Shown here: positions 1 to 64,000 of the stretch, piece by piece
Position numbering within the stretch: the stretch's first letter is position 1
Layout of the letters: each line of letters opens with the position of its first letter
Assembly (NCBI GenBank): GCA_911728435.2
Contig: OU452198.1
Span: 2,604,001-2,668,000, forward strand
Direction of reading: 5' to 3'
DNA from: Apoderus coryli
Lineage: Eukaryota > Arthropoda > Insecta > Coleoptera > Attelabidae
Length of the DNA: 64,000 bases
Notes under the pieces: model-generated
Told to the model about the DNA's origin: nothing
The model's database searches: none
What the model saw: the letters and a program-made list of their open reading frames with translations, nothing else
Position numbers and translations under genes: made by a program

Positions 1-715
1 ACATTGAGCGTAGGCAAGGGGTTTAAAAGAGGGTTCAAAAATGAAAAAAATTCATAGTTCTTAAACTTATCCGAAATACTGCATAATTTTTTACGCATTT
101 AATTGAATATAACCTAAAATATGGAACATAAAATATTAGACCGCATTGGCGTTCGAAAATAGTGTAAAATGGGGTAAAAAATATTAAAAAAAAAACGTTT
201 TTCTTAAAAATAGCAGAAATATTAACTAATTATTTATAGTTTTAACAGAATATAACCTATAAAATATGTCATAAGTAACTTACTTTCATAGGCGTTCGTA
301 AATAGTGGAAAAGGGGTTAAAACATAAAAAATATATATTTCCTAAACTTATTCGAAATATGGAATAATTATACATAGTTGTGATAGAATATAACCTAAAA
401 AATGTTACATAAAAGAATTGGTTCACACAGGCGTTCGAAAATTGTCTAAAAAAGGGTTAAAAACGAAAAAAAAATGTTTCCCAAATATACTAGAAAAATT
501 GGCCAATTATATAAAGCTTTGATATAAGATAACCTAAAAAATGCAGCATAAATTTACATAGGCGTTCGTAAATAATAGAAAAAGGGGTAAAATAAAAAAA
601 AATTAAAATGTAAACATTTTTATATTTAACTAGTTGAATTGGTATTAAAAATATACGACAAAAATTATAGGCGTTCGTTGCTTTAAATTATAGGCGTTCG
701 TTGCTTTAAAAAAAA
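1..715 (+). repeat. Family A dispersed repeat, copy 1 (truncated by window edge)
   Basis: Degenerate tandem units of roughly 140 bp. Each unit carries an ATATAACCTAAAA-like stretch, a CATAAAA stretch and a GGCGTTCGTAAATAGTG-like core followed by AAAGGGGT; cores lie near 148, 290, 430 and 562, with two short ones near 672-700. The same order recurs at 17605-19930 and, inverted, at 36300-37240. No coding frame is visible. The class is unknown; internal minisatellite-like units are common in non-autonomous DNA elements such as Helitrons, but no diagnostic ends were seen here. Confidence 0.8.
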
Positions 716-779
716 TCCCCAAGAAATATCAAAATACTGCAAACTTGATTGTGTCCGTTTTAAGTGATACTGATCTCAG

Positions 780-1497
780 AAACCTTAAGAGGTACGAGGT
801 CGGTTAAATTAGAGAAAAGTTGCGTTTTTGGTCCCTAATCAGGATCCGTTTACCATGTTGTCAAATTCTTCTTAGTTTCTGAGATACAGGGTGATTTGTG
901 AATTTGTGAAAAACGCCGAATTAGATTTTGTCGAAATATGTTTTATAACTATTTATTTCCGGATACGGTTTAAACTAGAAAGTTGTTTAGGTTAAATTTC
1001 TCCTCAAGATTCTGACTTTAGGTTTAACCTTTGACGTTTCGTTTCGTCTTTCAGCAACTACCATCAACTTTGTTTTTTTAAATGCGGACCCGAATTCCCT
1101 TTAAAATAAGATATCAAGCCAGGCATGTCTGTCGACGTTTTGATATAAAAATAACTATGAACATTTTTGCTTAGTACCGACCTGACTTATTTCTTTGTTC
1201 ATTTAAATCACCGTATTTCTTACTGAATATTAGTAATAAAAACTGTTAAAATTACACTTATTTTAAAAATAATTTACCTAATACATCTAAAAACTATTCA
1301 ATATGAAAGAAAAAAGCCTCTTAAATCGTAAAATGTTGAAAAAAATACGATGATAGTTATTTTCATAACAAAACATTGACTGATATTTTATTTTAAAGGG
1401 AATCAAACGCTTTAGGACAAGAAAACGAAAGATCCAGGTCCGTAGTTAAAAAAACAAAGTTGATGGTAGTTGCCAAAAGACGAAACGTCACAGGTAA
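780..1497. repeat. Family B repeat with an inverted pair
   Basis: The block 1022-1110 (containing GACGTTTCGTTTCGTC and ACCATCAACTTTGTTTTTTT) reappears inverted at about 1388-1497. The stretch AGGTCGGTTAAATT near 800 and the downstream block also resemble 13067-13350, which defines a dispersed family. The inverted arrangement suggests a non-autonomous element with long imperfect inverted ends. No ORF of substance lies inside. Confidence 0.6.
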
Positions 1498-2291
1498 AAT
1501 AAATAAAGTACCTAACAAACTTTTTATATTGTGTAAGTTCTTGGTTATGTCAGCAAAAAAAAAGTCAGTCTCCAAAAGGCGTCCCTGAAGGATTCACAGC
1601 GGGAGTTAAAAAATCAAAATGTGTTGTAATCAAAATATAGGTAGTAACAAAATCATGTAACTAAGAAAACTAGACCGGAAATGATTTTCATAAAATTAAT
1701 TTGTAGAGAACAGGCACAAATTTATTTGTTCTGATATCATTACAAATTATTGACATTGTGGTTTTCCAAAAATCCTCATAACACTAAATTTTTCAATAAC
1801 GCTCCCGATTTACTTTCATTATTAAGTGTCATATTTCATTTGAAAGGATTCGTTACGTGGATAAAAACACATGAAACAAAATAAACGTGAATCTACAATG
1901 AATATTTAAAAATACTAGAAACTTTTTCAGGATAATTAAATTATTTACAATAACATTACCGCATAGTAAGTAGGTGCCTAAGTGAAAATTCTACCCATCT
2001 AACATAAAATGTACACATAAATAATTTAAACGAGACGAACCAAACCCCGACTTGACTGTTATAGTCAGCTATAAATTTTAAATCAATTTGCATAGCTAAG
2101 GATTCATATTTAATTTAAATTATTCGTTCTGTAGGGAAAATGTTCTTCTGTATGTACCTACCTATATATATGAGACCTATTCCAGCCTTTAAAACTGATG
2201 ATGATGAATAAGAAATAATTCACATAATACAGCAGGTGTCCCGCTTCTCTATGCTTCTATCAATCTAAATATAGGAAATGAGTTAGTTATA
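1498..2291. other. No gene seen
   Basis: AT-rich sequence with no open frame resembling a protein and no repeat that I can match elsewhere in the window. Confidence 0.5.
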
Positions 2292-2293
2292 TA

Positions 2294-2477
2294 CGAGGGT
2301 TGTCTTTTATATTTCGTGATTAGAGAACACAAACAAATATTACTCATCGAAAATTTTTTTTTGAGCGATTGACAAATTGTGTAGGCGTTGAATCCCACGC
2401 GAACAACGATAGAGCTGTCAGTTGCCAGATTGCAACACCAGGGTTGCCAAATCCCGAAACATCAAAGGGTACCCTCG
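2294..2477. mobile_element. Short mariner-type element (MITE), about 184 bp
   Basis: Begins CGAGGGTTGTCTTTTATATT after TA and ends with AAAGGGTACCCTCG before TA, so the two ends are imperfect inverted repeats flanked by the TA target duplication typical of Tc1/mariner elements. It has no coding capacity, so it is best read as an internally deleted derivative. The same terminal sequence occurs truncated at 7890-7907. Confidence 0.7.
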
Positions 2478-2870
2478 TATTTTAACACTAAGTTATCTTC
2501 TATAGGCGTTTATTTACCTAACTAATGCACCAATGTTTAATAAAACACATTTGCAATCTAAAAAAATAAAATACTATGTCAAATTTAAACAAAAATAGGT
2601 TAAATTCTTTTCTATTACGTGTACTGTGCTGCACGCGTATTTTTTTAAATATGTGTAATGGTATCTTATTATTACAAACTTGCAACAATACTAATCTCCA
2701 ATATTTAATACTCAGCAAACTTCACTTCGATACTCTAATTTAGAATTTTTTTGACATTTACATACTATTTTATTTTTTTAGTTTGCAAATGTGTTTTATG
2801 TATTTTATTAAACATTGGTGCATTAGTTAGGTAAATAAATGACTACAGAAGATAACCTAGTGTTAAAATA
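2478..2870. repeat. Fold-back (inverted repeat) element
   Basis: The left arm at 2478-2587 and the right arm at about 2751-2870 are inverted copies: TATTTTAACACTA at the outer left matches TAGTGTTAAAATA at the outer right, and the arms share the block around ACCAATGTTTAATAAAACAC. A spacer of about 160 bp separates them. The outermost TA is shared with the mariner-type MITE on the left. No protein is encoded. Confidence 0.75.
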
Positions 2871-3114
2871 TCATATTTTTGTTCAATCTTTATGGAAAAA
2901 GTGACAAAATAGGTGAAAAAGTCGATTTTTATGGGAATTAAATTTTGATTTTTAGCTTTAATAATGGTTTTCCCACAGATTTTTTTTTTTCAAATGTACT
3001 ATTTCAAATGCTGTCTTTCGAATAATAAAAAAAGAAGATTCCACTGCCCCTAAAGTCGTCTCTCCCTAATTTAATATATGAAAAATTGAACAGGAGACGA
3101 TTTAGTTTTTAAAA

Positions 3115-3164
3115 ATGTACCTGAAGAAGGCAATTGTGCATTGCCGAAACGTTGGCGGACATGT
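3115..3164 (+). ncRNA. Hammerhead-like motif, diverged copy
   Basis: CTGAAGA at 3121-3127 is followed by one extra A, then stem II GGCAAT (3129-3134) pairing with ATTGCC (3140-3145) across a 5-nt loop, then GAAAC (3146-3150) and GTT (3151-3153). Stem I is weak: C3120 pairs with G3154, and ATGT upstream can pair with ACAT at 3159-3162 across an internal loop. The downstream sequence (GTGAAA, then TTTTTAATTGGAACCTCATCC) has the same layout as the arm at 24606-24724. Processing activity is uncertain. Confidence 0.4.
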
Positions 3165-3599
3165 GAAAACAAGAATTGTTTCACTTGCATCTGTTTTTAA
3201 TTGGAACCTCATCCTAAGAAAAAAAAAATCCATTATGAAATAAAGAGCAGACTTTACACTCCAAGCAACACAATTAAAATTCGCTTTTTCTTCACGCTTG
3301 GAGAAATTTTCTTTTTTTCTTCCATCATTTTTATTGGACGGACCAGAAACCGCGCTTAAGGAATTATGCGGCTGATCAGCAGGGTTTAATTGATTTTTCA
3401 CAATTTGGTGCGTCTTTTTCTTTTGGCTCCATGTCATTTCTTTGATTGTTCTAATCTTTCCATCTTGTTTTCTTCTATGATATCGATCACGGTCCAGCCT
3501 TCTTTGAATATGTCGTCGTTTATTTTTGAGTATTTTTAGACGTATTTATATAAATATGTTTTATATTTGTATTTTTTGGACACATTATAAATCGACCCA

Positions 3600-3752
3600 T
3601 GAGTAGTTGCTGTTGGTATAGATATAATTCACAAGAAAAAAAAACAAAAATAAAAAAAAAATAAAAATTAAGAAAAAAATAAAAATACAAAAAAATAAAA
3701 ATTAAGAAAAAACAAAAATAGAAAAAAAAACACAAAAAATACAAAAAAAAAG
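3600..3752. repeat. A-rich low-complexity tract
   Basis: Runs of AAAATAAAAAT-type simple sequence. The open frame on the minus strand here is a composition artefact rich in F, Y and L. Confidence 0.8.
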
Positions 3753-3769
3753 TTAATTTTTAATGGCCT

Positions 3770-4145
3770 AACCAGTGCAATGAAACTTTAATTGTTAAAC
3801 GAAAGGCATTTCAAACCGCGCCTCAAGCAGCACCTACTTTCGCATCAACAAGATCAAACGATTTTATGAATTTGTTTTTCCATATAGTTCTTTTCTTTGT
3901 TTTAATTGTTGTCTTGATAGAAGTCATACCTCATGTATGTAAATATATTGAATATTTTTGTTTCTATTTTTCTATATTGTTATATGTACTTATGTACTAA
4001 ATTTAATTTTAAGTATTATTATTTTTGTTATTTTTATTTTATAATTTAATTTATTATATTTGTTAAAAAAGGGTTAAGTGGGAATGGCCATTGGGCTAGA
4101 CTTCGCCTAATAAAGACGTTTATTATTATTATTATTATTATCATA
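3770..4145 (+). mobile_element. LINE 3' end with ATT-repeat tail
   Basis: A non-coding stretch ends in GCCTAATAAAGACG followed by an ATT microsatellite at 4119-4140. The same arrangement (short 3' UTR, AATAAA-like signal, ATT repeats) closes the LINE copies at 16384-16660 and 28020-29035. I see no coding remainder, so this is a severely 5'-truncated copy. A second ATT run lies at 4313-4338. Confidence 0.5.
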
Positions 4146-4869
4146 TCTCAGCTTTATCTACTGGTTTATTCCTTATCCACCCGGGAAACTATCCGGTTTC
4201 CAAAGGATGGTTGGTTTTACGATAATATTTTGCGCACTATATGAGAAGTTCCTAGAATTGCTGTTTTTTGAAGATCTAAAATGGAGTGTTTACCTGGTAT
4301 TTCGTCTATGAATTTATTATTATTATTATTATTATTATATCCTATAGAGGGACTACAACTTTTCAATTGTCCTCGTATATGTTAAATAATTCTATTCATC
4401 CGTTTTATCAAGCTTCACCAGCCAGCAGCAACGCTAAGTTACCGGCAGCTTATTAGGTATGAAAAATATTATGATAAGCTATGCGCCTATACCTAATAAT
4501 GGTATTCAAATTTAAAATAACTTAAAGTCTTATTATGTTTTCATTATTATCCAACTATGTTACATATATAGCCGTAGATTAAAATAACGAACTTAAAAAA
4601 ATAAATACACAAGGCAATTTTGCATTAAAATCGGAAATGAAAATTAAATTCCTAACGTTTCTATGCTAATATACAGTAATTATAGGGGACTGAGAGAGAG
4701 AGAGAGGAACATGTTTATATTTTATCCCCTTTTCAAACCCTTTACGAACGCCCTTTGGAAGTTAATTGTAGTTTGCTAGGATTACGTTGTACTTTTTTTG
4801 ACCTCACCTTAAAACCAGTGAAAAATGATAAAAATCGTGACAATGCCAAACAATTACAACAAAGGCGTC

Positions 4870-5677
4870 AGGTCCGAACGACGTAGTGCAACAATTCCTC
4901 TTGTTCTGAATTTTTTAAGGTCTCACACTACCTAGCAGCATTGATAGTTTCATCCTGATGATTGTGCTCTGTCAGCTTGTGGCTCCAAAATATTGTAACG
5001 TATTTCTCGGTTCGTTGTGTTAAATAATAACGAGCTTTGATTAAAACTAATTTATTTTCACTTAATAACTAAATACTTAAACAAACTAATTAACTTTAAT
5101 GCACTATTATGACTTATTTATTTCTACTATTTATTTTTATGTGACAACACTGTTATCAACAATTGACTGATCACTTCAGCTGTTGACTGTTTATTGTGTC
5201 TGTCTCTCCGCACTGGAATGCTCTGGACCTTTTCTAGTCTCTTCTGTTATGTTCTATGGCGCTGTACGACACAGCCAGGTCGAGTACGACTAGGAGCCTA
5301 GCGGTGTTGCCAACAGTTGTACATTTTCTTGTTCGTTACAATATGGAGGCCATGATTTTTTGCCTGAAATCGGAATTTTGAATTTTTTGAGGTGTGATGT
5401 CATTGAAAGAGATATCTTTTGGCTTTCCTCCCCTGTAACAATAGAATACCAAACCTTCACCTTCATTTTCATACCGGAAGGTGTCCATTTGGTTCAATAT
5501 GTGCTGCTCTGTCAGCTGTTTGGGACCCGGCTTGCACATAGAGTATGAAATCAAAGTGGATTCTATATGACAAAATTTTGAGTATTTATCAAGGCCCGAG
5601 GAGTATTCGATAAGATAATATTTTACTTTGTAGATATCAAAAATTTGATTGTCAATCTGACGTTTAATAATTTTCAA
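4870..5677 (-). pseudogene. Unrecognised ORF remnant split by a solo LTR
   Basis: On the minus strand an open frame runs from 5677 (no ATG; it opens with TTG) to about 5345. It contains KQLTEQHILNQMDTF and FYCYRGGKPKDI. If the LTR at 4994-5340 and one target duplication are ignored, the frame continues for about 20 codons, into a segment containing HKLTEHNHQDET, before a stop. The similarity between KQLTEQH and HKLTEHN suggests an internal duplication. I do not recognise the family. It may be mobile-element coding debris associated with the Crypton-like ORF just upstream on the same strand (5720-6253). Confidence 0.3.
4994..5340. mobile_element. Solo LTR with ATAT target duplication
   Basis: A 347-bp segment starts TGTAACG and ends CGTTACA, which is the short inverted TG...CA terminus expected of an LTR. 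It is flanked by the 4-bp direct repeat ATAT (4990-4993 and 5341-5344). A 4-bp duplication is usual for Ty3/Gypsy integrases. There is no internal coding region, so the provirus has been lost by LTR-LTR recombination. It is not the same LTR as that of the complete element at 40293-45674, although both start TGTAAC in element orientation. Confidence 0.7.
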
Positions 5678-5719
5678 TACAAAATGTATTAGTTTTAATG
5701 AAACAAATATTATTCATTT

Positions 5720-6253
5720 TTATTTAAAACTACAGTTGTGAAAAGTACAATTGGTAAATGTTAAATTGGAAGAAGAGTTTGCTGAAGTTGACGGATTATT
5801 AATTTCCACTGTTGAAGAAATTCCTCGCTTGGTGTTGATTATTTCACCATGGAATTTTCGTTTGTTTGGATCCTGCTGTAATCTTTTACGTTTTGCATTT
5901 CTTGCATCTCGCGCATTTTGGAATATCACACTGGTAAACGGGTCGAATACAATTTTGAAGTCATTAAAGTATTTTTCCTGGAGTAGCCTACTCGTAGTAT
6001 TCGAAATTGTTTTTACAGTTGCTTCTTTATATTCAGTTCCGTCAGCTTTTCTCATATTTACCGCATAATCTTTCAATATATTAACCAAATTATGCAAATT
6101 CGTTTCAGCATTCAGTTCGTATTCTCTGGTCGCACAAAACTCGAGAAATATTTTCCATACATATTTTTTTGATTTGATTGTATTTTTTGGTATATTATTA
6201 GATATAATATCATTAATTGCATCGTTAGATGCAATACCAAATCTTCGCGACAT
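5720..6253 (-). CDS. Crypton-like protein, core-binding domain only (177 aa)
   Basis: Intact ORF with an ATG at 6253 and a stop at 5720. Residues 20-105 (KSKKYVWKIFLEF, NLVNILKDYAVNMRKADG, TVKTISNTTSRLLQEK) follow the pattern of the helical DNA-binding N-terminal domain found in Crypton/DUF3504-type tyrosine recombinases. The catalytic half (R...K...HxxR...Y) is absent. The protein instead passes through a basic segment (residues about 115-145) into a short Ser/Asn/Thr-rich tail ending NCTFHNCSFK, which looks like the C-terminal tail of these proteins. It could be an internally deleted element or a non-catalytic DNA-binding derivative. Assignment comes from pattern recognition of the family, without a search. 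Confidence 0.6.
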   Translation of the reverse strand: MSRRFGIASNDAINDIISNNIPKNTIKSKKYVWKIFLEFCATREYELNAETNLHNLVNILKDYAVNMRKADGTEYKEATVKTISNTTSRLLQEKYFNDFKIVFDPFTSVIFQNARDARNAKRKRLQQDPNKRKFHGEIINTKRGISSTVEINNPSTSANSSSNLTFTNCTFHNCSFK

Positions 6254-6500
6254 TTTTAAACCAGTTGTCAGTTTGACGTTTAATTAAATTTTAATAAAAA
6301 AAACACCAAACTGAAAACACCACATGTAGGGTATTATATGGCTGTAATCCAGAGGTGATTGGATGAAATTTGACACATGACTTAAAATTAAGTAATTTGA
6401 TTGGTTACTATATTTACTAAAACATTATCGAGAAATTTGCGTTTAAAATTTCACCAGTTAGGTAGTTGGAACCTATCTTAATACAATATTTTCAAAGAGG

Positions 6501-6612
6501 GTTCGGTGGCGTCACAGATAGAGCGGTCGCTTCGGATGCCGAAGGTTATGGGTTCGAATCCCAGCTCTGGCAATACTTTTTTTGTCTAATTTTTGAATAA
6601 AGTAATTATTAA
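6501..6612 (+). mobile_element. tRNA-derived SINE, copy 1
   Basis: A tRNA-like head contains an A-box-like GATAGAGCGGTCGC (6518-6531) and a perfect B box GGTTCGAATCC (6551-6561), followed by CAGCTCTGGCAATA, a T run and a tail CTAATTTTTGAATAAAGTAA. The same B box plus tail occurs at 59287-59400 and 62926-63005, so this is a dispersed SINE family and not a single tRNA gene. No convincing acceptor stem pairing is visible. The B box indicates RNA polymerase III transcription for the ancestor. Confidence 0.75.
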
Positions 6613-7888
6613 ATTTAAAACCACAAGTCAACCAACAAAAATTTCTTGATCATGGTTATGTATAGCGACAAATCAGCACCAAACAGTACATTTTCAGGTA
6701 GTTTCTCGGTGCTTATCTGCCCAAATATGGCAATTTTGCTTGTTAACGTAGCCGTTTTACCAAAAATGAGCCTCGTCGCTAAACACAAATTTTCGAGAAT
6801 AAAATGAATCATTTTAAATCTGTTACATATCTCATAAACCGAAATTTGTACGTAAACCAAGCTCAACAATTTCTATATAAGCACTGATTGTGGAAATAAT
6901 TAAGTAAGTTTATTTATGATGAAATGACAATGAATTCTGAACTCAAACGTCACAGAACCAAGTCAGTTGACACATCATAAGAACTGTCAAAACAGCCCAA
7001 TTGAAAAAAGTCCCTCCTATTGGACCACCCGTTATAAGCACGTTGCGTTAAAAGCTAAAAAACTGATCGCTTGTCGATCGCGTGTACGGAAAATGTTGTT
7101 TCTTTACTTACCGTTGTATTATTTATTTACCATCGTTTTAAATTCAATTATGTTGTAAGTAAAACAATGTTTGTATTGCATGTAAGGTCTCTTATTGGTT
7201 TTCCATTTCCTTTATTATGTATTCTGAAATATTTAAAATTGTGTTTCCCGTGAACTTGCATAGTTAGTCCGAGGGGTGGGTATAGGGCTATTTACAAAAA
7301 TTCATAAAACATATAAACCCAACAGCATATCCAGGGTGCCACACTGGTGGGTAGCAGTCATTCCTGATTCGCTATTGCACACATGCTGGTGCTACGTTGT
7401 TCAGCAATTGATTCTAAAACCTCTTCCTCAACGGCAACTGGTACAGTACAGTTTGGGGGTGTCCGGTTCTTCCTGATGGTTAAAAACTGCCTTTTTCTCG
7501 TAATCGACCATGGACTGCCGCAAATGTGTTTCAAGAAGGATGTCGACGATTAGAAATCGCTCACCATAGACAGGAATACTAATAAATATACACTTGTATC
7601 GAGACACAAAAAACTGTTATTGTTTCTCATCTGTTTCTCTTTTACCATTACAATATTTACTAAAGTATTTCCTGAAAACAAGGAAATTAAAATTTAAGGC
7701 AAAACAATTGATCTTTTAAGCAAAAGTAACTCTGGAGCCAAAACAGCATCAGTTTTGGCACAACCTTTTTGGAGCGCCCTGTATAAATATCGCAATGTCC
7801 AGAAATTGGCTGAAGACCATCACCGAAGACTACAAAACTTTTGTGAAATGTTTCTAAATAAGCGTCAGGAAAATTTATGTTTCTGATA
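6613..7888. other. No gene seen
   Basis: Open frames here are short, overlap on opposite strands and show no family features. The stretch ends at a truncated mariner-type terminus. Confidence 0.5.
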
Positions 7889-7889
7889 T

Positions 7890-7907
7890 TACGAGGGTTG
7901 CCTTTTA
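7890..7907. mobile_element. Truncated mariner-type terminus
   Basis: ACGAGGGTTGCCTTTTA matches the left end of the MITE at 2294. It is cut exactly where that sequence has an internal TA, by the insertion of the mariner copy that starts at 7910. Confidence 0.55.
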
Positions 7908-7909
7908 TA

Positions 7910-8138
7910 CGAGGCATGTTTTTTAAGTAAGTACCATTTTGGAATTAAAAAAAGACGTGCAAAGATATCGCAATAATTTTATTTTTACATGAAAGCCTGT
8001 ACCTTAATCTACTTTTCTACTTAATTTCCGTGAATATTGAGGCACTTGTCATAACGTGGCACCAGTTTTTGAATACCCTCCTCATAAAATTCTGCCGCCT
8101 GACTTGTTAACCACTGTATCACAAATGTTTTGACTTCG
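7910..8138 (-). mobile_element. Mariner (CGAGGCATG family), 3' end fragment
   Basis: About 229 bp nearly identical to the 3' end of the mariner copies at 37648, 46294 and 51964: terminal CGAGGCATGTTTTTTAAGTA, the 3' UTR, and the antisense of the last transposase codons (LVPRYDKCLNIHGN). It stops abruptly at TTTTGACTTCG, where a LINE begins. The rest of the transposon is absent on the far side of the LINE. Confidence 0.85.
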
Positions 8139-9580
8139 AGTTGTCTGAAATTTAGCAAAATTATACCGTTATTCAAAAAAGAATCTCCAGATGAATTGAA
8201 CAACTATCGCCCATTTCTATAGTGCCTGTTCTAGGCAAAATTTTTGAAAAGATACTCTTTAAACAATTAGCCAACTATTTTGAAAGAAATAATTTATTTT
8301 CTCCGAAACAATTTGGATTTAGACCGAAACTTAACACCGTTTCAGCTATAGAAAACTTTATAAATAGCGTTATAACCGCTTTTGAGAGTAGAAGGCTTGT
8401 GGGGGCTTCTTTTCTTGATTTAACAAAGGCGTTTGATTGCGTTTCACACGATATCTTGTTGGGTAAACTGGAGCGATACGGTATGAGTGCGAATTCGATT
8501 CGTTTGCTGAGTTCCTATCTCACTGGTAGGAATGTCGTAACGATGTTTGAGTCAAAGTCTTCTCAGCCCTTGTTGAGCTCTTGTGGAGTCCCACAGGGCT
8601 CGGTGCTCGGACCTCTATTGTTTTTCATTTTCATTAATGATTTACCGCTACATCTGCCATGCTCTGATCTGACATTGTTTGCAGACGATTCAACTATTGT
8701 CGATGTTGAACTGTCGAGTGATGTTCTGGCCTCAAGTATGATTAATTCACAGTCGAGGGCTGCGGACTGGTTTGCAGCTAACAAACTCTGTATGAATGCC
8801 AATAAAACAGCTACTAAAATATTTACATTACGTGAGACGGACGTTGCTGTTTCTGATGGTCTGGTAAAGTTTTTGGGTGTCACTTTGGACCCAAAGCTAA
8901 CCTGGGCGGGTCATGTCGAGGTTACCATTGCCAAGTTGTCTAAGGTTGTGTTCATGTAGCGAAGCTTGAAGGGTGAAGTCTCTTTTAATGTTTTGAAATC
9001 AGCATATTATGGCCTTTTTCACAGTGTGGCTTCATATGCTTTGTCAATTTGTCATGCTAGTCGGGTATTCGCAATTCAAAGAGTGGTGCGAATAATGACA
9101 GATTTAAAGTTTAGAGAGGATGTCAGACCTAAATTTAAAGAATGTAAAATAATTACACTCCCGTGTCTCTATATCTACAATTCAATTATGTATGTGGAAA
9201 ATAATTACAATCTGTACATAAGGCATGATGAAGTTCACAACCACAATACCAGAAACAAAAATGACATTCTTCCTGAATATATGAGGTTGGGTAGAAGCAG
9301 AAATTCTGTGAATTATTATGGTCCCACATGCTATAATCATTTGCCAGATAGTTTGAAAACACTGAGCTTTGCAATGTTCAAAAATAGACTGAAAAACTAC
9401 TTAATTGACCAGGCTTTTTACTCCATTGATGAATTCCTCAGCACTGACTTTCTGTTTTGATTAAGTTATATACACTTCTATGTTTTTATGTTGTGTTCTG
9501 TAATATTTTAATATTTAATATGACCTGTGTAAACCTTTTTTGGTAATGACATGTAATGACAATAAATAAATAAATAAATG
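8139..9580 (+). pseudogene. 5'-truncated LINE reverse transcriptase
   Basis: Encodes the reverse transcriptase from just before the NNYRP motif to the C-terminus. A frameshift lies near 8209. The main frame (8222-8959) has QFGFRP, DLTKAFDCVSHDIL, GVPQGSVLGPLLF and the catalytic box LFADDS, then FLGVTLDPKLTW. A TAG stop at 8957 separates it from the C-terminal part (8966-9460), which carries HNTRNKNDILPEY and YNHLPDSLK. The 3' UTR ends in an AATA repeat tail at 9559-9579. The layout resembles the Jockey/I group of LINEs. A stop, a frameshift and missing endonuclease mean it is dead. Close relatives are at 48056 and 60545. Confidence 0.85.
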
Positions 9581-10287
9581 CCATGCCTCCAAACTCATAA
9601 ATGTTTTTGCCGATTTCAATTGACAAAATATCTACTATACCTATTATGCCATTTTTTCATAATACTTAATTTCAAATAGAATCGAAACGTGCTAGATTTC
9701 ACCATATTTTAATATCTAAAATTGTAACCACTCCTCGTATAGTCAGTAATCTAAAAATAATCTTTTCCAAATTCGTTATGAAAAATTACCTAATACCATA
9801 TGGTAAATAAAACTGTCTACAAGATAAATTATTAACGATTCAGTCCCCAATTATTGTCGAACACGGATATCGTCTTATCTCTGAGAGAAAAAGAGACTCC
9901 TACCTGTTACACAGATTTTTACTTTATTTTAAGGATAAAAAAAAAACTCTTTTGCCTATCATAGTTGTTTCACATAGATAAAACTCAAACAAGATCAAGA
10001 GATTAGTTAAAATAATTAACAGAGACGAAGTGACTATTGCTTTCTTCATATTATTATTTTATTTCGTTACTCTATTAATGTGTTTCACGTTTTTTTTAAC
10101 AGCCCAGAAAAGTTGTACAAAAAATGTAAAAGCACTTAACATAAATACGAATTACGAGGAGGCGTTTATACACAGCAGTCCGCATAATATGTGAGACATT
10201 TTTTTATTATTAAATTGAGTTCTGTTATTTATCAAATTTTACGTTTATTTTAATTTTTCAAACATAATATGGCAAAATTGGCATTAT
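9581..10287. other. No gene seen
   Basis: AT-rich, no recognisable coding or repeat match within the window. Confidence 0.5.
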
Positions 10288-11559
10288 TTACGGGAATTTA
10301 AAAGAATTAGTACGGGCGAGCTTTATGTTAAAAATGGAACTTTGAATTGTACCTATAATACAAGTAAAAGTGATTCCCTGTTTAGATAAATTAGACAGTT
10401 GTAGCCGCTCTGTAATATTACTTGTTAAAGCTGATGATGAATTTTTGCTCGAGACTACAGCTGATAAACCGTCAGTAATTACTGAGCTTTTCATGATGTC
10501 AGCTTCAGTACTGGTTTCAGGTTAAACATGTGTTTTTAATAAATGGTATGTTGCGGCAAACCGTTCGAGGGTGTTTTTGATTGCAATTTAAGTTTTTTTT
10601 TAGCTACTCTAATTTTGTTATTAATTGAGTATTCCACGTAGCTGATTTCCATCCACGGTGCTGTTTCAGTGGGCAAGAAGTGTGGCAGATGTCCTTCTGA
10701 ACGCATGTACAGTATATTCTTTGAAATTTAGTAGGTTTAAATAAAAAAGCGATCCTAGAAGGAATTACACCAATTGTGTGATGTCCTGGATTTTGGGCTG
10801 AACATTTTCCACAAATAATCGGCGAGAATTTATATTTTTGGGACGTCGACTAAAATACTTTTTGCATATTGATACAATGTCAGTAGTATTTTCTTTTTGT
10901 TCCGTGTTGCATACAGTAAAAGTTCGCCGCTTATGAGTTTTTGTGTCTGGAACGTGAATTATTAAGATATCGTCTTTATTAACCAGATGATGTATCATCA
11001 TATTTGTGAGTTCAAGACTTCTACAAGCACCGGCCACTCTTATAATCAACACTACTTACCTAAAATTATATTTTTGAAGAGAAAAATTATAGTTTTTGAT
11101 TCATAATATGATTGCTTACCTTTGTCATTAAATTATGTATTTCATCCGGTGCAGTTTCAGGAAATTTTTCAATATCTCGTTGGTCGAAAATATTTGACTT
11201 TTTAGCAATGTGGCCATCAGATTTCTTCTTTAAAAAGGCAGTCACTTTTGTGAAATTTCTAATGTTTACGTTATTTTGATCTAATAGCGTAGATTTTTAC
11301 ATGGAATGAATTGACCACAGTGTTGAAGATTGGTATTTTTGTGAAAGATCCGATAAATACGTCAAAATCAGGTTTTCACTATACTTTTTAACGTTTTTAG
11401 CACTACACCATATCACATAAATAGTTTATGCTGAAGTTCATATTTGGTTCTTGATTTTTCCGGCAGCTAATTTATCGAAATCTCGCTCGCTTTCACGGGA
11501 ATTTCAGGCGGGGTACAATACTCAATTTCCTCGTCACTACGATCAATCAGATATTCCAT
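10288..11559 (-). pseudogene. Decayed Crypton-type tyrosine recombinase
   Basis: Read on the minus strand from an ATG at 11559, pieces in several frames follow one another in family order. First an acidic N-terminus (EYLIDRSDEEIEY), then a core-binding domain (PEKSRTKYELQHKL; TYLSDLSQKYQSSTLWSIHS), then NNVNIRNFTKVTAFLKKKS and NIFDQRDIEKFPETAPDE. The catalytic domain follows with the arginine motif GACRSLEL, the lysine motif PDTKTHKRRTF, and HAFRRTSATLL, the HxxR box. GWKSAT comes next, but no tyrosine is kept at the expected place. Stops and frameshifts interrupt it. A GTAAGC...TTTTAG stretch between 11118 and about 11055 looks like a short intron. The element class is inferred from motif order. 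Confidence 0.7.
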
Positions 11560-12499
11560 GATTATTATACAGGGTGACATAGAAAAAAGTACATTGCATA
11601 GTGCTACAAACAGAGGACACTAAAATAAGAAAAAAAGTTCCCATGAACACGGGTCTGCAAGGCCTTCGGTTAAAAGGTACGGGGTGTTGAATTTAATTTT
11701 TTTTTGGGTTTTTTTTTTGAATATCTTTAGCCAGAGACGCAAGAAATTAATAAAATGTGGTATACAGGGGTTTTTATCATGCGAAATTCAAATATGATCT
11801 TGGTTTTGTGATTACTGATAGAGATAGAGAAAGGTATACCTTTTCCAAGTCGCTAGAAGCAATGGTTCCAGTACAAATGCATCTAAAAGCCGACAATGCA
11901 CGCAAATTATTCAAAAAGCGCCAAAGTAACCTTTCCAAAAAAAATGATAAATAAAAATTAAATAATGTACTTGTCAAACTAATGTAATAATTGTTAGAGG
12001 TATTTTGTGTTCTTGATTAAGTTTTTAATTGGTTTTCTCACTAATTATTCAAAATTGCTTTCAAAAATGGTTCACTACAATTTTGAAGAATACAGGGACA
12101 TGATTATGTGTTACGGCGAAGCTAGAATCAAATGCAAATTGAATATTTTACGACGCGCTCGATTTTTGACAACCACTGTCACATTGGTCTGTCATCATTG
12201 TTAATAGCTTTTATTATTGTGCCTATTACAAGTACTTAGTTAAAAATAATTTAGCGCTAGCCTTAGATATGCATACTTTCTCGTCCCTATAGAAGCAGTA
12301 AAATTCAATTTCCTCATAGTGTCGGCAGAAAAAGTTGTTTCTAATGCCATTTTATATCCAAGTACAAAGTTTTTGACCCATCTGCGACGCAGTTGAGTTT
12401 TTTACATTTTTTAGCAACGCACCATTTCTGCGACTTGTTTCATCTTTAAGGGGGTATAATTTTTTCGATTTGTTTAACACTTGCCGCAGTTGTCACTTC
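11560..12499. other. No gene seen
   Basis: Contains ACAGGGTG- and GGTACGGGGTGTTGA-type short repeated phrases but no supported gene; the open frames here are short and unrecognised. Confidence 0.45.
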
Positions 12500-12950
12500 A
12501 ATAAACTAGCCCCGACCAAAGGCCTTCATCGGGTAATTCCCTATACCATGCTTAAAAGCCCATGCCAATTGGATGGCCTTTTTCTGCAGTCGAAAAATCG
12601 GCAGAGCAGCAGAAGAGTTTCCTAAAGCTACAAGCGATTGAATGAAATAATGCAAAATATGCCGTACTAAACAAAAATGCTTACTTTTCAATTTGTCAAT
12701 GTGGGGCCGCCAACTAAGGCCATCGTCAACGGTGAATATTCACTGCCGATTCAGGAAGAGACTAGATCGTTAGTATAAATGATAGGGAGTATTTGATCCA
12801 GGACTGAACCCTGAGGAACACTACATATCATTTTCTTCAAATCCGACATGTCACCACTACGAAGAAAGATTCAAAGAGATGCCTCTTATGCCATACGAGA
12901 TACGCAGTCAAAAGCCTTATTAAGGTTGCACACGATCATTTTCGAACAGC
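12500..12950 (-). pseudogene. LINE reverse transcriptase debris
   Basis: The minus strand has, in broken frames, LNKAFDCVSR, VPQGSVLDQILPIIYTND (reverse transcriptase blocks) and, after a deletion, SSAALPIFRLQKKAI from the C-terminal region. The catalytic YADD part is lost in the deletion. Similar in type to the 8139 LINE. Confidence 0.65.
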
Positions 12951-13009
12951 ATCGGTGTCACAACAGATTGACTCACGTGAAGGTCGACGAAATTCTGCAA
13001 CAATTGTAA

Positions 13010-13350
13010 AAGTTGGCTCGAGTTTGAGCCTCGTTTTTGGGATCTCGAAAACCGAAACAGAAACAAGGTCGGTTAAATTGAGCCAAAGTTGCGCATTTAT
13101 GAGCTTAACAATTTGCCGTTTCCAAAGTTGTAAGCTTCCGAGTACTTCCGGAGATATTCGGGAAAAATCGATATTTTAGTAAATCGTTTTATTTTTTTCC
13201 TGGCTCTATTTACGAACGAATCTTAAAACAAATTGTACATTCTCGTTGTCACTTTCTCCGCTACATCCAATGATGTTAAAATTTTTGGCATCCGACGTTT
13301 CATCTTAGAGCAGTCATCATCATTGTTTTTCTAAATACGGACCTGTTTTT
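13010..13350 (+). repeat. Family B repeat, second copy
   Basis: AAGGTCGGTTAAATTGAGCC and the downstream GACGTTTCATC ... TTTTTCTAAATACGGACC parallel the block at 800-1090. No coding frame is supported. Confidence 0.5.
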
Positions 13351-14134
13351 TAAATATAGGAATCTGAAAGCATTTTTTTATTTGAATTCAAAACGCTCAC
13401 AACAGACAAAAGGTTTGATATAGTTTAATAGTAAATTCGTTTTTTAAAATAATTTTTGACAGATTATTCGTATTATTAAGACACTGAATGAATAACTTGT
13501 GTAAAAAGGCACTGACTAACTGTTAACGTTATCAAAGACACATTTATTTTTCCTACGTAAACGATAATCTTCTTAAAGATCGCTCGCTCTTGTATCTCTT
13601 TCTCTGTATACTGGCATTGTTTTGTAGAAATCGGTTTTAGTTAACAGTATTACACTTCCACATAGGCAATGTAAAACTTATCCATACTGAAATAAACCAG
13701 AAACGAGTGAACAACTAAACAAGATAAATAAAAAAGCAGAAGAAGAAGAAAAAAAAATGATAGTGAAAAGGTTAAGGCAAGAAGCAATAAAATTAAAATT
13801 AACGGTAACTGACCGGCATCGGCATCGCCAGAGAACGAGCGAGTGCCTAGCTGGTTTTTATAACAATGTGCGGGTATGGATTTTTGAATATTACCTACAC
13901 AGGTTCTGCTTGAATTGATAATTGGCATTAATTTGTTATAGATCAGGTAGAGTAACTAGTTTCTCTATAATTAAGAAGTACTTTATTAAATTTTGGCTCT
14001 TGAGATATGAGAGTTACTTTTACACCGTTTCAATTGATTATTCTTCTCCTGAAGACTCTTTATCTCTCTGTCACTAATCTTCTTGCATAAACAAAGCAAA
14101 TGTTGCCTTGTAGCGTCATATTTTCACTTATAAA
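13351..14134. other. No gene seen
   Basis: AT-rich, with an AGAAGA-type simple stretch near 13737-13757. The minus-strand open frame here is leucine-rich simple sequence. Confidence 0.45.
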
Positions 14135-15107
14135 TAATAATAATAACGTTTATTTTGCCAAAATAAAACAATTATAACAATACTACATATTACATAAAGC
14201 CCTCAAAACGGTTAACAACAAAATTTACTAGGTACAATAACTTATATCCTTATATATGGCTTAGTGTCTATTAGTCGTTGTATCTCTTCATCATTTGCGT
14301 CGCTCCAATCCTGATGTTTTCGTCGCACATAGCTCAACGTCTCTTCAGCAGCAGAGAGCACGGTGGATCTAAATAACGACCAGTGTTCTTCAATATCATT
14401 CGGATATTCTTCCAGGAGCTTGTCCTGCAGGTGTTGTTGGAAACACGGTTTCCCTCGATTATCCTTTAGGCATTCGCTGTTAAGCTTTCGCCTTAGTTTC
14501 CTTCCCTGTTGTGGTCGTTTTGCAGGTAGATGTAGGGTCATACTGGATCGCACAAATCGGTGATCAGTCCAGCCATCATCATGAGCACTCGTTAAAGCTT
14601 TGGTGCCCTTCAGTTCATGTCGGTCACGAGCGCGAATACTTACGTAGTCGATCATATGCCAGTGCACACCTTGGATGTTGCCATGTCGTCTTAAACTTGT
14701 CTTCTTGTCTAAAAAGTGTGTTTGTAATAACAAGATCTTGTCCTACTCCTTCTTTGCCGAAGGTATTAGGTCAGAGAGCAGAGTCTCGACCAACTCGAGC
14801 GTTGAAGTCTCCTAGCAGGATGTGATCTTGTCGGAGTCAGGAACGTTGGTCAGGAATTCCTCGTCGGTGTCCACGGTTATGATTTCATAATTGGCAGTCT
14901 CAGAAATCTATTGCTTCATCCCACCCTCATGTCGGTTGGTGTCTTTGGTGAGTGGAATTGGCTGCTGGTAGCCCAACACGTTTGTGTTTGGGGTGTTTTC
15001 TGGAGAGGTGCTCCTTTTGTGGGAGTTGTTCCATTGACAATGCTGTTTCAGAACTTCTTCTGGGGTGTTTTTGTTTAGATATTGGGCCCACTTTTGTTTA
15101 CCATATA
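14135..15107 (-). pseudogene. LINE endonuclease remnant (RTE/craniofacial-protein-2-like group)
   Basis: On the minus strand the apurinic-type endonuclease motif GDFNARVG is followed, after a TGA, by GQDLVITNTLF, then HWHMIDYVSIRARDR, GTKALTSAHDDGWTDHRFV and a basic linker (KRPQQGRKLRRKL) up to a stop at 14242. A frameshift separates the first part from the frame ending at 14242. The reverse transcriptase is missing, and an AATAAT-type tail at 14135-14150 (antisense) closes the element, so there is a large internal deletion. The rosa-type mariner at 15110 cuts its 5' side. Confidence 0.7.
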
Positions 15108-15109
15108 TA

Positions 15110-16381
15110 TCGGGTCCGCCATCTAACGTTTTTTTTTTCAACTAGTGCTTATTTCGTGAAGGGTAACACTTAGCTCATGTCTGATTTTACAGATAATTAG
15201 TTTTATCCTTCGCTTGAACAACGCTGGGAAATATTGCGACATTACTTTGAAAATCATGGTAATGTTGCAGAATGTGTGCGAAAATTGCGTACGGATTTTG
15301 GAAGAAGAGAAGCACCGTCAGCTCCGTATGTTCGTTATCTCGTGAAAAAAGTGAAAGAAACTGGCATCCTCATCGATAAACCAAAGCGTGAAAAGCCAAA
15401 AACAGTGCGTACACCCGAGAATATTGCTGCTGTGGCAGAAAGTGTGCGTGAAGCGCCATCAACATCAATTCACCGTCGGTCTCAACAATTGAACATTTCG
15501 GAGACATCATTGAGACGAATTTTGCATAAAGACCTTGGTATGACGCCATACAAAGTCCAATTGGTTCAGGAGTTGAAGCCAACTGACCATCCAATGCGTT
15601 TTCGCTTCGCTCAGTGGGCCTGCGATCGACTTACAGAAGATGCCGATTTTGCCAAAAAAATCATCTTGAAGCTCATTTTGATCTTGGCGGGTATGTAAAC
15701 AAGCAAAATTGTCGCATTTGGGACACAGAAAACCCGCACGCATACATTGAAAAGCCGATGCACCCAAAACGAGTCACTGTTTGGTGCGGATTTTGGTCCG
15801 GAGGCATAATTGGGCCATTTTTCTTCGAAAATGAGGAAGGAGTGGCCGTTACAGTCAATGGCGTTCGTTATCGGGCCATGTTGAACGAATTTTTGTTCAC
15901 AAAAATTGAAGAGGACGATATTGGCAACATTTGGTTTCAACAGGACGGCGCTACGTGCCACACAGCCGAAGCTACACTCGATGTTTTGCGCCCTGTTTTT
16001 GAAGATCGCATTATCAGCCGCAGAGCTGATGTCGTTTGGCCACCTCGGAGCTGCGATTTGACACCGTTGGACTATTATTTGTGGGGTGCCGTAAAAGATA
16101 AGTGTTACGCCGACAAGCCAGAGACAATTGACGCTTTAAAGGACAATATTCGTGAAGCTGTTGGTGAAATACAGCTGCACACAATCGATAATGTGCTTAA
16201 AAATTGGACCGATCGTGTAGGCTACTGCATGGCCAGCCGAGGCAGCCATTTCAATGAAATTATTTGTCATTATTAACCGGAAGGATTGTACTTTCAAATA
16301 AAAAAAGAAATTTGAGAAAATATTCAGCAGTTTTTCTTTTATAGCATTTTCAAAAAAAAAAAAAGTTATCTGGCAGCCCAA
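15110..16381 (+). mobile_element. Rosa-type (DD41D) mariner element
   Basis: A 1272-bp element between TA dinucleotides (15108-15109 and 16382-16383). The left terminus TCGGGTCCGCCATCTAACG plus a T run and the right terminus GTTATCTGGCAGCCCAA after an A run are imperfect inverted repeats. It sits at the junction of two LINE fragments on opposite strands. The single transposase gene within it is broken. Confidence 0.85.
15177..16276 (+). pseudogene. Rosa-type mariner transposase, broken
   Basis: Starts at an ATG at 15177, hits a TAG at 15198, then reads LEQRWEILRHYF, a paired helix-turn-helix DNA-binding region (LNISETSLRRILHKDLGMTP) and KVQLVQEL. A deletion consistent with 7 nt near 15663 shifts the frame from that of 15234-15698 to that of 15614-16276 and removes the first catalytic aspartate. 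The second aspartate (QQDGATCH) and third (DLTPLDYYLWG) are present with 41 residues between them, which is diagnostic of the rosa/DD41D group of Tc1/mariner transposases. It ends with a normal stop. Confidence 0.85.
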
Positions 16382-16383
16382 TA

Positions 16384-16660
16384 CTTCGAATTCGCGGATG
16401 ATACCCAGCTGTACTTGTCTTACGATCTGAACAAAGCTCATGACACCATATTATCGATTAATAGGGATCTAAATAATTTTTTTAGGGTTGCTGCGGATCA
16501 TTGCCTAGTGCTTAATCCTGAGAAGACGGTTTCTATAGTCTTTGGGCGTAGGGTAGGCATATTTTCATGCAACGCAGAACTGAAACTCGCCCTGTTTAGA
16601 TGTATATTTGTTTGATTAAATTTGCAATAAAAGTCCTTTATTATTATTATTATAGTATAT
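16384..16660 (+). pseudogene. LINE fragment: YADD-region plus 3' tail
   Basis: Opens with EFADDTQLYLSYDLN, the catalytic box of a LINE reverse transcriptase, and continues through NPEKTVSIVFG. It then jumps to a 3' UTR ending GCAATAAAAGTCC and ATT repeats (16641-16655). Both a 5' truncation and an internal deletion are implied. Its 5' side abuts the right TA of the rosa element. Confidence 0.7.
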
Positions 16661-17604
16661 AACAAGCTACACTTATTTTAAGCAGTTCTATCACCTGTAG
16701 CAATTTCGCCATGTCTTGAAACACCCTGTATAAATAGCAAGCCGGGTATCGCAAAGTAGATTTCGTAGAGAATTACTGAAAAATTTAATTTTTTCGTGCT
16801 TGAAATTTGAATATACCTATGCAGTTTTCACCTCAATGACAGAATTTAGTGTAACATACTGTTGGAAAAAAAGCACTTGATGCAGATAAAACCAAACTCA
16901 ATACCGGTGTTCCAATAAAAACTTTTAATATTGTTACATTTTTGACATACCATGAGATCAAAGTCAGTCTAGTCATTCGATATTTTCACAAATCAAACCA
17001 CCAAACAACAAAATAGCAACAACGACAAAAAAAAATAAATAAAAAATCGAAAACGATGAAAATATGGATGATGGTGATATGTAGGATATTCGTGTTTTGT
17101 TTTGGACATAGTCCAAGTTTGGTGATTAAAGTTATAGGGGCGACAGATTGACCAGTTTCCTGTCGTTCTCGTTATTAAAACTGCCTCTCAATATATAGAT
17201 ATGTATTATACTGAAGGGTGCTTTATAGCGATATGAACGCGAGGTGGTATATATTGGGAAAAAGAGGACAAAGTTCAATAATATGTTCTCCATATAGATA
17301 TTATACAATGGAGCATGGGGCGTATGTCCTATATACGTTCAGAGGAAGGTTTTCTATAGTTTGGTTTTTGCCTGGATTATGTAGTTTGTTACTATGAGGA
17401 TTGGCATTTGAGCCGGATTGCTGCATATTTTATTTTTTTCCTTTCAATATTTAATCTGACAAATAAAAATAATTTGTTCGTTATTTTTAATTTCTATTTA
17501 TTTATTGCATCAATTTTTTTTCGAGTTTTAGGCCATTTTATTGTCATCATTTTTTCATATCGAAACTTCAAAAATTTCGAACTGATTTGTCAGGGAGTGA
17601 ACAA
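16661..17604. other. No gene seen
   Basis: No supported coding region. Short phrases such as CACCCTGTATAAAT recur elsewhere in the window. Confidence 0.45.
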
Positions 17605-18424
17605 AACTTTCACCGGAAATATTTGTTTTTGGTCATTTTATACATAAATAAGTAGTTTTAAAAAAATGCCTGTCTGTCTGTATGCACGAAAACGCAAAAA
17701 CCACTTAACAGATTTTAACCAAATTTGTTACAAAAACACTATAGGACATGGCAAGGAGCTGATTAGATTTTGGGAAACATTGAGCGTAGGCAAGAGGTTT
17801 AAAAGAGGGTTCAAAAATTAAAAAAATTTATAGTTCTTAAACTAAACTGAAATACTGCATATTTTTTTACGCATTTAATTGAATATAACCTAAAATATTG
17901 AACATAAAAGATTAGACCACATTGGCCTTCGAAAATAGTGTAAAATGGGGTTAAAAATATTTAAAAAAAACGTACTTCTTAAACATAGCAGAAATATTAA
18001 CTAATTATTTATAGCTTTTATAGAATATAACCTATAAAAGGTGTCATAAATAACTTACTTTCATAGGCGTTCGTAAATAGTGGAAAAGGGGTCAAAACAT
18101 AAAAAATGTAGATTTTCTAAACTTATTCGAAATATGGAATAATTTTTCATAGTTGTGACACAATATAACCTAAAAAATGTTACATAAAAGAATTGGTTCA
18201 CACAGGCGTTAAAATAGTCTAAAAAAAGGGTCAAAAACGAAAAAAAAAATGTTTCCCAAATATACCAGAAAAATTGGCAGCATAAAATTTTTATTTAAAT
18301 AGGCGTTCGTAAATAGTAGAAAAAGGGGTAAAATAAAAAAAAATAAATGTAAAATTTAACTAGTTGAATTGGTGTTAAAAATACACGACAAAAATTAATG
18401 TACCATAGGCGTCCGTGAAAATTC
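17605..18424 (+). repeat. Family A repeat, copy 2, 5' portion
   Basis: Begins with CACCGGAAATATTTGTTTTT, ACATAAATAAGTAGTTTT and CTGTCTGTCTG, then CACTTAACAGATTTTAACCA and the ~140-bp units with GGCGTTCG cores. The order matches the inverted copy at 36300-37240. The unit run is interrupted at 18425 by the heat shock pseudogene. Confidence 0.8.
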
Positions 18425-18941
18425 CTTCTTGACTGATCAGTGATCTTCGATGGTGGATTTGTTAATTGAATAGGAATTTCAATTTCAGTCTCTTTGTCTG
18501 GGTGAAATTTTGGGCATGTAACTGATAGGACGCCATCGGATGATAATTTCGAGACACATTTAGTGAGGTCATGACCTTTCGGTACCGTATATTTTCGTAC
18601 AAAGTGTCTCGATATGTAACCATGATCATCTTCCTTCTCTTCGTGTTTACCCTCAACAGTAATTCACCGGTAGCCTTCACTGTTATTTCGTCTGGTGAAA
18701 ACTGCTGTACATCAAAATTAACTTGAAACTTGTTTTTGTCCATTTGGACTTCAGAACCCGTGTTGCTTATTGCTCTTCGTTGTAATGCTCTGGAATAAGG
18801 ACTGCTGGTTAATGATCGACGAAGGTTGCGTTGCAGTCATGGGCTCAAAAGATCTTCATCGTCTAGCGAAAGTAGATCACCATAACGCGATGGACGCCAC
18901 AAATCGGTGAAGGAGTCAGCAACAAATGGTAATAACGACAT
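18422..18941 (-). pseudogene. Small heat shock protein (alpha-crystallin family) pseudogene
   Basis: Minus strand, from an ATG at 18941. The N-terminal arm (DLWRPSRYGDLLSLDDEDLL) runs to an in-frame TGA at codon 35. The frame then resumes into the alpha-crystallin domain (FQVNFDVQQFSPDEITVKA). After a frameshift near 18662 the remainder reads in another frame with [29 protein letters not shown] and TEIEIPIQ. In life these proteins are ATP-independent chaperones that form oligomers. The copy stops within the C-terminal extension with no stop codon, 3' UTR or poly(A). It is embedded in family A repeat sequence, whose uninterrupted form is at 36840-36880. Confidence 0.85.
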
Positions 18942-19010
18942 TTTTACAACTGTATTTTTTCTACGATTTGAACTTGTCTAAGGACTATCAAAATGTTCTA
19001 AACAGGGTCA

Positions 19011-19960
19011 GAACAAATTTGTATCCGTGATAACTCAAAAACCACTTTTTAACGGATTTACATTTGGTACGAAAATACTACAGGATATTTATAGGTGGTG
19101 ATTACAATTGAGCGTAGGCAAGGGGTTTAAAACAGGGTTCAAAAATTTTAAAAATCATAGTTCTTAAACTTATCCAAAATATTGAATAATTTTTTGTACG
19201 ATTAATTAAACATAACCTAAAATATTTAACCTAAACAATTAGACCATATTGACATTCGAAAAAAGTGTAAAATGGGGTAAAAAGGTTAGAAAAAACGAAT
19301 TTCTTAAACATAGCAGAAATATTGACTAGTTATTTATAGCTTTGATAGAATATAACCTAAAAATGTGTTATAAATAACTTGTTTCACAGGCGTTCGCAAA
19401 TAGTGTAAAAGGGGTCAAAATAAAAACATATATTCTTCCTAAACTTATTCGGAATACGGAATAATTTTTCGTAGTTGTGATAGAATATAACCTAAAAAAT
19501 GTTACATAAATTAACTGGTTCACACAGGCGTTCGAAAAAGGGTCAAAAACAAAAAAAAAATGTTTTTCTAAATATAACAGAAAAATTGGCTACTTGTATA
19601 TAGCTTTGATATAAGATAACCTACAACATGTAGCATAACAATTTTGTTTACATATGGGTTGGTAAATAGTAGAAAAGGGGGCAAAATAAATTTTATAATA
19701 AAACTAATAAAATCAATTATTTTGCGTACAAGAACTTGGCCTAGAAGATCTGAAATATAAAATATGTACGTATAAATATTGCCTCCAAAGAAAAGAAAAA
19801 TGAACAAAACCCGGAACTTCAAAAAAATAGCTGATGTTTAAAACAAAACAAAAATTTATTAAATTTAGGTCATAAAATTATTACTTTTACACTTAAATAT
19901 GGAGAGCTATTCGTGCCTCGAGGTCAACAGTTTATTTATGTATAAAATGACCAAAAACAA
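19011..19960 (+). repeat. Family A repeat, copy 2, 3' portion
   Basis: Resumes with TTTGTATCCGTGATAACTCA and CATTGAGCG-type sequence (ATTGAGCGTAGGCAAGGGG near 19107), followed by another run of ~140-bp units. It ends with TTACTTTTACACTTAAATAT and GTGCCTCGAGG, matching the outer end of the inverted copy near 36320-36380. The units therefore occur twice in this locus. Confidence 0.7.
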
Positions 19961-20685
19961 GTATTTCCGGTGAAATTAAAAAAAAAAATTCGGGAAGCTA
20001 TTGTTCCAGGTTCCAGGAATTTCTTATTTTACCCTTATCAATAAAGCAAGTGGCGCCTGACCCTTTTTTACATCTTTTATCAAAAGCAGTTTTTTTTTCA
20101 ATTCACGGCCCAGTGCCACGAGAATAATTATAATTATTAAAGAAAGATAAAGAAAAATATCGACATTGGAATGCGTCTTGATAAGATATGAATATGAATC
20201 ACGAGTGATCTATATGGTATGTGGATGTCAAGCTTAGAAGTAAAAATATCGAAATATTGTCAGTTGCTTAATCCGGGTGTCCATGTTAGAAATACGCGAT
20301 AATATGGGCGACCATATTTAGGAAACTGACGAGTGCTTATGATTGAGCTCCCCATATTATATCCGTTGCTATAATGCATCCAAAATTCGCAACTAAGTGG
20401 AAAAAGGTGTGAGATCCCCCTCGCTGTTTCTATACTCACCGAAAGACCACGTTACTGACTTAGTCTCAGAGATATACCCTTGATTCTGATGATGATCAAA
20501 CGGTGGTGTACCGGAAAATGTCGACGGCCCATCGACCTCGCATGACTCGGATTTTAACAGATGAAATTTCTATCATTTTTAACACAGTTTTACTAAATCA
20601 TTAATTTTATTTATTCTTAACTTAAATTTAATCATTTTTTTATATACCTTGATAATCTCCGTCTATAGTTTCGCAGTTTTTTGTA
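19961..20685. other. No gene seen
   Basis: No supported coding frame or repeat match. Confidence 0.45.
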
Positions 20686-20689
20686 GGCG

Positions 20690-21130
20690 GCGTTTCCGTT
20701 GGACCTTCACTTTATTAATTGAAAGTTAAACTGAATTGCTTCATGTCCAATATTTTGCAGTTATTTAAATGTTGATTGTTTCATAATAGCTCGTGCTTTT
20801 TCTAATTCTTAAGCTGCTATTTTTAGTTTTCTTTCCCGCTTAAATACTTCATCTAATAAATTTAAAGAAACTTCACATTTTTCTATAGGTTTCAGTTCCT
20901 TAACAAAGACATCTAATTTGTTTCTCAACTGTTTTTCTTTCTGGCAAGTCCTAGTGCTCTAATTACGGCAGGATCCAAACGCTTTTTCTGTTTGCAAATA
21001 TGGATTTGTTCGGAATAGTACTGCACTTGAAGTTGATAAGTTTTTTTTTGTAAATGTCAGCCATGCCAGTAGACGTTAAAGCGAGATTGCTCTGCTCTTC
21101 ACCTGTTTTTTTTTCTTCATACTCTGTTAA
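20690..21130 (-). pseudogene. Degenerate charged coiled-coil coding remnant
   Basis: On the minus strand several frames give protein-like runs in sequence: EYEEKKTGEEQSNLALTSTG, then CKQKKRLDPAVIRALGLARK, then FVKELKPIEKCEVSLNLLDE and ERKLKIAA. Lysine/glutamate-rich helices of this sort are common in accessory DNA-binding proteins of DNA transposons (Myb/SANT-like) and in host regulators. I cannot name the family. Stops and frameshifts show it is not functional. Confidence 0.35.
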
Positions 21131-21642
21131 AATAAAACTAAATACAAGCGTATGACGTATTTTGTGCCAAACCTAAATTTCATCTCATATTTCTATTATA
21201 TTTTTGAGGGCGACAAACAGAAGGGGCGAAAAAAAAGCGTAACCAACGAATATGAAAAGAAAATATTTACATTTCGTATAATATCTGGGCAGATATTATT
21301 TAAAAACATAGAAAGAAAAACTGCTTGTTACACGAACAAAAAATGCAATGCTGGGGAGATGTGTTTGAAAAAGTAAACAGTAGAAAAATAAAAGTATAAT
21401 GAGGCACATTTCGTTTTGCCCTACAATAACGAAACCTTATTTTACCTTCGTATACACGTATTTTTGTAATTTTGAAAGAAAAACATGCTCTGGAATATTT
21501 GCAAATGTTAATTATTATGATTGTAGATAGAGGAATGAGTATCTGCTCAAGCGCTGTATTATTTAAGATCGTTTTTGATAGGCAGTGTTGCCAGCCAAAA
21601 TGTTAGTAATTACCGACGATAACCTCAAAATTATCATAATGC

Positions 21643-23508
21643 AATTTATTTATTTATTTATTAATCTACGGACAAAGTCCATTATTACAACATGTACAAA
21701 ACAGTAGCATACAACATAATACAGAAATTATAAAACTTACATAACTCTAGACTATCCATTACAATTGAACTTAATAATAATAAAAAAAAAAACAGCAATT
21801 GCGCGACATACAACAGCTCGCAGGACTCCAACGCTCGCTGATGTTAAGGAATTAATGAATGATAATTTATTTTAAATTTTAAAAACAAGGAATTAGGGAA
21901 ACCATTCATCTCCAGACCCTCATTCATCTCCCAAGCGACCGGCGAACTCACCAAATAGTGCAAAGAAATGAAATGTTATGATTAGAACAACGATTCGCCA
22001 GTCGCGCCACTCTGGTGACAAAGGTATTCATAGCGTAGTTCGCGCGGTGGAACGAGACGTGAACGAGATCAGAACTTCTGCTTTGTCTAGGGCGAACATG
22101 AAAACCAATCTGGGATAAAAGACTAGAAGATAAAAGAGTATTGTTTAAAATTTTATATAGTATAGTCAGCTCCCTGACAACCCTGCGGGCGCCCAATGTA
22201 GCCAACTCCAGCTCACTCAGCAATACGCCGTAGTTTAAGTTAAAATTAACGGGTCGTTCACGGCCGAGTCTAAAATGAACGTACCTCAGAAAACGGTGCT
22301 GAACCCTCTCGATACAGACAGTGTGACAAACATAAGATGGAGACCACACCGCAGAGGCGTACTCCAAATGCGGCCTCACAAGGGATGTGTACAGGGCTCT
22401 GAATGTACCAATCTGACTGAAATCCCCCGAACAACGTCTGATGAAGCCCAAAGCTACAATTCCTGAGAAGCAAGGCTGGGATTCCGTCGGGACCGGCCGA
22501 CTTCCTCACTTCCAAGCCAACAATTGCCTCTAAAATATCTGAGAGAGAGATGTGATGATTGGAAACATTCACTAGGGTGTCCCCGACACAGCCAACCGGA
22601 GAGTCAAGACATCTGTCGTTATACACTGATTCAAAATACGCAGCAAACAAATCCGCCTCACACTGATCGGAGTCGCTCGTTCGTTCACCCCATGATAGAC
22701 GCGAGGGCAGGTCTGAAGATCCTCTTTTAGAATTAATGAACCTCCAAAAAGCTCCAATGTTCTGAGGCAGCTCACTCTCAATTGCATTTGTAAAAGACAT
22801 ATAGCAAACGCGAGAAAGGCGATTACATTCACTTTTGAGCCTGCTAAAGTCCGCATAATGGGTCTGCGAGCCTGTGAATTTGTAACGCTTGTGAGCCCTC
22901 TTCTTTTCAAATATGAGCTGTTTCAGCTCCAGTGAATACCACCGCGGAAATCGTTTAGAGGAACACCTCTTCTTGGGCACAAAAACCTCGAACGCATCGA
23001 ATAAGATGTGGTAAAAGGTGTCGACCATGTCATCCACCGACCGATAGGAGAGAAGAAAATTCCACCGAATGCCACCAAGACGGTCATTCAATGACTCAAA
23101 GTCGGCCGACTTAAAATCGTAGTAAAACCTTTCCGCTTGACGAGAAGAAGCCACTTTGTGGGTTCTGAATGGTATATGAACAACCAAAGGAGGGTGATAA
23201 CTATCCGGCTCGATCAGAACATCCTCCGCAACGACAACCCTGGAGTCGGGATTGTGGGCCAAGACCAAGTCCAGAATACGGCCACTACGACCGGGCGTCC
23301 TGTTGAATTGAAATAAGTTGTGAAAATTGCACATTTTGGACACGACCGTCAGAATCTCTGAGTCTCGCGGAAAAACAGATTCATCTGGAAATATAGACGA
23401 GCTAAAACGATCGTCGATCCAGGTACCGTCAGCCAAATTGAAATCACCCAACAAACACACTTCCGCAGAAGGGAATTTTTGAGAGAGTAGTTCAACAGTA
23501 TCACCAAA
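21643..23508 (-). pseudogene. LINE with endonuclease joined to C-terminus by internal deletion
   Basis: The minus-strand frame, open from about 23508 through 22270, has the endonuclease motif LLGDFNLADG, RSGRILDLVLAHN (a Jockey/I-type endonuclease tail), a linker with RFPRWYSLELKQLI, and the first reverse transcriptase block KSAGPDGIPALLLRNC. It then passes directly, with a frame change near 22460, into the post-polymerase region LYTSLVRPHLEYASAVWSP and IERVQHRFLRYV (frame 21948-22451). The palm with the YADD box is deleted. A TTTA-type tail (antisense, 21645-21663) marks the 3' end. The 5' part of the endonuclease is also missing. Confidence 0.8.
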
Positions 23509-23524
23509 CTAGTACTGTACTTAG

Positions 23525-23810
23525 TGTTTGACAGTGTTAAGAGCCATGTTCGTTCGTGGATTAACCAATAGCCGTGTTCCTTTTATAAATCTCATAACAC
23601 TGAGTTGGCTTCTTGTCATAGATTTAACATAGAGCCAGCGGAAGCACTCTCCGCGCCATCAGGCACTTGACTACCGTGATGCCACCGAGAAAAATTGTAT
23701 ACGTAGTTTTGACACTGTCAAGAGCTATTTTTGTTCATCCTGTCAAATTAAGAAGACGAACAATAATAACTGTGTTCCTTTTAAAAATCGAATGACACTT
23801 GTGTAGCTCA
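23525..23810. repeat. Imperfect direct repeat pair
   Basis: TTTGACAGTGTTAAGAGCCA near 23527 and TTTGACACTGTCAAGAGCTA near 23709 begin two similar blocks, each ending in CTGTGTTCC- or CCGTGTTCCTTTTA-type sequence. The function is unknown. Confidence 0.4.
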
Positions 23811-23829
23811 GACCAACTCATTAAATGGC

Positions 23830-24320
23830 TTTAAAAAGAACAACAAAGCTCAGATGAAAGATGAAGAGATAACTTAGTTCGGAGTGACCATTTAAACAAA
23901 ATTCGAGAGAGTGTTGGAGTGTTAAAATGGCATCCGATTACACTAAAATATATTTTTGCATTCCTTAATGTTGCCGAAGAAAATACTATAACATTGGTCG
24001 GAATTTACAGTGACAGAATGCAGTCGTTGATCTGTACTGTGAAACATTGTTTCGACAGAAACTCGGCGTAAGTTGAGATGATTTGCCGGCAGATCCTGCA
24101 CTAATGGGATTCATACGGATGCAATTTGAGATCTTTCGTCAAAATTCGACGCATTGAGATTCTTGAGCTCGGCAGACTGCTTACGCGACGATGATCCCGT
24201 TGTGCGGAAGTTCTGACTTCGTGAATTGTTTCATCGGTTCTTGTCGACCTTGGGCGTTCCGCATGTTTCTGGTTGAGACGCGAAACAGTAGTTTCGAATT
24301 TTCTGACCCACGACCTAATC
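23830..24320 (-). pseudogene. Decayed mariner/Tc1-like transposase
   Basis: On the minus strand from about 24310: TVSRLNQKHAERPRSTRTDE and SRISMRRILTKDLKLHPY correspond to the second helix-turn-helix of rosa/maT-type transposases (compare SLRRILHKDLGMTP in the 15177 gene). After a deletion, VTVNSDQCYSIFFG resembles the region before the second catalytic aspartate. Stops are frequent and no catalytic triad survives. The assignment rests on the helix-turn-helix match. Confidence 0.55.
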
Positions 24321-24464
24321 AGGCAGGTTCACTGGGAGACTGATTTAGGTCATGCCATCCGAATTCAACATGAAATCAACATTGCACGAATGAAACGCTC
24401 CATGACGACTAAAATTCGAGCAAAAACCTATTCATCCCCACATAATAGTGTTTTAAAAATCTTT

Positions 24465-24726
24465 TTTATTCTTCTCCTTTCTTGGGATATAAGGTTCTTA
24501 TTTAAAAACGATTTTTTTTCTTTTGAAATATTTTTATTTCACGTCATCTTATAACGTTTCGGCATTATTAGCCTTCCCCAGGTACATCTCTTTTCTAAAA
24601 CATTGAAGAGATGTACCTGAGGAAGGCTAATAATGCCGAAACGTTGTACGATGACGTGAAATAAAAATATTTCAAAAGAAACAAATTCAATTTTAAATAA
24701 GAACCTTATATCCCAAGAAAGGACAC
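24465..24726. repeat. Fold-back element with hammerhead-like arms
   Basis: A near-perfect palindrome. The left arm is at about 24472-24597 and the right arm at about 24606-24724, with a loop of only about 8 nt. Shared blocks include CCTTTCTTGGGATATAAGG and its complement, and GGCATTATTAGCC with its complement. The arms each carry the motif annotated at 24613. The right arm layout resembles 3115-3230. No target duplication was found. Confidence 0.8.
24613..24649 (+). ncRNA. Hammerhead-like motif in right arm
   Basis: GTAC (24613-24616), CTGAGGA box (24617-24623), one extra A, stem II GGC/GCC (24625-24627 with 24635-24637) over a 7-nt loop, GAAAC (24638-24642), GTT (24643-24645) and GTAC (24646-24649). 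The two GTAC blocks pair as stem I. The opposite arm has CTGGGGA in place of the box, a core change expected to inactivate it. Confidence 0.45.
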
Positions 24727-24860
24727 TAATAAAAAAATTGCAACAAAATTCAAGAAAAGTACAAATTTAAAAATCATCTGAGACGCTCGATACCGTTTTG
24801 GACATTATATCCGATAATCATAGAAAATAACGTTCATTGTTTACATCAAATTTAACTGAT

Positions 24861-25194
24861 ATGACATGTTCACCTTCCGTTCACCTCACTTGAAATTTTC
24901 TTTAAAAGGAACGTGAAACTGTCAAAATTATCATTAATTCGAAACATTTTGCGCTTACTAGGTTTGTTTTCCCTGTCTTCCGGAACCGTCACAAACACTC
25001 TGGATTCTGCACAGAACGTCGTTCACACGCGTGATTAGCGAAAGATCCTCACTGTTTCCGAAACCTGTGAGAACAAACATAGTTACGTGAGAAATTAAGC
25101 GCAAATAGTTTCGTAGCTAATGATAATTTTGACAGTTTACGTTCCTTTTATAGAAAATTTCAAGTGAGGTGAGCGGTAGGTGATCATGTGACAT
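24861..25194. repeat. Inverted repeat element
   Basis: Arms 24861-24955 and 25098-25194 are imperfect inverted copies sharing TCACCTCACTTGAAATTTTC and ACTGTCAAAATTATCATTA with their complements. The spacer is about 140 bp. It is non-coding. Confidence 0.75.
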
Positions 25195-25199
25195 CATAG

Positions 25200-25470
25200 A
25201 TTTGCGCAAAATCCTAACTGATTCGGACTCTTGTGGAAACGAAGTGCAACGGAAATATGAAGGAAAAAAGAAAATGACAAAAATTGAAAATCTCGTGACG
25301 TGTTACTTAGTTTTGCTCTCTCTATTACGGCTTAGACTGTAGATACCGTAGAAAAACATCGTAATTTGCCCAGTCTGTCCATACGCTGACGCCGACCACT
25401 GTCGTACATTTGGCAACAGCGCCTTTGTGCTGAGCTATCTAAGGACTATTTGAACGACCCTCGTATGTGG
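25200..25470 (-). mobile_element. Mariner-type 5' end remnant
   Basis: Read on the minus strand it starts TACGAGGGTCGTTCAAATAG, the usual form of a mariner terminus, and continues into a GC-richer leader (GCGCTGTTGCCAAATG). No transposase follows. Confidence 0.5.
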
Positions 25471-26060
25471 AATTCATATACCAATCGAAAGTAGTAGTCA
25501 GTATTTTGATGAAGATAAATGTTTAATTATTGTACAAGCTTTTATATAATTTGAAAAAGGTCATATATTCACTGTTTTGAGCATAATGCTTCTTATGTAG
25601 TTGTAAAAATCGCAGATCTTTTGCTTGGTATCTATAAAAGAGATTTCCAAAGATAAAACACTTAATGTGTTTATATTATAGAGAATTTCAAATCTTTTAC
25701 CATAAATTCAGGTCACAAACACATTGATTACTTATATAATCAACTTTGTTTCCATCATTTAGCAAATAAGGTTCTGCACACAATATTCTGTGAGATTAGG
25801 TAATTTTCATGCGTTGCTTGTACACATATAATACGTTTTTTCTCTTCATTACGCAACGTTCGAGAGGAGTGTATATTATTTTATACCCATGCAATAATCC
25901 TGCTAGTAATAAATACATCTAGCTATAATTCTTAAATTTCTATTTGAAAGTTTGACCCTTTGACATGGTTGTTTTGTGATACAGGGTTCCTCATAATAAC
26001 AATAATAATCTACAAGTATATCTTCAATGGTTTTTTGGAATTTAGTTAATTCCACAAGCT
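25471..26060. other. No gene seen
   Basis: AT-rich sequence between the mariner remnant and the tandem array. Confidence 0.5.
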
Positions 26061-26080
26061 TAAGAGGTAAAGGGCAAAAT

Positions 26081-27190
26081 CAAAAAGTGTTTATTTCAAA
26101 ATGACCCTATATTTTCTTAGTTCAGAGAGATACAGAAAAATGTTTGATATCAAAGTTTCTTTATAATGATTGTTGAATAATCTGTTGATTTCAGAAAGAC
26201 TATACGGGGTCAGGTAGAAAAGTTATCGAACCTAACTCCTTTTTTTTAAGGAAACACCAATCAAAAAGTGTCTATTTCAAAATGACCCTATATTTTCTTA
26301 GTTAAGAGTGATACCGAAAAATGTTTGATACCAAAGTTTCTTTATAATGATTGCTGAATAATCTGTTGATTTCGGAATGAGTGTACGGGGTCAGGTAAAA
26401 AAGTTATCGGACCTAACTCCGTATTTTTTTAATGGAACATCAATCAAAACGTGTCTATTTCAAAATGACCCTATATTTTCTTAGTTAAGAGTGATACCGA
26501 AAAATGTTTGATACCAAAGTTTCTTTATAATGATTGCTCAATAATCTGTTGATTTCAGAATGAGTGTACGGGGTCAGGTAAAAAAGTTATCGGACCTAAC
26601 TCCGTATTTTTTTAATGGTACATCAATCAAAAAGTCTATTTCAAAACTACCCTATATTTTCTTAGTTAAGAGTGATACAGAAAAATGTTTGATACCAAAG
26701 TTTCTTTATAATGATTGTTGAATAATCTGTTGATTTCAAATTGAGTATACGGGGTCAGGTAAAAAAGTTATCGGACCTAACTCCTTTTTTTTTTAATTGA
26801 ACACCAATCAAAAAGTGTCTATTTCAAAATGACCCTATATTTTCTTAGTTAAGAGTCATACCGAAAAATGTTTGATACCAAAGTTTCTTTATAATGATTG
26901 TTGAATAATCTGTTGATTTCAAATTGAGTATACGGGGTCAGGTAAAAAAGTTATCGGACCTAACTCCTTTTTTTTTTTAATTGAACACCAATCAAAAAGT
27001 GTCTATTTCAAAACGACCTTATATTTTCTTAGTTAAAAGAGATACAGAAAAATGTTTGATACCAAAGTTTCTTAATAATGATTGTTGAATAATGTGTTAA
27101 TTTCAGAATGAGTATACGGGGTCAGGTAAAAAAGCTATCGGACCTAACTCCACCAATCAAAAAATGTCTATTTCAAAATGACCCTATTTT
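26081..27190 (+). repeat. Tandem array, ~182-bp unit, six copies plus a partial one
   Basis: Units begin TCAAAAAGTG or a close variant near 26081, 26262, 26445, 26628, 26809, 26993 and 27158, giving lengths of about 181, 183, 183, 181, 184 and 165 bp. Each unit contains TTTCAAAATGACCCTATATT, GATACCAAAGTTTCTTTATA and ACGGGGTCAGGTAAAAAAGT. Copies differ by scattered substitutions and by the length of a T run. It is satellite-like and non-coding. Confidence 0.95.
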
Positions 27191-27914
27191 TTCATTAAAA
27201 AATGTACCTATAGGAGATGTTTTTTTTTTTTAATTTTATTATATTTACCTAAAAATTAATTTATTGGAATTAATTCATTTACCACCACAAAATATAAACC
27301 CACATATTTATATATTTCGCCGGCCTAAATTAAAAATATACACACATGGTTATTTACATACCACGGTTTTTCTACGTGATATTATTATTATCTATTATTA
27401 AATAAAACAGTGCAAAAATTTACATTTCCAATCCAATTAAGTACACCGCACAATTTTTAACTAAATGGATAGCTGCCTGCCTATATTTATGTTTGGAAAA
27501 TGTACCTATAGGGGAAGGAAATTAAATTTCGCGCAATATAAACACAAAATAGTGTGGAAACAAAAATTTAGAGCTTTAATTTATATATCATATTCGGTAG
27601 AGCTTGACAAAAAATTTGGCAGGTATATACAGGGTTAATGTTCGTCTCTGGTACATGAAAAGGTTTGGGAAAACTACACATAGGATTGTTTTGAATATTT
27701 AAATGGTTAATCAGGTCAATCCCATCTATAATAACCAGATTATGGGTCAATCTGTCAAGATTATTGATTTTTCTCAGATATTCTTCAACTATATGTCTGT
27801 ATATTCAAGTGACGAACTGGGGAATATTTCCTGGCAGCTAAATCTTCATTTATTGATCTATTTTGTCCCCTTCAAGGGAATCCCTCTCAGATGTAATACA
27901 ATTGTACCACCGAA
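27191..27914. other. No gene seen
   Basis: AT-rich. The small overlapping open frames near 27570-27920 show no family features. Confidence 0.45.
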
Positions 27915-28015
27915 GCACTTTTGATATGCGCTCTATGGCATGGCCTTGAGCTCTTCCAGCATTGTGGTCTTTATCTCCTCAATCGTTGCGAAACGACGTC
28001 CTTTTATGAATCTTG
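27915..28015 (-). pseudogene. Mariner transposase C-terminal fragment
   Basis: On the minus strand GRRFATIEEIKTTMLEELKA is the helical C-terminal segment that follows the last catalytic aspartate in mariner transposases. It is truncated where a LINE begins at about 28020. Confidence 0.6.
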
Positions 28016-28019
28016 TCAG

Positions 28020-29035
28020 TCCGGTGATCAAAGAATTAATTAATCTTAAGTTGTTCGCCCTTATTACATCTCATGTAGACTGTCTTCGGTTGCAGGACGA
28101 TCTGAGAGCTGTGGAACATTGGTGTAACGTTAATAATCTATCGCTCAACGAGAATAAATGCAAATGTATGACATTCACTAGAAGGAAGAATATTATAAGT
28201 TTTCGCTACACGGTTGGTGGGACCGCACTAGCTAGGTGTCTGACTGCTGCTGACCTGGGCGTGCTTTTCGACTCTAGTCTATCATTTGTGCCTCATGTGG
28301 CTGCTAGGACTGGTGAAGCTGTGAGATCCTACGGTTTTATCGTGAGAAGCTGTAGGAGTTTTCATAGCATTGATGCGTTGAAAGTTTTGTATAACTCTTT
28401 TGTGCGTTCGAAGCTCGAATATTGCTCCTTGATTTGGTACCCGATCTATCAGATTCATGTGCGGAATGTTGAGAGTGTCCAAAGAAAGTTTTTGAAATAC
28501 CTTTCATTTAAGGCAGACGTTATTTATCCTGACAGAGGGATTGAATATACGTTGTTGCTGAACAAGTTCAATTTCAAGAGCTTGGAGTTTAGAAGAATAT
28601 TTTTTTCTCTAAAATTTTTGTATGATCTTTTATATAATAGAATCGACTGTTCTGAACTCCTGGCTCAAATAAATTTTAACGTGCCCAGACTTGGCGCCCG
28701 CAATCCTTTAACTTTCTACTCTCAGCGCCCTTGCACTAACCTCTATACAAAATCGCCCGTATATGTCATGTGTAATAATTTTAATTTGATTTGCGCTGAC
28801 TGTGACATTTTTAATTGTTCAAGGGAAGCACTTAGGAGGGCTGCTCTGACTGTTTGTGCGTCGTAGTTTCTCTTTTTGTTCTTGTTAATTGTTTAATTAG
28901 TGCAGATCAATCATGTTTTACTTTTAATGGATTGCTTATTGTGTTATGTATAATATTTTGTTTTTTTTTTTTGTGGAATTACCTATTGTATTATAATTTT
29001 GCTCTGTTAAGGGATAAAGGCTATTATTATTATTA
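28020..29035 (+). pseudogene. 5'-truncated LINE, reverse transcriptase C-terminal half
   Basis: The frame ending at 28866 reads LKLFALI immediately after where a YADD box would lie, then LQDDLRAVEHWCNVNNLSLN, LGVLFDSSLSF, VLYNSFVRSKLEYCSLIWYP and VESVQRKFLKYL. These are the thumb and C-terminal regions of a Jockey/I-type LINE. The ATG at 27940 belongs to the adjoining mariner debris and is not a real start. The 3' UTR ends in TTAAGGGATAAAGGC and ATT repeats near 29020-29035. The endonuclease and polymerase active site are missing. Confidence 0.85.
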
Positions 29036-29846
29036 TATCAAAATTTACCCAACATCATTGACCATAGTGCGTTGGTAAAAAAAGTATACTAACCTCGGTC
29101 TGTTTAGCCATCTTAGTTGGAATAATTCATACTCTTGATGGCACTAACATAACCTCGAATTCGTGGATATTCAGTATTTGCTTCTACTAACTAGTGTTTA
29201 AACGCGAACAAAGCCAGTTTTCAAATATATATTCGGATTAATTGTTTACCGTAAATGAATCGATATTCAATTAAAAATATAGGGCATCTCAATTAAAACA
29301 CCAAAAACAATATTAATAAAAAAAAACCATGGGGAATAATGGAAGCACTCAAACATACATATTATGGCTCTACATTTTCTACCACACGTATAGAATATTC
29401 ATATTTGCTAAATGGAAATTGGTCCAATATTGTTAATGTAGTCGACGTGAATGTACAGAGTGTGAAAATCAGAAATACATGCAAAAAACAATTTTGTTTA
29501 ATAAATTCAGGAAAAGGAATTAGGTTTAGTAATCTGCAGTCAAATTTAGGCATAATTCTGTATTTCATTCTCCTTAATATATCAATGAATTATTTGATCC
29601 TTAATTTATTTAATTTGTTATTACAAAAATGTTCCTATGTTTAGAATAAATTACATATTTATGGACAATTTGTTATCTTACATTTTACACTAGTGATGAT
29701 TCTAGTACATTTTGTTATAACTATATATACAACAAAAAATGTAAAGTGTTTATATCGAGGTTTATATCCTAATAACATAACGGTTCGATGCTGAACGTAT
29801 GTCTCCCAATATACTAAATCGTTAAACCAAAAAGTTGGATTGTTGA
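29036..29846. other. No gene seen
   Basis: AT-rich; two opposite-strand open frames around 29340-29640 overlap and neither is recognisable. Confidence 0.45.
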
Positions 29847-29975
29847 TTTTAAATATTGTCAAAAAGAAATTACAAAATTATTCGATACAACGTAAGTTTC
29901 GGCAACATAGTTCGCCGAAACGTGCATTATTGTATCGTATAATTTTGTAAGTTATATTTTACCACAATATTTAAT
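29847..29975. repeat. Inverted repeat with GTTTCGGC / GCCGAAAC core
   Basis: The outer arms TTAAATATTGT and ACAATATTTAA, middle arms ACAAAATTAT and ATAATTTTGT, and inner arms GATACAA and TTGTATC are all inverted copies. The centre is GTTTCGGC-AACATAGTTC-GCCGAAAC. It resembles the stem II plus GAAAC part of the fold-back elements, but no CTGANGA box is present. Confidence 0.6.
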
Positions 29976-30026
29976 ATTAAAAAACACCAAAAACACCCAA
30001 ATGTTTTTGTATTTTTTGGTTTAACT

Positions 30027-30122
30027 ATCAAACGTTATTTATACGTTTCTAAAATGCGTAATTAACATTTGTGTAATCGTATTATTAACGTATTTTAGAA
30101 ACGTTTAAATAACGGTTGATTT
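30027..30122. repeat. Short palindromic element
   Basis: ATCAAACGTTATTTATACGT ... matches an inverted ACGTTTAAATAACGGTTGAT, and TTTCTAAAATGCG matches CGTATTTTAGAAA. ACGTTTAAATA- and ACGT-type words are frequent on either side. It is non-coding. Confidence 0.65.
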
Positions 30123-30264
30123 CACCGTTGAATATATATACATAAATACGTTCAATACACGTTTTTTTAAAGCGACATATCAAAGTCAAATGTACGTATT
30201 TAATGTACCTTTTTCTGGAAAGGTGTTTTGTATTGATAAACGTTAAATAAACGTGTGTGTGTTT

Positions 30265-30460
30265 ACTGGGAAAGTTATTTATTTAAGTATTTCTTTACGT
30301 ATGGGCGAGATTCAGTTCTCTTGCATCCTGATGGAAACAAGAGTCTGTTCAGCTAACCCAATTACTATCAATAATTTACCAATAGAAGATACAATTTGTG
30401 TAATCAAACACGTTATTTTTAACAAAGAGATGCAAATTGACTAACTTAACCTAAGATTAA
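30265..30460. mobile_element. LINE 3' UTR remnant
   Basis: GGGCGAGATTCAGTTCTC and CTGTTCAGCTAACCCAATTA parallel GGGCGGGATTCAGTGCTAC and CTGTTCAGCTAACCCAAATT at 35884-35926, which lies in a LINE 3' UTR (antisense). It is therefore a fragment of the same family. Confidence 0.5.
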
Positions 30461-30589
30461 CCACAGAAAATCAGGAATATCAGGAATACATTACATTGAT
30501 TAATTAATTTCCACCTTGCCAAAAATCATAATCATAGCCCAAGAGCAGAGCATTGTGTATAATCTTTCACCAGTCTTTGCGTTGATCAT

Positions 30590-31124
30590 TTACGAGTGCG
30601 GGGAGGCCTCACTGGAAAGCCGTCGAAGACTGCTAGCCGTTAAGTTTTTGCACAGTCTATTGCATGGCTCAACAGACTGTGAGTATTTATTGTCTAAACT
30701 GAATTTTCTAATACCACAACAGGCTGGCAGGCTTAGGTTCACATTCTACGAGGACCCTTGTCGTACCAACATAATGCTTCAGTCTCCTGTACACTATATT
30801 TGTGACGGTTTTAACAGAGTATCGCACTTGCTTGATATCAACCACAGCACGCTCGCGAATATTGTTGCCACAATGTCGGGCTTGTTTTGGTGAATTAGAG
30901 TAGATACCTACTTATTTGTAGTTTCTGTTATTATTTTGAATTATGTTTTGATGATTTATTCTGTTTTTTTCTGTTCTCTTATTTTAATTTTCATTCATTC
31001 ATTTTTTGAATGAAAAGATATGTTTTTTTTTTGTTCTTTAAATAGACACGGATATAATGTGATTATGTTTCCTGTAATTGGGGTTGTACCCTGTTGGAAA
31101 TAAAGAACTATTTATTTATTTATT
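30590..31124 (+). pseudogene. LINE C-terminal fragment
   Basis: The frame ending at 30893 reads SLESRRRLLAVKFLHSLLHG, LLSKLNFLIPQQAGRLRFTF and LQSPVHYICDGFN, the extreme C-terminus of a Jockey/I-type LINE ORF2 similar in layout to the 28020 copy. The 3' end has AATAAAG and a TTTA repeat at 31105-31124. Only the last portion was retained. Confidence 0.75.
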
Positions 31125-32690
31125 CTGCAGGTCGAAGTGAGGGGAGGCCAAACCACCTAAACGAGTCCGATAAAACAATCTACATACACAATTGACTAAA
31201 ATCTAAATTTTATTATGAAATTGTTGCCCAATTTTTAGTGTGGTAGAAATTTACCATCAAAATTAATTTAAACGAACATTTCAATACAATTAGGTATTTC
31301 GAAATGAACATAAAATAAAAAAATATTATTTGGAGAATAATTCCAGCATGACCTCCACACCATTTTATCTATTAAACATTTCTTGTTTCTACAACATTTT
31401 TATTCAATTAACGCAGTATGAAATTGCAAATATAATAGACAACGTCATGTTCTTTATTTAAGGTTTAGCATTTTTATAACGTATTTGTATTTATTGATAG
31501 ATTGATTGATTTCTAATGAAATCAAATGCTACGGTGCATAAATATGTAATTATGCAATCATTTTATTGAAAGGATTATTCTTGTACTATTATGTTTTGAA
31601 ACTACAAAATCGTATATACGTGAAGGTTGCTTAATCCTCAAACATTTAATATTTTTCTACGAACGTGTTAAAAACCTTAAAAATGTTACTTTACGGCTCT
31701 GCGGACTTTCACTCTAAAGTATTTGCCCATTCAAAAAGGCCATAGGAAAAACTTTTTTATTTGTAGATTTAGAAGAAAAAGTCATTCTTTATAAAAACGT
31801 CTGCTTGTGTCAAAACTACAATTACTTTGATATAGAAGTGCTGATTTAGATTTTTTAACAAATTCGGCATACGAAAACAACTCAGTTAATTTTATCTTTA
31901 AAAAATACTTATAAAACCAAAATTTTGTTATTAAGGCGAGAACTTAATTGTTCCAAATAAAATTATAAAAAATCTAGAACTGATAATAACTAACATTGAT
32001 TGATTTAGTATTTAGGTAATATTATAATCATTGTTTTAGAAGTTTACTTAGGTACGTGTACGAGGCTGATTTCGAAATTCATGCAATATAAAATAAATAA
32101 ATAAATAAACAGGTCGGAAACCCAATTACACGACAAAATATAATACAATGTAAAATCAATTAAATAATAATTATAATGCCATGCGCGTCGGATCATTTTA
32201 TTATTATTTATTTGATTCAAATAACCAGGAATTAACTTTAATCTGTTATTTAAATTAAATAAATATTGATTTCAGGCCAAATAAATATTTTTTAAAAATC
32301 AAATAACTATTTACTCCGGACAAACACTGTTTATTTGAGTCAAATAAATTTTGTTTGAGTTAAACAAATAAAAACCAAATAATTATTTACTATAGAGTTC
32401 ATTTTTAGAATTTTTTTCAGTGCATTGCAGTTAACGGCAACCACTTTAAGCAATTATTGTAAAAAAATCGGATTCTTTTCTTTTGTTTACAAGTGACATG
32501 GTAGGGAAGCATTTAAAGATGACCATAGACCGAGGCTGCCTATTGAAGGGTGTTGGGGTTAAATTAGCTGACTGTATTATTTTTTTTAAACGCTACACGC
32601 GGATTTTATCCGGCTCGAAGGACCAAATGTTGGCCGACTTTTTATTTATTTATGGTTTCTATTTAACGTAATAATAACAACTTAAAACTG
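31125..32690. other. No gene seen
   Basis: Strongly AT-rich. An AAAT repeat at 32088-32112 may mark the tail of an eroded retroelement. Words such as CAAATAA recur at 32200-32400. Confidence 0.45.
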
Positions 32691-32699
32691 AACAGAAAT

Positions 32700-35170
32700 A
32701 AACTTAGAACAATTCTATGAAGAGCTAGGCAGAACTTTATTACAGACAAAGAAACATGAAACCAACATAATACTCAGAGACTTCAACGCCAAGATTGGGA
32801 AAGGAAAAGAGGAGGACACGGTCGGGGAGTTTGGCCTCGGAAAAATAAATGAGAGAGGAGATAGATTAATCCATTTCTGTAAAGAAAATCAATACAGTAT
32901 CATGAACAGTTTCTTCAAATTACCACCTAGACGACTCTACACGTGGAAATCTCCAGCAGATGGAATTGAGGCTAATATCACAAGAAATCAAATCGATTAC
33001 ATAATTATCAACAAAAATGCAATAAAAGCATGCAAGCCATATCCCGGAGCTGACGTTCCCACCGATCACAATCTTCTCCTAGCAGCCGTAAGAGTAGAGT
33101 TCAAAAGAACAAAAAGAAATACGGAAACAATAATTATTAATGCAGATAAGCTTAAAGAAGAATCCACTAACAACAGAGTGAGGGAGGAAATACATAGACA
33201 CTTGGAAAAAAACCCAATACCATCGACACAGAATCCCGAGGAAAAATGATCCTACATTGAGGAAACATTAACAAGAGTAACAGAAGATCATCTTAAACAG
33301 GAAAAAAGAAAAAAGAACCAACCATGGATGACAGAGGGAATTCTAAAAATGATGGATGAAAGAAGAAGATACAAAGGCAAAAACGAAACAAAATACAAAC
33401 AAATACACAAAAACATCAGAATAAAGATCCAACAAGCCAAAGAAACCTGGCTAAGTGAAAGATGTCAAGAAAGAGTTGGAGCAAAAACACGACACCTTCA
33501 ATTTACACAAAAAAGTAAAGAAGCCGCTGGAATATGGAAACAAACACCTGTATCTTTCGTAGAGGACAAACATGGGAACCCTCTACTCAACATAGAAGAG
33601 CAAATAGCCAGATGGAAAGAATACGTGAAAGAGATGTTTCAAGACCAGGGAAGAGAAGACATTGGTAAGCAGGAGGCAGCGACTGGACTTTATATCACAA
33701 AGGACGAAATTACCAGAGCAGCAAAGCAGCTAAAGAACAGAAAAGCTGTTGGAGAAGATAATATACCAATTGAGACAATAAAATTACTACTAGACGAACA
33801 CATCGAAGTAGTAGAAGATCTATTTAATAAAATATATGAAACAGGTATAATACCAGAAGAATGGCTGACATCGATATTTGTACCAATACCAAAAAAGAGA
33901 AACTCCAAGAAATGTGAAGAACATAGGATTATAAGCCTGATGAATCATGTGCTCAAATTTTTCCTTCGAATAATACATAATAGAATATACAGTAAATTAG
34001 ACGAACATACTGGTCAAAATCAATTTGGTTTTAAGAATGGCTTCGGAACAAGAGAAGCACTTTTTTCAATACGAGTATTAATTGAAAGATGTAGAGATGT
34101 CGATACTGATGTGTACTTGTGTTTTATTGATTTTCAAAAGGCTTTTGACCTGGTGAAACATGATAAACTAATGAACATCTTAAGGTCATGTAACATAGAC
34201 GATAAGGATTTAAGGATTATTTCAAACCTCTATCAGGAACAAAAGGCCAAAATTAGAATAAAAAGAAAACATCTGGAAAAATTAATATCGAGAGGGGAGT
34301 AAGACAGTAAGACCCATACTATTTAACGTTTACTCGGAGGAGATATTTAAAAAAGCTCTGGAAGACACCTCAGATGGCATAATTATAAATGGACAATGTA
34401 TCAACAACCTGCGATATGCTGATGACACGGTCATTCTGGCAGATAGTGCTGAAGCACTACAACGTCTAATGGAGAGGATAACGGCAGCCAGCGAAGAATT
34501 TGGAATGAAACTAAATACACAGAAAACAAAAGCGATGATCATCAGCAAACACCAGAACAGAACGGTGAAGATCAAGGTTAACGGAAAAGATCTGGAAAAA
34601 GTAACAAGAATAACTTACCTTGGAAGCAATCTTGATGAAACTTGGGACCACTCACTAGAGATAAGAACACGTCTAGAAAAAGCACGTACAGTATTTTACA
34701 AAATGCAAAAAGTCCTATGTAGTCGCCAGCTGAATCTTTCATTGAGAGCTCGAATACTTAAGTGCTATGTTTTCTCTACTTTACTCTACGGTGTTGAAGC
34801 CTGGACAATGACAGAGGCAACACAAAAAAGAATCCTAGCATTTGAACTCTGGTGTTACCGAAAAATGCTCAGAATATCCTACATGAGTCATACGACAAAC
34901 GAGGAAGTCTTGCGGAGAATGAACAAAGAAAAAGAGCTCATGATCCTCATAAAGAAACGAAAAACACAATATTTTGGCCACATCATGAAAAATGAAAAAT
35001 ACGAACTGCTCCAACTTATAATTGAAGGCAAAATCAATAGCAAAAGGGGACCAGGAAGAAGACGCAACTCATGGCTTAAAAACCTACGACAATGGACAAA
35101 TATGACAGGTGGGCAAATGTAATAGCCAACGTCCTTAAGGATAAGGCACCATAAGAAGAAGAAGAGATAT
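32700..35170 (+). pseudogene. Near full-length LINE with endonuclease and YADD reverse transcriptase (RTE-like)
   Basis: The endonuclease half begins in frame near 32700 (RDFNAKIGKGK; the usual G of GDFN is R) and has QIDYIIINK and VPTDHNLLLA, ending at a TGA at 33247. The reverse transcriptase frame 33328-34302 has KNRKAVGEDNIPIETIK, QNQFGFKNGFGTREA and YLCFIDFQKAFDLVKH, and is broken at the GVRQ motif near 34305 by a small deletion. The frame then resumes with NLRYADDTVILADS, LNTQKTKAMII, YLGSNLDETW and KRKTQYFGHIMKNEKYELL up to a stop at 35120. The 3' end is CACCATAAGAAGAAGAAG. The group is inferred from motif style. Confidence 0.8.
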
Positions 35171-35747
35171 TTTAAATTGTCACTATGAGATGAGTATTCG
35201 TTTCGAAATCGAACAACAACAAAGTGATCAGAAGTGCCAGTGAGTTTAGCCTGATTTGTGTCCAACGCAGTTAATATTTTAAGCAATGCACCTTGTAGAA
35301 AAGCTAAACTACGCTGTATCTGACTAAGATTAATACCACAACAATAATATTCCAAATGTTTTTAGAATGGGAAAGTCTATTTGGTTATTTATATGATTCT
35401 CAATCATATTGTATATGAGAACTCGTAAATATTTAATGTTAGATATACCGCCGCCATTCATACACACAGCAACACTGAATTATACTCAAAACCGAGAACG
35501 TAAAACAAATTAGTTAATTTATTTTAATTACCCAATACCTTTAAGTGTTTTCGGTAGTAAACTGACGTTTTCTGTTTTATGACTGTGGACTGAGACTATA
35601 TAATATATTTGCATTATATTGCAGTCTGTCATTTTACTGATGCTGGTCATATTGTGCATAATACATGAAAGTTGTAAATAATTTCTACTGTTACAGATGG
35701 TCAGGTCTGGAGCCTTTAGAATCGTGACACCGAAGATCTCGACTAGA
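35171..35747. other. No gene seen
   Basis: The minus-strand open frame that crosses the LINE end (34888-35355) is an antisense shadow. Confidence 0.45.
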
Positions 35748-36100
35748 CCTATAATAATAATAATAATAATAATAAAGGCCTTTATTGAGGATACAAAAAA
35801 AACAATTATAAATATAATATAACAAAAATTATAGTGTGATTCTTTTTTTCATTTTCCCAAAAACAAGTTTATATCCCCAAAGGGCGGGATTCAGTGCTAC
35901 TAGGTAGCCGCCTGTTCAGCTAACCCAAATTATCCTAAACGAACTTAACCTAAGAACATTAGACAATCACATAAGGCAAATCTTAACTTAATCTAAAATT
36001 TCTTACTTTAGACCAGGGTCGATAATTTTAAAAATGGTAAAAAGTGAACAAAAAGTATAGTAGGATGATATCCATTAGAAAAGGTAGAGAATATACGAGT
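35748..36100 (-). mobile_element. LINE 3' UTR, minus strand
   Basis: An AAT repeat at 35748-35776, followed by AAAGGCCTTTATTGAGG, is the antisense of an ATT-tailed LINE 3' end. The body includes GGGCGGGATTCAGTGCTACT and CAGCTAACCCAAATT, shared with 30265-30460. No coding sequence follows, so the copy is 5'-truncated. Confidence 0.55.
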
Positions 36101-36299
36101 ATATTGGGTATATGCTCGAGTTGCAGCGTTGCCTATTTTTGCTAAATTATAGATGAAAACGCTTTGAAGCCCGCTTCATCAAGAAACGCAGCAATAAATT
36201 TGAGCTTAAACGAAGTATGCAGCTGTCAAATCTGTTGACGTACCAAGTCAAATTTATTTTGGTAAAAAAAGTGGTTTCAAATATTTTGCGAGTTCGGTA

Positions 36300-37228
36300 T
36301 TCGTGTAAAATAAAATAAACTGTTGCCCTCGAGGCACAAATAGCTCTTCATATTTAAGTGTAAAAGTAATAATTTTATGACCCAAAAGTCATTTATTATT
36401 CCGTATTTCGAATAAGTTTAGGAAGTATATATTTTTTTATTTTGACCCCTTTTACAATATTTACGAAAGCCTATGAAAACAAGTTTTTTATAACACATTT
36501 TATAGGTTATATTCTATCAAAGCTATAAATAACTAGTTAATATTTCTGCTATGTTTAAGAAATACATTTTTTTTCTAACCTTTCTACCCCATTTTACACT
36601 TTTTTCGAATGTCAATGTGGTCTAATTGTTTAGGTTAAATATTTTAGGTTATATTTAATTAAACGTACAAAAAATTATTGTATATTTTGCATAAGTTTAA
36701 GAACTATGATTTTTTTAATTTTTAAACCCCTTGCCTACGCTCAATGTTAATCACCACCTATAAATATCGTGTAGTATTTTCGTACCAAATGTGGTTAAAA
36801 TCCGTTAAGTGGTTTTTGAGTTAGCACGGATACAAATTTTTTCTGACCCTTTTATGCAATTTTCACGGACGCCTATGGTACATTAATTTTTGTCGTGTAT
36901 TTTTAATACCAATTTAACTAGTTAAATATAAAAAAAAAATTACATTTTAAATATTTTTTTATTTTACCCCCTTTTCTACTATTTCGAACGCCTATGTAAA
37001 TAAAAATGGTATGCTGCATTTTGTAGGTTATCTTATATCAAAGCTATATATAATTAGCCAATTTTTCTGATATATTTGGGAAGCATTTTTTTTTTCGAGC
37101 TCCTTGCCATGTCCTATAATATTTTTGTACCAAATTTGGTTAAAATCTGTTAAGTGGTTTTTGCGTTTTCGTGGATACAGACAGACAGACACACTGACAG
37201 ACAGACATTTTTTTAAAACTACTTATTT
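36300..37228 (-). repeat. Family A repeat, inverted copy 3
   Basis: The complement of the 17605-19930 order: the CTCGAGGCAC end at 36330, ~140-bp units with AACGCCTATG cores, then the CTGTCTGTCTG end near 37190. It continues beyond the fold-back insertion at 39105 (CATTTTAAAC-type complement, AAACAAGTATTTCCGGTGAA). The segment around 36840-36880 is the uninterrupted version of the site where the heat shock pseudogene sits in copy 2. Confidence 0.85.
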
Positions 37229-37353
37229 TATTTTCTAAAGTAATCCATATTCAACGTGGAGTGGAATCAATATAAGTATAAATAAAGACGTCTGCTCCAC
37301 AAAATCCAAATATATATATATACGTTCAATCTTCTATAAATTGGTTAACATTT

Positions 37354-37396
37354 ACCAGACATGTTTCGGAACAATAATTGTTCCATCATCAGTGGC
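37354..37396 (-). ncRNA. Hammerhead-like motif, element 1 left arm
   Basis: On the minus strand: GCCA, CTGATGA, extra T, seven-pair stem II (GGAACAA with TTGTTCC), GAAAC, ATGTC, TGGT. Stem I is GCCA with TGGT (one G-T wobble). The cleavage triplet would be GTC. Confidence 0.55.
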
Positions 37397-37567
37397 ACAT
37401 TATAAATTTTTCGAAATGCGAGAGGCCGAACATTTACATATGCATCCTATGGAAAGTTTTTCATATTAAGGGGTTATATAATTGATGTATTTTTATTCAA
37501 ATCTAACCCCTTACTATAAAAAACTTTCCATAGGATGCATATGTAAATGTTCGGCCTCTCGCATTTC

Positions 37568-37610
37568 GCCACTGATGATGGAACAATTATTGTTCCGAAA
37601 CATGTCTGGC
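37568..37610 (+). ncRNA. Hammerhead-like motif, element 1 right arm
   Basis: GCCA at 37568-37571, CTGATGA at 37572-37578, extra T at 37579, stem II 37580-37586 with 37590-37596 (seven pairs, TTA loop), GAAA at 37597-37600, palindromic ACATGT (37600-37605) able to form a minimal or dimeric stem III, C17-like C at 37606, and TGGC at 37607-37610 closing stem I. This is the order of a type I hammerhead. The unpaired T between box and stem II is non-canonical. Confidence 0.6.
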
Positions 37611-37647
37611 AAATGTTAACCAATTTATAGAAGATTGAACGTATATA

Positions 37648-39051
37648 CGAGGCATGTTTTTTAAGTAAGTACCGTTTTGGAATTAAAAAAAGACGTGCAA
37701 AGATATCGCAATAATTTTATTTTTACATGAAAGCCTGTACCCTAATCTACTTTTCTACATAATTTCCGTGAATATTGAGGCACTTGTCATAACGTGGCAC
37801 CAGTTTTTGAATACCCTCCTCATAAAATTCTGCCGCCTGACTTGTTAACCACTGTATCACAAATGTTTTGACTTCGTTATCGTCTTGAAGACGCTGACCA
37901 CCCAGGTGTTTCTTCAAGTGCAGGAACAAATGGTAGTCGGTGGGCGCCAGATCAGGGCTGTATGGAGGATGATCTAGAGTTTCCCATTTAAAAGATTTGA
38001 TGAGATCTTTGGTCCGATTAGCCACATGTGGACGGGCATTGTCATGCAGCAAAACGATACCCTTACTCAACTTGCCACGTCTTTTGTTCTGGATTGCACG
38101 ACGCAGATTGTTCAATGTCTCACAATAAGACGCTGCATTGATTGTCTCATTACGAGGCAGAAAATCCACTAGCAATACTCCTTTTCTGTCCCAAAAAACT
38201 GTGCACATGATTTTCCGGGCAGAAATTGTTACAGTCCAGAACAAAAGACGTGGCAAGTTGAGTAAGGGTATCGTTTTGCTGCATGACAATGCCCGTCCAC
38301 ATTGCTTAAACTTCACTCTTTTGGGTGATGATGAATTTCGCCATTCCATGGATTGTTGTTTCGATTCTGGTGTGACGTAGGCCACCCATGTTTCGTCACC
38401 AGTAACAATTTGGTCTAAAAAATCTTCACCTTCATTGTGGTACCGCTCAAGGAAAGTTAAGGCACTGCCTAAACGTTGAGTTTTGTGCAAATCCGTCAAC
38501 ATTTTTGGAACCCAACGTGAACACAATTTCCGGTAATTCAAGTTCTCGGTCACAATGCGATACAAAACACTACGAGAATATTGAGGAAAGCAGTCGCACA
38601 TTGATGAAATTGTAAAGCGTCTGTTTTCTCTCATCTTTTCCTCCACTTTCTGCACCAAATCTTCATTAACGACCGAAGGACGCCCACTCCGTTCTTCATC
38701 ATGCACATTTGTGCTGCCATCTTTAAATGCTCTCACCCATTTCCTTACCATTCCGTCACTCATAATGTTTTGTCCGTAAACTTCACAGATCTCACGATGA
38801 ATATCGATCGGTTTTACGCCTTTAGCAATAAGAAATCGTATAACAGCCAGTACTTCACAATCGGCGGGACTCACGATTGTCGGAGGCATCTTAAACACTC
38901 AGTAAACAACATATACAATGAGGAATCAGACTGTAATGGCGGCAGTGCGTAGACAAGAGATGTAGGTAACCAGCGCGCATGCGCGGAACGCCGACCGTAG
39001 CGCTGCGGCGGCGGAATCGCAAAACGGTACTTACTAAAAAAACGTGCCTCG
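37648..39051 (-). mobile_element. Mariner element, copy 1 (CGAGGCATG family)
   Basis: 1404 bp between TA duplicates (37646-37647, 39052-39053). Terminal inverted repeats begin CGAGGCATGTTTTTTAAGTA on the left and CGAGGCACGTTTTTTTAGTA on the right in complement. It encodes one transposase on the minus strand with UTRs of about 100 and 160 bp. It is inserted in the right arm of fold-back element 1. Confidence 0.95.
37747..38889 (-). CDS. Mariner transposase with a 24-residue internal insertion
   Basis: 380 codons from ATG at 38889. Residues 1-110 form the paired helix-turn-helix DNA-binding region, with GRP linker-like residues near 70. The WVPKML signature is at 126-131. The catalytic triad is complete: D165 (TGDETWV), D283 (LLHDNARPH) and D318 (APTDYHLF), with 34 residues between the last two, hence the DD34D mariner class, cut-and-paste transposition at TA. 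Residues 197-220 have no counterpart in the sister copies. They are the in-frame translation of an inverted copy of the DNA encoding residues about 265-288. The reading frame is open throughout, but the insertion lies in the catalytic domain and probably impairs folding. Confidence 0.9.
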   Translation of the reverse strand: MPPTIVSPADCEVLAVIRFLIAKGVKPIDIHREICEVYGQNIMSDGMVRKWVRAFKDGSTNVHDEERSGRPSVVNEDLVQKVEEKMRENRRFTISSMCDCFPQYSRSVLYRIVTENLNYRKLCSRWVPKMLTDLHKTQRLGSALTFLERYHNEGEDFLDQIVTGDETWVAYVTPESKQQSMEWRNSSSPKRVKFKQCGRALSCSKTIPLLNLPRLLFWTVTISARKIMCTVFWDRKGVLLVDFLPRNETINAASYCETLNNLRRAIQNKRRGKLSKGIVLLHDNARPHVANRTKDLIKSFKWETLDHPPYSPDLAPTDYHLFLHLKKHLGGQRLQDDNEVKTFVIQWLTSQAAEFYEEGIQKLVPRYDKCLNIHGNYVEK

Positions 39052-39104
39052 TATATATTTGGATTTTGTGGAGCAGACGTCTTTTATTTATATACTACTT
39101 ATTT

Positions 39105-39205
39105 ATGTTTAAAATGAGCAAAAACAAGTATTTCCGGTGAAATAAAAAAAAAATTCATATGGAGAGCTAATAAGTTGCAATAATTTAAACTTTGAAACTT
39201 GTATA
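39105..39205 (-). repeat. Family A continuation right of fold-back element 1
   Basis: TGTTTAAAATGAGCAAAAAC and AAGTATTTCCGGTGAAAT are the complement of the start of copy 2 near 17605-17640, confirming that element 1 split a family A copy. Confidence 0.7.
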
Positions 39206-39320
39206 AATTAATTTATGTTCTGAAGTAATCCATCGATCGAGGAGTGAATGTTGTTGTTTGAATAAAAGACGTCTACTCCACAAAAAATCTTTATATATAC
39301 GTTGAAACTGTTTATGATTC

Positions 39321-39360
39321 GCCAGACATGTTTCGGACTACAACGTCCATCATCAGTGGC
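39321..39360 (-). ncRNA. Hammerhead-like motif, element 2 left arm
   Basis: Minus strand: GCCA, CTGATGA, extra T, stem II GGAC with GTCC around a six-nt loop, GAAAC, ATGTC, TGGC. Stem I GCCA/TGGC is fully paired. Identical to the opposite arm. Confidence 0.6.
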
Positions 39361-39769
39361 TAAGGAACCTTATATAATTCGGTTAGATGAGGGGGTTAAA
39401 CTTCATATGAACTTAGAATAGGGTACTTTTACATTGATCTTCAATTTAAACGTCTATATAAAAAAACGTAAAATTAAAGATGAAGAGAAAAGAAAAACAC
39501 AAACAAACAAATGTTGAAATGAAACACAAATTTAAATTTTAAATACCTATATATTTTATTTTTTATTATGCTCAATTTCTAAAAAACAAATTTCCATAAA
39601 ATGGTAAGACTCCTACTAATTTAATATTATTACATCATATTTTAATTTAAGTCATTATTTTACAGACATTATATAGACGTTTAAATTGAAGATCAATGTA
39701 AAAGTACCCTATTCTAAGTTCATATGAAGTTTAACCCCCTCATCTAACCGAATTATATAAGGTTCCTTA

Positions 39770-39809
39770 GCCACTGATGATGGACGTTGTAGTCCGAAAC
39801 ATGTCTGGC
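39770..39809 (+). ncRNA. Hammerhead-like motif, element 2 right arm
   Basis: GCCA 39770-39773, CTGATGA 39774-39780, extra T 39781, stem II 39782-39785 with 39792-39795, GAAA 39796-39799, C39800, GTC 39803-39805, TGGC 39806-39809. Stem II differs in sequence and length from element 1 but is still paired, which is compensatory support for the fold. Confidence 0.6.
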
Positions 39810-39886
39810 GAATCATAAACAGTTTCAACGTATATATAAAGATTTTTTGTGGAGTAGACGTCTTTTATTCAAACAATTAATTTATG

Positions 39887-40288
39887 GTTTAAATTTTATC
39901 TGGAGAAAAACAATTACACAAGAAAATAAGATCAGAAACTTTTCTATTCTACGCTTCCTCGACATGTCAGTTGCCAATTTGGAGAGGAGCCAAAAAATCA
40001 AGAATTTTCTTGGCCATGTCAAAAGCTAAACTTTTTGGCACACTTTGTATGATATTTAAACTTTTAATCAACCATGTACTAATTATTAGCTATATAGAAA
40101 TAATTCAATAAAAATATTATATTATTATAGCAATTATTAATAATATTGTTCTTACAAAATGGCATTGAATTAAAACGATTAGGATCATAAATTTTACTAT
40201 TTGATGTATATTATTTATTTTTTCTAAAAACCACAATATAAATAACTATCTGCATAACGTAATATCGATTTTTGTATTTATCAGAAAT
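39887..40288. other. No gene seen
   Basis: AT-rich gap between fold-back element 2 and the LTR retrotransposon. Confidence 0.5.
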
Positions 40289-40292
40289 ACAT

Positions 40293-40754
40293 TGTGACAG
40301 AATCTTTTTCAGGGATGGTGTTCGGGCGATTTAACAAATTTTTACCGAGCAAAACTTCTTTTAATTGTTTATAAAATTTGTAACACATACAAGCACTGCA
40401 ATAAAATTGTTTACATTAGTTATACAACAATAATAATAATCAATACAATATCTCACCTGTCCCTAAGCTTTCTACAGTTCAAATTAATAATATTTATTAC
40501 CAAAGAAATTTGCCAATAGTGGACAGTGTGCATGGATTAATGAATAGAACAAATTATATTAAATCGCAAAAATAGAAATGTAGGTAGATAAAATAGTTAA
40601 ATAAAAAATATATTTCTCATTTAACACTCTGTGAGCCATCTATTGGATATTTATAAAAATATAATACTTTAGTATTATAGAAAAGCAACAATTTATTTAG
40701 AGGTATTCAAATAAAGCACAGGACAGGAGTAGGATATTAAGTGTATCTGTTACA
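40293..40754 (-). repeat. 3' LTR of the Ty3/Gypsy element
   Basis: 462 bp. In element sense it starts TGTAACAG and ends CTGTCACA, short inverted termini. Identical to the 5' LTR at an offset of 4920. Confidence 0.95.
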
Positions 40755-40774
40755 ACATGCCCCCAAAAGTTTTT
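40755..40774 (-). promoter_or_regulatory. Polypurine tract region
   Basis: In element sense AAAAACTTTTGGGGGCATGT lies directly before the 3' LTR. The GGGGG run is the likely plus-strand primer. Confidence 0.7.
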
Positions 40775-40813
40775 CGAATTCAGACTATTAATAATATCGA
40801 TGAGACAAAACTT

Positions 40814-43800
40814 TCAATCTGTTTCACCCGGTAAGTAATATTTTTTTAAATGGCTAGCGTGAAATGTCCCACGCTCTTGTTGATCTTGTACATTCACCAA
40901 GACATACGTATCAAAACTAACCTTTTTTTTCACCCGATATGGGCCTTCAAAAAGCAATAATAATTTTTTCGTTTCTGAGGTAAGCGCAGATGAAAGAGTA
41001 TTTGCTTTCAAAAGTACCAGTTCGTCTTTTTCAAAACCATGATATGGTCGAGAAGGATAGCGCAATTTTCTTCTCTCTGCTTTCCCTAACAAAGTTTCCT
41101 TTGCTAAAATTAGCTTCACACCCAAACCGACATCATCACCAGAATCAGGAGGTTTTAAGGTAGCAGGTAACAAGTTGGGTTTACTATGACCAAATTGCAA
41201 TTCAGTAGGACAAAACCCCGTCGATTCGTGTACAACAGAATTTATCAAATTCTCAAAATGTTTCAATTCATAGGCCCAACGTGTATGTTGAGAAAAACAG
41301 TAAGTTCGACCTAACCTACCTATTTCCCGCATTACCCGCTCGGAACTATTTGATTGGGGATGACGCACCGAATTATGTACAACCTGTATATCCAAAGCAG
41401 TCAAAGTTTTCAACCACAACTTAGATGTAAATTGGGTACCGTGATCAGCTAAAATCTTTTTGGGTCTGCCTACCTCTGGGAAATAATTTAAAACTAAACG
41501 ATTTAGACAAGAGCGAGTTGTCGCATTTTTTAAAGCATAAAACCTAACATACTTCGAAAAAACGTCTAACACTACAAAAATGTACTGAACCCCAGCTCTA
41601 CTCTTCGGTAAAGGACCGTACAGATCGACAGCAATTAATTCATTTATATTTTCTGGTATTATAGGATTTATTGGAGGCTTCGGCAACACTGCACACTTTG
41701 ACCTTTGGCATATGTCACATGAGCGTAACACTTTTTTTATATCGGGGTACATATTTGACCACCAAACTTCATTTTTCAGAGAACACCAGGTCTTATACGC
41801 TCCGAAATGACCAATGGATTCATGAAATCGTTCGCAAAATTCCAAAGTCAAAGACTTCGGAATACATAATAAGTAAGGTCTATCAATCTCTTGACGATAA
41901 TATAGAACATCATTATGCAGTACAAAACGTGCTTGCAGCTTTGCATTAATGGCCAAGCTTTCAATAATGCTATTAAGCTTCGTATCCGATCTTTGGAAAG
42001 GTTTTATATTGCTAATTTTTTTTAAAAAATCAGAAGACAACTTTAAACCTGTTAATATTTTAAAACATTTTTCCTTTGGAGTGGGTAACCTTCCATTAGA
42101 AAATCTCGACAGCGAATCAGCAATAACATTCTTTGTTCCCGGAATGTGTTTAATTTCAAAGTCATACTCCTGAATTGACAAAGCCCATCGAGTTACTCGC
42201 GGGGAAAGAAGGCGACACGTTAGTAAATATGTTAATGCTCGATTGTCAGTATACAGAGTAAAATGCCTACCCAACAAATATATTCGCCATCTGTCCAGTG
42301 CAAAAAGGGCCGCCAATATTTCCTTTTCATTACTGCTATATCTAACTTCACGGGGAAGTAACATCCTACTAGCCCAGGCTACCACTTTGCGTTGGTCATC
42401 AACTAATTGAAATAGTTGAGCCCCTACCGCCACGTCACTGGCATCAACTTCCACATGCCATGGTAGATTTAAATTAGGGTGATATAGCAATGTAGCTTGT
42501 TGTAAACATTTTTTTATATTTAAAAAAGCGTCATTTTCATTAGAACCCCATCTCCACTTAACAGACTTTCTCAATAGGCCTGTCAGAGGCTCACAAAGCG
42601 CCGAGAAACGTGGACAGAAAACTCTATCAAAATTACAGAGACCCAAGAAGCGTTGAAGTTCTTTCACATTCTGCGGTACGCTATAATCACTTATAGCTTG
42701 AACGCGATCTTGATTTGGTTTTATACCTTCCGCTGTAAATACATAACCCACAAAATCTAATTCCTTTTTGAAAAAATTACATTTTTTTAACCGTAACTTC
42801 AGACCCGCCTCATTAAATCTCTGAAATATTTCACTCAAATGTACGAGGTGCTCTTCAAAACTACTAGACATCACCAATATATCGTCTACATAGGCGACCA
42901 TAAAACTCTTAAATTCAGGACCAAAAATGGTGTCTATACAACGTGTAAAAGAAGATACAGCTGTCGCTATGCCAAAAGGTAGTACTTTAAACTGATATGT
43001 TTTTCCATTTATCATAAAACCCGTATACTTCCTAGATTTTAAAGTCAAGGGTATTTGCCAGTAGCCACAAGTTAAATCTAACGTCGACATATATTTAACC
43101 GACGACATCGTTAAAATAATTTCCTCTATAGGCTTGGGCATTTCATGATCTCGGACCATTAATTTGTTCAAATATCTAGCATCTAAGCAAATTCGAACTG
43201 AATTGTCTTTCTTAACGCAAGTTTTAATGGGAGACACGTAAGGAGTAGATGCGCGTTCAATTATTCCCCAACTCTCCATATCTTGAATTGTTTTCTCTAC
43301 AGCATCACGGTGTGCCATAGGTATCGGATAGGGTTTTATAAAAAAAGTTTTATCCTCTACTAAATTTATTTCATGATAGTACCTATCAGTTAGCCCCGGT
43401 ATATTCGAAAATGTACTACAATTTGCAAACAGAAACGATGTGAATATATCTTTTTCTTCCTGCGATAAAATTGATTCTTTTAAATCCACTGAAAAATCAC
43501 TCTCCGTGATATATTCACTTAAAATATCCTTATCACAAGAGATAACGTTAACTGATGGCGAGTCGGGTGTGTTAAATTCATGAAAAAAGTGTCGCTCAGA
43601 TATTTGTATTATTTCATTATCTACAGAACATAAAATTTGTCTATTTGCTAAATCAATTTTTGCATTAATTGAACGTAAAAAATCAACTCCCAAAATTATT
43701 GGATAAACTAAATCGGGTATTACCAAAAATTCGTGCTCAAAATATTTATGCCCTAAACTAAACTTAATAAGACATTGACCTTGAACTTTTCTTTGTTTAG

Positions 43801-44068
43801 CTTTAAAAGCTCCAACCACTTTTACACCGGTACAAGGTAACATGGGAATATTTTCATGAAATTGCGATAATTGTCCCCAAACACTCTCAGAAAGACATGT
43901 AATTTGAGAACCACTATCTACTAATGCAGGAAAAACAAAACCATAAAGTTTTGCTTCTACCACAGGAGATCTTGCTTCTGAAATTGTGTGATGAAAATCG
44001 CAATCAATATCAAAATCATTTTTGGGGTTATTTGTTAAAATATCGGCCCTAGTAAGGACACCTTCCAA
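40814..44068 (-). CDS. pol: Gypsy Pol polyprotein
   Basis: 1084 codons as counted from a TTG at 44068; no ATG begins the frame. The open frame extends a further ~35 nt upstream, overlapping the end of gag in the -1 frame, which points to synthesis by ribosomal frameshifting. Domains by residue: aspartic protease with LVDSGSQ (D51); reverse transcriptase with LPFGI (363-367) and YVDD (393-396); RNase H with D542, E582, D608 and D651; integrase zinc finger H749, H754, C784, C787; integrase catalytic triad D815 (AVDLYGPL), D875 (LADHGTQF) and E910 (NSSERV); a C-terminal GPY/F-like module near FEGPYRVKK. All catalytic residues are present, so it is potentially active. Confidence 0.95.
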   Translation of the reverse strand: MEGVLTRADILTNNPKNDFDIDCDFHHTISEARSPVVEAKLYGFVFPALVDSGSQITCLSESVWGQLSQFHENIPMLPCTGVKVVGAFKAKQRKVQGQCLIKFSLGHKYFEHEFLVIPDLVYPIILGVDFLRSINAKIDLANRQILCSVDNEIIQISERHFFHEFNTPDSPSVNVISCDKDILSEYITESDFSVDLKESILSQEEKDIFTSFLFANCSTFSNIPGLTDRYYHEINLVEDKTFFIKPYPIPMAHRDAVEKTIQDMESWGIIERASTPYVSPIKTCVKKDNSVRICLDARYLNKLMVRDHEMPKPIEEIILTMSSVKYMSTLDLTCGYWQIPLTLKSRKYTGFMINGKTYQFKVLPFGIATAVSSFTRCIDTIFGPEFKSFMVAYVDDILVMSSSFEEHLVHLSEIFQRFNEAGLKLRLKKCNFFKKELDFVGYVFTAEGIKPNQDRVQAISDYSVPQNVKELQRFLGLCNFDRVFCPRFSALCEPLTGLLRKSVKWRWGSNENDAFLNIKKCLQQATLLYHPNLNLPWHVEVDASDVAVGAQLFQLVDDQRKVVAWASRMLLPREVRYSSNEKEILAALFALDRWRIYLLGRHFTLYTDNRALTYLLTCRLLSPRVTRWALSIQEYDFEIKHIPGTKNVIADSLSRFSNGRLPTPKEKCFKILTGLKLSSDFLKKISNIKPFQRSDTKLNSIIESLAINAKLQARFVLHNDVLYYRQEIDRPYLLCIPKSLTLEFCERFHESIGHFGAYKTWCSLKNEVWWSNMYPDIKKVLRSCDICQRSKCAVLPKPPINPIIPENINELIAVDLYGPLPKSRAGVQYIFVVLDVFSKYVRFYALKNATTRSCLNRLVLNYFPEVGRPKKILADHGTQFTSKLWLKTLTALDIQVVHNSVRHPQSNSSERVMREIGRLGRTYCFSQHTRWAYELKHFENLINSVVHESTGFCPTELQFGHSKPNLLPATLKPPDSGDDVGLGVKLILAKETLLGKAERRKLRYPSRPYHGFEKDELVLLKANTLSSALTSETKKLLLLFEGPYRVKKKVSFDTYVLVNVQDQQERGTFHASHLKKYYLPGETD

Positions 44069-44076
44069 AACAGGAC

Positions 44077-45177
44077 CTAATTTTGGAACGCATCCTCGTT
44101 TTCCGGAATGTTTTCTTCAACATCAAGTTTAGAAACATTTTTATACTTTTTATCATAATTTGTTCTCGTATAAGTTTTATTATCTTTGTTACAATTAAAT
44201 TTATTTTCAGACGGCCTCGGAGAGACTGCGGTCACTTGTTCATGACTAAAACTAGGACTATTTGATTTAAAGTAATAATCCGCTTGTCTCAGTCTCTCAA
44301 GGGCATCCTGAAAATTTCTCGCTCCCACTAATATAACAGAAACACTTGGAGGATAATGACGAGCAATAGTTCTTATTAAATCAATTTCGGAATAAGGGGG
44401 ACTTAAATGACGGGATAGGCGGATATAGTAATTAAAATGTTCTACAAAGGTAAATTTAGTATTTTCTGAATACCTAGCTGAATCAATCTGTAAACGTATT
44501 TTATTTTGAATATACGAGTTCCAAAATTCACTTAAGAATGCAGATTTAAATTCTTGATAAGAACAAAAAATGTTCAAATAAGCATCAGCCCAATTTCTTG
44601 TTTTTCCCAAAAACAAATCACTAACGAGTAAAACAAAATGCTGATAGGGTATAGTGACTACATCGAAACCATTTTCCAGAATATTTAAAAAATCAACAGG
44701 GTGTACCAAATCACCGTCAAATGTTGGCAAATTTTTACAATTAAATGTTACTCTATTATTGTTTGACTGAGAAGGATTATTCACAATTTTATTTTCACTA
44801 TTTAAAAGTTGTAACTGACCAACTATTTCGCGCACTAAGTGACTTATACCTTCTGGAGTATATAACGGCATTAACGGTTGAAGTTGAGGAGGAAAATTTC
44901 GTCCCGATGCCCCCAAATGATTTCCTGGGAAGACATTATCTACTCGTGGTGGCTGAGGTGCGGAAGAAGAATTACTAACTGGCCTACCTTGTTCACTAGG
45001 TGTTGAGGGTGGTGGTGGTACCTCAGGTCTCAATTGTTGATTCATTTCCATAAATACACGACCCAGATCCCTCGGTGGCACACTGAAATTTCTTGCAGTG
45101 GTATTCTCCATTTCAATACGCCTTCGTAGGTTGTAATGAGGCGTTACGTTTGAATTTGGTTGTGGTGGATTGCTCAT
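44077..45177 (-). CDS. gag: Gypsy Gag protein
   Basis: 366 aa from ATG at 45177, 13 nt inside the primer-binding site boundary. The N-terminal third is proline-, asparagine- and serine-rich and disordered-looking. Residues about 145-300 (FDGDLVHPVDFLNILENGFD, LGKTRNWADAYL, FKSAFLSEFWN) have the pattern of the retrotransposon gag capsid domain. The C-terminus is lysine/asparagine-rich and lacks any CX2CX4HX4C zinc knuckle, so RNA packaging must rely on the basic tail. It is intact. The stop is at 44077. Confidence 0.9.
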   Translation of the reverse strand: MSNPPQPNSNVTPHYNLRRRIEMENTTARNFSVPPRDLGRVFMEMNQQLRPEVPPPPSTPSEQGRPVSNSSSAPQPPRVDNVFPGNHLGASGRNFPPQLQPLMPLYTPEGISHLVREIVGQLQLLNSENKIVNNPSQSNNNRVTFNCKNLPTFDGDLVHPVDFLNILENGFDVVTIPYQHFVLLVSDLFLGKTRNWADAYLNIFCSYQEFKSAFLSEFWNSYIQNKIRLQIDSARYSENTKFTFVEHFNYYIRLSRHLSPPYSEIDLIRTIARHYPPSVSVILVGARNFQDALERLRQADYYFKSNSPSFSHEQVTAVSPRPSENKFNCNKDNKTYTRTNYDKKYKNVSKLDVEENIPENEDAFQN

Positions 45178-45190
45178 ATTGTAAAAATCG

Positions 45191-45208
45191 CTTCCCGTTC
45201 GGGCGCCA
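45191..45208 (-). promoter_or_regulatory. Primer-binding site
   Basis: In element sense TGGCGCCCGAACGGGAAG lies 4 nt after the 5' LTR. TGGCGCCCGAAC is the usual complement of the 3' end of a tRNA-Lys primer. Confidence 0.8.
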
Positions 45209-45212
45209 AAGA

Positions 45213-45674
45213 TGTGACAGAATCTTTTTCAGGGATGGTGTTCGGGCGATTTAACAAATTTTTACCGAGCAAAACTTCTTTTAATTGTTTATAAAATTTG
45301 TAACACATACAAGCACTGCAATAAAATTGTTTACATTAGTTATACAACAATAATAATAATCAATACAATATCTCACCTGTCCCTAAGCTTTCTACAGTTC
45401 AAATTAATAATATTTATTACCAAAGAAATTTGCCAATAGTGGACAGTGTGCATGGATTAATGAATAGAACAAATTATATTAAATCGCAAAAATAGAAATG
45501 TAGGTAGATAAAATAGTTAAATAAAAAATATATTTCTCATTTAACACTCTGTGAGCCATCTATTGGATATTTATAAAAATATAATACTTTAGTATTATAG
45601 AAAAGCAACAATTTATTTAGAGGTATTCAAATAAAGCACAGGACAGGAGTAGGATATTAAGTGTATCTGTTACA
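45213..45674 (-). repeat. 5' LTR of the Ty3/Gypsy element
   Basis: 462 bp, identical to the 3' LTR. It should carry the promoter and transcription start, but I cannot place them exactly. Confidence 0.95.
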
Positions 45675-45678
45675 ACAT

Positions 45679-46291
45679 GGAAAAACTAATCAATAAATCT
45701 CATAAAACAACACATTTTCTTATAACTTTAAATTACTCTTAGAAGATTTATATTGTTATAGACCATGTTTTAATTAAAGGAATGTTTATTAATTATTATA
45801 ATTAAGAATAATTATTTTTTTTTTAAATTTTATACCTACCTTTCACATAGTTAGTAATTTATAATAATAGTTAATAATATTTTATTTTTTACTATACCAC
45901 GTTCGCAAAAAAGTCGGCAACAAATGGAATTTATTTTTGCGTGTTGAATTATAGCGTAATAGTTGCTCGACTCGCTTTACCTGTCAGATTTGACATTTTT
46001 TATTAAAAATTTCAAAAAGTGCTCTTATTAATTAAAATTTTGAAAAAATTTATTTGCAACAATGGTTTGCTTTTGCATTTTCTATAGAGGTTTAAAATTT
46101 AGTCCATCTTCTTCCAGACCCTGTATATTATCTTCTACGTACCGAAGCAGCATTATTTGATTTTACGTAATCTGACATCTCACGCATATATTTTTCCTAC
46201 TGTACAACGTCGCTAGAAAATACAATAGCAAACAATATTTCAAATAAATTATTTTATTTATTATCCTTTATATTACATTCTTATAAGAATA
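45679..46291. other. No gene seen
   Basis: AT-rich sequence between the LTR element and mariner copy 2. Confidence 0.5.
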
Positions 46292-46293
46292 TA

Positions 46294-47339
46294 CGAGGCA
46301 TGTTTTTTAAGTAAGTACCGTTTTGGAATTAAAAAAAGACGTGCAAAGATATCGCAATAATTTTATTTTTACATGAAAGCCTGTACCTTAATCTACTTTT
46401 CTACATAATTTCCGTGAATATTGAGGCACTTGTCATAACGTGGCACCAGTTTTTGAATACCCTCCTCATAAAATTCTGCCGCCTGACTGGTTAACCACTG
46501 TATCACAAATGTTTTGACTTCGTTATCGTCTTGAAGACGCTGACCACCCAGGTGTTTCTTCAAGTGCAGGAACAAATGGTAGTCGCTGGGCGCCAGATCA
46601 GAGCTGTATGGAGGATGATCTACAGTTTTCCATTTAAAAGATTTGATGAGATCTTTGGTCCGATTAGCCACATGTGGACGGGCATTGTCATGCAGCAAAA
46701 CGATACCCTTACTCAACTTGCCACGTCTTTTGTTCTCGATTGCACGACGCAGATTGTTCAATGTGTCACAATAAGACGCTGCATTGATTGTCTCATTACG
46801 AGGCAGAAACTCCACTAGCAATACTCCTTTCTGTCCCAAAAAACTGTGCACATGATTTTCCGGGCAGAATTTGTTTGCTTAAACTTCACTCTTTTGGGTG
46901 ATGATGAATGTCGCCATTCCATGCATTGTTGTTTCGATTCTGGTGTGACGTAGGCCACCCATGTTTTGTCACCAGTAACAATTTGGTCTAAAAAATCTTC
47001 ACCTTCATTGTGGTAGCGCTCAAGGAAAGTCAATGCACTGCCTAAACGTTGGGTTTTGTGCAAATCCGTCAACATTTTTGGAACCCAACGTGAACACAAT
47101 TTCCGGTAATTCAAGTTCTCGGTCACAATGCACAGTGGTTAACAAGTCAGGCGGCAGAATTTTATGAAGAGGGTTTTCAAAAACTGGTGCCACGTTATGA
47201 CAAGTGCCTCAATATTCACGGAAATTATGTAGAAAAGTAGATTAAGGTACAGGCTTTCATGTAAAAATAAAATTATTGCGATATCTTTGCACGTCTTTTT
47301 TTAATTCCAAAACGGTACTTACTTAAAAAACATGCCTCG
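46294..47339 (-). mobile_element. Mariner copy 2, snap-back derivative
   Basis: 1046 bp between TA dinucleotides (46292-46293, 47340-47341). The left ~207 bp (3' UTR and last transposase codons) reappears inverted at about 47133-47339. The element therefore has two 3' ends and no 5' end. Between them lie minus-strand transposase pieces: frame 46815-47126 (LNYRKLCSRWVPKMLT, first catalytic region TGDKTWV with the E replaced by K) and frame 46393-46851 (second and third catalytic regions LLHDNARPH and APSDYHLF), separated by a frameshift. The N-terminal DNA-binding domain is gone. Confidence 0.9.
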
Positions 47340-47341
47340 TA

Positions 47342-47540
47342 GATTCCAACTACCTAACTGGTGAAATTTTAACAGCAATTTTCTCGAGATTTATGGGGGC
47401 AAATATCAAAAATGACCTATCGCTGTAAGGCAGTTAAAAAATGCTTTAAAATGATGTATCATTCGCCCCCTACTGCTATATGAAAAATTAGCGTCCACCC
47501 CTATCACTCTCCCAAACGCATACCCCAAGTTTTAACTCAA
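47342..47540. repeat. Dispersed repeat containing ACCAGTTAGGTAGTTGG
   Basis: TCCAACTACCTAACTGGTGA at 47345 is the complement of sequence at 6455-6473, and a variant occurs at 55021-55040. The downstream part with CAGACAGACAGAC resembles a second repeat end. It is non-coding. Confidence 0.5.
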
Positions 47541-48055
47541 TTGGTTAAAGCGTACATACAGACACAGACAGACAGACTTCCATCTGGGGGTCTTAATCGC
47601 CTCAGGGAACTTCAAAATCGTTATATCCGTCTTTATCTCAAAAAATTTTTTTAGCGCGTTCACAATACTTTCCCCGTGCGGTAAAGTCAAACAATAAATA
47701 GTTTTGAGATGAAATTTCATCTTTTAGCTTTAGCTCTGCTTTAGTGTTTTAACATTTCGGGAAAAAAAACAGTTCTTTTCCGAGAAAAACCGGATCTTTT
47801 CCGGTTTTTTTTCGAGACATTTGAAAAAAAAAACAAAATTTGGAAAAATTTCTCTTTTATGGGTTTTTATTAATTTTAAAATATTTATTATAAAAAAAAT
47901 ACTAAAATAACAAAACATTCATATAAAACAATTTAAAAAAACTTCTAAACAAAACAAAAAGCAATTAAAATTAACTAAATCAGCTAAATTAAAAGAGAAT
48001 CTGAAGATTTTCATAATCAGTCTCACTCTCACTGTCGAAAGTCTGGGTTGGGTTG

Positions 48056-48720
48056 GTTATTTATTTATTGATTTAGCCTTAGAATAATTTACATTTTCCT
48101 ACAAAGCTGCGTAAAAAAAAAAAAAAGTACATTTCATCATATAGAAATAAATGACATAAAAATTTTAGCAAATACATTGTAAAAATCAAACTTAAATAAC
48201 AAACACTACATAACATGAACAAGTATGACAATGTACACAGAAGCCTGTATCCGCTAAGCATCCATTAGGTAAAAGGTGTTTTCATATATTCATCAATGGT
48301 ATAGAAACAGTATCTTTGCAAAAACGCTGAAACTGTAAATTTAACAGGTCTAGCACGTAACGCACTGACCTGTGCAGGCAACAAGTTACTATGTAAATTA
48401 AGTGTATTTTTTATTGACTTGGTTAGTCTATAATAGGATGGCCTCAAATCGTGCTTATTTCGGGTATCGTAGCTGTGACAATCCGAGCTCCTTTCAATAT
48501 TATCCACATTAGAATGAATCTCCGTTAGAGTTGCCAAGATGTACACACAAGGCAGGGGCAGAACACCGAATCGAATAAAAAGAGGACGGCAGTGTTCTCG
48601 ATAGCCTACACCAGCCAGGATCCTGATAACTTTCTTCTGCAATTTAAAAATTTTGAAAGAATGGGGCTATTTCCCCAGACAATGACAGCATAAACACTCA
48701 AAGTCAATAAGAACAGACAA
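48056..48720 (-). pseudogene. LINE C-terminal fragment, minus strand
   Basis: The minus-strand frame 48642-48265 reads LQKKVIRILAGVGYREHCRP, HSYDTRNKHDLRP and YCFYTIDEYMKTPF, and its upstream continuation in another frame (TLSVYAVIVWGNS) shows a frameshift near 48655. The sequence resembles the C-termini of the LINEs at 8139 and 60545. A TTTA tail (antisense) at 48056-48072 marks the 3' end. Confidence 0.75.
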
Positions 48721-49610
48721 TCTACGGATCAAAAAGACCAATCTAGATAGTTTGACAGCCAATGTGTCTGTTCCTCGTCAGTTGAATTTTCTTGGGCACG
48801 ATCAGGAACATATTGCCAAATGAATTGTTCATCATCATCATAATTGATTGATGCAAGTCCTATACATTAATTATATCCTTGGTGGAACGGTTATTCTTTT
48901 TGCCAATTTTATCGTCTAAAAGATGGAAGGTTACTTTTAACAGCGACCAGGTTTTCCACTCTTTTGCCTGTCAATCTATTTCGGTTTTTTTTTGTATGAA
49001 TCTAGAGAAATATAGACCAATTCTTTTCTGAACCAGAGGATGTGCTGCTATTAGTTGCATTGGTTAATAAAAAATAAAGTAAAATAGAAAAAAATGAATT
49101 TTTCCAAATGGACCGAGTTTTTTTCCCAATTTGAAAAAAACTGTTTTTTTAAACACTCCTCTGCTTCGATGGAAATCATTTTGTGCTACATTAGTTTCTT
49201 GGATATTTTGAAAAAAGTCATCATCTGTGAGAGTTACAATGTTGTCGTGTGTTTTTGGACCTCTGTATTGGTGAAGATACGGATTTTATACTCCAAAATC
49301 GTGTGGTACACCCTGTACATGTAATTAATTTCACATCAACAATTTATAACAAGTTTGGAGTTGAAAATTATTTCATTAAACATAGTCGATAGTTAATTAG
49401 CGGATTGTATATACGGGTAACAATGATTGTATTTTACCAAATGGGATAATATATTATTTATTAAAATGTGCATTAATTATTATTATGAAGTATTTAAAAC
49501 GTTCACCAAACACACATGGAGTTATTTACTTTAAAATTAAATTTAATATACAGGGGTTAGTAGATGGAAAATAAATCTGCGTTTGTTTGTTCGGAATTTT
49601 AACAATAAAC
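48721..49610. other. No gene seen
   Basis: No supported coding region. Confidence 0.45.
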
Positions 49611-49651
49611 TTTAAAATCAACTCCACAATCGAGTTGATTTTAAAGTTGAA
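49611..49651. repeat. Short palindrome
   Basis: ACTTTAAAATCAACTCCACA is followed by ATCGAGTTGATTTTAAAGT, a hairpin of about 15 pairs. Confidence 0.6.
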
Positions 49652-50796
49652 AACCAGGGACTAATATCTTCCTTCTGTATTTTAAAGTTAATGTTTTATT
49701 ATTATTTGTTTGAAGATTTATTTGTCTTGTTACAGATTAAAGGATGTCATTATCATCTCCCTTAAATATTGGCTATCGACTCAGCATCCAACAAAAGTGA
49801 TATCAGCATTTTTTACAAACTGACAAAGGTAAGTTTATTTTTGTAATTAATTAATTTTAATTTTGTATTTTTATATGTATATTGTATGAACCTTTACTTA
49901 CTATTTACTCAGACTACTACTTTTGAAATACCTCGTAGAAATATTATACAAGGTGTTTCTAAAATATGTGGTCAAAATTGAGCGAATTGCGGACGTCTAA
50001 TCATAATTTAACCGATATTGAAACTCATACGGTTTCTAAGATTCCAATGCTATCCCATTGTTATTTTGGACACAGTGTATACACAATGATGGATCAAAAC
50101 GCATTATGTTCAACTATTTATTGACTTTTTACAATCTATGATAATTATTGTGATTTCAATGAGAACGATTATTAGAAGTATCGATCAATATCTATGGAAA
50201 CACCTTACTATCCAAGGGCAATACAACTCCCCAATTTAGATTGCAGCGGTTATTTTGGTTTTCCGAAAAAAACAACCGTTTTGGAGTTGGCCGATTTTAA
50301 AACTGCTGTGCTACTCTAATGAGTAGAGATGTTAGGGGTTTTTAAGTACGATTAGTATGGTCCCACTTGATGGTAGAGAAAGTTGTTGTCTTTTAAGTTC
50401 CGGAAAAACTGTTGTAATATTCGAATACCGATCAGCTAATAGTAATTTAATAATGTACATTACAGGGTGTCCCTACTATTAAAAGTCAAATCAGTAAGAT
50501 AAATAAGTTAAAATAATTATTTCTTGGGAAACGGTGACAGTTAGGCATAGGGAAGCCTAATACCATTTGATAGCGAACATTAATTAGCATCGACAGGTGC
50601 TATGAAATATACGGTGTGCTATTTAAAATAAAAAAGTTATTTAAATAAATATAATTGATAAGAACAATAAAAAATTGTGACCACCCTGTACAATATTTAC
50701 AATTGGGCTATACACCGACCTAATGTATGTCCTATCCACTTGCCATTTTAAAATTTTAAACGGTTTAGTTAAAAAAATAAACGCACAGAATGTTTT
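49652..50796. other. No gene seen
   Basis: AT-rich. Short phrases (ACAAGGTGTTTCTAAAAT, ACAGGGTGTCCCTACTATT) are typical of eroded mobile DNA, but no element can be delimited. Confidence 0.4.
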
Positions 50797-51132
50797 TCAA
50801 AATGATTTATGACCATTGTATTCGACATAGTGTTGTCGATCAGACAAGTAGGTGGCAAAAAACGTTAAAAGATCCTCATGAAAACCCAACCTCGACATTT
50901 TCCGTAGGACAAGCGAATGATCCAGCTTATCGAAACCCTTTGAAAAATCTGTATAAATCGCATCGATCCGCAGACCCTCCCCGAGGGTACGAAATACATC
51001 CTCTAGAAAGCAGGTTAGGTTGGTTACTGTAGAGCGGCCTGGGAAAAAACCGTGCTGCTGTGGATCAATCTGATGCTTAATTTGAGTGATCATTTTTAAA
51101 TTACTTAAATGCATTTCTAACCGATAATTCAA
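50797..51132 (-). pseudogene. LINE reverse transcriptase fragment
   Basis: The minus-strand frame has PQQHGFFPGRSTVTNLTCFL and AIYTDFSKGFDKLDHSLVL, the fingers and first catalytic-aspartate region of a LINE reverse transcriptase, where the usual KAFD reads KGFD. It runs to a stop just after LSDRQHYVEYNG. Both sides are missing. Confidence 0.8.
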
Positions 51133-51726
51133 TAAAAATGAATTATCTCGTTACGATAATGGAGAGAAAATAATAAATATCAAAATAAACACATTATTAC
51201 AATTAATTATATACTTAATTATGATTAGAAAAATATCCTAAATAATTCAATTATTAAAATTTCTTCATTATTGAAGAATATTTATTTTTACTGTATCTAC
51301 AAAAAGATAAATAATTATAAAAATACTTTTTATTATAGTAGTCTACTGGAAATAACGTGTTTAAATAATATACCTACCTATACGTGTCTTATAATCATTA
51401 ATAGTGAAACAAGATATAACCAATTATATTGATAACTAAATTAAACGCAGAGATACTAATGATATAATAACATGCCATATGTATAGGAAATTTGAATAAT
51501 GTCTATAGGTTAGTCAGGTATCGGATTTTTAAAAGCCCACGAAACATATCGTTGGGTTCCTGCCAAAACAAGCTAACTACACTTTGTGTCTATTCTGACT
51601 TAACTGCCCCATTATACTGGAAAATGCTCAATAAATGTAAAAAACCGGTAAAAGAACTCAATAGTATAAGGACTTTTTTCATTTAGAAGGCTGTGAAAAA
51701 AAGTCAGTTGACTGAAAATATAATGC
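51133..51726. other. No gene seen
   Basis: AT-rich gap. Confidence 0.5.
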
Positions 51727-51842
51727 TTAATAGTATATTGTGCAACGAACATGAAATGACATATATTTCCTACGAGTATGATCGAGTGCTGCAAATCATA
51801 CGAGTAGGAAATGGGCATTTCATGTCAGTTTCACACTATACT
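51727..51842. repeat. Compact palindromic element
   Basis: The arms share CATGAAATG / CATTTCATG and TTTCCTACGAGTATGAT / ATCATACGAGTAGGAAA, and the ends are GTATATTGTG and CACACTATAC. The loop is about 12 nt. It is non-coding, MITE-like. Confidence 0.7.
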
Positions 51843-51963
51843 TTTTCTACGACTGTTTTAATGCTTTTGTAGTAGGTAAAGGATCGTACGTAAGACGTTG
51901 TAATGCAATTAACTTTTCCATTCGTGCGTAAAATGCTTTTTACAACACTTATTACGTTATATA

Positions 51964-53291
51964 CGAGGCACGTTTTTTTTAGTAAGTACCGTTTTCCGAT
52001 TCCGCCGCCGCAGCGCTACGGTCGGCGTTCCGCGCATGCGCGCTGGTTACCTAGATCTCTTGTCTACGCACTGACAGTCTGATTCCTCATTGTATACGTT
52101 GTTTACTGAGTGTTTAAGATGCCTCCGATAATCGTGAGTTCCGCCGATTGTGAAGTACGGGCTGTTATACGATTTCTTAGTGCTAAAGGCGTAAAACCGA
52201 TCGATATTCATCGTGAGATCTGTGAAGTTTACGGACAAAACATTATGAGTGATGGAATGGTAAGAAATGCTCTCACCCATGAGCATTTAAAGATCGCCGC
52301 CCAAATGTGCATGATGAAGAACGGAGTGGGCGTCCTTCGGTCGTTAATGAAGCTTTGGTGTAGAAAGTGGAGGAAAAGGTGAGAGAAAACAGACGCTTTA
52401 CAATTTCATCAATGTGCGACTGCTTTCCTCAATATTCTCGTAGTGTTTTGTATCGCATTGTGACCGAGAACTTGAATTACCGGAAATTGTGTTCACGTTG
52501 GGTTCCAAAAATGTTGACGGATTTGCACCAAACCCAACGTTTAGGCAGTGCATTGACTTTCCTTGAGCGGTACCACAATGAAGGTGAAGATTTTTTAGAC
52601 CAAATTGTTAGGGTGACGAAACATGGGTGGCCTAAGTCACACCAGAATCGAAACAACAATCCATGGAATGGCGACATTCATCATCACCCAAAAGAGTGAA
52701 GTTTCAGCAAACAATTTCTGCCGGAAAATCATGTGCACAGTTTTTTGGGACAGAAAAGGAGTATTGCGAGTGGAGTTTCTGCCTCGTAATGAGACAATCA
52801 ATGCAGCGTCTTATTGTGAGACATTGAACAATCTGCGTCGTGCAATCCAGAACAAAAGACGTGGCAAGTTGAGTAAGGGTATAGTTTTGCTGCATGACAA
52901 TGCCCGTCCACATGTGGCTAATCGGACCAAAGATCTCATCAAATCTTTTAAATGGGAAACTCTAGATCATCCTCCATACAGCCCTGATCTGGCGCCCAGC
53001 GACTACCATTTGTTCCTGCACTTGAAGAAACACCTGGGTGGTCAGCGTCTTCAAGACGATAACGAAGTCAAAACATTTGTGATACAGTGGTTAACAAGTC
53101 AGGCGGCAGAATTTTATGAGGAGGGTATTCAAAAACTGGTGCCACGTTATGACAAGTGCCTCAATATTCACGGAAATTATGTAGAAAAGTCGATTAAGGT
53201 ACAGGCTTTCATGTAAAAATAAAATTATTGCGATATCTTTGCACGTCTTTTTTTAATTCCAAAACGGTACTTACTTAAAAAACATGCCTCG
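51964..53291 (+). mobile_element. Mariner copy 3 (CGAGGCATG family)
   Basis: 1328 bp between TA dinucleotides (51962-51963, 53292-53293), with both correct termini. It has the full 5' leader (GC-rich, GCGCATGCGCGC) and 3' UTR. Its transposase is broken. Confidence 0.93.
52119..53216 (+). pseudogene. Mariner transposase, broken copy
   Basis: ATG at 52119. The N-terminal helix-turn-helix region matches copy 1 until 52263, where about 10 bp are inverted and extra bases inserted, so the frame changes. It resumes at 52367 (MEEKVRENRRFTIS) through WVPKML and LERYHNEGEDFLDQIV. A small deletion near 52610 then removes the frame just before the first catalytic aspartate. The third frame (to 53216) contains LLHDNARPH and APSDYHLF intact. 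It lacks the 72-bp inverted insert of copy 1, and so gives the ancestral arrangement there. Confidence 0.9.
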
Positions 53292-53293
53292 TA

Positions 53294-54980
53294 CTATAAA
53301 ATTCCAACCAGGCATTATAAGGAGATCAATATTTTTGATAAAGGTCGCCCTATTAATCTGGGTCAGGTTGAATTAAAAAAAGCATACTCGAAACTTCGGC
53401 CTATCAGCAATCAGATATGTTGAAGCTGTGCAAATCAGGAACTTTCCAAGGAAAAGATAGGAAAGGACCAAAAAATGAAAGTAGACCTAGGATTTTGAAA
53501 TTTTGTAACTACTCAGTTTTTTTTTTTAACATTTTGTCGTAACTTCATCCGAAAGGACACTTTACTATTGTAAAAAAAATCAGTATTTTCAAAATTGCCA
53601 AAGCGTACTTGAATTTTCAAAACTAAAATTCTCTCAAAATAGTTTCAAACCAATCAGGTCCAGAAGATCCAATTTTAACTCAAAATTGTACAAAAGTCGT
53701 TTCACTTATCAGTGGCAGAGGCAACGGGGCATCTCACAAAAATGAAAAAAGTTCCTACAAAAAATATAAAAAACAAAAAAGAAAAATAGACCTTTGACTC
53801 ACGGACACAAAAGAGTTTTGGACGTAGGAGTTTTTTTTTTGAAATGCATCCCACATATTATCAAGTACCATGGCAGCTTCCGCTACAATTCTAAGCTTAG
53901 CAGTTACAGTGTGCTTAAGACCCAACTATGAGAAAGCTTTTTCTAAAAATCTGCTTTATTTTTACCAAAAAATAAGCCATAATTTAATGTCCATTTCAAC
54001 CCTATAAAAGTTTAACAAACATATTTACCACAAAACGTATGTAGAAAGGAGATTAGATCATAAAAATGATGGCAGTTCCAGGTTTTAACGACCTTCCATA
54101 ATAAAAAATAAATATATTATGGTGAAAAGAACATGGAAAATTTAATAAAACATTTTACATTATACTTTATATGATCCACGTTCCTATAGGTCCGTACATA
54201 ATACATGAAATATTTTATGCATTATGTAGTAACATAAACATAGTTTAACGACAAATAAAGAGGAAAATTAATGTGGAAAATGTTATTCAAAATATAAATT
54301 ATTCAGCGTTTTGTAATGTATGGATGGCACCTCCTTCGCGAGGGGATTGCCAACATCTGGAAGCTGTGTAACAACTGTCCTTCTTGAAAATCGTCACAGG
54401 TGCTTAACAAACAGGTGAGTAGAATAGTATACATTATAAAACGTTTTTCGTTAGGTTATAATCGATTGCACCGTGGCCACAGTTAAGATAATAGACAGTT
54501 ACTTCACTTCGTGTCGGCACGTCTGATGTCCATGGATACAAATCAATTCGACGCGCTTATAGTTATAGTTATAAGATATATATATTATATTAATTGGGTC
54601 TGTAACCTGTTAGACAATAAAGAATATTATTATAATTATGTTCTTTTCGGCTAGGGTCCCTTGCGTGAGAGTGAGATCCGTTCTGGTTAGTCTTGTTGCT
54701 ATTAATGATATAATATGTTGTACCGCATCAACCCTCAAAGCAGCACCATCGTGAGCCACCGATATTTGTGACTATGGCACAGGTCTAGCTTGAATGTTCC
54801 ACGGCAGGTCCGGGGGTGTGGCTAACACGTCCTTTTACCAACTCAGCCTTCTTCTTCCTAGCTGACAGGAACTTCCCATCATCATCATCATATTTTTCGT
54901 TTAATACTTACTCAATCATTTTACTTTCCCGCACTGGTTACAAGTATTGTGATCGCGCGCTAGAAAAAAATTCTAGAACC
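53294..54980. other. No gene seen
   Basis: No coding region supported. A GTTAGACAATAAAGAATATT stretch near 54611-54630 followed by ATT-like sequence may be an eroded retroelement tail. The dispersed ACCAGTTAGGTGGTTGGAA repeat begins near 54980. Confidence 0.4.
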
Positions 54981-55385
54981 ATTTTGCAGTTCCTTGAGAA
55001 GATTAAAGCATTTCATATGTCACCAGTTAGGTGGTTGGAAGCTATAATAATAATAATAATAATTCAGTTTATTTGTAATCCAAAAGTACATGAATAAAAT
55101 TACAAAATTAAACATATTCTTAATATCAGATATCAGACTACAAAAAGGGTTAAAAGGCAGTCATAGACTGATTTTTAATTTTAACCCGCCCTTCCTTTTC
55201 GAGAAACATTAAAGATAATAAACAAACCAATGATCGTGCATTCTTACTTAGTAGTTAGTAAACAAAAAATAAAAAAATTAAAAAAAAACTATACAAACAA
55301 AAAAGAAGCATAAAAATCCTAAGAATTAGAAAACCTAACCATAATTCAAAACAATGTACAGATTTGGAGACGCAAGAAGTACAAA

Positions 55386-58175
55386 TTATTTATTTAATAA
55401 AAATGATCGGTAGGCACTTCTGAAACCGGACACAGTTAATTTCTTAAATTTTGAAGGGATTCGATTATACATAGCATAAATGTTGAATGAAAAAGACCTC
55501 AAAAATATTGCACTGTGATGCGGTGGAGGAGACAACAACCCCTTGTACCTTAAATTCAGTGTATGAACGTCAGAGCGAAAACTGATTTTATTATATAGAT
55601 AAGGGGGATGTCGTCGGATTATAATTGAGTGAAACAAACATGACATGTGTAATTTACGTCTATTATCCATGACATCCTTAAGTTTATATGAAACTGGATC
55701 GAACTTTCTAATGCCGTAGATGTAACGCAAGCAACACTTTTGAACTCTCTCTATTCTAGTTCTATCAATAGATGTTAAACACGGACCATACACAGCATCC
55801 CCATAGTTCAAATGACTTAGAACCAGACTGTCAGTCAACATAGTTTTTAGCTTTATTGAAAGCAAATGCCTATGGGGATATAGCATCTTTAAGTTAGCAT
55901 AGGCTCTACATAAGCATTTTGTTATATGTTGTGTGAATCTTAACTCCGTATCAAGTTCCAAACCGAGGTTTCTACTTACCAGCTTTTTAGGAATTGGTAT
56001 ATCATCCATGACAATGTCAAGGTTGTCAGACACCAAATTTTTATTTTTACCAAATACCAACAAGCACGACTTTTTCGGATTTATTGACATTTGGTGTCTC
56101 TTTGAGATTACTAGCAAATTATTCAAGTCCTGATTTATTATGAAATTAGCTGCAGCTACATCTTGGTGATTGAAGGAAAATTTAACTTGCCGATCATCGG
56201 CATACTCATAATTGGCGCAGTGTAGCAAACTTTTGTGAATATAAGCCGTGTAGAGGCAAAATAGCAGAGGAGAGAGGACAGAACCCTGTGGAACTCCACA
56301 TAGGATATCCCCCACCTCCGATCCCCCCTCATTAGTTTTCACAAACTGCATTCTATTACTTAAGAAGCTCCTTAACAATGCAACTGACGACAGGGAAAAA
56401 CCAACATAGTGCAAAATTGACAATAAGATGTCATGATTTACCCTATCGAAAGCCTTCGAATAATCCAACAAAATCAAAGCTGTTGTTCTTCCTAAATCAA
56501 TGTCATGTATTATATCATCTATCAGATCTAACAGTGCCGTAATGCAACTATACCCCTTTCTAAAGCCCGATTGTCTGTAAGGCAATATTTCGTATTCATT
56601 AATAAAGTCCATTATCTGGATGCACATAATCTTTTCCAGCACTTTTGACAAAGGAGACAAAATCGAAATCGGCCTTAAATCGTTAACATCGTTCACTACA
56701 TTTTTCTTAGGAAGAGGGAAAACCTTTGATATTCTCCAGCAAGCTGGGAATGTACCGGATAACAAACACGAGTTTATAATATTCGTAATGTATGGAACGA
56801 TATATGGACAACAGAGAAAAAGCATATTAACATTTAGATTGTCAGGTCCTACAGCCCGAGATTTAATTTCTGTAATATATTTCAACACTGTACTTTCATC
56901 TACTAATTTAAATTCAAAAAATCTATCAAAATTCATTACATAGTTTGTCTTATAAAAGTTTAGAAGGTGACTATCAGGCGGTGTTAAAACAGAAAATTGT
57001 AAAAAGTGATTATTTATGTAGTTCGGGTTATTTATGTTATTAGGTAGATCGGATGATTTTTTCTTTTTATATATATTTAACTCGCTAATTTTTTTCCAGA
57101 GGTCACCCTTATTGTTTTGACTATTGCGGATACAAAATTCCAAATAAGATTTTTTTTCCCTATTAATTGCATTGGTTACTTCATTTTTAACTTGTTTGTA
57201 AAAGTTCCAACTTGTAACACTTCTAGACATTTTATACTTTGCAAAAGCCCTATCCTTCTGCCGTACTAATCTTTTAATAGATTCTGTAAACCAAGGCTTG
57301 AATTCCTTCCTCGTGATAATCTCTCTCTCTGGAGCCACAGTATCAAATAAGTCTAGGAACAATTTATAAAAACATGAAAGTTTTAAATTAACATCATCCA
57401 TATAAAAAATATTTTCGAAAGGAGTAATTGATAATAAAGATTGAAGGAAGTCTTTGTCTATATTATTTAAGCATCTCGTCTTAAAAGTTCGCGCTATTGC
57501 GCGATCCTTACTAAAACTAAACTTACAAAAAACATTAAAGTGATCGAAAGCTCCCGATACATCCACCACACCGCAAGAAAATGATTCAAAGTCAACCGGT
57601 ATTAAAATAATATCAATTAGGGTGGCTGAGATTGATGTTACGCGTGTAGGGGTGTCAATAACCTGCTTCAAGTTATAAGTCGAAATTATATTGCCAAACT
57701 CTTGTATTTGAGCAATCTGAAAATCAAGCATGTCCAGATTAATATCCCCACCACAGATCAAAAAGTTGGATTCTACAAAATATTTACTAAAACATTGCTC
57801 TACGTGATCAAAGAAAGTAGCAACGCACCCTGCAGGTGGTCTATATAGAGCCCCCAAAATATATTTGGCCTTTTTAACTTTAATTTCCACCCAGAGATAT
57901 TCTATAGCTTCTGATGATAACTTACTCAAGTATTTATATTCGAAATCCGACCTGATCAATATGCCTACTCCACCGCCTCGGGTGCGTCTATCACATCTTA
58001 TAAAATCATACCCGTCGATCTTAATAATATCGTCAGGGACTGCATCAGACAACCAAGTCTCAGAAATACCAACACAGTCAAATGAGTTTTGTTGTATATA
58101 ATCTTTCACATCTGAAAAATTCTTTGTTAAAGATCTTACGTTCCAAAATGAAAAATTGAAAGCCGTTTTATTCAT
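55386..58175 (-). CDS. LINE ORF2: endonuclease and reverse transcriptase
   Basis: 929 aa from ATG at 58175. The N-terminal apurinic-type endonuclease has SETWLS (E39), GGDINLDML (143-149) and a terminal D211-H212; the usual SDH reads FDH. Middle linker, then reverse transcriptase: AVGPDNLNVNML (441-452), LRPISIL (500-506), SGFRKGYS (536-543), LDYSKAFDRVNHDIL (570-584), CGVPQGSVLSPLLF (626-639) and the catalytic YADD (658-661). The C-terminal region (SHLNYGDAVYG, ERVQKCCLRYI) follows, with no RNase H or integrase. It nicks target DNA and primes reverse transcription from its own 3' end. The group is uncertain, CR1/Daphne-like by motif style. Confidence 0.93.
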   Translation of the reverse strand: MNKTAFNFSFWNVRSLTKNFSDVKDYIQQNSFDCVGISETWLSDAVPDDIIKIDGYDFIRCDRRTRGGGVGILIRSDFEYKYLSKLSSEAIEYLWVEIKVKKAKYILGALYRPPAGCVATFFDHVEQCFSKYFVESNFLICGGDINLDMLDFQIAQIQEFGNIISTYNLKQVIDTPTRVTSISATLIDIILIPVDFESFSCGVVDVSGAFDHFNVFCKFSFSKDRAIARTFKTRCLNNIDKDFLQSLLSITPFENIFYMDDVNLKLSCFYKLFLDLFDTVAPEREIITRKEFKPWFTESIKRLVRQKDRAFAKYKMSRSVTSWNFYKQVKNEVTNAINREKKSYLEFCIRNSQNNKGDLWKKISELNIYKKKKSSDLPNNINNPNYINNHFLQFSVLTPPDSHLLNFYKTNYVMNFDRFFEFKLVDESTVLKYITEIKSRAVGPDNLNVNMLFLCCPYIVPYITNIINSCLLSGTFPACWRISKVFPLPKKNVVNDVNDLRPISILSPLSKVLEKIMCIQIMDFINEYEILPYRQSGFRKGYSCITALLDLIDDIIHDIDLGRTTALILLDYSKAFDRVNHDILLSILHYVGFSLSSVALLRSFLSNRMQFVKTNEGGSEVGDILCGVPQGSVLSPLLFCLYTAYIHKSLLHCANYEYADDRQVKFSFNHQDVAAANFIINQDLNNLLVISKRHQMSINPKKSCLLVFGKNKNLVSDNLDIVMDDIPIPKKLVSRNLGLELDTELRFTQHITKCLCRAYANLKMLYPHRHLLSIKLKTMLTDSLVLSHLNYGDAVYGPCLTSIDRTRIERVQKCCLRYIYGIRKFDPVSYKLKDVMDNRRKLHMSCLFHSIIIRRHPPYLYNKISFRSDVHTLNLRYKGLLSPPPHHSAIFLRSFSFNIYAMYNRIPSKFKKLTVSGFRSAYRSFLLNK

Positions 58176-58405
58176 AGGCTCTAAAAAATAAGAACAAGAA
58201 TCAAATAAAATAACAGAACAATTATTATGCAGATATTAATTTCACAGTACTTCAATATACCCACTTCTAATTAAAGTACAATATATCAAATGATAATTAA
58301 ATTGTACAATAAAAAAACACAACAAAAAAAGAAAATATGCTTACAAAAAAAAAAAGGTTTACGCTAATTTAAAAAAAAAAGTTTACTGATTTCGGCAGGC
58401 CCTCC

Positions 58406-59038
58406 TTAGATTAACGTATCTAGATCATCGCAAGACTGTATTCTGCGGATACGATTCCTGTACTTCGTGAAAATATTTCCATTGTGACTCCATACTTCCC
58501 GATTTCCCAGCTTTTCTTTAGCTTTTTGGAAAAGGTCATATTGCCTCCTGGTGAGTTCTTCAACAATTACTATACGTGTTCCTTTCAGATTTTTTTTGTT
58601 TTTAAATATATCAGCTTTATGACTTATGCTGGAGAATCTTGTCACTATAGGTCGTGGCTTATTCGAATTCCCATCCGTATTTCCAATTCGATAACACAAG
58701 TCCAGGCTGCAATTAGACACCAAAAGTTTTTCTGAAAATAGCTTATTTAATTTTTCCTTTAGGTTTTCGTTCTTATCCTCTTGCAAGCCATATATGCGAA
58801 GTTCTGATCGCTTGTTAAACTGCTCCATTTTATCCAGTTTATCACTTAATGCTTTATTCTCCGCTTCAAGATCGTGCATTTTTGTTTCCATGCCATTAAC
58901 TTTCGATGAAAGATCTTTGAGTTTATCTGACAACACTGTCGATATTCTTTCTACTATGGAATCTACGAGAGCGGCGTCCGATAAGCAGTCTCTTATCAGT
59001 TCCTTTAATTCACTTTTTTGTTGTCTGTTGTACGGCAT
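58406..59038 (-). CDS. LINE ORF1: coiled-coil RNA-binding protein
   Basis: 210 aa from ATG at 59038, on the same strand and upstream of ORF2. Residues about 30-80 (KLKDLSSKVNGMETKMHDLE, then ENKALSDKLDKMEQ) form heptad-rich coiled coil, likely for trimerisation. Residues about 80-200 (RSELRIYGLQ, SLDLCYRIGN, RPIVTRFSSISHKADIF, LKGTRIVIVEELTRRQY) match the RNA-recognition and C-terminal domain pattern of L1-type ORF1 proteins, which coat LINE RNA and act as nucleic acid chaperones. Intact. Confidence 0.85.
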   Translation of the reverse strand: MPYNRQQKSELKELIRDCLSDAALVDSIVERISTVLSDKLKDLSSKVNGMETKMHDLEAENKALSDKLDKMEQFNKRSELRIYGLQEDKNENLKEKLNKLFSEKLLVSNCSLDLCYRIGNTDGNSNKPRPIVTRFSSISHKADIFKNKKNLKGTRIVIVEELTRRQYDLFQKAKEKLGNREVWSHNGNIFTKYRNRIRRIQSCDDLDTLI

Positions 59039-59286
59039 TTTAATTCTATTTTATCAGTTTAATATAAACTCTACTTAAAAATGAAATGTTAAATAATTCG
59101 TTATACTTTGATTTTTATATTAATAAATAGGATGATTTTTTATCTTTAAATTGAACCCACATTCAACAGGAAACTTGCTTTTTAACTTGAAAAAATTCAA
59201 TTTATTTGGGAGCTGACCGAAAACACGTTCACACAGCACGAATCATCAGATATAATAACTCTTATTATAATATAATAAAGTAATTT

Positions 59287-59400
59287 TGGCGTAATTGATA
59301 GTGTGCGCTTTGCATGGAGAAGGTTCTGGGTTCGAATTCCAGCTCTGGCAATATTTTTTTTTCTAATTTCTGAATAAAGTAGTTAGTTTGTTACGTTAGA
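59287..59400 (+). mobile_element. tRNA-derived SINE, copy 2
   Basis: TTGATAGTGTGCGC (A-box-like), B box GGGTTCGAATTCC (59328-59340), then AGCTCTGGCAATA, a T run and CTAATTTCTGAATAAAGTAG as in the 6501 copy. It continues with TTAGTTTGTTACGTTAG, shared with the 62926 copy. Confidence 0.75.
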
Positions 59401-60530
59401 TTATTGCAAATAATGAAAATAATACAATTCTACTAAATAAAATTTTACGGGCATTTTTCCTGACGTTCTGTGACAGTATAATATTTTAATTTTTAAACCA
59501 ATTGGATGTTTTGTATGAATTTTGTTGGAAACCCAATGGTTTAAGGAAAAGTCATGGTTGTTTATAAAGATTAATATTTATTTAAATTAACTTCACTTGT
59601 TACACTTAGATTTAACTTACAAAATAAATGATGATAAAGAAATTCAAAAAGTAAACTGGCAGAGTAACTAACTGCTTGAAACAATGAAATTAGAGTAAGT
59701 ACATTTGGAAATGCGTGATTCTAGTATTTATGTTGAATATAATTGACGTAAGAGATCGAATTAATGAATTTAAGAAGTGTGAAAGTAATTAAGATTAGTT
59801 CTTCCAAAACAAAATAAGATCGTTATAATGTAGTGCATTAGAAGCTTTCGCAATACTTATTTGACGCTCAATAAAAATAATAGCTTGATAAGCAGTTATT
59901 GGTGTTAGAGGTTATTGCCAAAAGATCTTAGAAAAATAGAATAATAAATTAGGATATTTGTAATATGAATAACAAAGTTCCTGAAACTGAAATACGAGCA
60001 TACAGGGTGGATTGTGTATGTTCTTACATTTTGCAACCTTACTAATAATGATAAAAATAAATATAAATTTTCGGAATGCTCATCTAGATAAAATACTAAC
60101 CACTTATAACATTTTTAAAATTCTTAATACCACCTAGCAGGCAGGAACTTCCGAAGGAATTCTTTGTTACTCATTGGATTTTTATTACTCTACACTTATT
60201 TATGACTAAACTATACCATCCAATTCCTGCCATTTGCATTGTGTGAAGTGACCTTTACCCCGGACCGGTCTTCGACGAAATAAATGCCTAAACACTGAAA
60301 ATAAAATTAAACGAAACAAAAAACGAGAAAAGGAGAGAGAGAAATACGCAGCTAAAAGCTCTTAAGTACTTTATATCTACTATACAGTGGCTTCCAAAAT
60401 TACCTCAACGTTGAAGTAATATAAATTTATTTATTTGTAAAAAAATTTTTACTTAAACTTAAAATTAAGGGTGTCATAAACTGAAATGAACTGGTGTAGA
60501 CCTTCTTCTCTCTGTAGATCTTTCATCACT
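59401..60530. other. No gene seen
   Basis: AT-rich, no supported coding frame. Confidence 0.5.
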
Positions 60531-60544
60531 GCAATCCCTCCATA

Positions 60545-61566
60545 TCGAGTAGTATCCTGGGACCTTTACTGTTTTTAATATACGTAAATGATTTATACAA
60601 ATTTCAAGAAGACTCAAATATAATCCTCTTTGCTGACGACACAACTAGTCTGATTAGATATCGACCAAACGACCCTTTAGGGGAGTTGGTTAATGCTGTT
60701 GAGACTGACATAGGCAATTGCTTTCTGGCAAATGAATTGAGCTTGAATCAGGCGAAAACTCAGAGCATGAACTTTACATTGCGTTCTGCGCCTATCGATC
60801 TTCAGAGCGTGAGGTTCCTTGGGGTTCATCTTGATCCTAAATTAACCTGGGAGAGTCATGTTCGAGAGCTTGGGTGTTCGCTGTCCAGGGTGATATATCT
60901 CATCAGAAGTGTTTCAATCGCCAGTCTGTTGACGGTATATCACGGTTATTTTGTTTCCCGTATGTCGTATGGTATTTTGAACTGGGGACATAGTTCCCAT
61001 GCAATGAATATCTTCAAGCTACAGAGGAGATGTTTGCGTACAATGTTGGGGCTCGGTTGGCGTGACTGCTGTAAAAAGTATTTTATTGAACATGGACTAC
61101 TTACTTTGCCTTCCTTGTACATCTTAAACTGTCTTGGCTACATTCGAACCAATGCCTCGCATTTCACTCTTCACTCTGATATGCATAATTATGGTACGCG
61201 AAATCGAAATGACATATTGCCTGAATTTCACCGCCTATTGAGGACTAGGAAAGGTTCTGACTATTATTGTGTTAAATTTTATAATAAGCTGCCGTCTCAC
61301 ATAAAGAACCTTGGTGAAGTACAGTTTAACAAAAGTATTAAATCATTTTTGATATATCAAGCTTTTTATACCTTTGAGGACTATTTCAGAAGCGATATTG
61401 TAAGATTTTTCTAGATTTTAGTATGTTTTATGTTGTTGCTATTTTAATTTGTTTGTAAGCCTTTCTTTGTTGCTGTAACTTTGATTGATTAATTTTTGTT
61501 CTTTTTTGACGTACTATACATGTTTTGTAACATAAGATGGTGAATAAATATATCTATCTATCTCTA
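60545..61566 (+). pseudogene. 5'-truncated LINE reverse transcriptase
   Basis: Opens inside the GVPQGS block (SILGPLLFLIYVNDLY), with NIILFADDTTSLI as the catalytic box, LSLNQAKTQSMNF, RFLGVHLDPKLTW, LQRRCLRTMLGLGWRDCC, NYGTRNRNDILPEF and YNKLPSHIKNL, ending at 61414 in an unbroken frame from the truncation point. The 3' end has GGTGAATAAATA and a TATC repeat (61550-61563). Closest relative in the window is the 8139 copy, which shares the FLGVxLDPKLTW and TRNxNDILPE blocks. Confidence 0.85.
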
Positions 61567-62365
61567 CCAACTGTTGACGTAGTCGTCGATTCCGTGGTCG
61601 TATGCTTTGCCCCTCAATGTTCCAACGCTTATATTTTTTAGTAGGATCATCTTACGATGTTTCTGGACTTTTCAACAGCGATATTTTCACTGCAAGTACG
61701 TTATTGTTAGCTGATTGCGAAGGTCATCCAGCGTGTGAGTTCTTTCATCCCTTAACTAAATAAAAGAAGTGTATTTGAAGCATACATCCTCTCCGTCCTT
61801 AGATTGTTGGCATTTGAGAATTAGGAGTCTTCTGTACGTTTGGAGCTATAGTTTATAACTCCTAATGATTCTATATCCGAACCCATAAGATTACAGTCAA
61901 CGTTAACACTGTGATTGGTCGAAATACAGCCAATCAGAGTATATAATTTACGAGGTTTGTTCAGAAATATATGCATTTTTACGACAACCAAGTACCTACC
62001 CCAAAAAATCACCAAAGTGACCTCTAGTGTGACTAGGCAATTTGGCCGGTGAAACAAGAATCTTGGACAAAAAGTAACAACTCCATTTCATCCTATTGGC
62101 AACACTACATACGCCCGAATTCCCTAGCGGGGGGCTTTATTTATTTGCAAAAGCCATGAATTATGTTGCCACAAATCCGGGGGCATATCTTGTAGTTAAT
62201 ATTCTTTATTGACGATGGCAAAAACTCACGATACACCATGCCATTGTAATCGAAGAAAACTGAGCAAAACCTTTACTTTTGACCGAACTTGAGGCCTTTT
62301 TTCGGTCTTGGCTCTTCTGATCATGTCAACCGTTTGATGTGATTTGAATTTGAAGCATTACTTTG
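61567..62365. other. No gene; possible mariner-type terminus at 61949
   Basis: TTTACGAGGTTTGTTCAGAA at 61947-61966 resembles a mariner end but has no partner. The minus-strand open frame that crosses it is not recognisable. Confidence 0.35.
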
Positions 62366-62369
62366 CAAC

Positions 62370-62905
62370 TAGCAACTATAACTATATTGCGGACGATACA
62401 ACACTCCTGTGGGATAATGAGAACGTTGATGTTATCAAGCGGGATATTCAGAGTGATTTGATAGAACTAAAGGAGTGGTGTGATTGTAACTATCTTTCAT
62501 CGAAGATATTAAGTGTGTTAAATTTCTTAGATATAAGGCTTAAATTAGAGGAATATGTGAGGCAGTTGAGTGGAAGAGTTTTGTCGGGTTGTTATGCGTT
62601 AAGGGTTGTTGCGTGGGCATTGGGATCGGAGGCTGCGCGTAACGCTTATTTTTCGCTAGTTGAATCACATCTTAGATACGGTATTGCTTTATTTAATTTT
62701 CATTTTCATGCAGTTGAGCTTTATTCAAAGGTTATTTACAGGAAAGGGCAATCCGCTATCTGTGTAGGGTTGCTGTAGGGGCAAGTTGTAGAGAACTGTT
62801 TAAGAAACATCAAATATTGACACTCACTTCATTATTTATATTAGAAAATGTATGTCTCCTGCATAGAAACTTGCAGATTATATCTTCGTCTGCTCCATCG
62901 GCGGA
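62370..62905 (+). pseudogene. LINE reverse transcriptase fragment
   Basis: YIADDTTLLWDNENVDVIKR is a catalytic box and following region. LRLKLEEYVRQLSGRVLSGC and LVESHLRYGIALFN follow after a small deletion. A frameshift near 62745 leads into VAVGASCRELFKKHQILTL. It ends at about 62905, just before a SINE. Confidence 0.75.
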
Positions 62906-62925
62906 AATCTGTCTGTATATGTATG

Positions 62926-63005
62926 TTTGGTTCGAATCCCAGCTCTGGCAATTTTTTTTTTTTTAATTTTTGAATAAAGTTATTAGTTTTTTACGTTAGT
63001 TTATT
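62926..63005 (+). mobile_element. tRNA-derived SINE, copy 3 (3' part)
   Basis: Starts at the B box (GGTTCGAATCCC, 62929-62940), then AGCTCTGGCAAT, a T run, TTGAATAAAGTTATTAG and TTTTACGTTAG. The A-box half is missing. Confidence 0.7.
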
Positions 63006-63682
63006 ATTATTTTCGTTACGCAGGTCATAGTAATATCTCTTTGATTATATTATATTTTGTCGGGAATGTTTTGGGGCGACATGCTGTGACTAAATTGAAA
63101 TAATCAACCTGAAGTAGACTTTTGAACTGTACTGTATATAATATGTGGTAACTATGCCTTTTGGAAGGCGGGACACACAATGAAAATGAAACAAGAAGAA
63201 TAAAGAAGAAAAAGAAAATAAATAAAAGAACCTCGCGACGAGTACGGCTCGTTTTTAACGTTAATCGCGTTATTTTCAACTAAAATGTGAGTCTTATAAT
63301 CGTTTTAAAACGGTTTTGAAAGCGACACGCGGAAAGGCGTTTAGGATAAAGTATGTTATGAACTTGAATAAAGTAATTACTAACGCACGTGGTGTTAAAA
63401 AGTGCCATAGGTGTACATACCTACTACATCTGGTAGTACCAGGGATGTTACGAGCGAAGGGGTACAATTTTGTCTTAAAAAGAGTAGGTAGAATTAAGAC
63501 TTGTAACAGGTCATTCAATAAATAGAGCATCCGTGCCTGGTTGGATTTAATATTACTGTTGTATTTGGGTTTAAATAGGTTCTATATTAACTAAAAATTA
63601 ATAGATTTCAGTTTGATTTGGTTGTGTTTGAGATTTTCTTACACTAGTATACTTCTATAGAAATTAATGAGACATTATTTTA
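63006..63682. other. No gene seen
   Basis: Two open frames of similar extent on opposite strands (63294-63530 and 63316-63525) cover the same DNA, and neither is recognisable. Confidence 0.45.
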
Positions 63683-64000
63683 ATAATAATAATAATAATA
63701 ACTTTATTAGCCTTGAGTTAGTACAAAAATCTAATAGTACATGGGCATGTCAAGTAAATAACCAATAAAACAATATAAAATCTAAACACAAATCCAATGG
63801 TATCAACATATAGCTAAAACTTATACACAAAAATACCTGTATATGTACATTAAACCATAAACATACAACGTAAGAATAAGACAGTCAAACAAAAACAACA
63901 GTTCGTCACCACACAAGAGGTCAAAACACAAAAAAGAAGGATCATTAAGAGCAGTGCTCAACATACTCGCTCAGACTGTAAAAAGAGTGTAGTATAAGGA
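63683..64000 (-). mobile_element. LINE 3' end, minus strand, running off the window
   Basis: AATAATAATAATAATAAC at 63684-63701 followed by TTTATTAGCCTTGAG is the antisense of an ATT-tailed LINE 3' end, as at 35748 and 55041. The coding part, if present, lies beyond the window. Confidence 0.5.

Follow-up and report, generated by a model that had tools for sequence, protein, structure and literature searches.

What kind of element is a short fold-back that carries a hammerhead-like ribozyme motif in each arm? Two such fold-backs lie side by side in the window (the whole 64-kb stretch of DNA analysed here). An earlier note on this DNA, pointing out that Penelope-like elements (PLEs) and retrozymes carry type I hammerheads, took them to be non-autonomous relatives with RNA processing at the two ends. 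The motif, the probable parent of the fold-backs and the structure of similar copies elsewhere in the genome were compared to see how far that reading could be sustained.

The hammerhead-like motif

All four motifs with hammerhead anatomy were found where the earlier note had placed them, in the arms of the two fold-backs (Table 1). They contain the type I core CUGANGA ... GAA ... UH with stems I-III, and the assignment to a hammerhead-like motif of the Penelope type was borne out. Stem I pairs as GCCA with TGGC, with a single change in one arm, and the pairing of stem II and the palindromic ACATGT are as described previously. There are four exact (0-mismatch) occurrences of CTGATGATGG in the window, every one within the fold-back arms, and three of CCGAAACATGTCTGGC, of which the remaining arm has a version with one mismatch. 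Across the 428-Mb genome the pattern CTGATGANNNNNNN{0,12}GAAACATGTC gave 1,458 + 1,467 = 2,925 copies, which exceeds chance, the reversed control giving 0 + 0. A search of viral contigs for the motif gave 0 matches.

Covariation, one of the checks proposed in the earlier note, is present in stem II. Among 65 distinct strings from the 100 motif places listed, pairs 2-5 were paired in 62/65, 59/65, 52/64 and 34/64 strings, compared to maxima of 52, 45, 39 and 32 in shuffles that ignore relatedness. Pair 1 hardly varies, and its count lies at the shuffle mean (59/65 against 59.3), without excess. Variation in stem I is mostly in pairs (18 strings, selected for pairing), and the stem III palindromes differ from family to family. 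The register in which stem II covaries leaves one extra base unpaired, whereas in a canonical hammerhead stem II follows A9 directly. The earlier note had noticed this base and thought it might reduce or abolish cleavage. The base is real, but these copies are not defective in having it: 64 of the 65 distinct strings (100 places listed) have T there, and an extra T or A also occurs at loci belonging to other PLE families in the same genome. The view that this base is just the U from an AUG suits the families with T and fails for those with an extra A, and is therefore kept as a lead only.

The second proposed check, the Rfam hammerhead models, gave a negative result. No hammerhead model matched at its gathering cut-off, or at E<=10 when 71 bases enclosing one of the motifs were searched; at E<=10 there were weak matches to other families only, all under the cut-offs of those families. 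The Rfam hammerhead models miss the hammerhead-like motif of this PLE type.

The parent element and its truncated copies

A partner with a Penelope-type reverse transcriptase (RT) and the same AAAGTAATCCAT sequence, for which the earlier note had suggested a search, was found in the genome. It is a tandem PLE, L077, at G000:C1 18.97 Mb, with three same-strand copies at a period of 3,595 bp, of which one unit was read. Its ORF is intact, with 913 codons beginning MDYF. The RT is recognised directly, as a match to RVT_1 (E 4e-10), and the GIY-YIG endonuclease by alignment to a second PLE, L070 (29% identity, E 1e-80, over RT and GIY-YIG), which scores above the Pfam cut-off for PF01541; the L077 protein itself gave no PF01541 score at E<=1. 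Three relatives were found in the protein database, none in the viral and genome contigs searched, and nothing in the PDB by sequence at E<=1. The AUG inside the L077 ribozyme motif opens an ORF of just 12 codons, and the 913-codon ORF begins 117 nt later. The feature previously called the "AAAGTAATCCAT head" is the reverse complement of this ORF start, ie the known PLE "tail".

Element 2 is close to L077. Its left arm, including the tail, is 97% identical to L077, its right arm is 98% identical to the L077 pseudo-LTR, and its centre aligns unbroken (query 862-1277 to reference 3158-3574, 95.9%). The two arms are 208 nt long and 100% identical, the 208-nt repeat extending 2 nt into the duplication. 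The source family of element 1 is approximately 72-79% like L077 across the alignable parts, and its arms match over 80 nt at 99% and 68 nt at 96% identity. Only about 9 bp separate the ungapped arm boundary from the duplication on its right side. That arm is split by a transposon which, from its motifs, we take to be mariner-like. Target-site duplications of 11-12 bp flank both elements. For element 1 the 11-bp duplication rests on an empty site, ACTACTTATTT being present in a single copy where the repeats L072 and L008 run uninterrupted; the flank-repeat script picked another repeat, of 8 bp.

Neither RT nor endonuclease is encoded by the window copies, in which tblastn of the PLE protein found 17 ORF-start residues only, and they are best described as truncated, not autonomous, elements. 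Judged from these alignments, both fold-backs appear to be truncated copies, set back to back, of an autonomous PLE that is intact elsewhere in the same genome.

Table 1. Positions of the features of the two fold-backs, numbered from the first letter of the window
Feature	Positions	Strand	Remarks
Element 1, left target-site duplication	37218..37228	.	ACTACTTATTT, 11 bases
Element 1	37229..39093	.	read as 5'-truncated inverted dimer of a PLE, split by presumed mariner-like transposon
Element 1, tail	37229..37283	-	left copy end, reaching ORF start; AAGTAATCCAT = reverse complement of ATGGATTACTT
Hammerhead-like motif, element 1 left arm	37354..37396	-	one stem I change, TGGT
Hammerhead-like motif, element 1 right arm	37568..37610	+	stem II GGAACAA..TTGTTCC
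Presumed mariner-like transposon, in element 1 right arm	37648..39051	-	TA on both flanks
Transposase-like ORF of the nested transposon	37747-38898		
Element 1, right target-site duplication	39094..39104	.	
Element 2, left target-site duplication	39206..39217	.	AATTAATTTATG
Element 2	39218..39874	.	read as 5'-truncated inverted dimer of L077 PLE family
Element 2, tail	39218..39253	-	36 bp, left copy only; reaches ATGGATTACTTCAGAA, PLE ORF start
Element 2, left arm	39254..39461	-	PLE pseudo-LTR; inner end ~3662 of unit
Hammerhead-like motif, element 2 left arm	39321..39360	-	
Element 2, single-copy centre	39462..39668	+	PLE 3'-UTR of longer right copy; unit from ~3454
Element 2, right arm	39669..39874	+	PLE pseudo-LTR, tailless, ends in AC-rich loop (TTTTATTCAAAC)
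Hammerhead-like motif, element 2 right arm	39770..39809	+	stem II GGAC..GTCC
Element 2, right target-site duplication	39875..39886	.	

One tail per fold-back, and the mode of insertion

Fold-back copies, all from this one genome, were compared at their outer ends. Exactly one arm carried a tail in 30/30 fold-backs having both outer ends readable, a count made up of 23 flank-tested copies, six further pairs and element 1. In the flank-tested set the longest flank repeat fitted the one-tail geometry in every case (23/23), with lengths of 8-16 bp and at least 10 bp in 22 of the 23; mismatched flanks, used as a control, reached 10 bp in 17/506. The weaker duplications were those of L058, which is of low complexity, and L064, only 8 bp long. 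The six further minus-plus motif pairs, fetched regardless of their ends from the 100 motif places listed, had one tail in 6/6. The 30-40 bp tail and target-site duplications of PLEs are thus both represented, with offsets of 25-60 bp, A-runs included.

Twenty-two sites of the L077 family were obtained from the best 40 candidates. Fifteen entered the end count, three were one-sided insertions (L042, L049 and L054), three lacked an outer end, and one nested site (L050/L060) was left out of the end count yet kept in the n=16 correlation given below. In the three lacking an outer end (L055, L067 and L068) one arm is tailed and the other stops at reference 3040, 3300 and 3289, respectively; no convincing duplication was found for them, and either later loss or a start elsewhere would account for the missing part. 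The geometry of the short fold-backs recurs in seven inverted dimers whose arms, of 1.2-2.4 kb, contain RT and GIY-YIG reading frames; the short forms therefore look like truncations. The long-armed dimers come from eight inverted GIY-YIG pairs chosen from a longer list, L076 being dropped as nested; other inverted repeats were left aside where an end or PLE identity was missing. More than one PLE family in the genome seems to obey the one-tail rule.

The element ends suggest that copying of RNA into DNA begins at two different sites, one for each strand of the cut chromosome. We consider it likely that each element is a single insertion of an endonuclease-bearing PLE, with both nicked strands priming reverse transcription at separate sites on one RNA, or on RNAs from one source. 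Both strands would be nicked at an AT-rich target, some 8-16 bp apart, and each freed 3' end would prime reverse transcription of PLE RNA. The first start would lie within the AC-rich loop, about 95 nt beyond the ribozyme AUG, and the second about 38 nt further, just inside the point where the main ORF begins. Both cDNAs would then extend toward one another, end before full length and be joined, to give two 5'-truncated copies with their 3' ends outward, a flanking target-site duplication and a tail on a single arm. The hammerhead, lying in the pseudo-LTR, would simply be copied with it. Where the parent is transcribed in tandem, the motif probably cleaves in dimeric form or aided by PLE protein.

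The alternative closest to these data is self-priming, proposed by Arkhipova et al. 2013 (PMC3846280), in which a cDNA or antisense transcript folds back and copies itself into a head-to-head palindrome. It would explain the near-identity of the arms, which diverge by 0.44% inside an insertion compared to 1.26% between insertions (14 fold-backs), and the correlation of their inner ends (n=16, P=0.0009; n=15 without nested L050, P=0.0005), and palindromes at the junction are known from published work. The near-identical arms and correlated inner ends speak for two-strand priming as well, as do inner junctions that vary from insertion to insertion. However, copying would be expected to reproduce the first arm's outer end in the second, and the restriction of the tail to one arm in all the readable fold-backs implies that the start of the second arm lies elsewhere on the RNA. 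The inner ends also differ by as much as 438 nt, and we regard self-priming as unlikely. Leader-follower copying of one RNA was considered separately and set aside, as the tail arm is not consistently shorter than the other (8 shorter, 1 equal, 7 longer).

The reading of the earlier note, extended to retrozyme-like fold-backs cut by the hammerhead at both RNA ends and moved as units by a PLE, agrees with the short, ORF-less form of the elements, the ribozyme motif in either arm, the target-site duplications and the existence of a genomic PLE partner. We now find it very improbable. The arms are inverted, so any transcript carries only one sense motif, and in element 2 that motif is buried in a predicted hairpin of about 208 bp (-374.6 kcal/mol). 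Sixteen motif pairs among the best 40 candidates scored, all minus-plus, had 16 different spacers and no shared internal junction, which argues against propagation as units. Moreover, element 2 has ordinary PLE 3'-UTR at its centre, and the seven long-armed dimers have an identical geometry. Chance nesting, recombination of neighbouring copies or assembly hairpins can scarcely be credited: there are thousands of copies in the genome, and long palindromes can be assembly artefacts, but the duplications match, the one-tail geometry is constant with 3' ends outward, an empty site exists, and, of neighbouring motifs no more than 1.3 kb apart (100 places listed), 9 pairs run minus-then-plus and 1 runs plus-then-minus, the last combining two different motifs.

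Two-strand priming may be carried one step further. Tentatively, and with rather less confidence, PLE integration could be obligately bipartite, one RNP offering two RNA start sites, one assigned to each nicked strand; the one-tailed inverted dimer would be the normal product, and the tail would mark the strand using the second site. Support for two-strand priming itself comes from the available parts of Frangieh 2024 (PMC11167929), which describe cutting and extension of both strands in vitro and two internal RT start sites, the tail being the stretch between them. In those in vitro reactions, though, the start site did not differ between strands, which counts against a one-per-strand rule. 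Inverted copies of PLEs have hitherto been ascribed to self-priming. Thousands of motif copies and 30/30 one-tailed fold-backs provide a testable rule: each insertion involves two initiations, at different RNA sites and on different strands. Hammerheads within fold-backs need not imply excision of RNA.

Comparison with known systems

Minimal type I hammerheads of PLEs were reportedly described by Cervera & de la Pena in 2014 and by Lunse, Weinberg & Breaker in 2017. They reportedly share with the present motif the type I order, a very small stem III that favours dimers, copies in the thousands and association with PLEs; the window motif would differ from them by the single unpaired base that separates A9 from stem II. 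A viroid hammerhead with an extra core nucleotide is said to be an active ribozyme (De la Pena & Flores, 2001). The extra base in the catalytic core is common to both, although that ribozyme belongs to a viroid and is otherwise canonical. The non-LTR retrozymes of metazoans, in the available parts of PMC7229834, also have a type I hammerhead and a mobility proposed to depend on PLEs. They consist of short tandem repeats with canonical hammerheads, RNAs of about 170-400 nt and circular RNA, whereas here the arms are inverted, truncated copies of PLE-derived sequence.

The closest match is to the endonuclease-bearing PLEs of the Penelope/Poseidon type, whose integration is discussed in PMC3846280 and PMC11167929. 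From the available parts of those papers, the likeness includes an ORF with RT and GIY-YIG, tandem and inverted pseudo-LTRs, target-site duplications, a 30-40 bp tail, AT-rich targets, a hammerhead cut, predicted here, 26 nt past an AUG and reverse transcription that begins in an AC-rich stem-loop. Hammerheads of PLEs, pseudo-LTRs in inverted orientation and an optional tail are already published; a strict one-tail rule was not found in the available parts of the PLE literature searched. In the anole PLE, as described there, the ORF begins in the ribozyme, whereas the main ORF of L077 begins well downstream of the ribozyme AUG. The tail, optional in the available account of PMC3846280, is present here on exactly one arm of every readable fold-back.

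Hammerhead-like motifs and the parent element

The four hammerhead-like motifs of the earlier note lie exactly where it had placed them. Each runs stem I - CTGATGA - one base - stem II - GAA - ACATGT - C - stem I, the order found in type I hammerheads, here with a stem III that is minimal and palindromic. The genome (428 Mb) holds 1,458 + 1,467 copies of the pattern CTGATGANNNNNNN{0,12}GAAACATGTC and 0 + 0 of its reversal; the motif frequency exceeds chance. Covariation in stem II, suggested as a check, was found at pairs 2 to 5 among 65 distinct strings copied from 100 listed genomic places. With the base after CTGATGA skipped (T in 64 of the 65), pairs 2, 3, 4 and 5 form in 62/65, 59/65, 52/64 and 34/64 strings, against maxima of 52, 45, 39 and 32 in 1,000 shuffles that ignore relatedness. 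Pair 1 is nearly constant, with no excess over shuffles, and skipping 0 or 2 bases in the 65 strings never raised stem II pairing above the shuffle maximum. Loci of other families of Penelope-like elements (PLEs) share the layout, with CTGAGGA-A, CTGAGGA-T or CTGAAGA-A and different stem III palindromes (ACGT, ACGCGCGT). The extra base is present in 106 motif hits vs 5 without it, all chosen for having a stem II and including overlapping loci. The Rfam hammerhead models, also suggested as a check, gave no match to the motifs.

Motifs without the extra base lie at genomic loci L069:1479, L074:6868 (minus) and L073:787 (minus) and 5870 (plus); one of their stems III can form a short hairpin, one set lies in a separate inverted pair, and they are possibly retrozyme-like or from other PLE families. 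Elsewhere, two sites far from each other (G000:C1:1902100/1904243 and C1:8460577/8462726) hold the same pair of unlike motifs, both on one strand with about 2.15 kb between them, possibly as a duplicated segment or a composite element.

A genome search with the element 2 arm gave 46 matches (best 40 of 1,289 candidates scored); three of these matches form a tandem array on one strand with a period of 3,595 bp. The partner sought for these elements, with a Penelope-type reverse transcriptase and AAAGTAATCCAT, exists as L077, one unit of this array, which holds an intact 913-codon ORF encoding reverse transcriptase; the ORF begins with ATGGATTACTT, of which AAAGTAATCCAT is the reverse complement. 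The protein's C-terminus can be aligned to the GIY-YIG part of a different PLE of the same genome, and at E<=1 the Pfam GIY-YIG model gave no score in the protein itself. The 208-nt arms of element 2 are 100% complementary, and its centre is PLE 3'-UTR; compared with the L077 pseudo-LTR (formed by tandem copies), its right arm is 98% identical and its left arm with tail 97%. Element 1, with arm pieces of 80 nt and 68 nt, is 72-79% like L077 over alignable parts and belongs to a related PLE family. It is flanked on both sides by ACTACTTATTT inside another repeat, uninterrupted copies of which (L072, L008) hold those bases once, as an empty site; this takes precedence over the different 8-bp repeat chosen by the automated flank search. 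Element 2 is flanked on both sides by AATTAATTTATG.

Positions of features in the window
Feature	Position	Strand	Remark
Element 1	37229-39093		fold-back
Motif, element 1	37354-37396	minus	
Motif, element 1	37568-37610	plus	
Mariner-like transposon	37648-39051		splits element 1
71-bp inverted internal duplication (99%)	38026-38096; 38232-38302		in the transposon's transposase-like frame
Element 2	39218-39874		fold-back
Motif, element 2	39321-39360	minus	
Motif, element 2	39770-39809	plus	
Related transposase-like frames	46393-47138; 52364-53216		extra residues of the 71-bp duplication seemingly absent
Further motif, CTGAAGA-A-GGCAAT..ATTGCC-GAAACGT	3121-3160		stem I seemingly broken; similar to a motif of the GIY-YIG locus L010

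One tail per fold-back

The tail, 30-40 bp long in PLEs, is an end stretch that here reaches the ORF start. In fold-backs with both outer ends, the tail side stops at about 3611-3615 on the L077 reference and the other side at 3573-3580. A first set held 23 fold-backs, 16 found via the element 2 arm or motif and 7 via GIY-YIG (arms 1.2-2.4 kb). In all 23 the longest flank repeat placed one end close to the arm boundary and the second 25-60 bp past it; the search also permitted a tail on both arms or on neither, and these geometries won in 0/23. That repeat reached at least 10 bp in 22/23, compared with 17/506 mismatched flank pairs. Since a candidate duplication had been the basis for picking these 23, the six remaining minus-plus pairs of motifs among the 100 places listed genome-wide were also fetched. 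All six have exactly one tail, and five a clear duplication of 9-14 bp, that of L078 being ambiguous. With element 1, one tail was found in 30/30 readable fold-backs, where independent choice by the arms would give at most half discordant on average. Left out of the 30 were three fold-backs with the tail on one arm and no outer part on the other (L055, L067, L068), two nested ones (L050, L076) and three one-sided insertions, of which L042 and L054 have the tail and L049 has none. The tail side often closes in an A-run of varying length (L082, L078, L042, L054, L067; longest in L082), possibly as expected from a T-rich primer slipping on the RNA's AAAA at the start of reverse transcription.

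Hammerheads, inverted pseudo-LTRs and tails of PLEs have been published before; a strict one-tail rule was not found stated in the part of the literature searched.

Origin of the inverted arms

Arm divergence in 14 fold-backs is 0.44% within an insertion vs 1.26% between insertions, and 17 of their 28 departures from the majority base are common to both arms, with 11 in one arm. Inner ends correlate, with a median difference of 41.5 vs 158.5 in permuted pairs (n=16, P=0.0009), or 34 vs 163.4 without nested L050 (P=0.0005). The near-identical arms and correlated inner ends suggest that each insertion copied a single RNA, or RNAs of one source, twice. Arm lengths reveal no order of synthesis: 8 tail arms are shorter than their partner, 1 is equal to it and 7 are longer.

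In a lizard PLE, both target strands are reported to be cut and extended, and reverse transcription to start internally, from two neighbouring sites of an AC-rich stem-loop, the tail being the stretch between them; the start site was not seen to differ between the strands (Frangieh et al. 2024, PMC11167929). Combined with the anatomy of the present fold-backs, probable priming by both target strands, with one start site per strand, explains why the 3' ends point outward, why a duplication flanks the insertion, why only one arm has a tail and why the inner ends are truncated. Self-priming was proposed as the origin of inverted copies by Arkhipova et al. 2013 (PMC3846280), who describe inverted pseudo-LTRs with duplications of 8-10 bp and a tail of 31 bp that is 'optionally present' on one pseudo-LTR; a self-copied arm is not expected to be without a tail. 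The fold-backs being copies of one fold-back element was rejected, because the 16 pairs among the best 40 of 1,289 candidates, all minus-then-plus, have 16 different spacers.

The putative ribozyme

RNA folding gave a long hairpin for the fold-back transcript, which has one sense motif, so the RNA excision at both ends inferred in the earlier note is not possible as proposed. In the short motif folded alone, stems I and II form and an inner helix competes. For the parent PLE, putative cleavage as a dimer or with protein assistance is plausible. Ahead of the 913-codon ORF, L077 has a 12-codon reading frame (reverse complement 178-216) that starts at an AUG within the hammerhead. The lizard PLE ribozyme reportedly needs the protein, and insertion in vitro could proceed without the ribozyme (Frangieh et al. 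2024, PMC11167929). Counted on the L077 unit sequence, the AUG lies 26 nt from the predicted cut, equal to the 26 nt likewise reported for the lizard PLE (PMC11167929).
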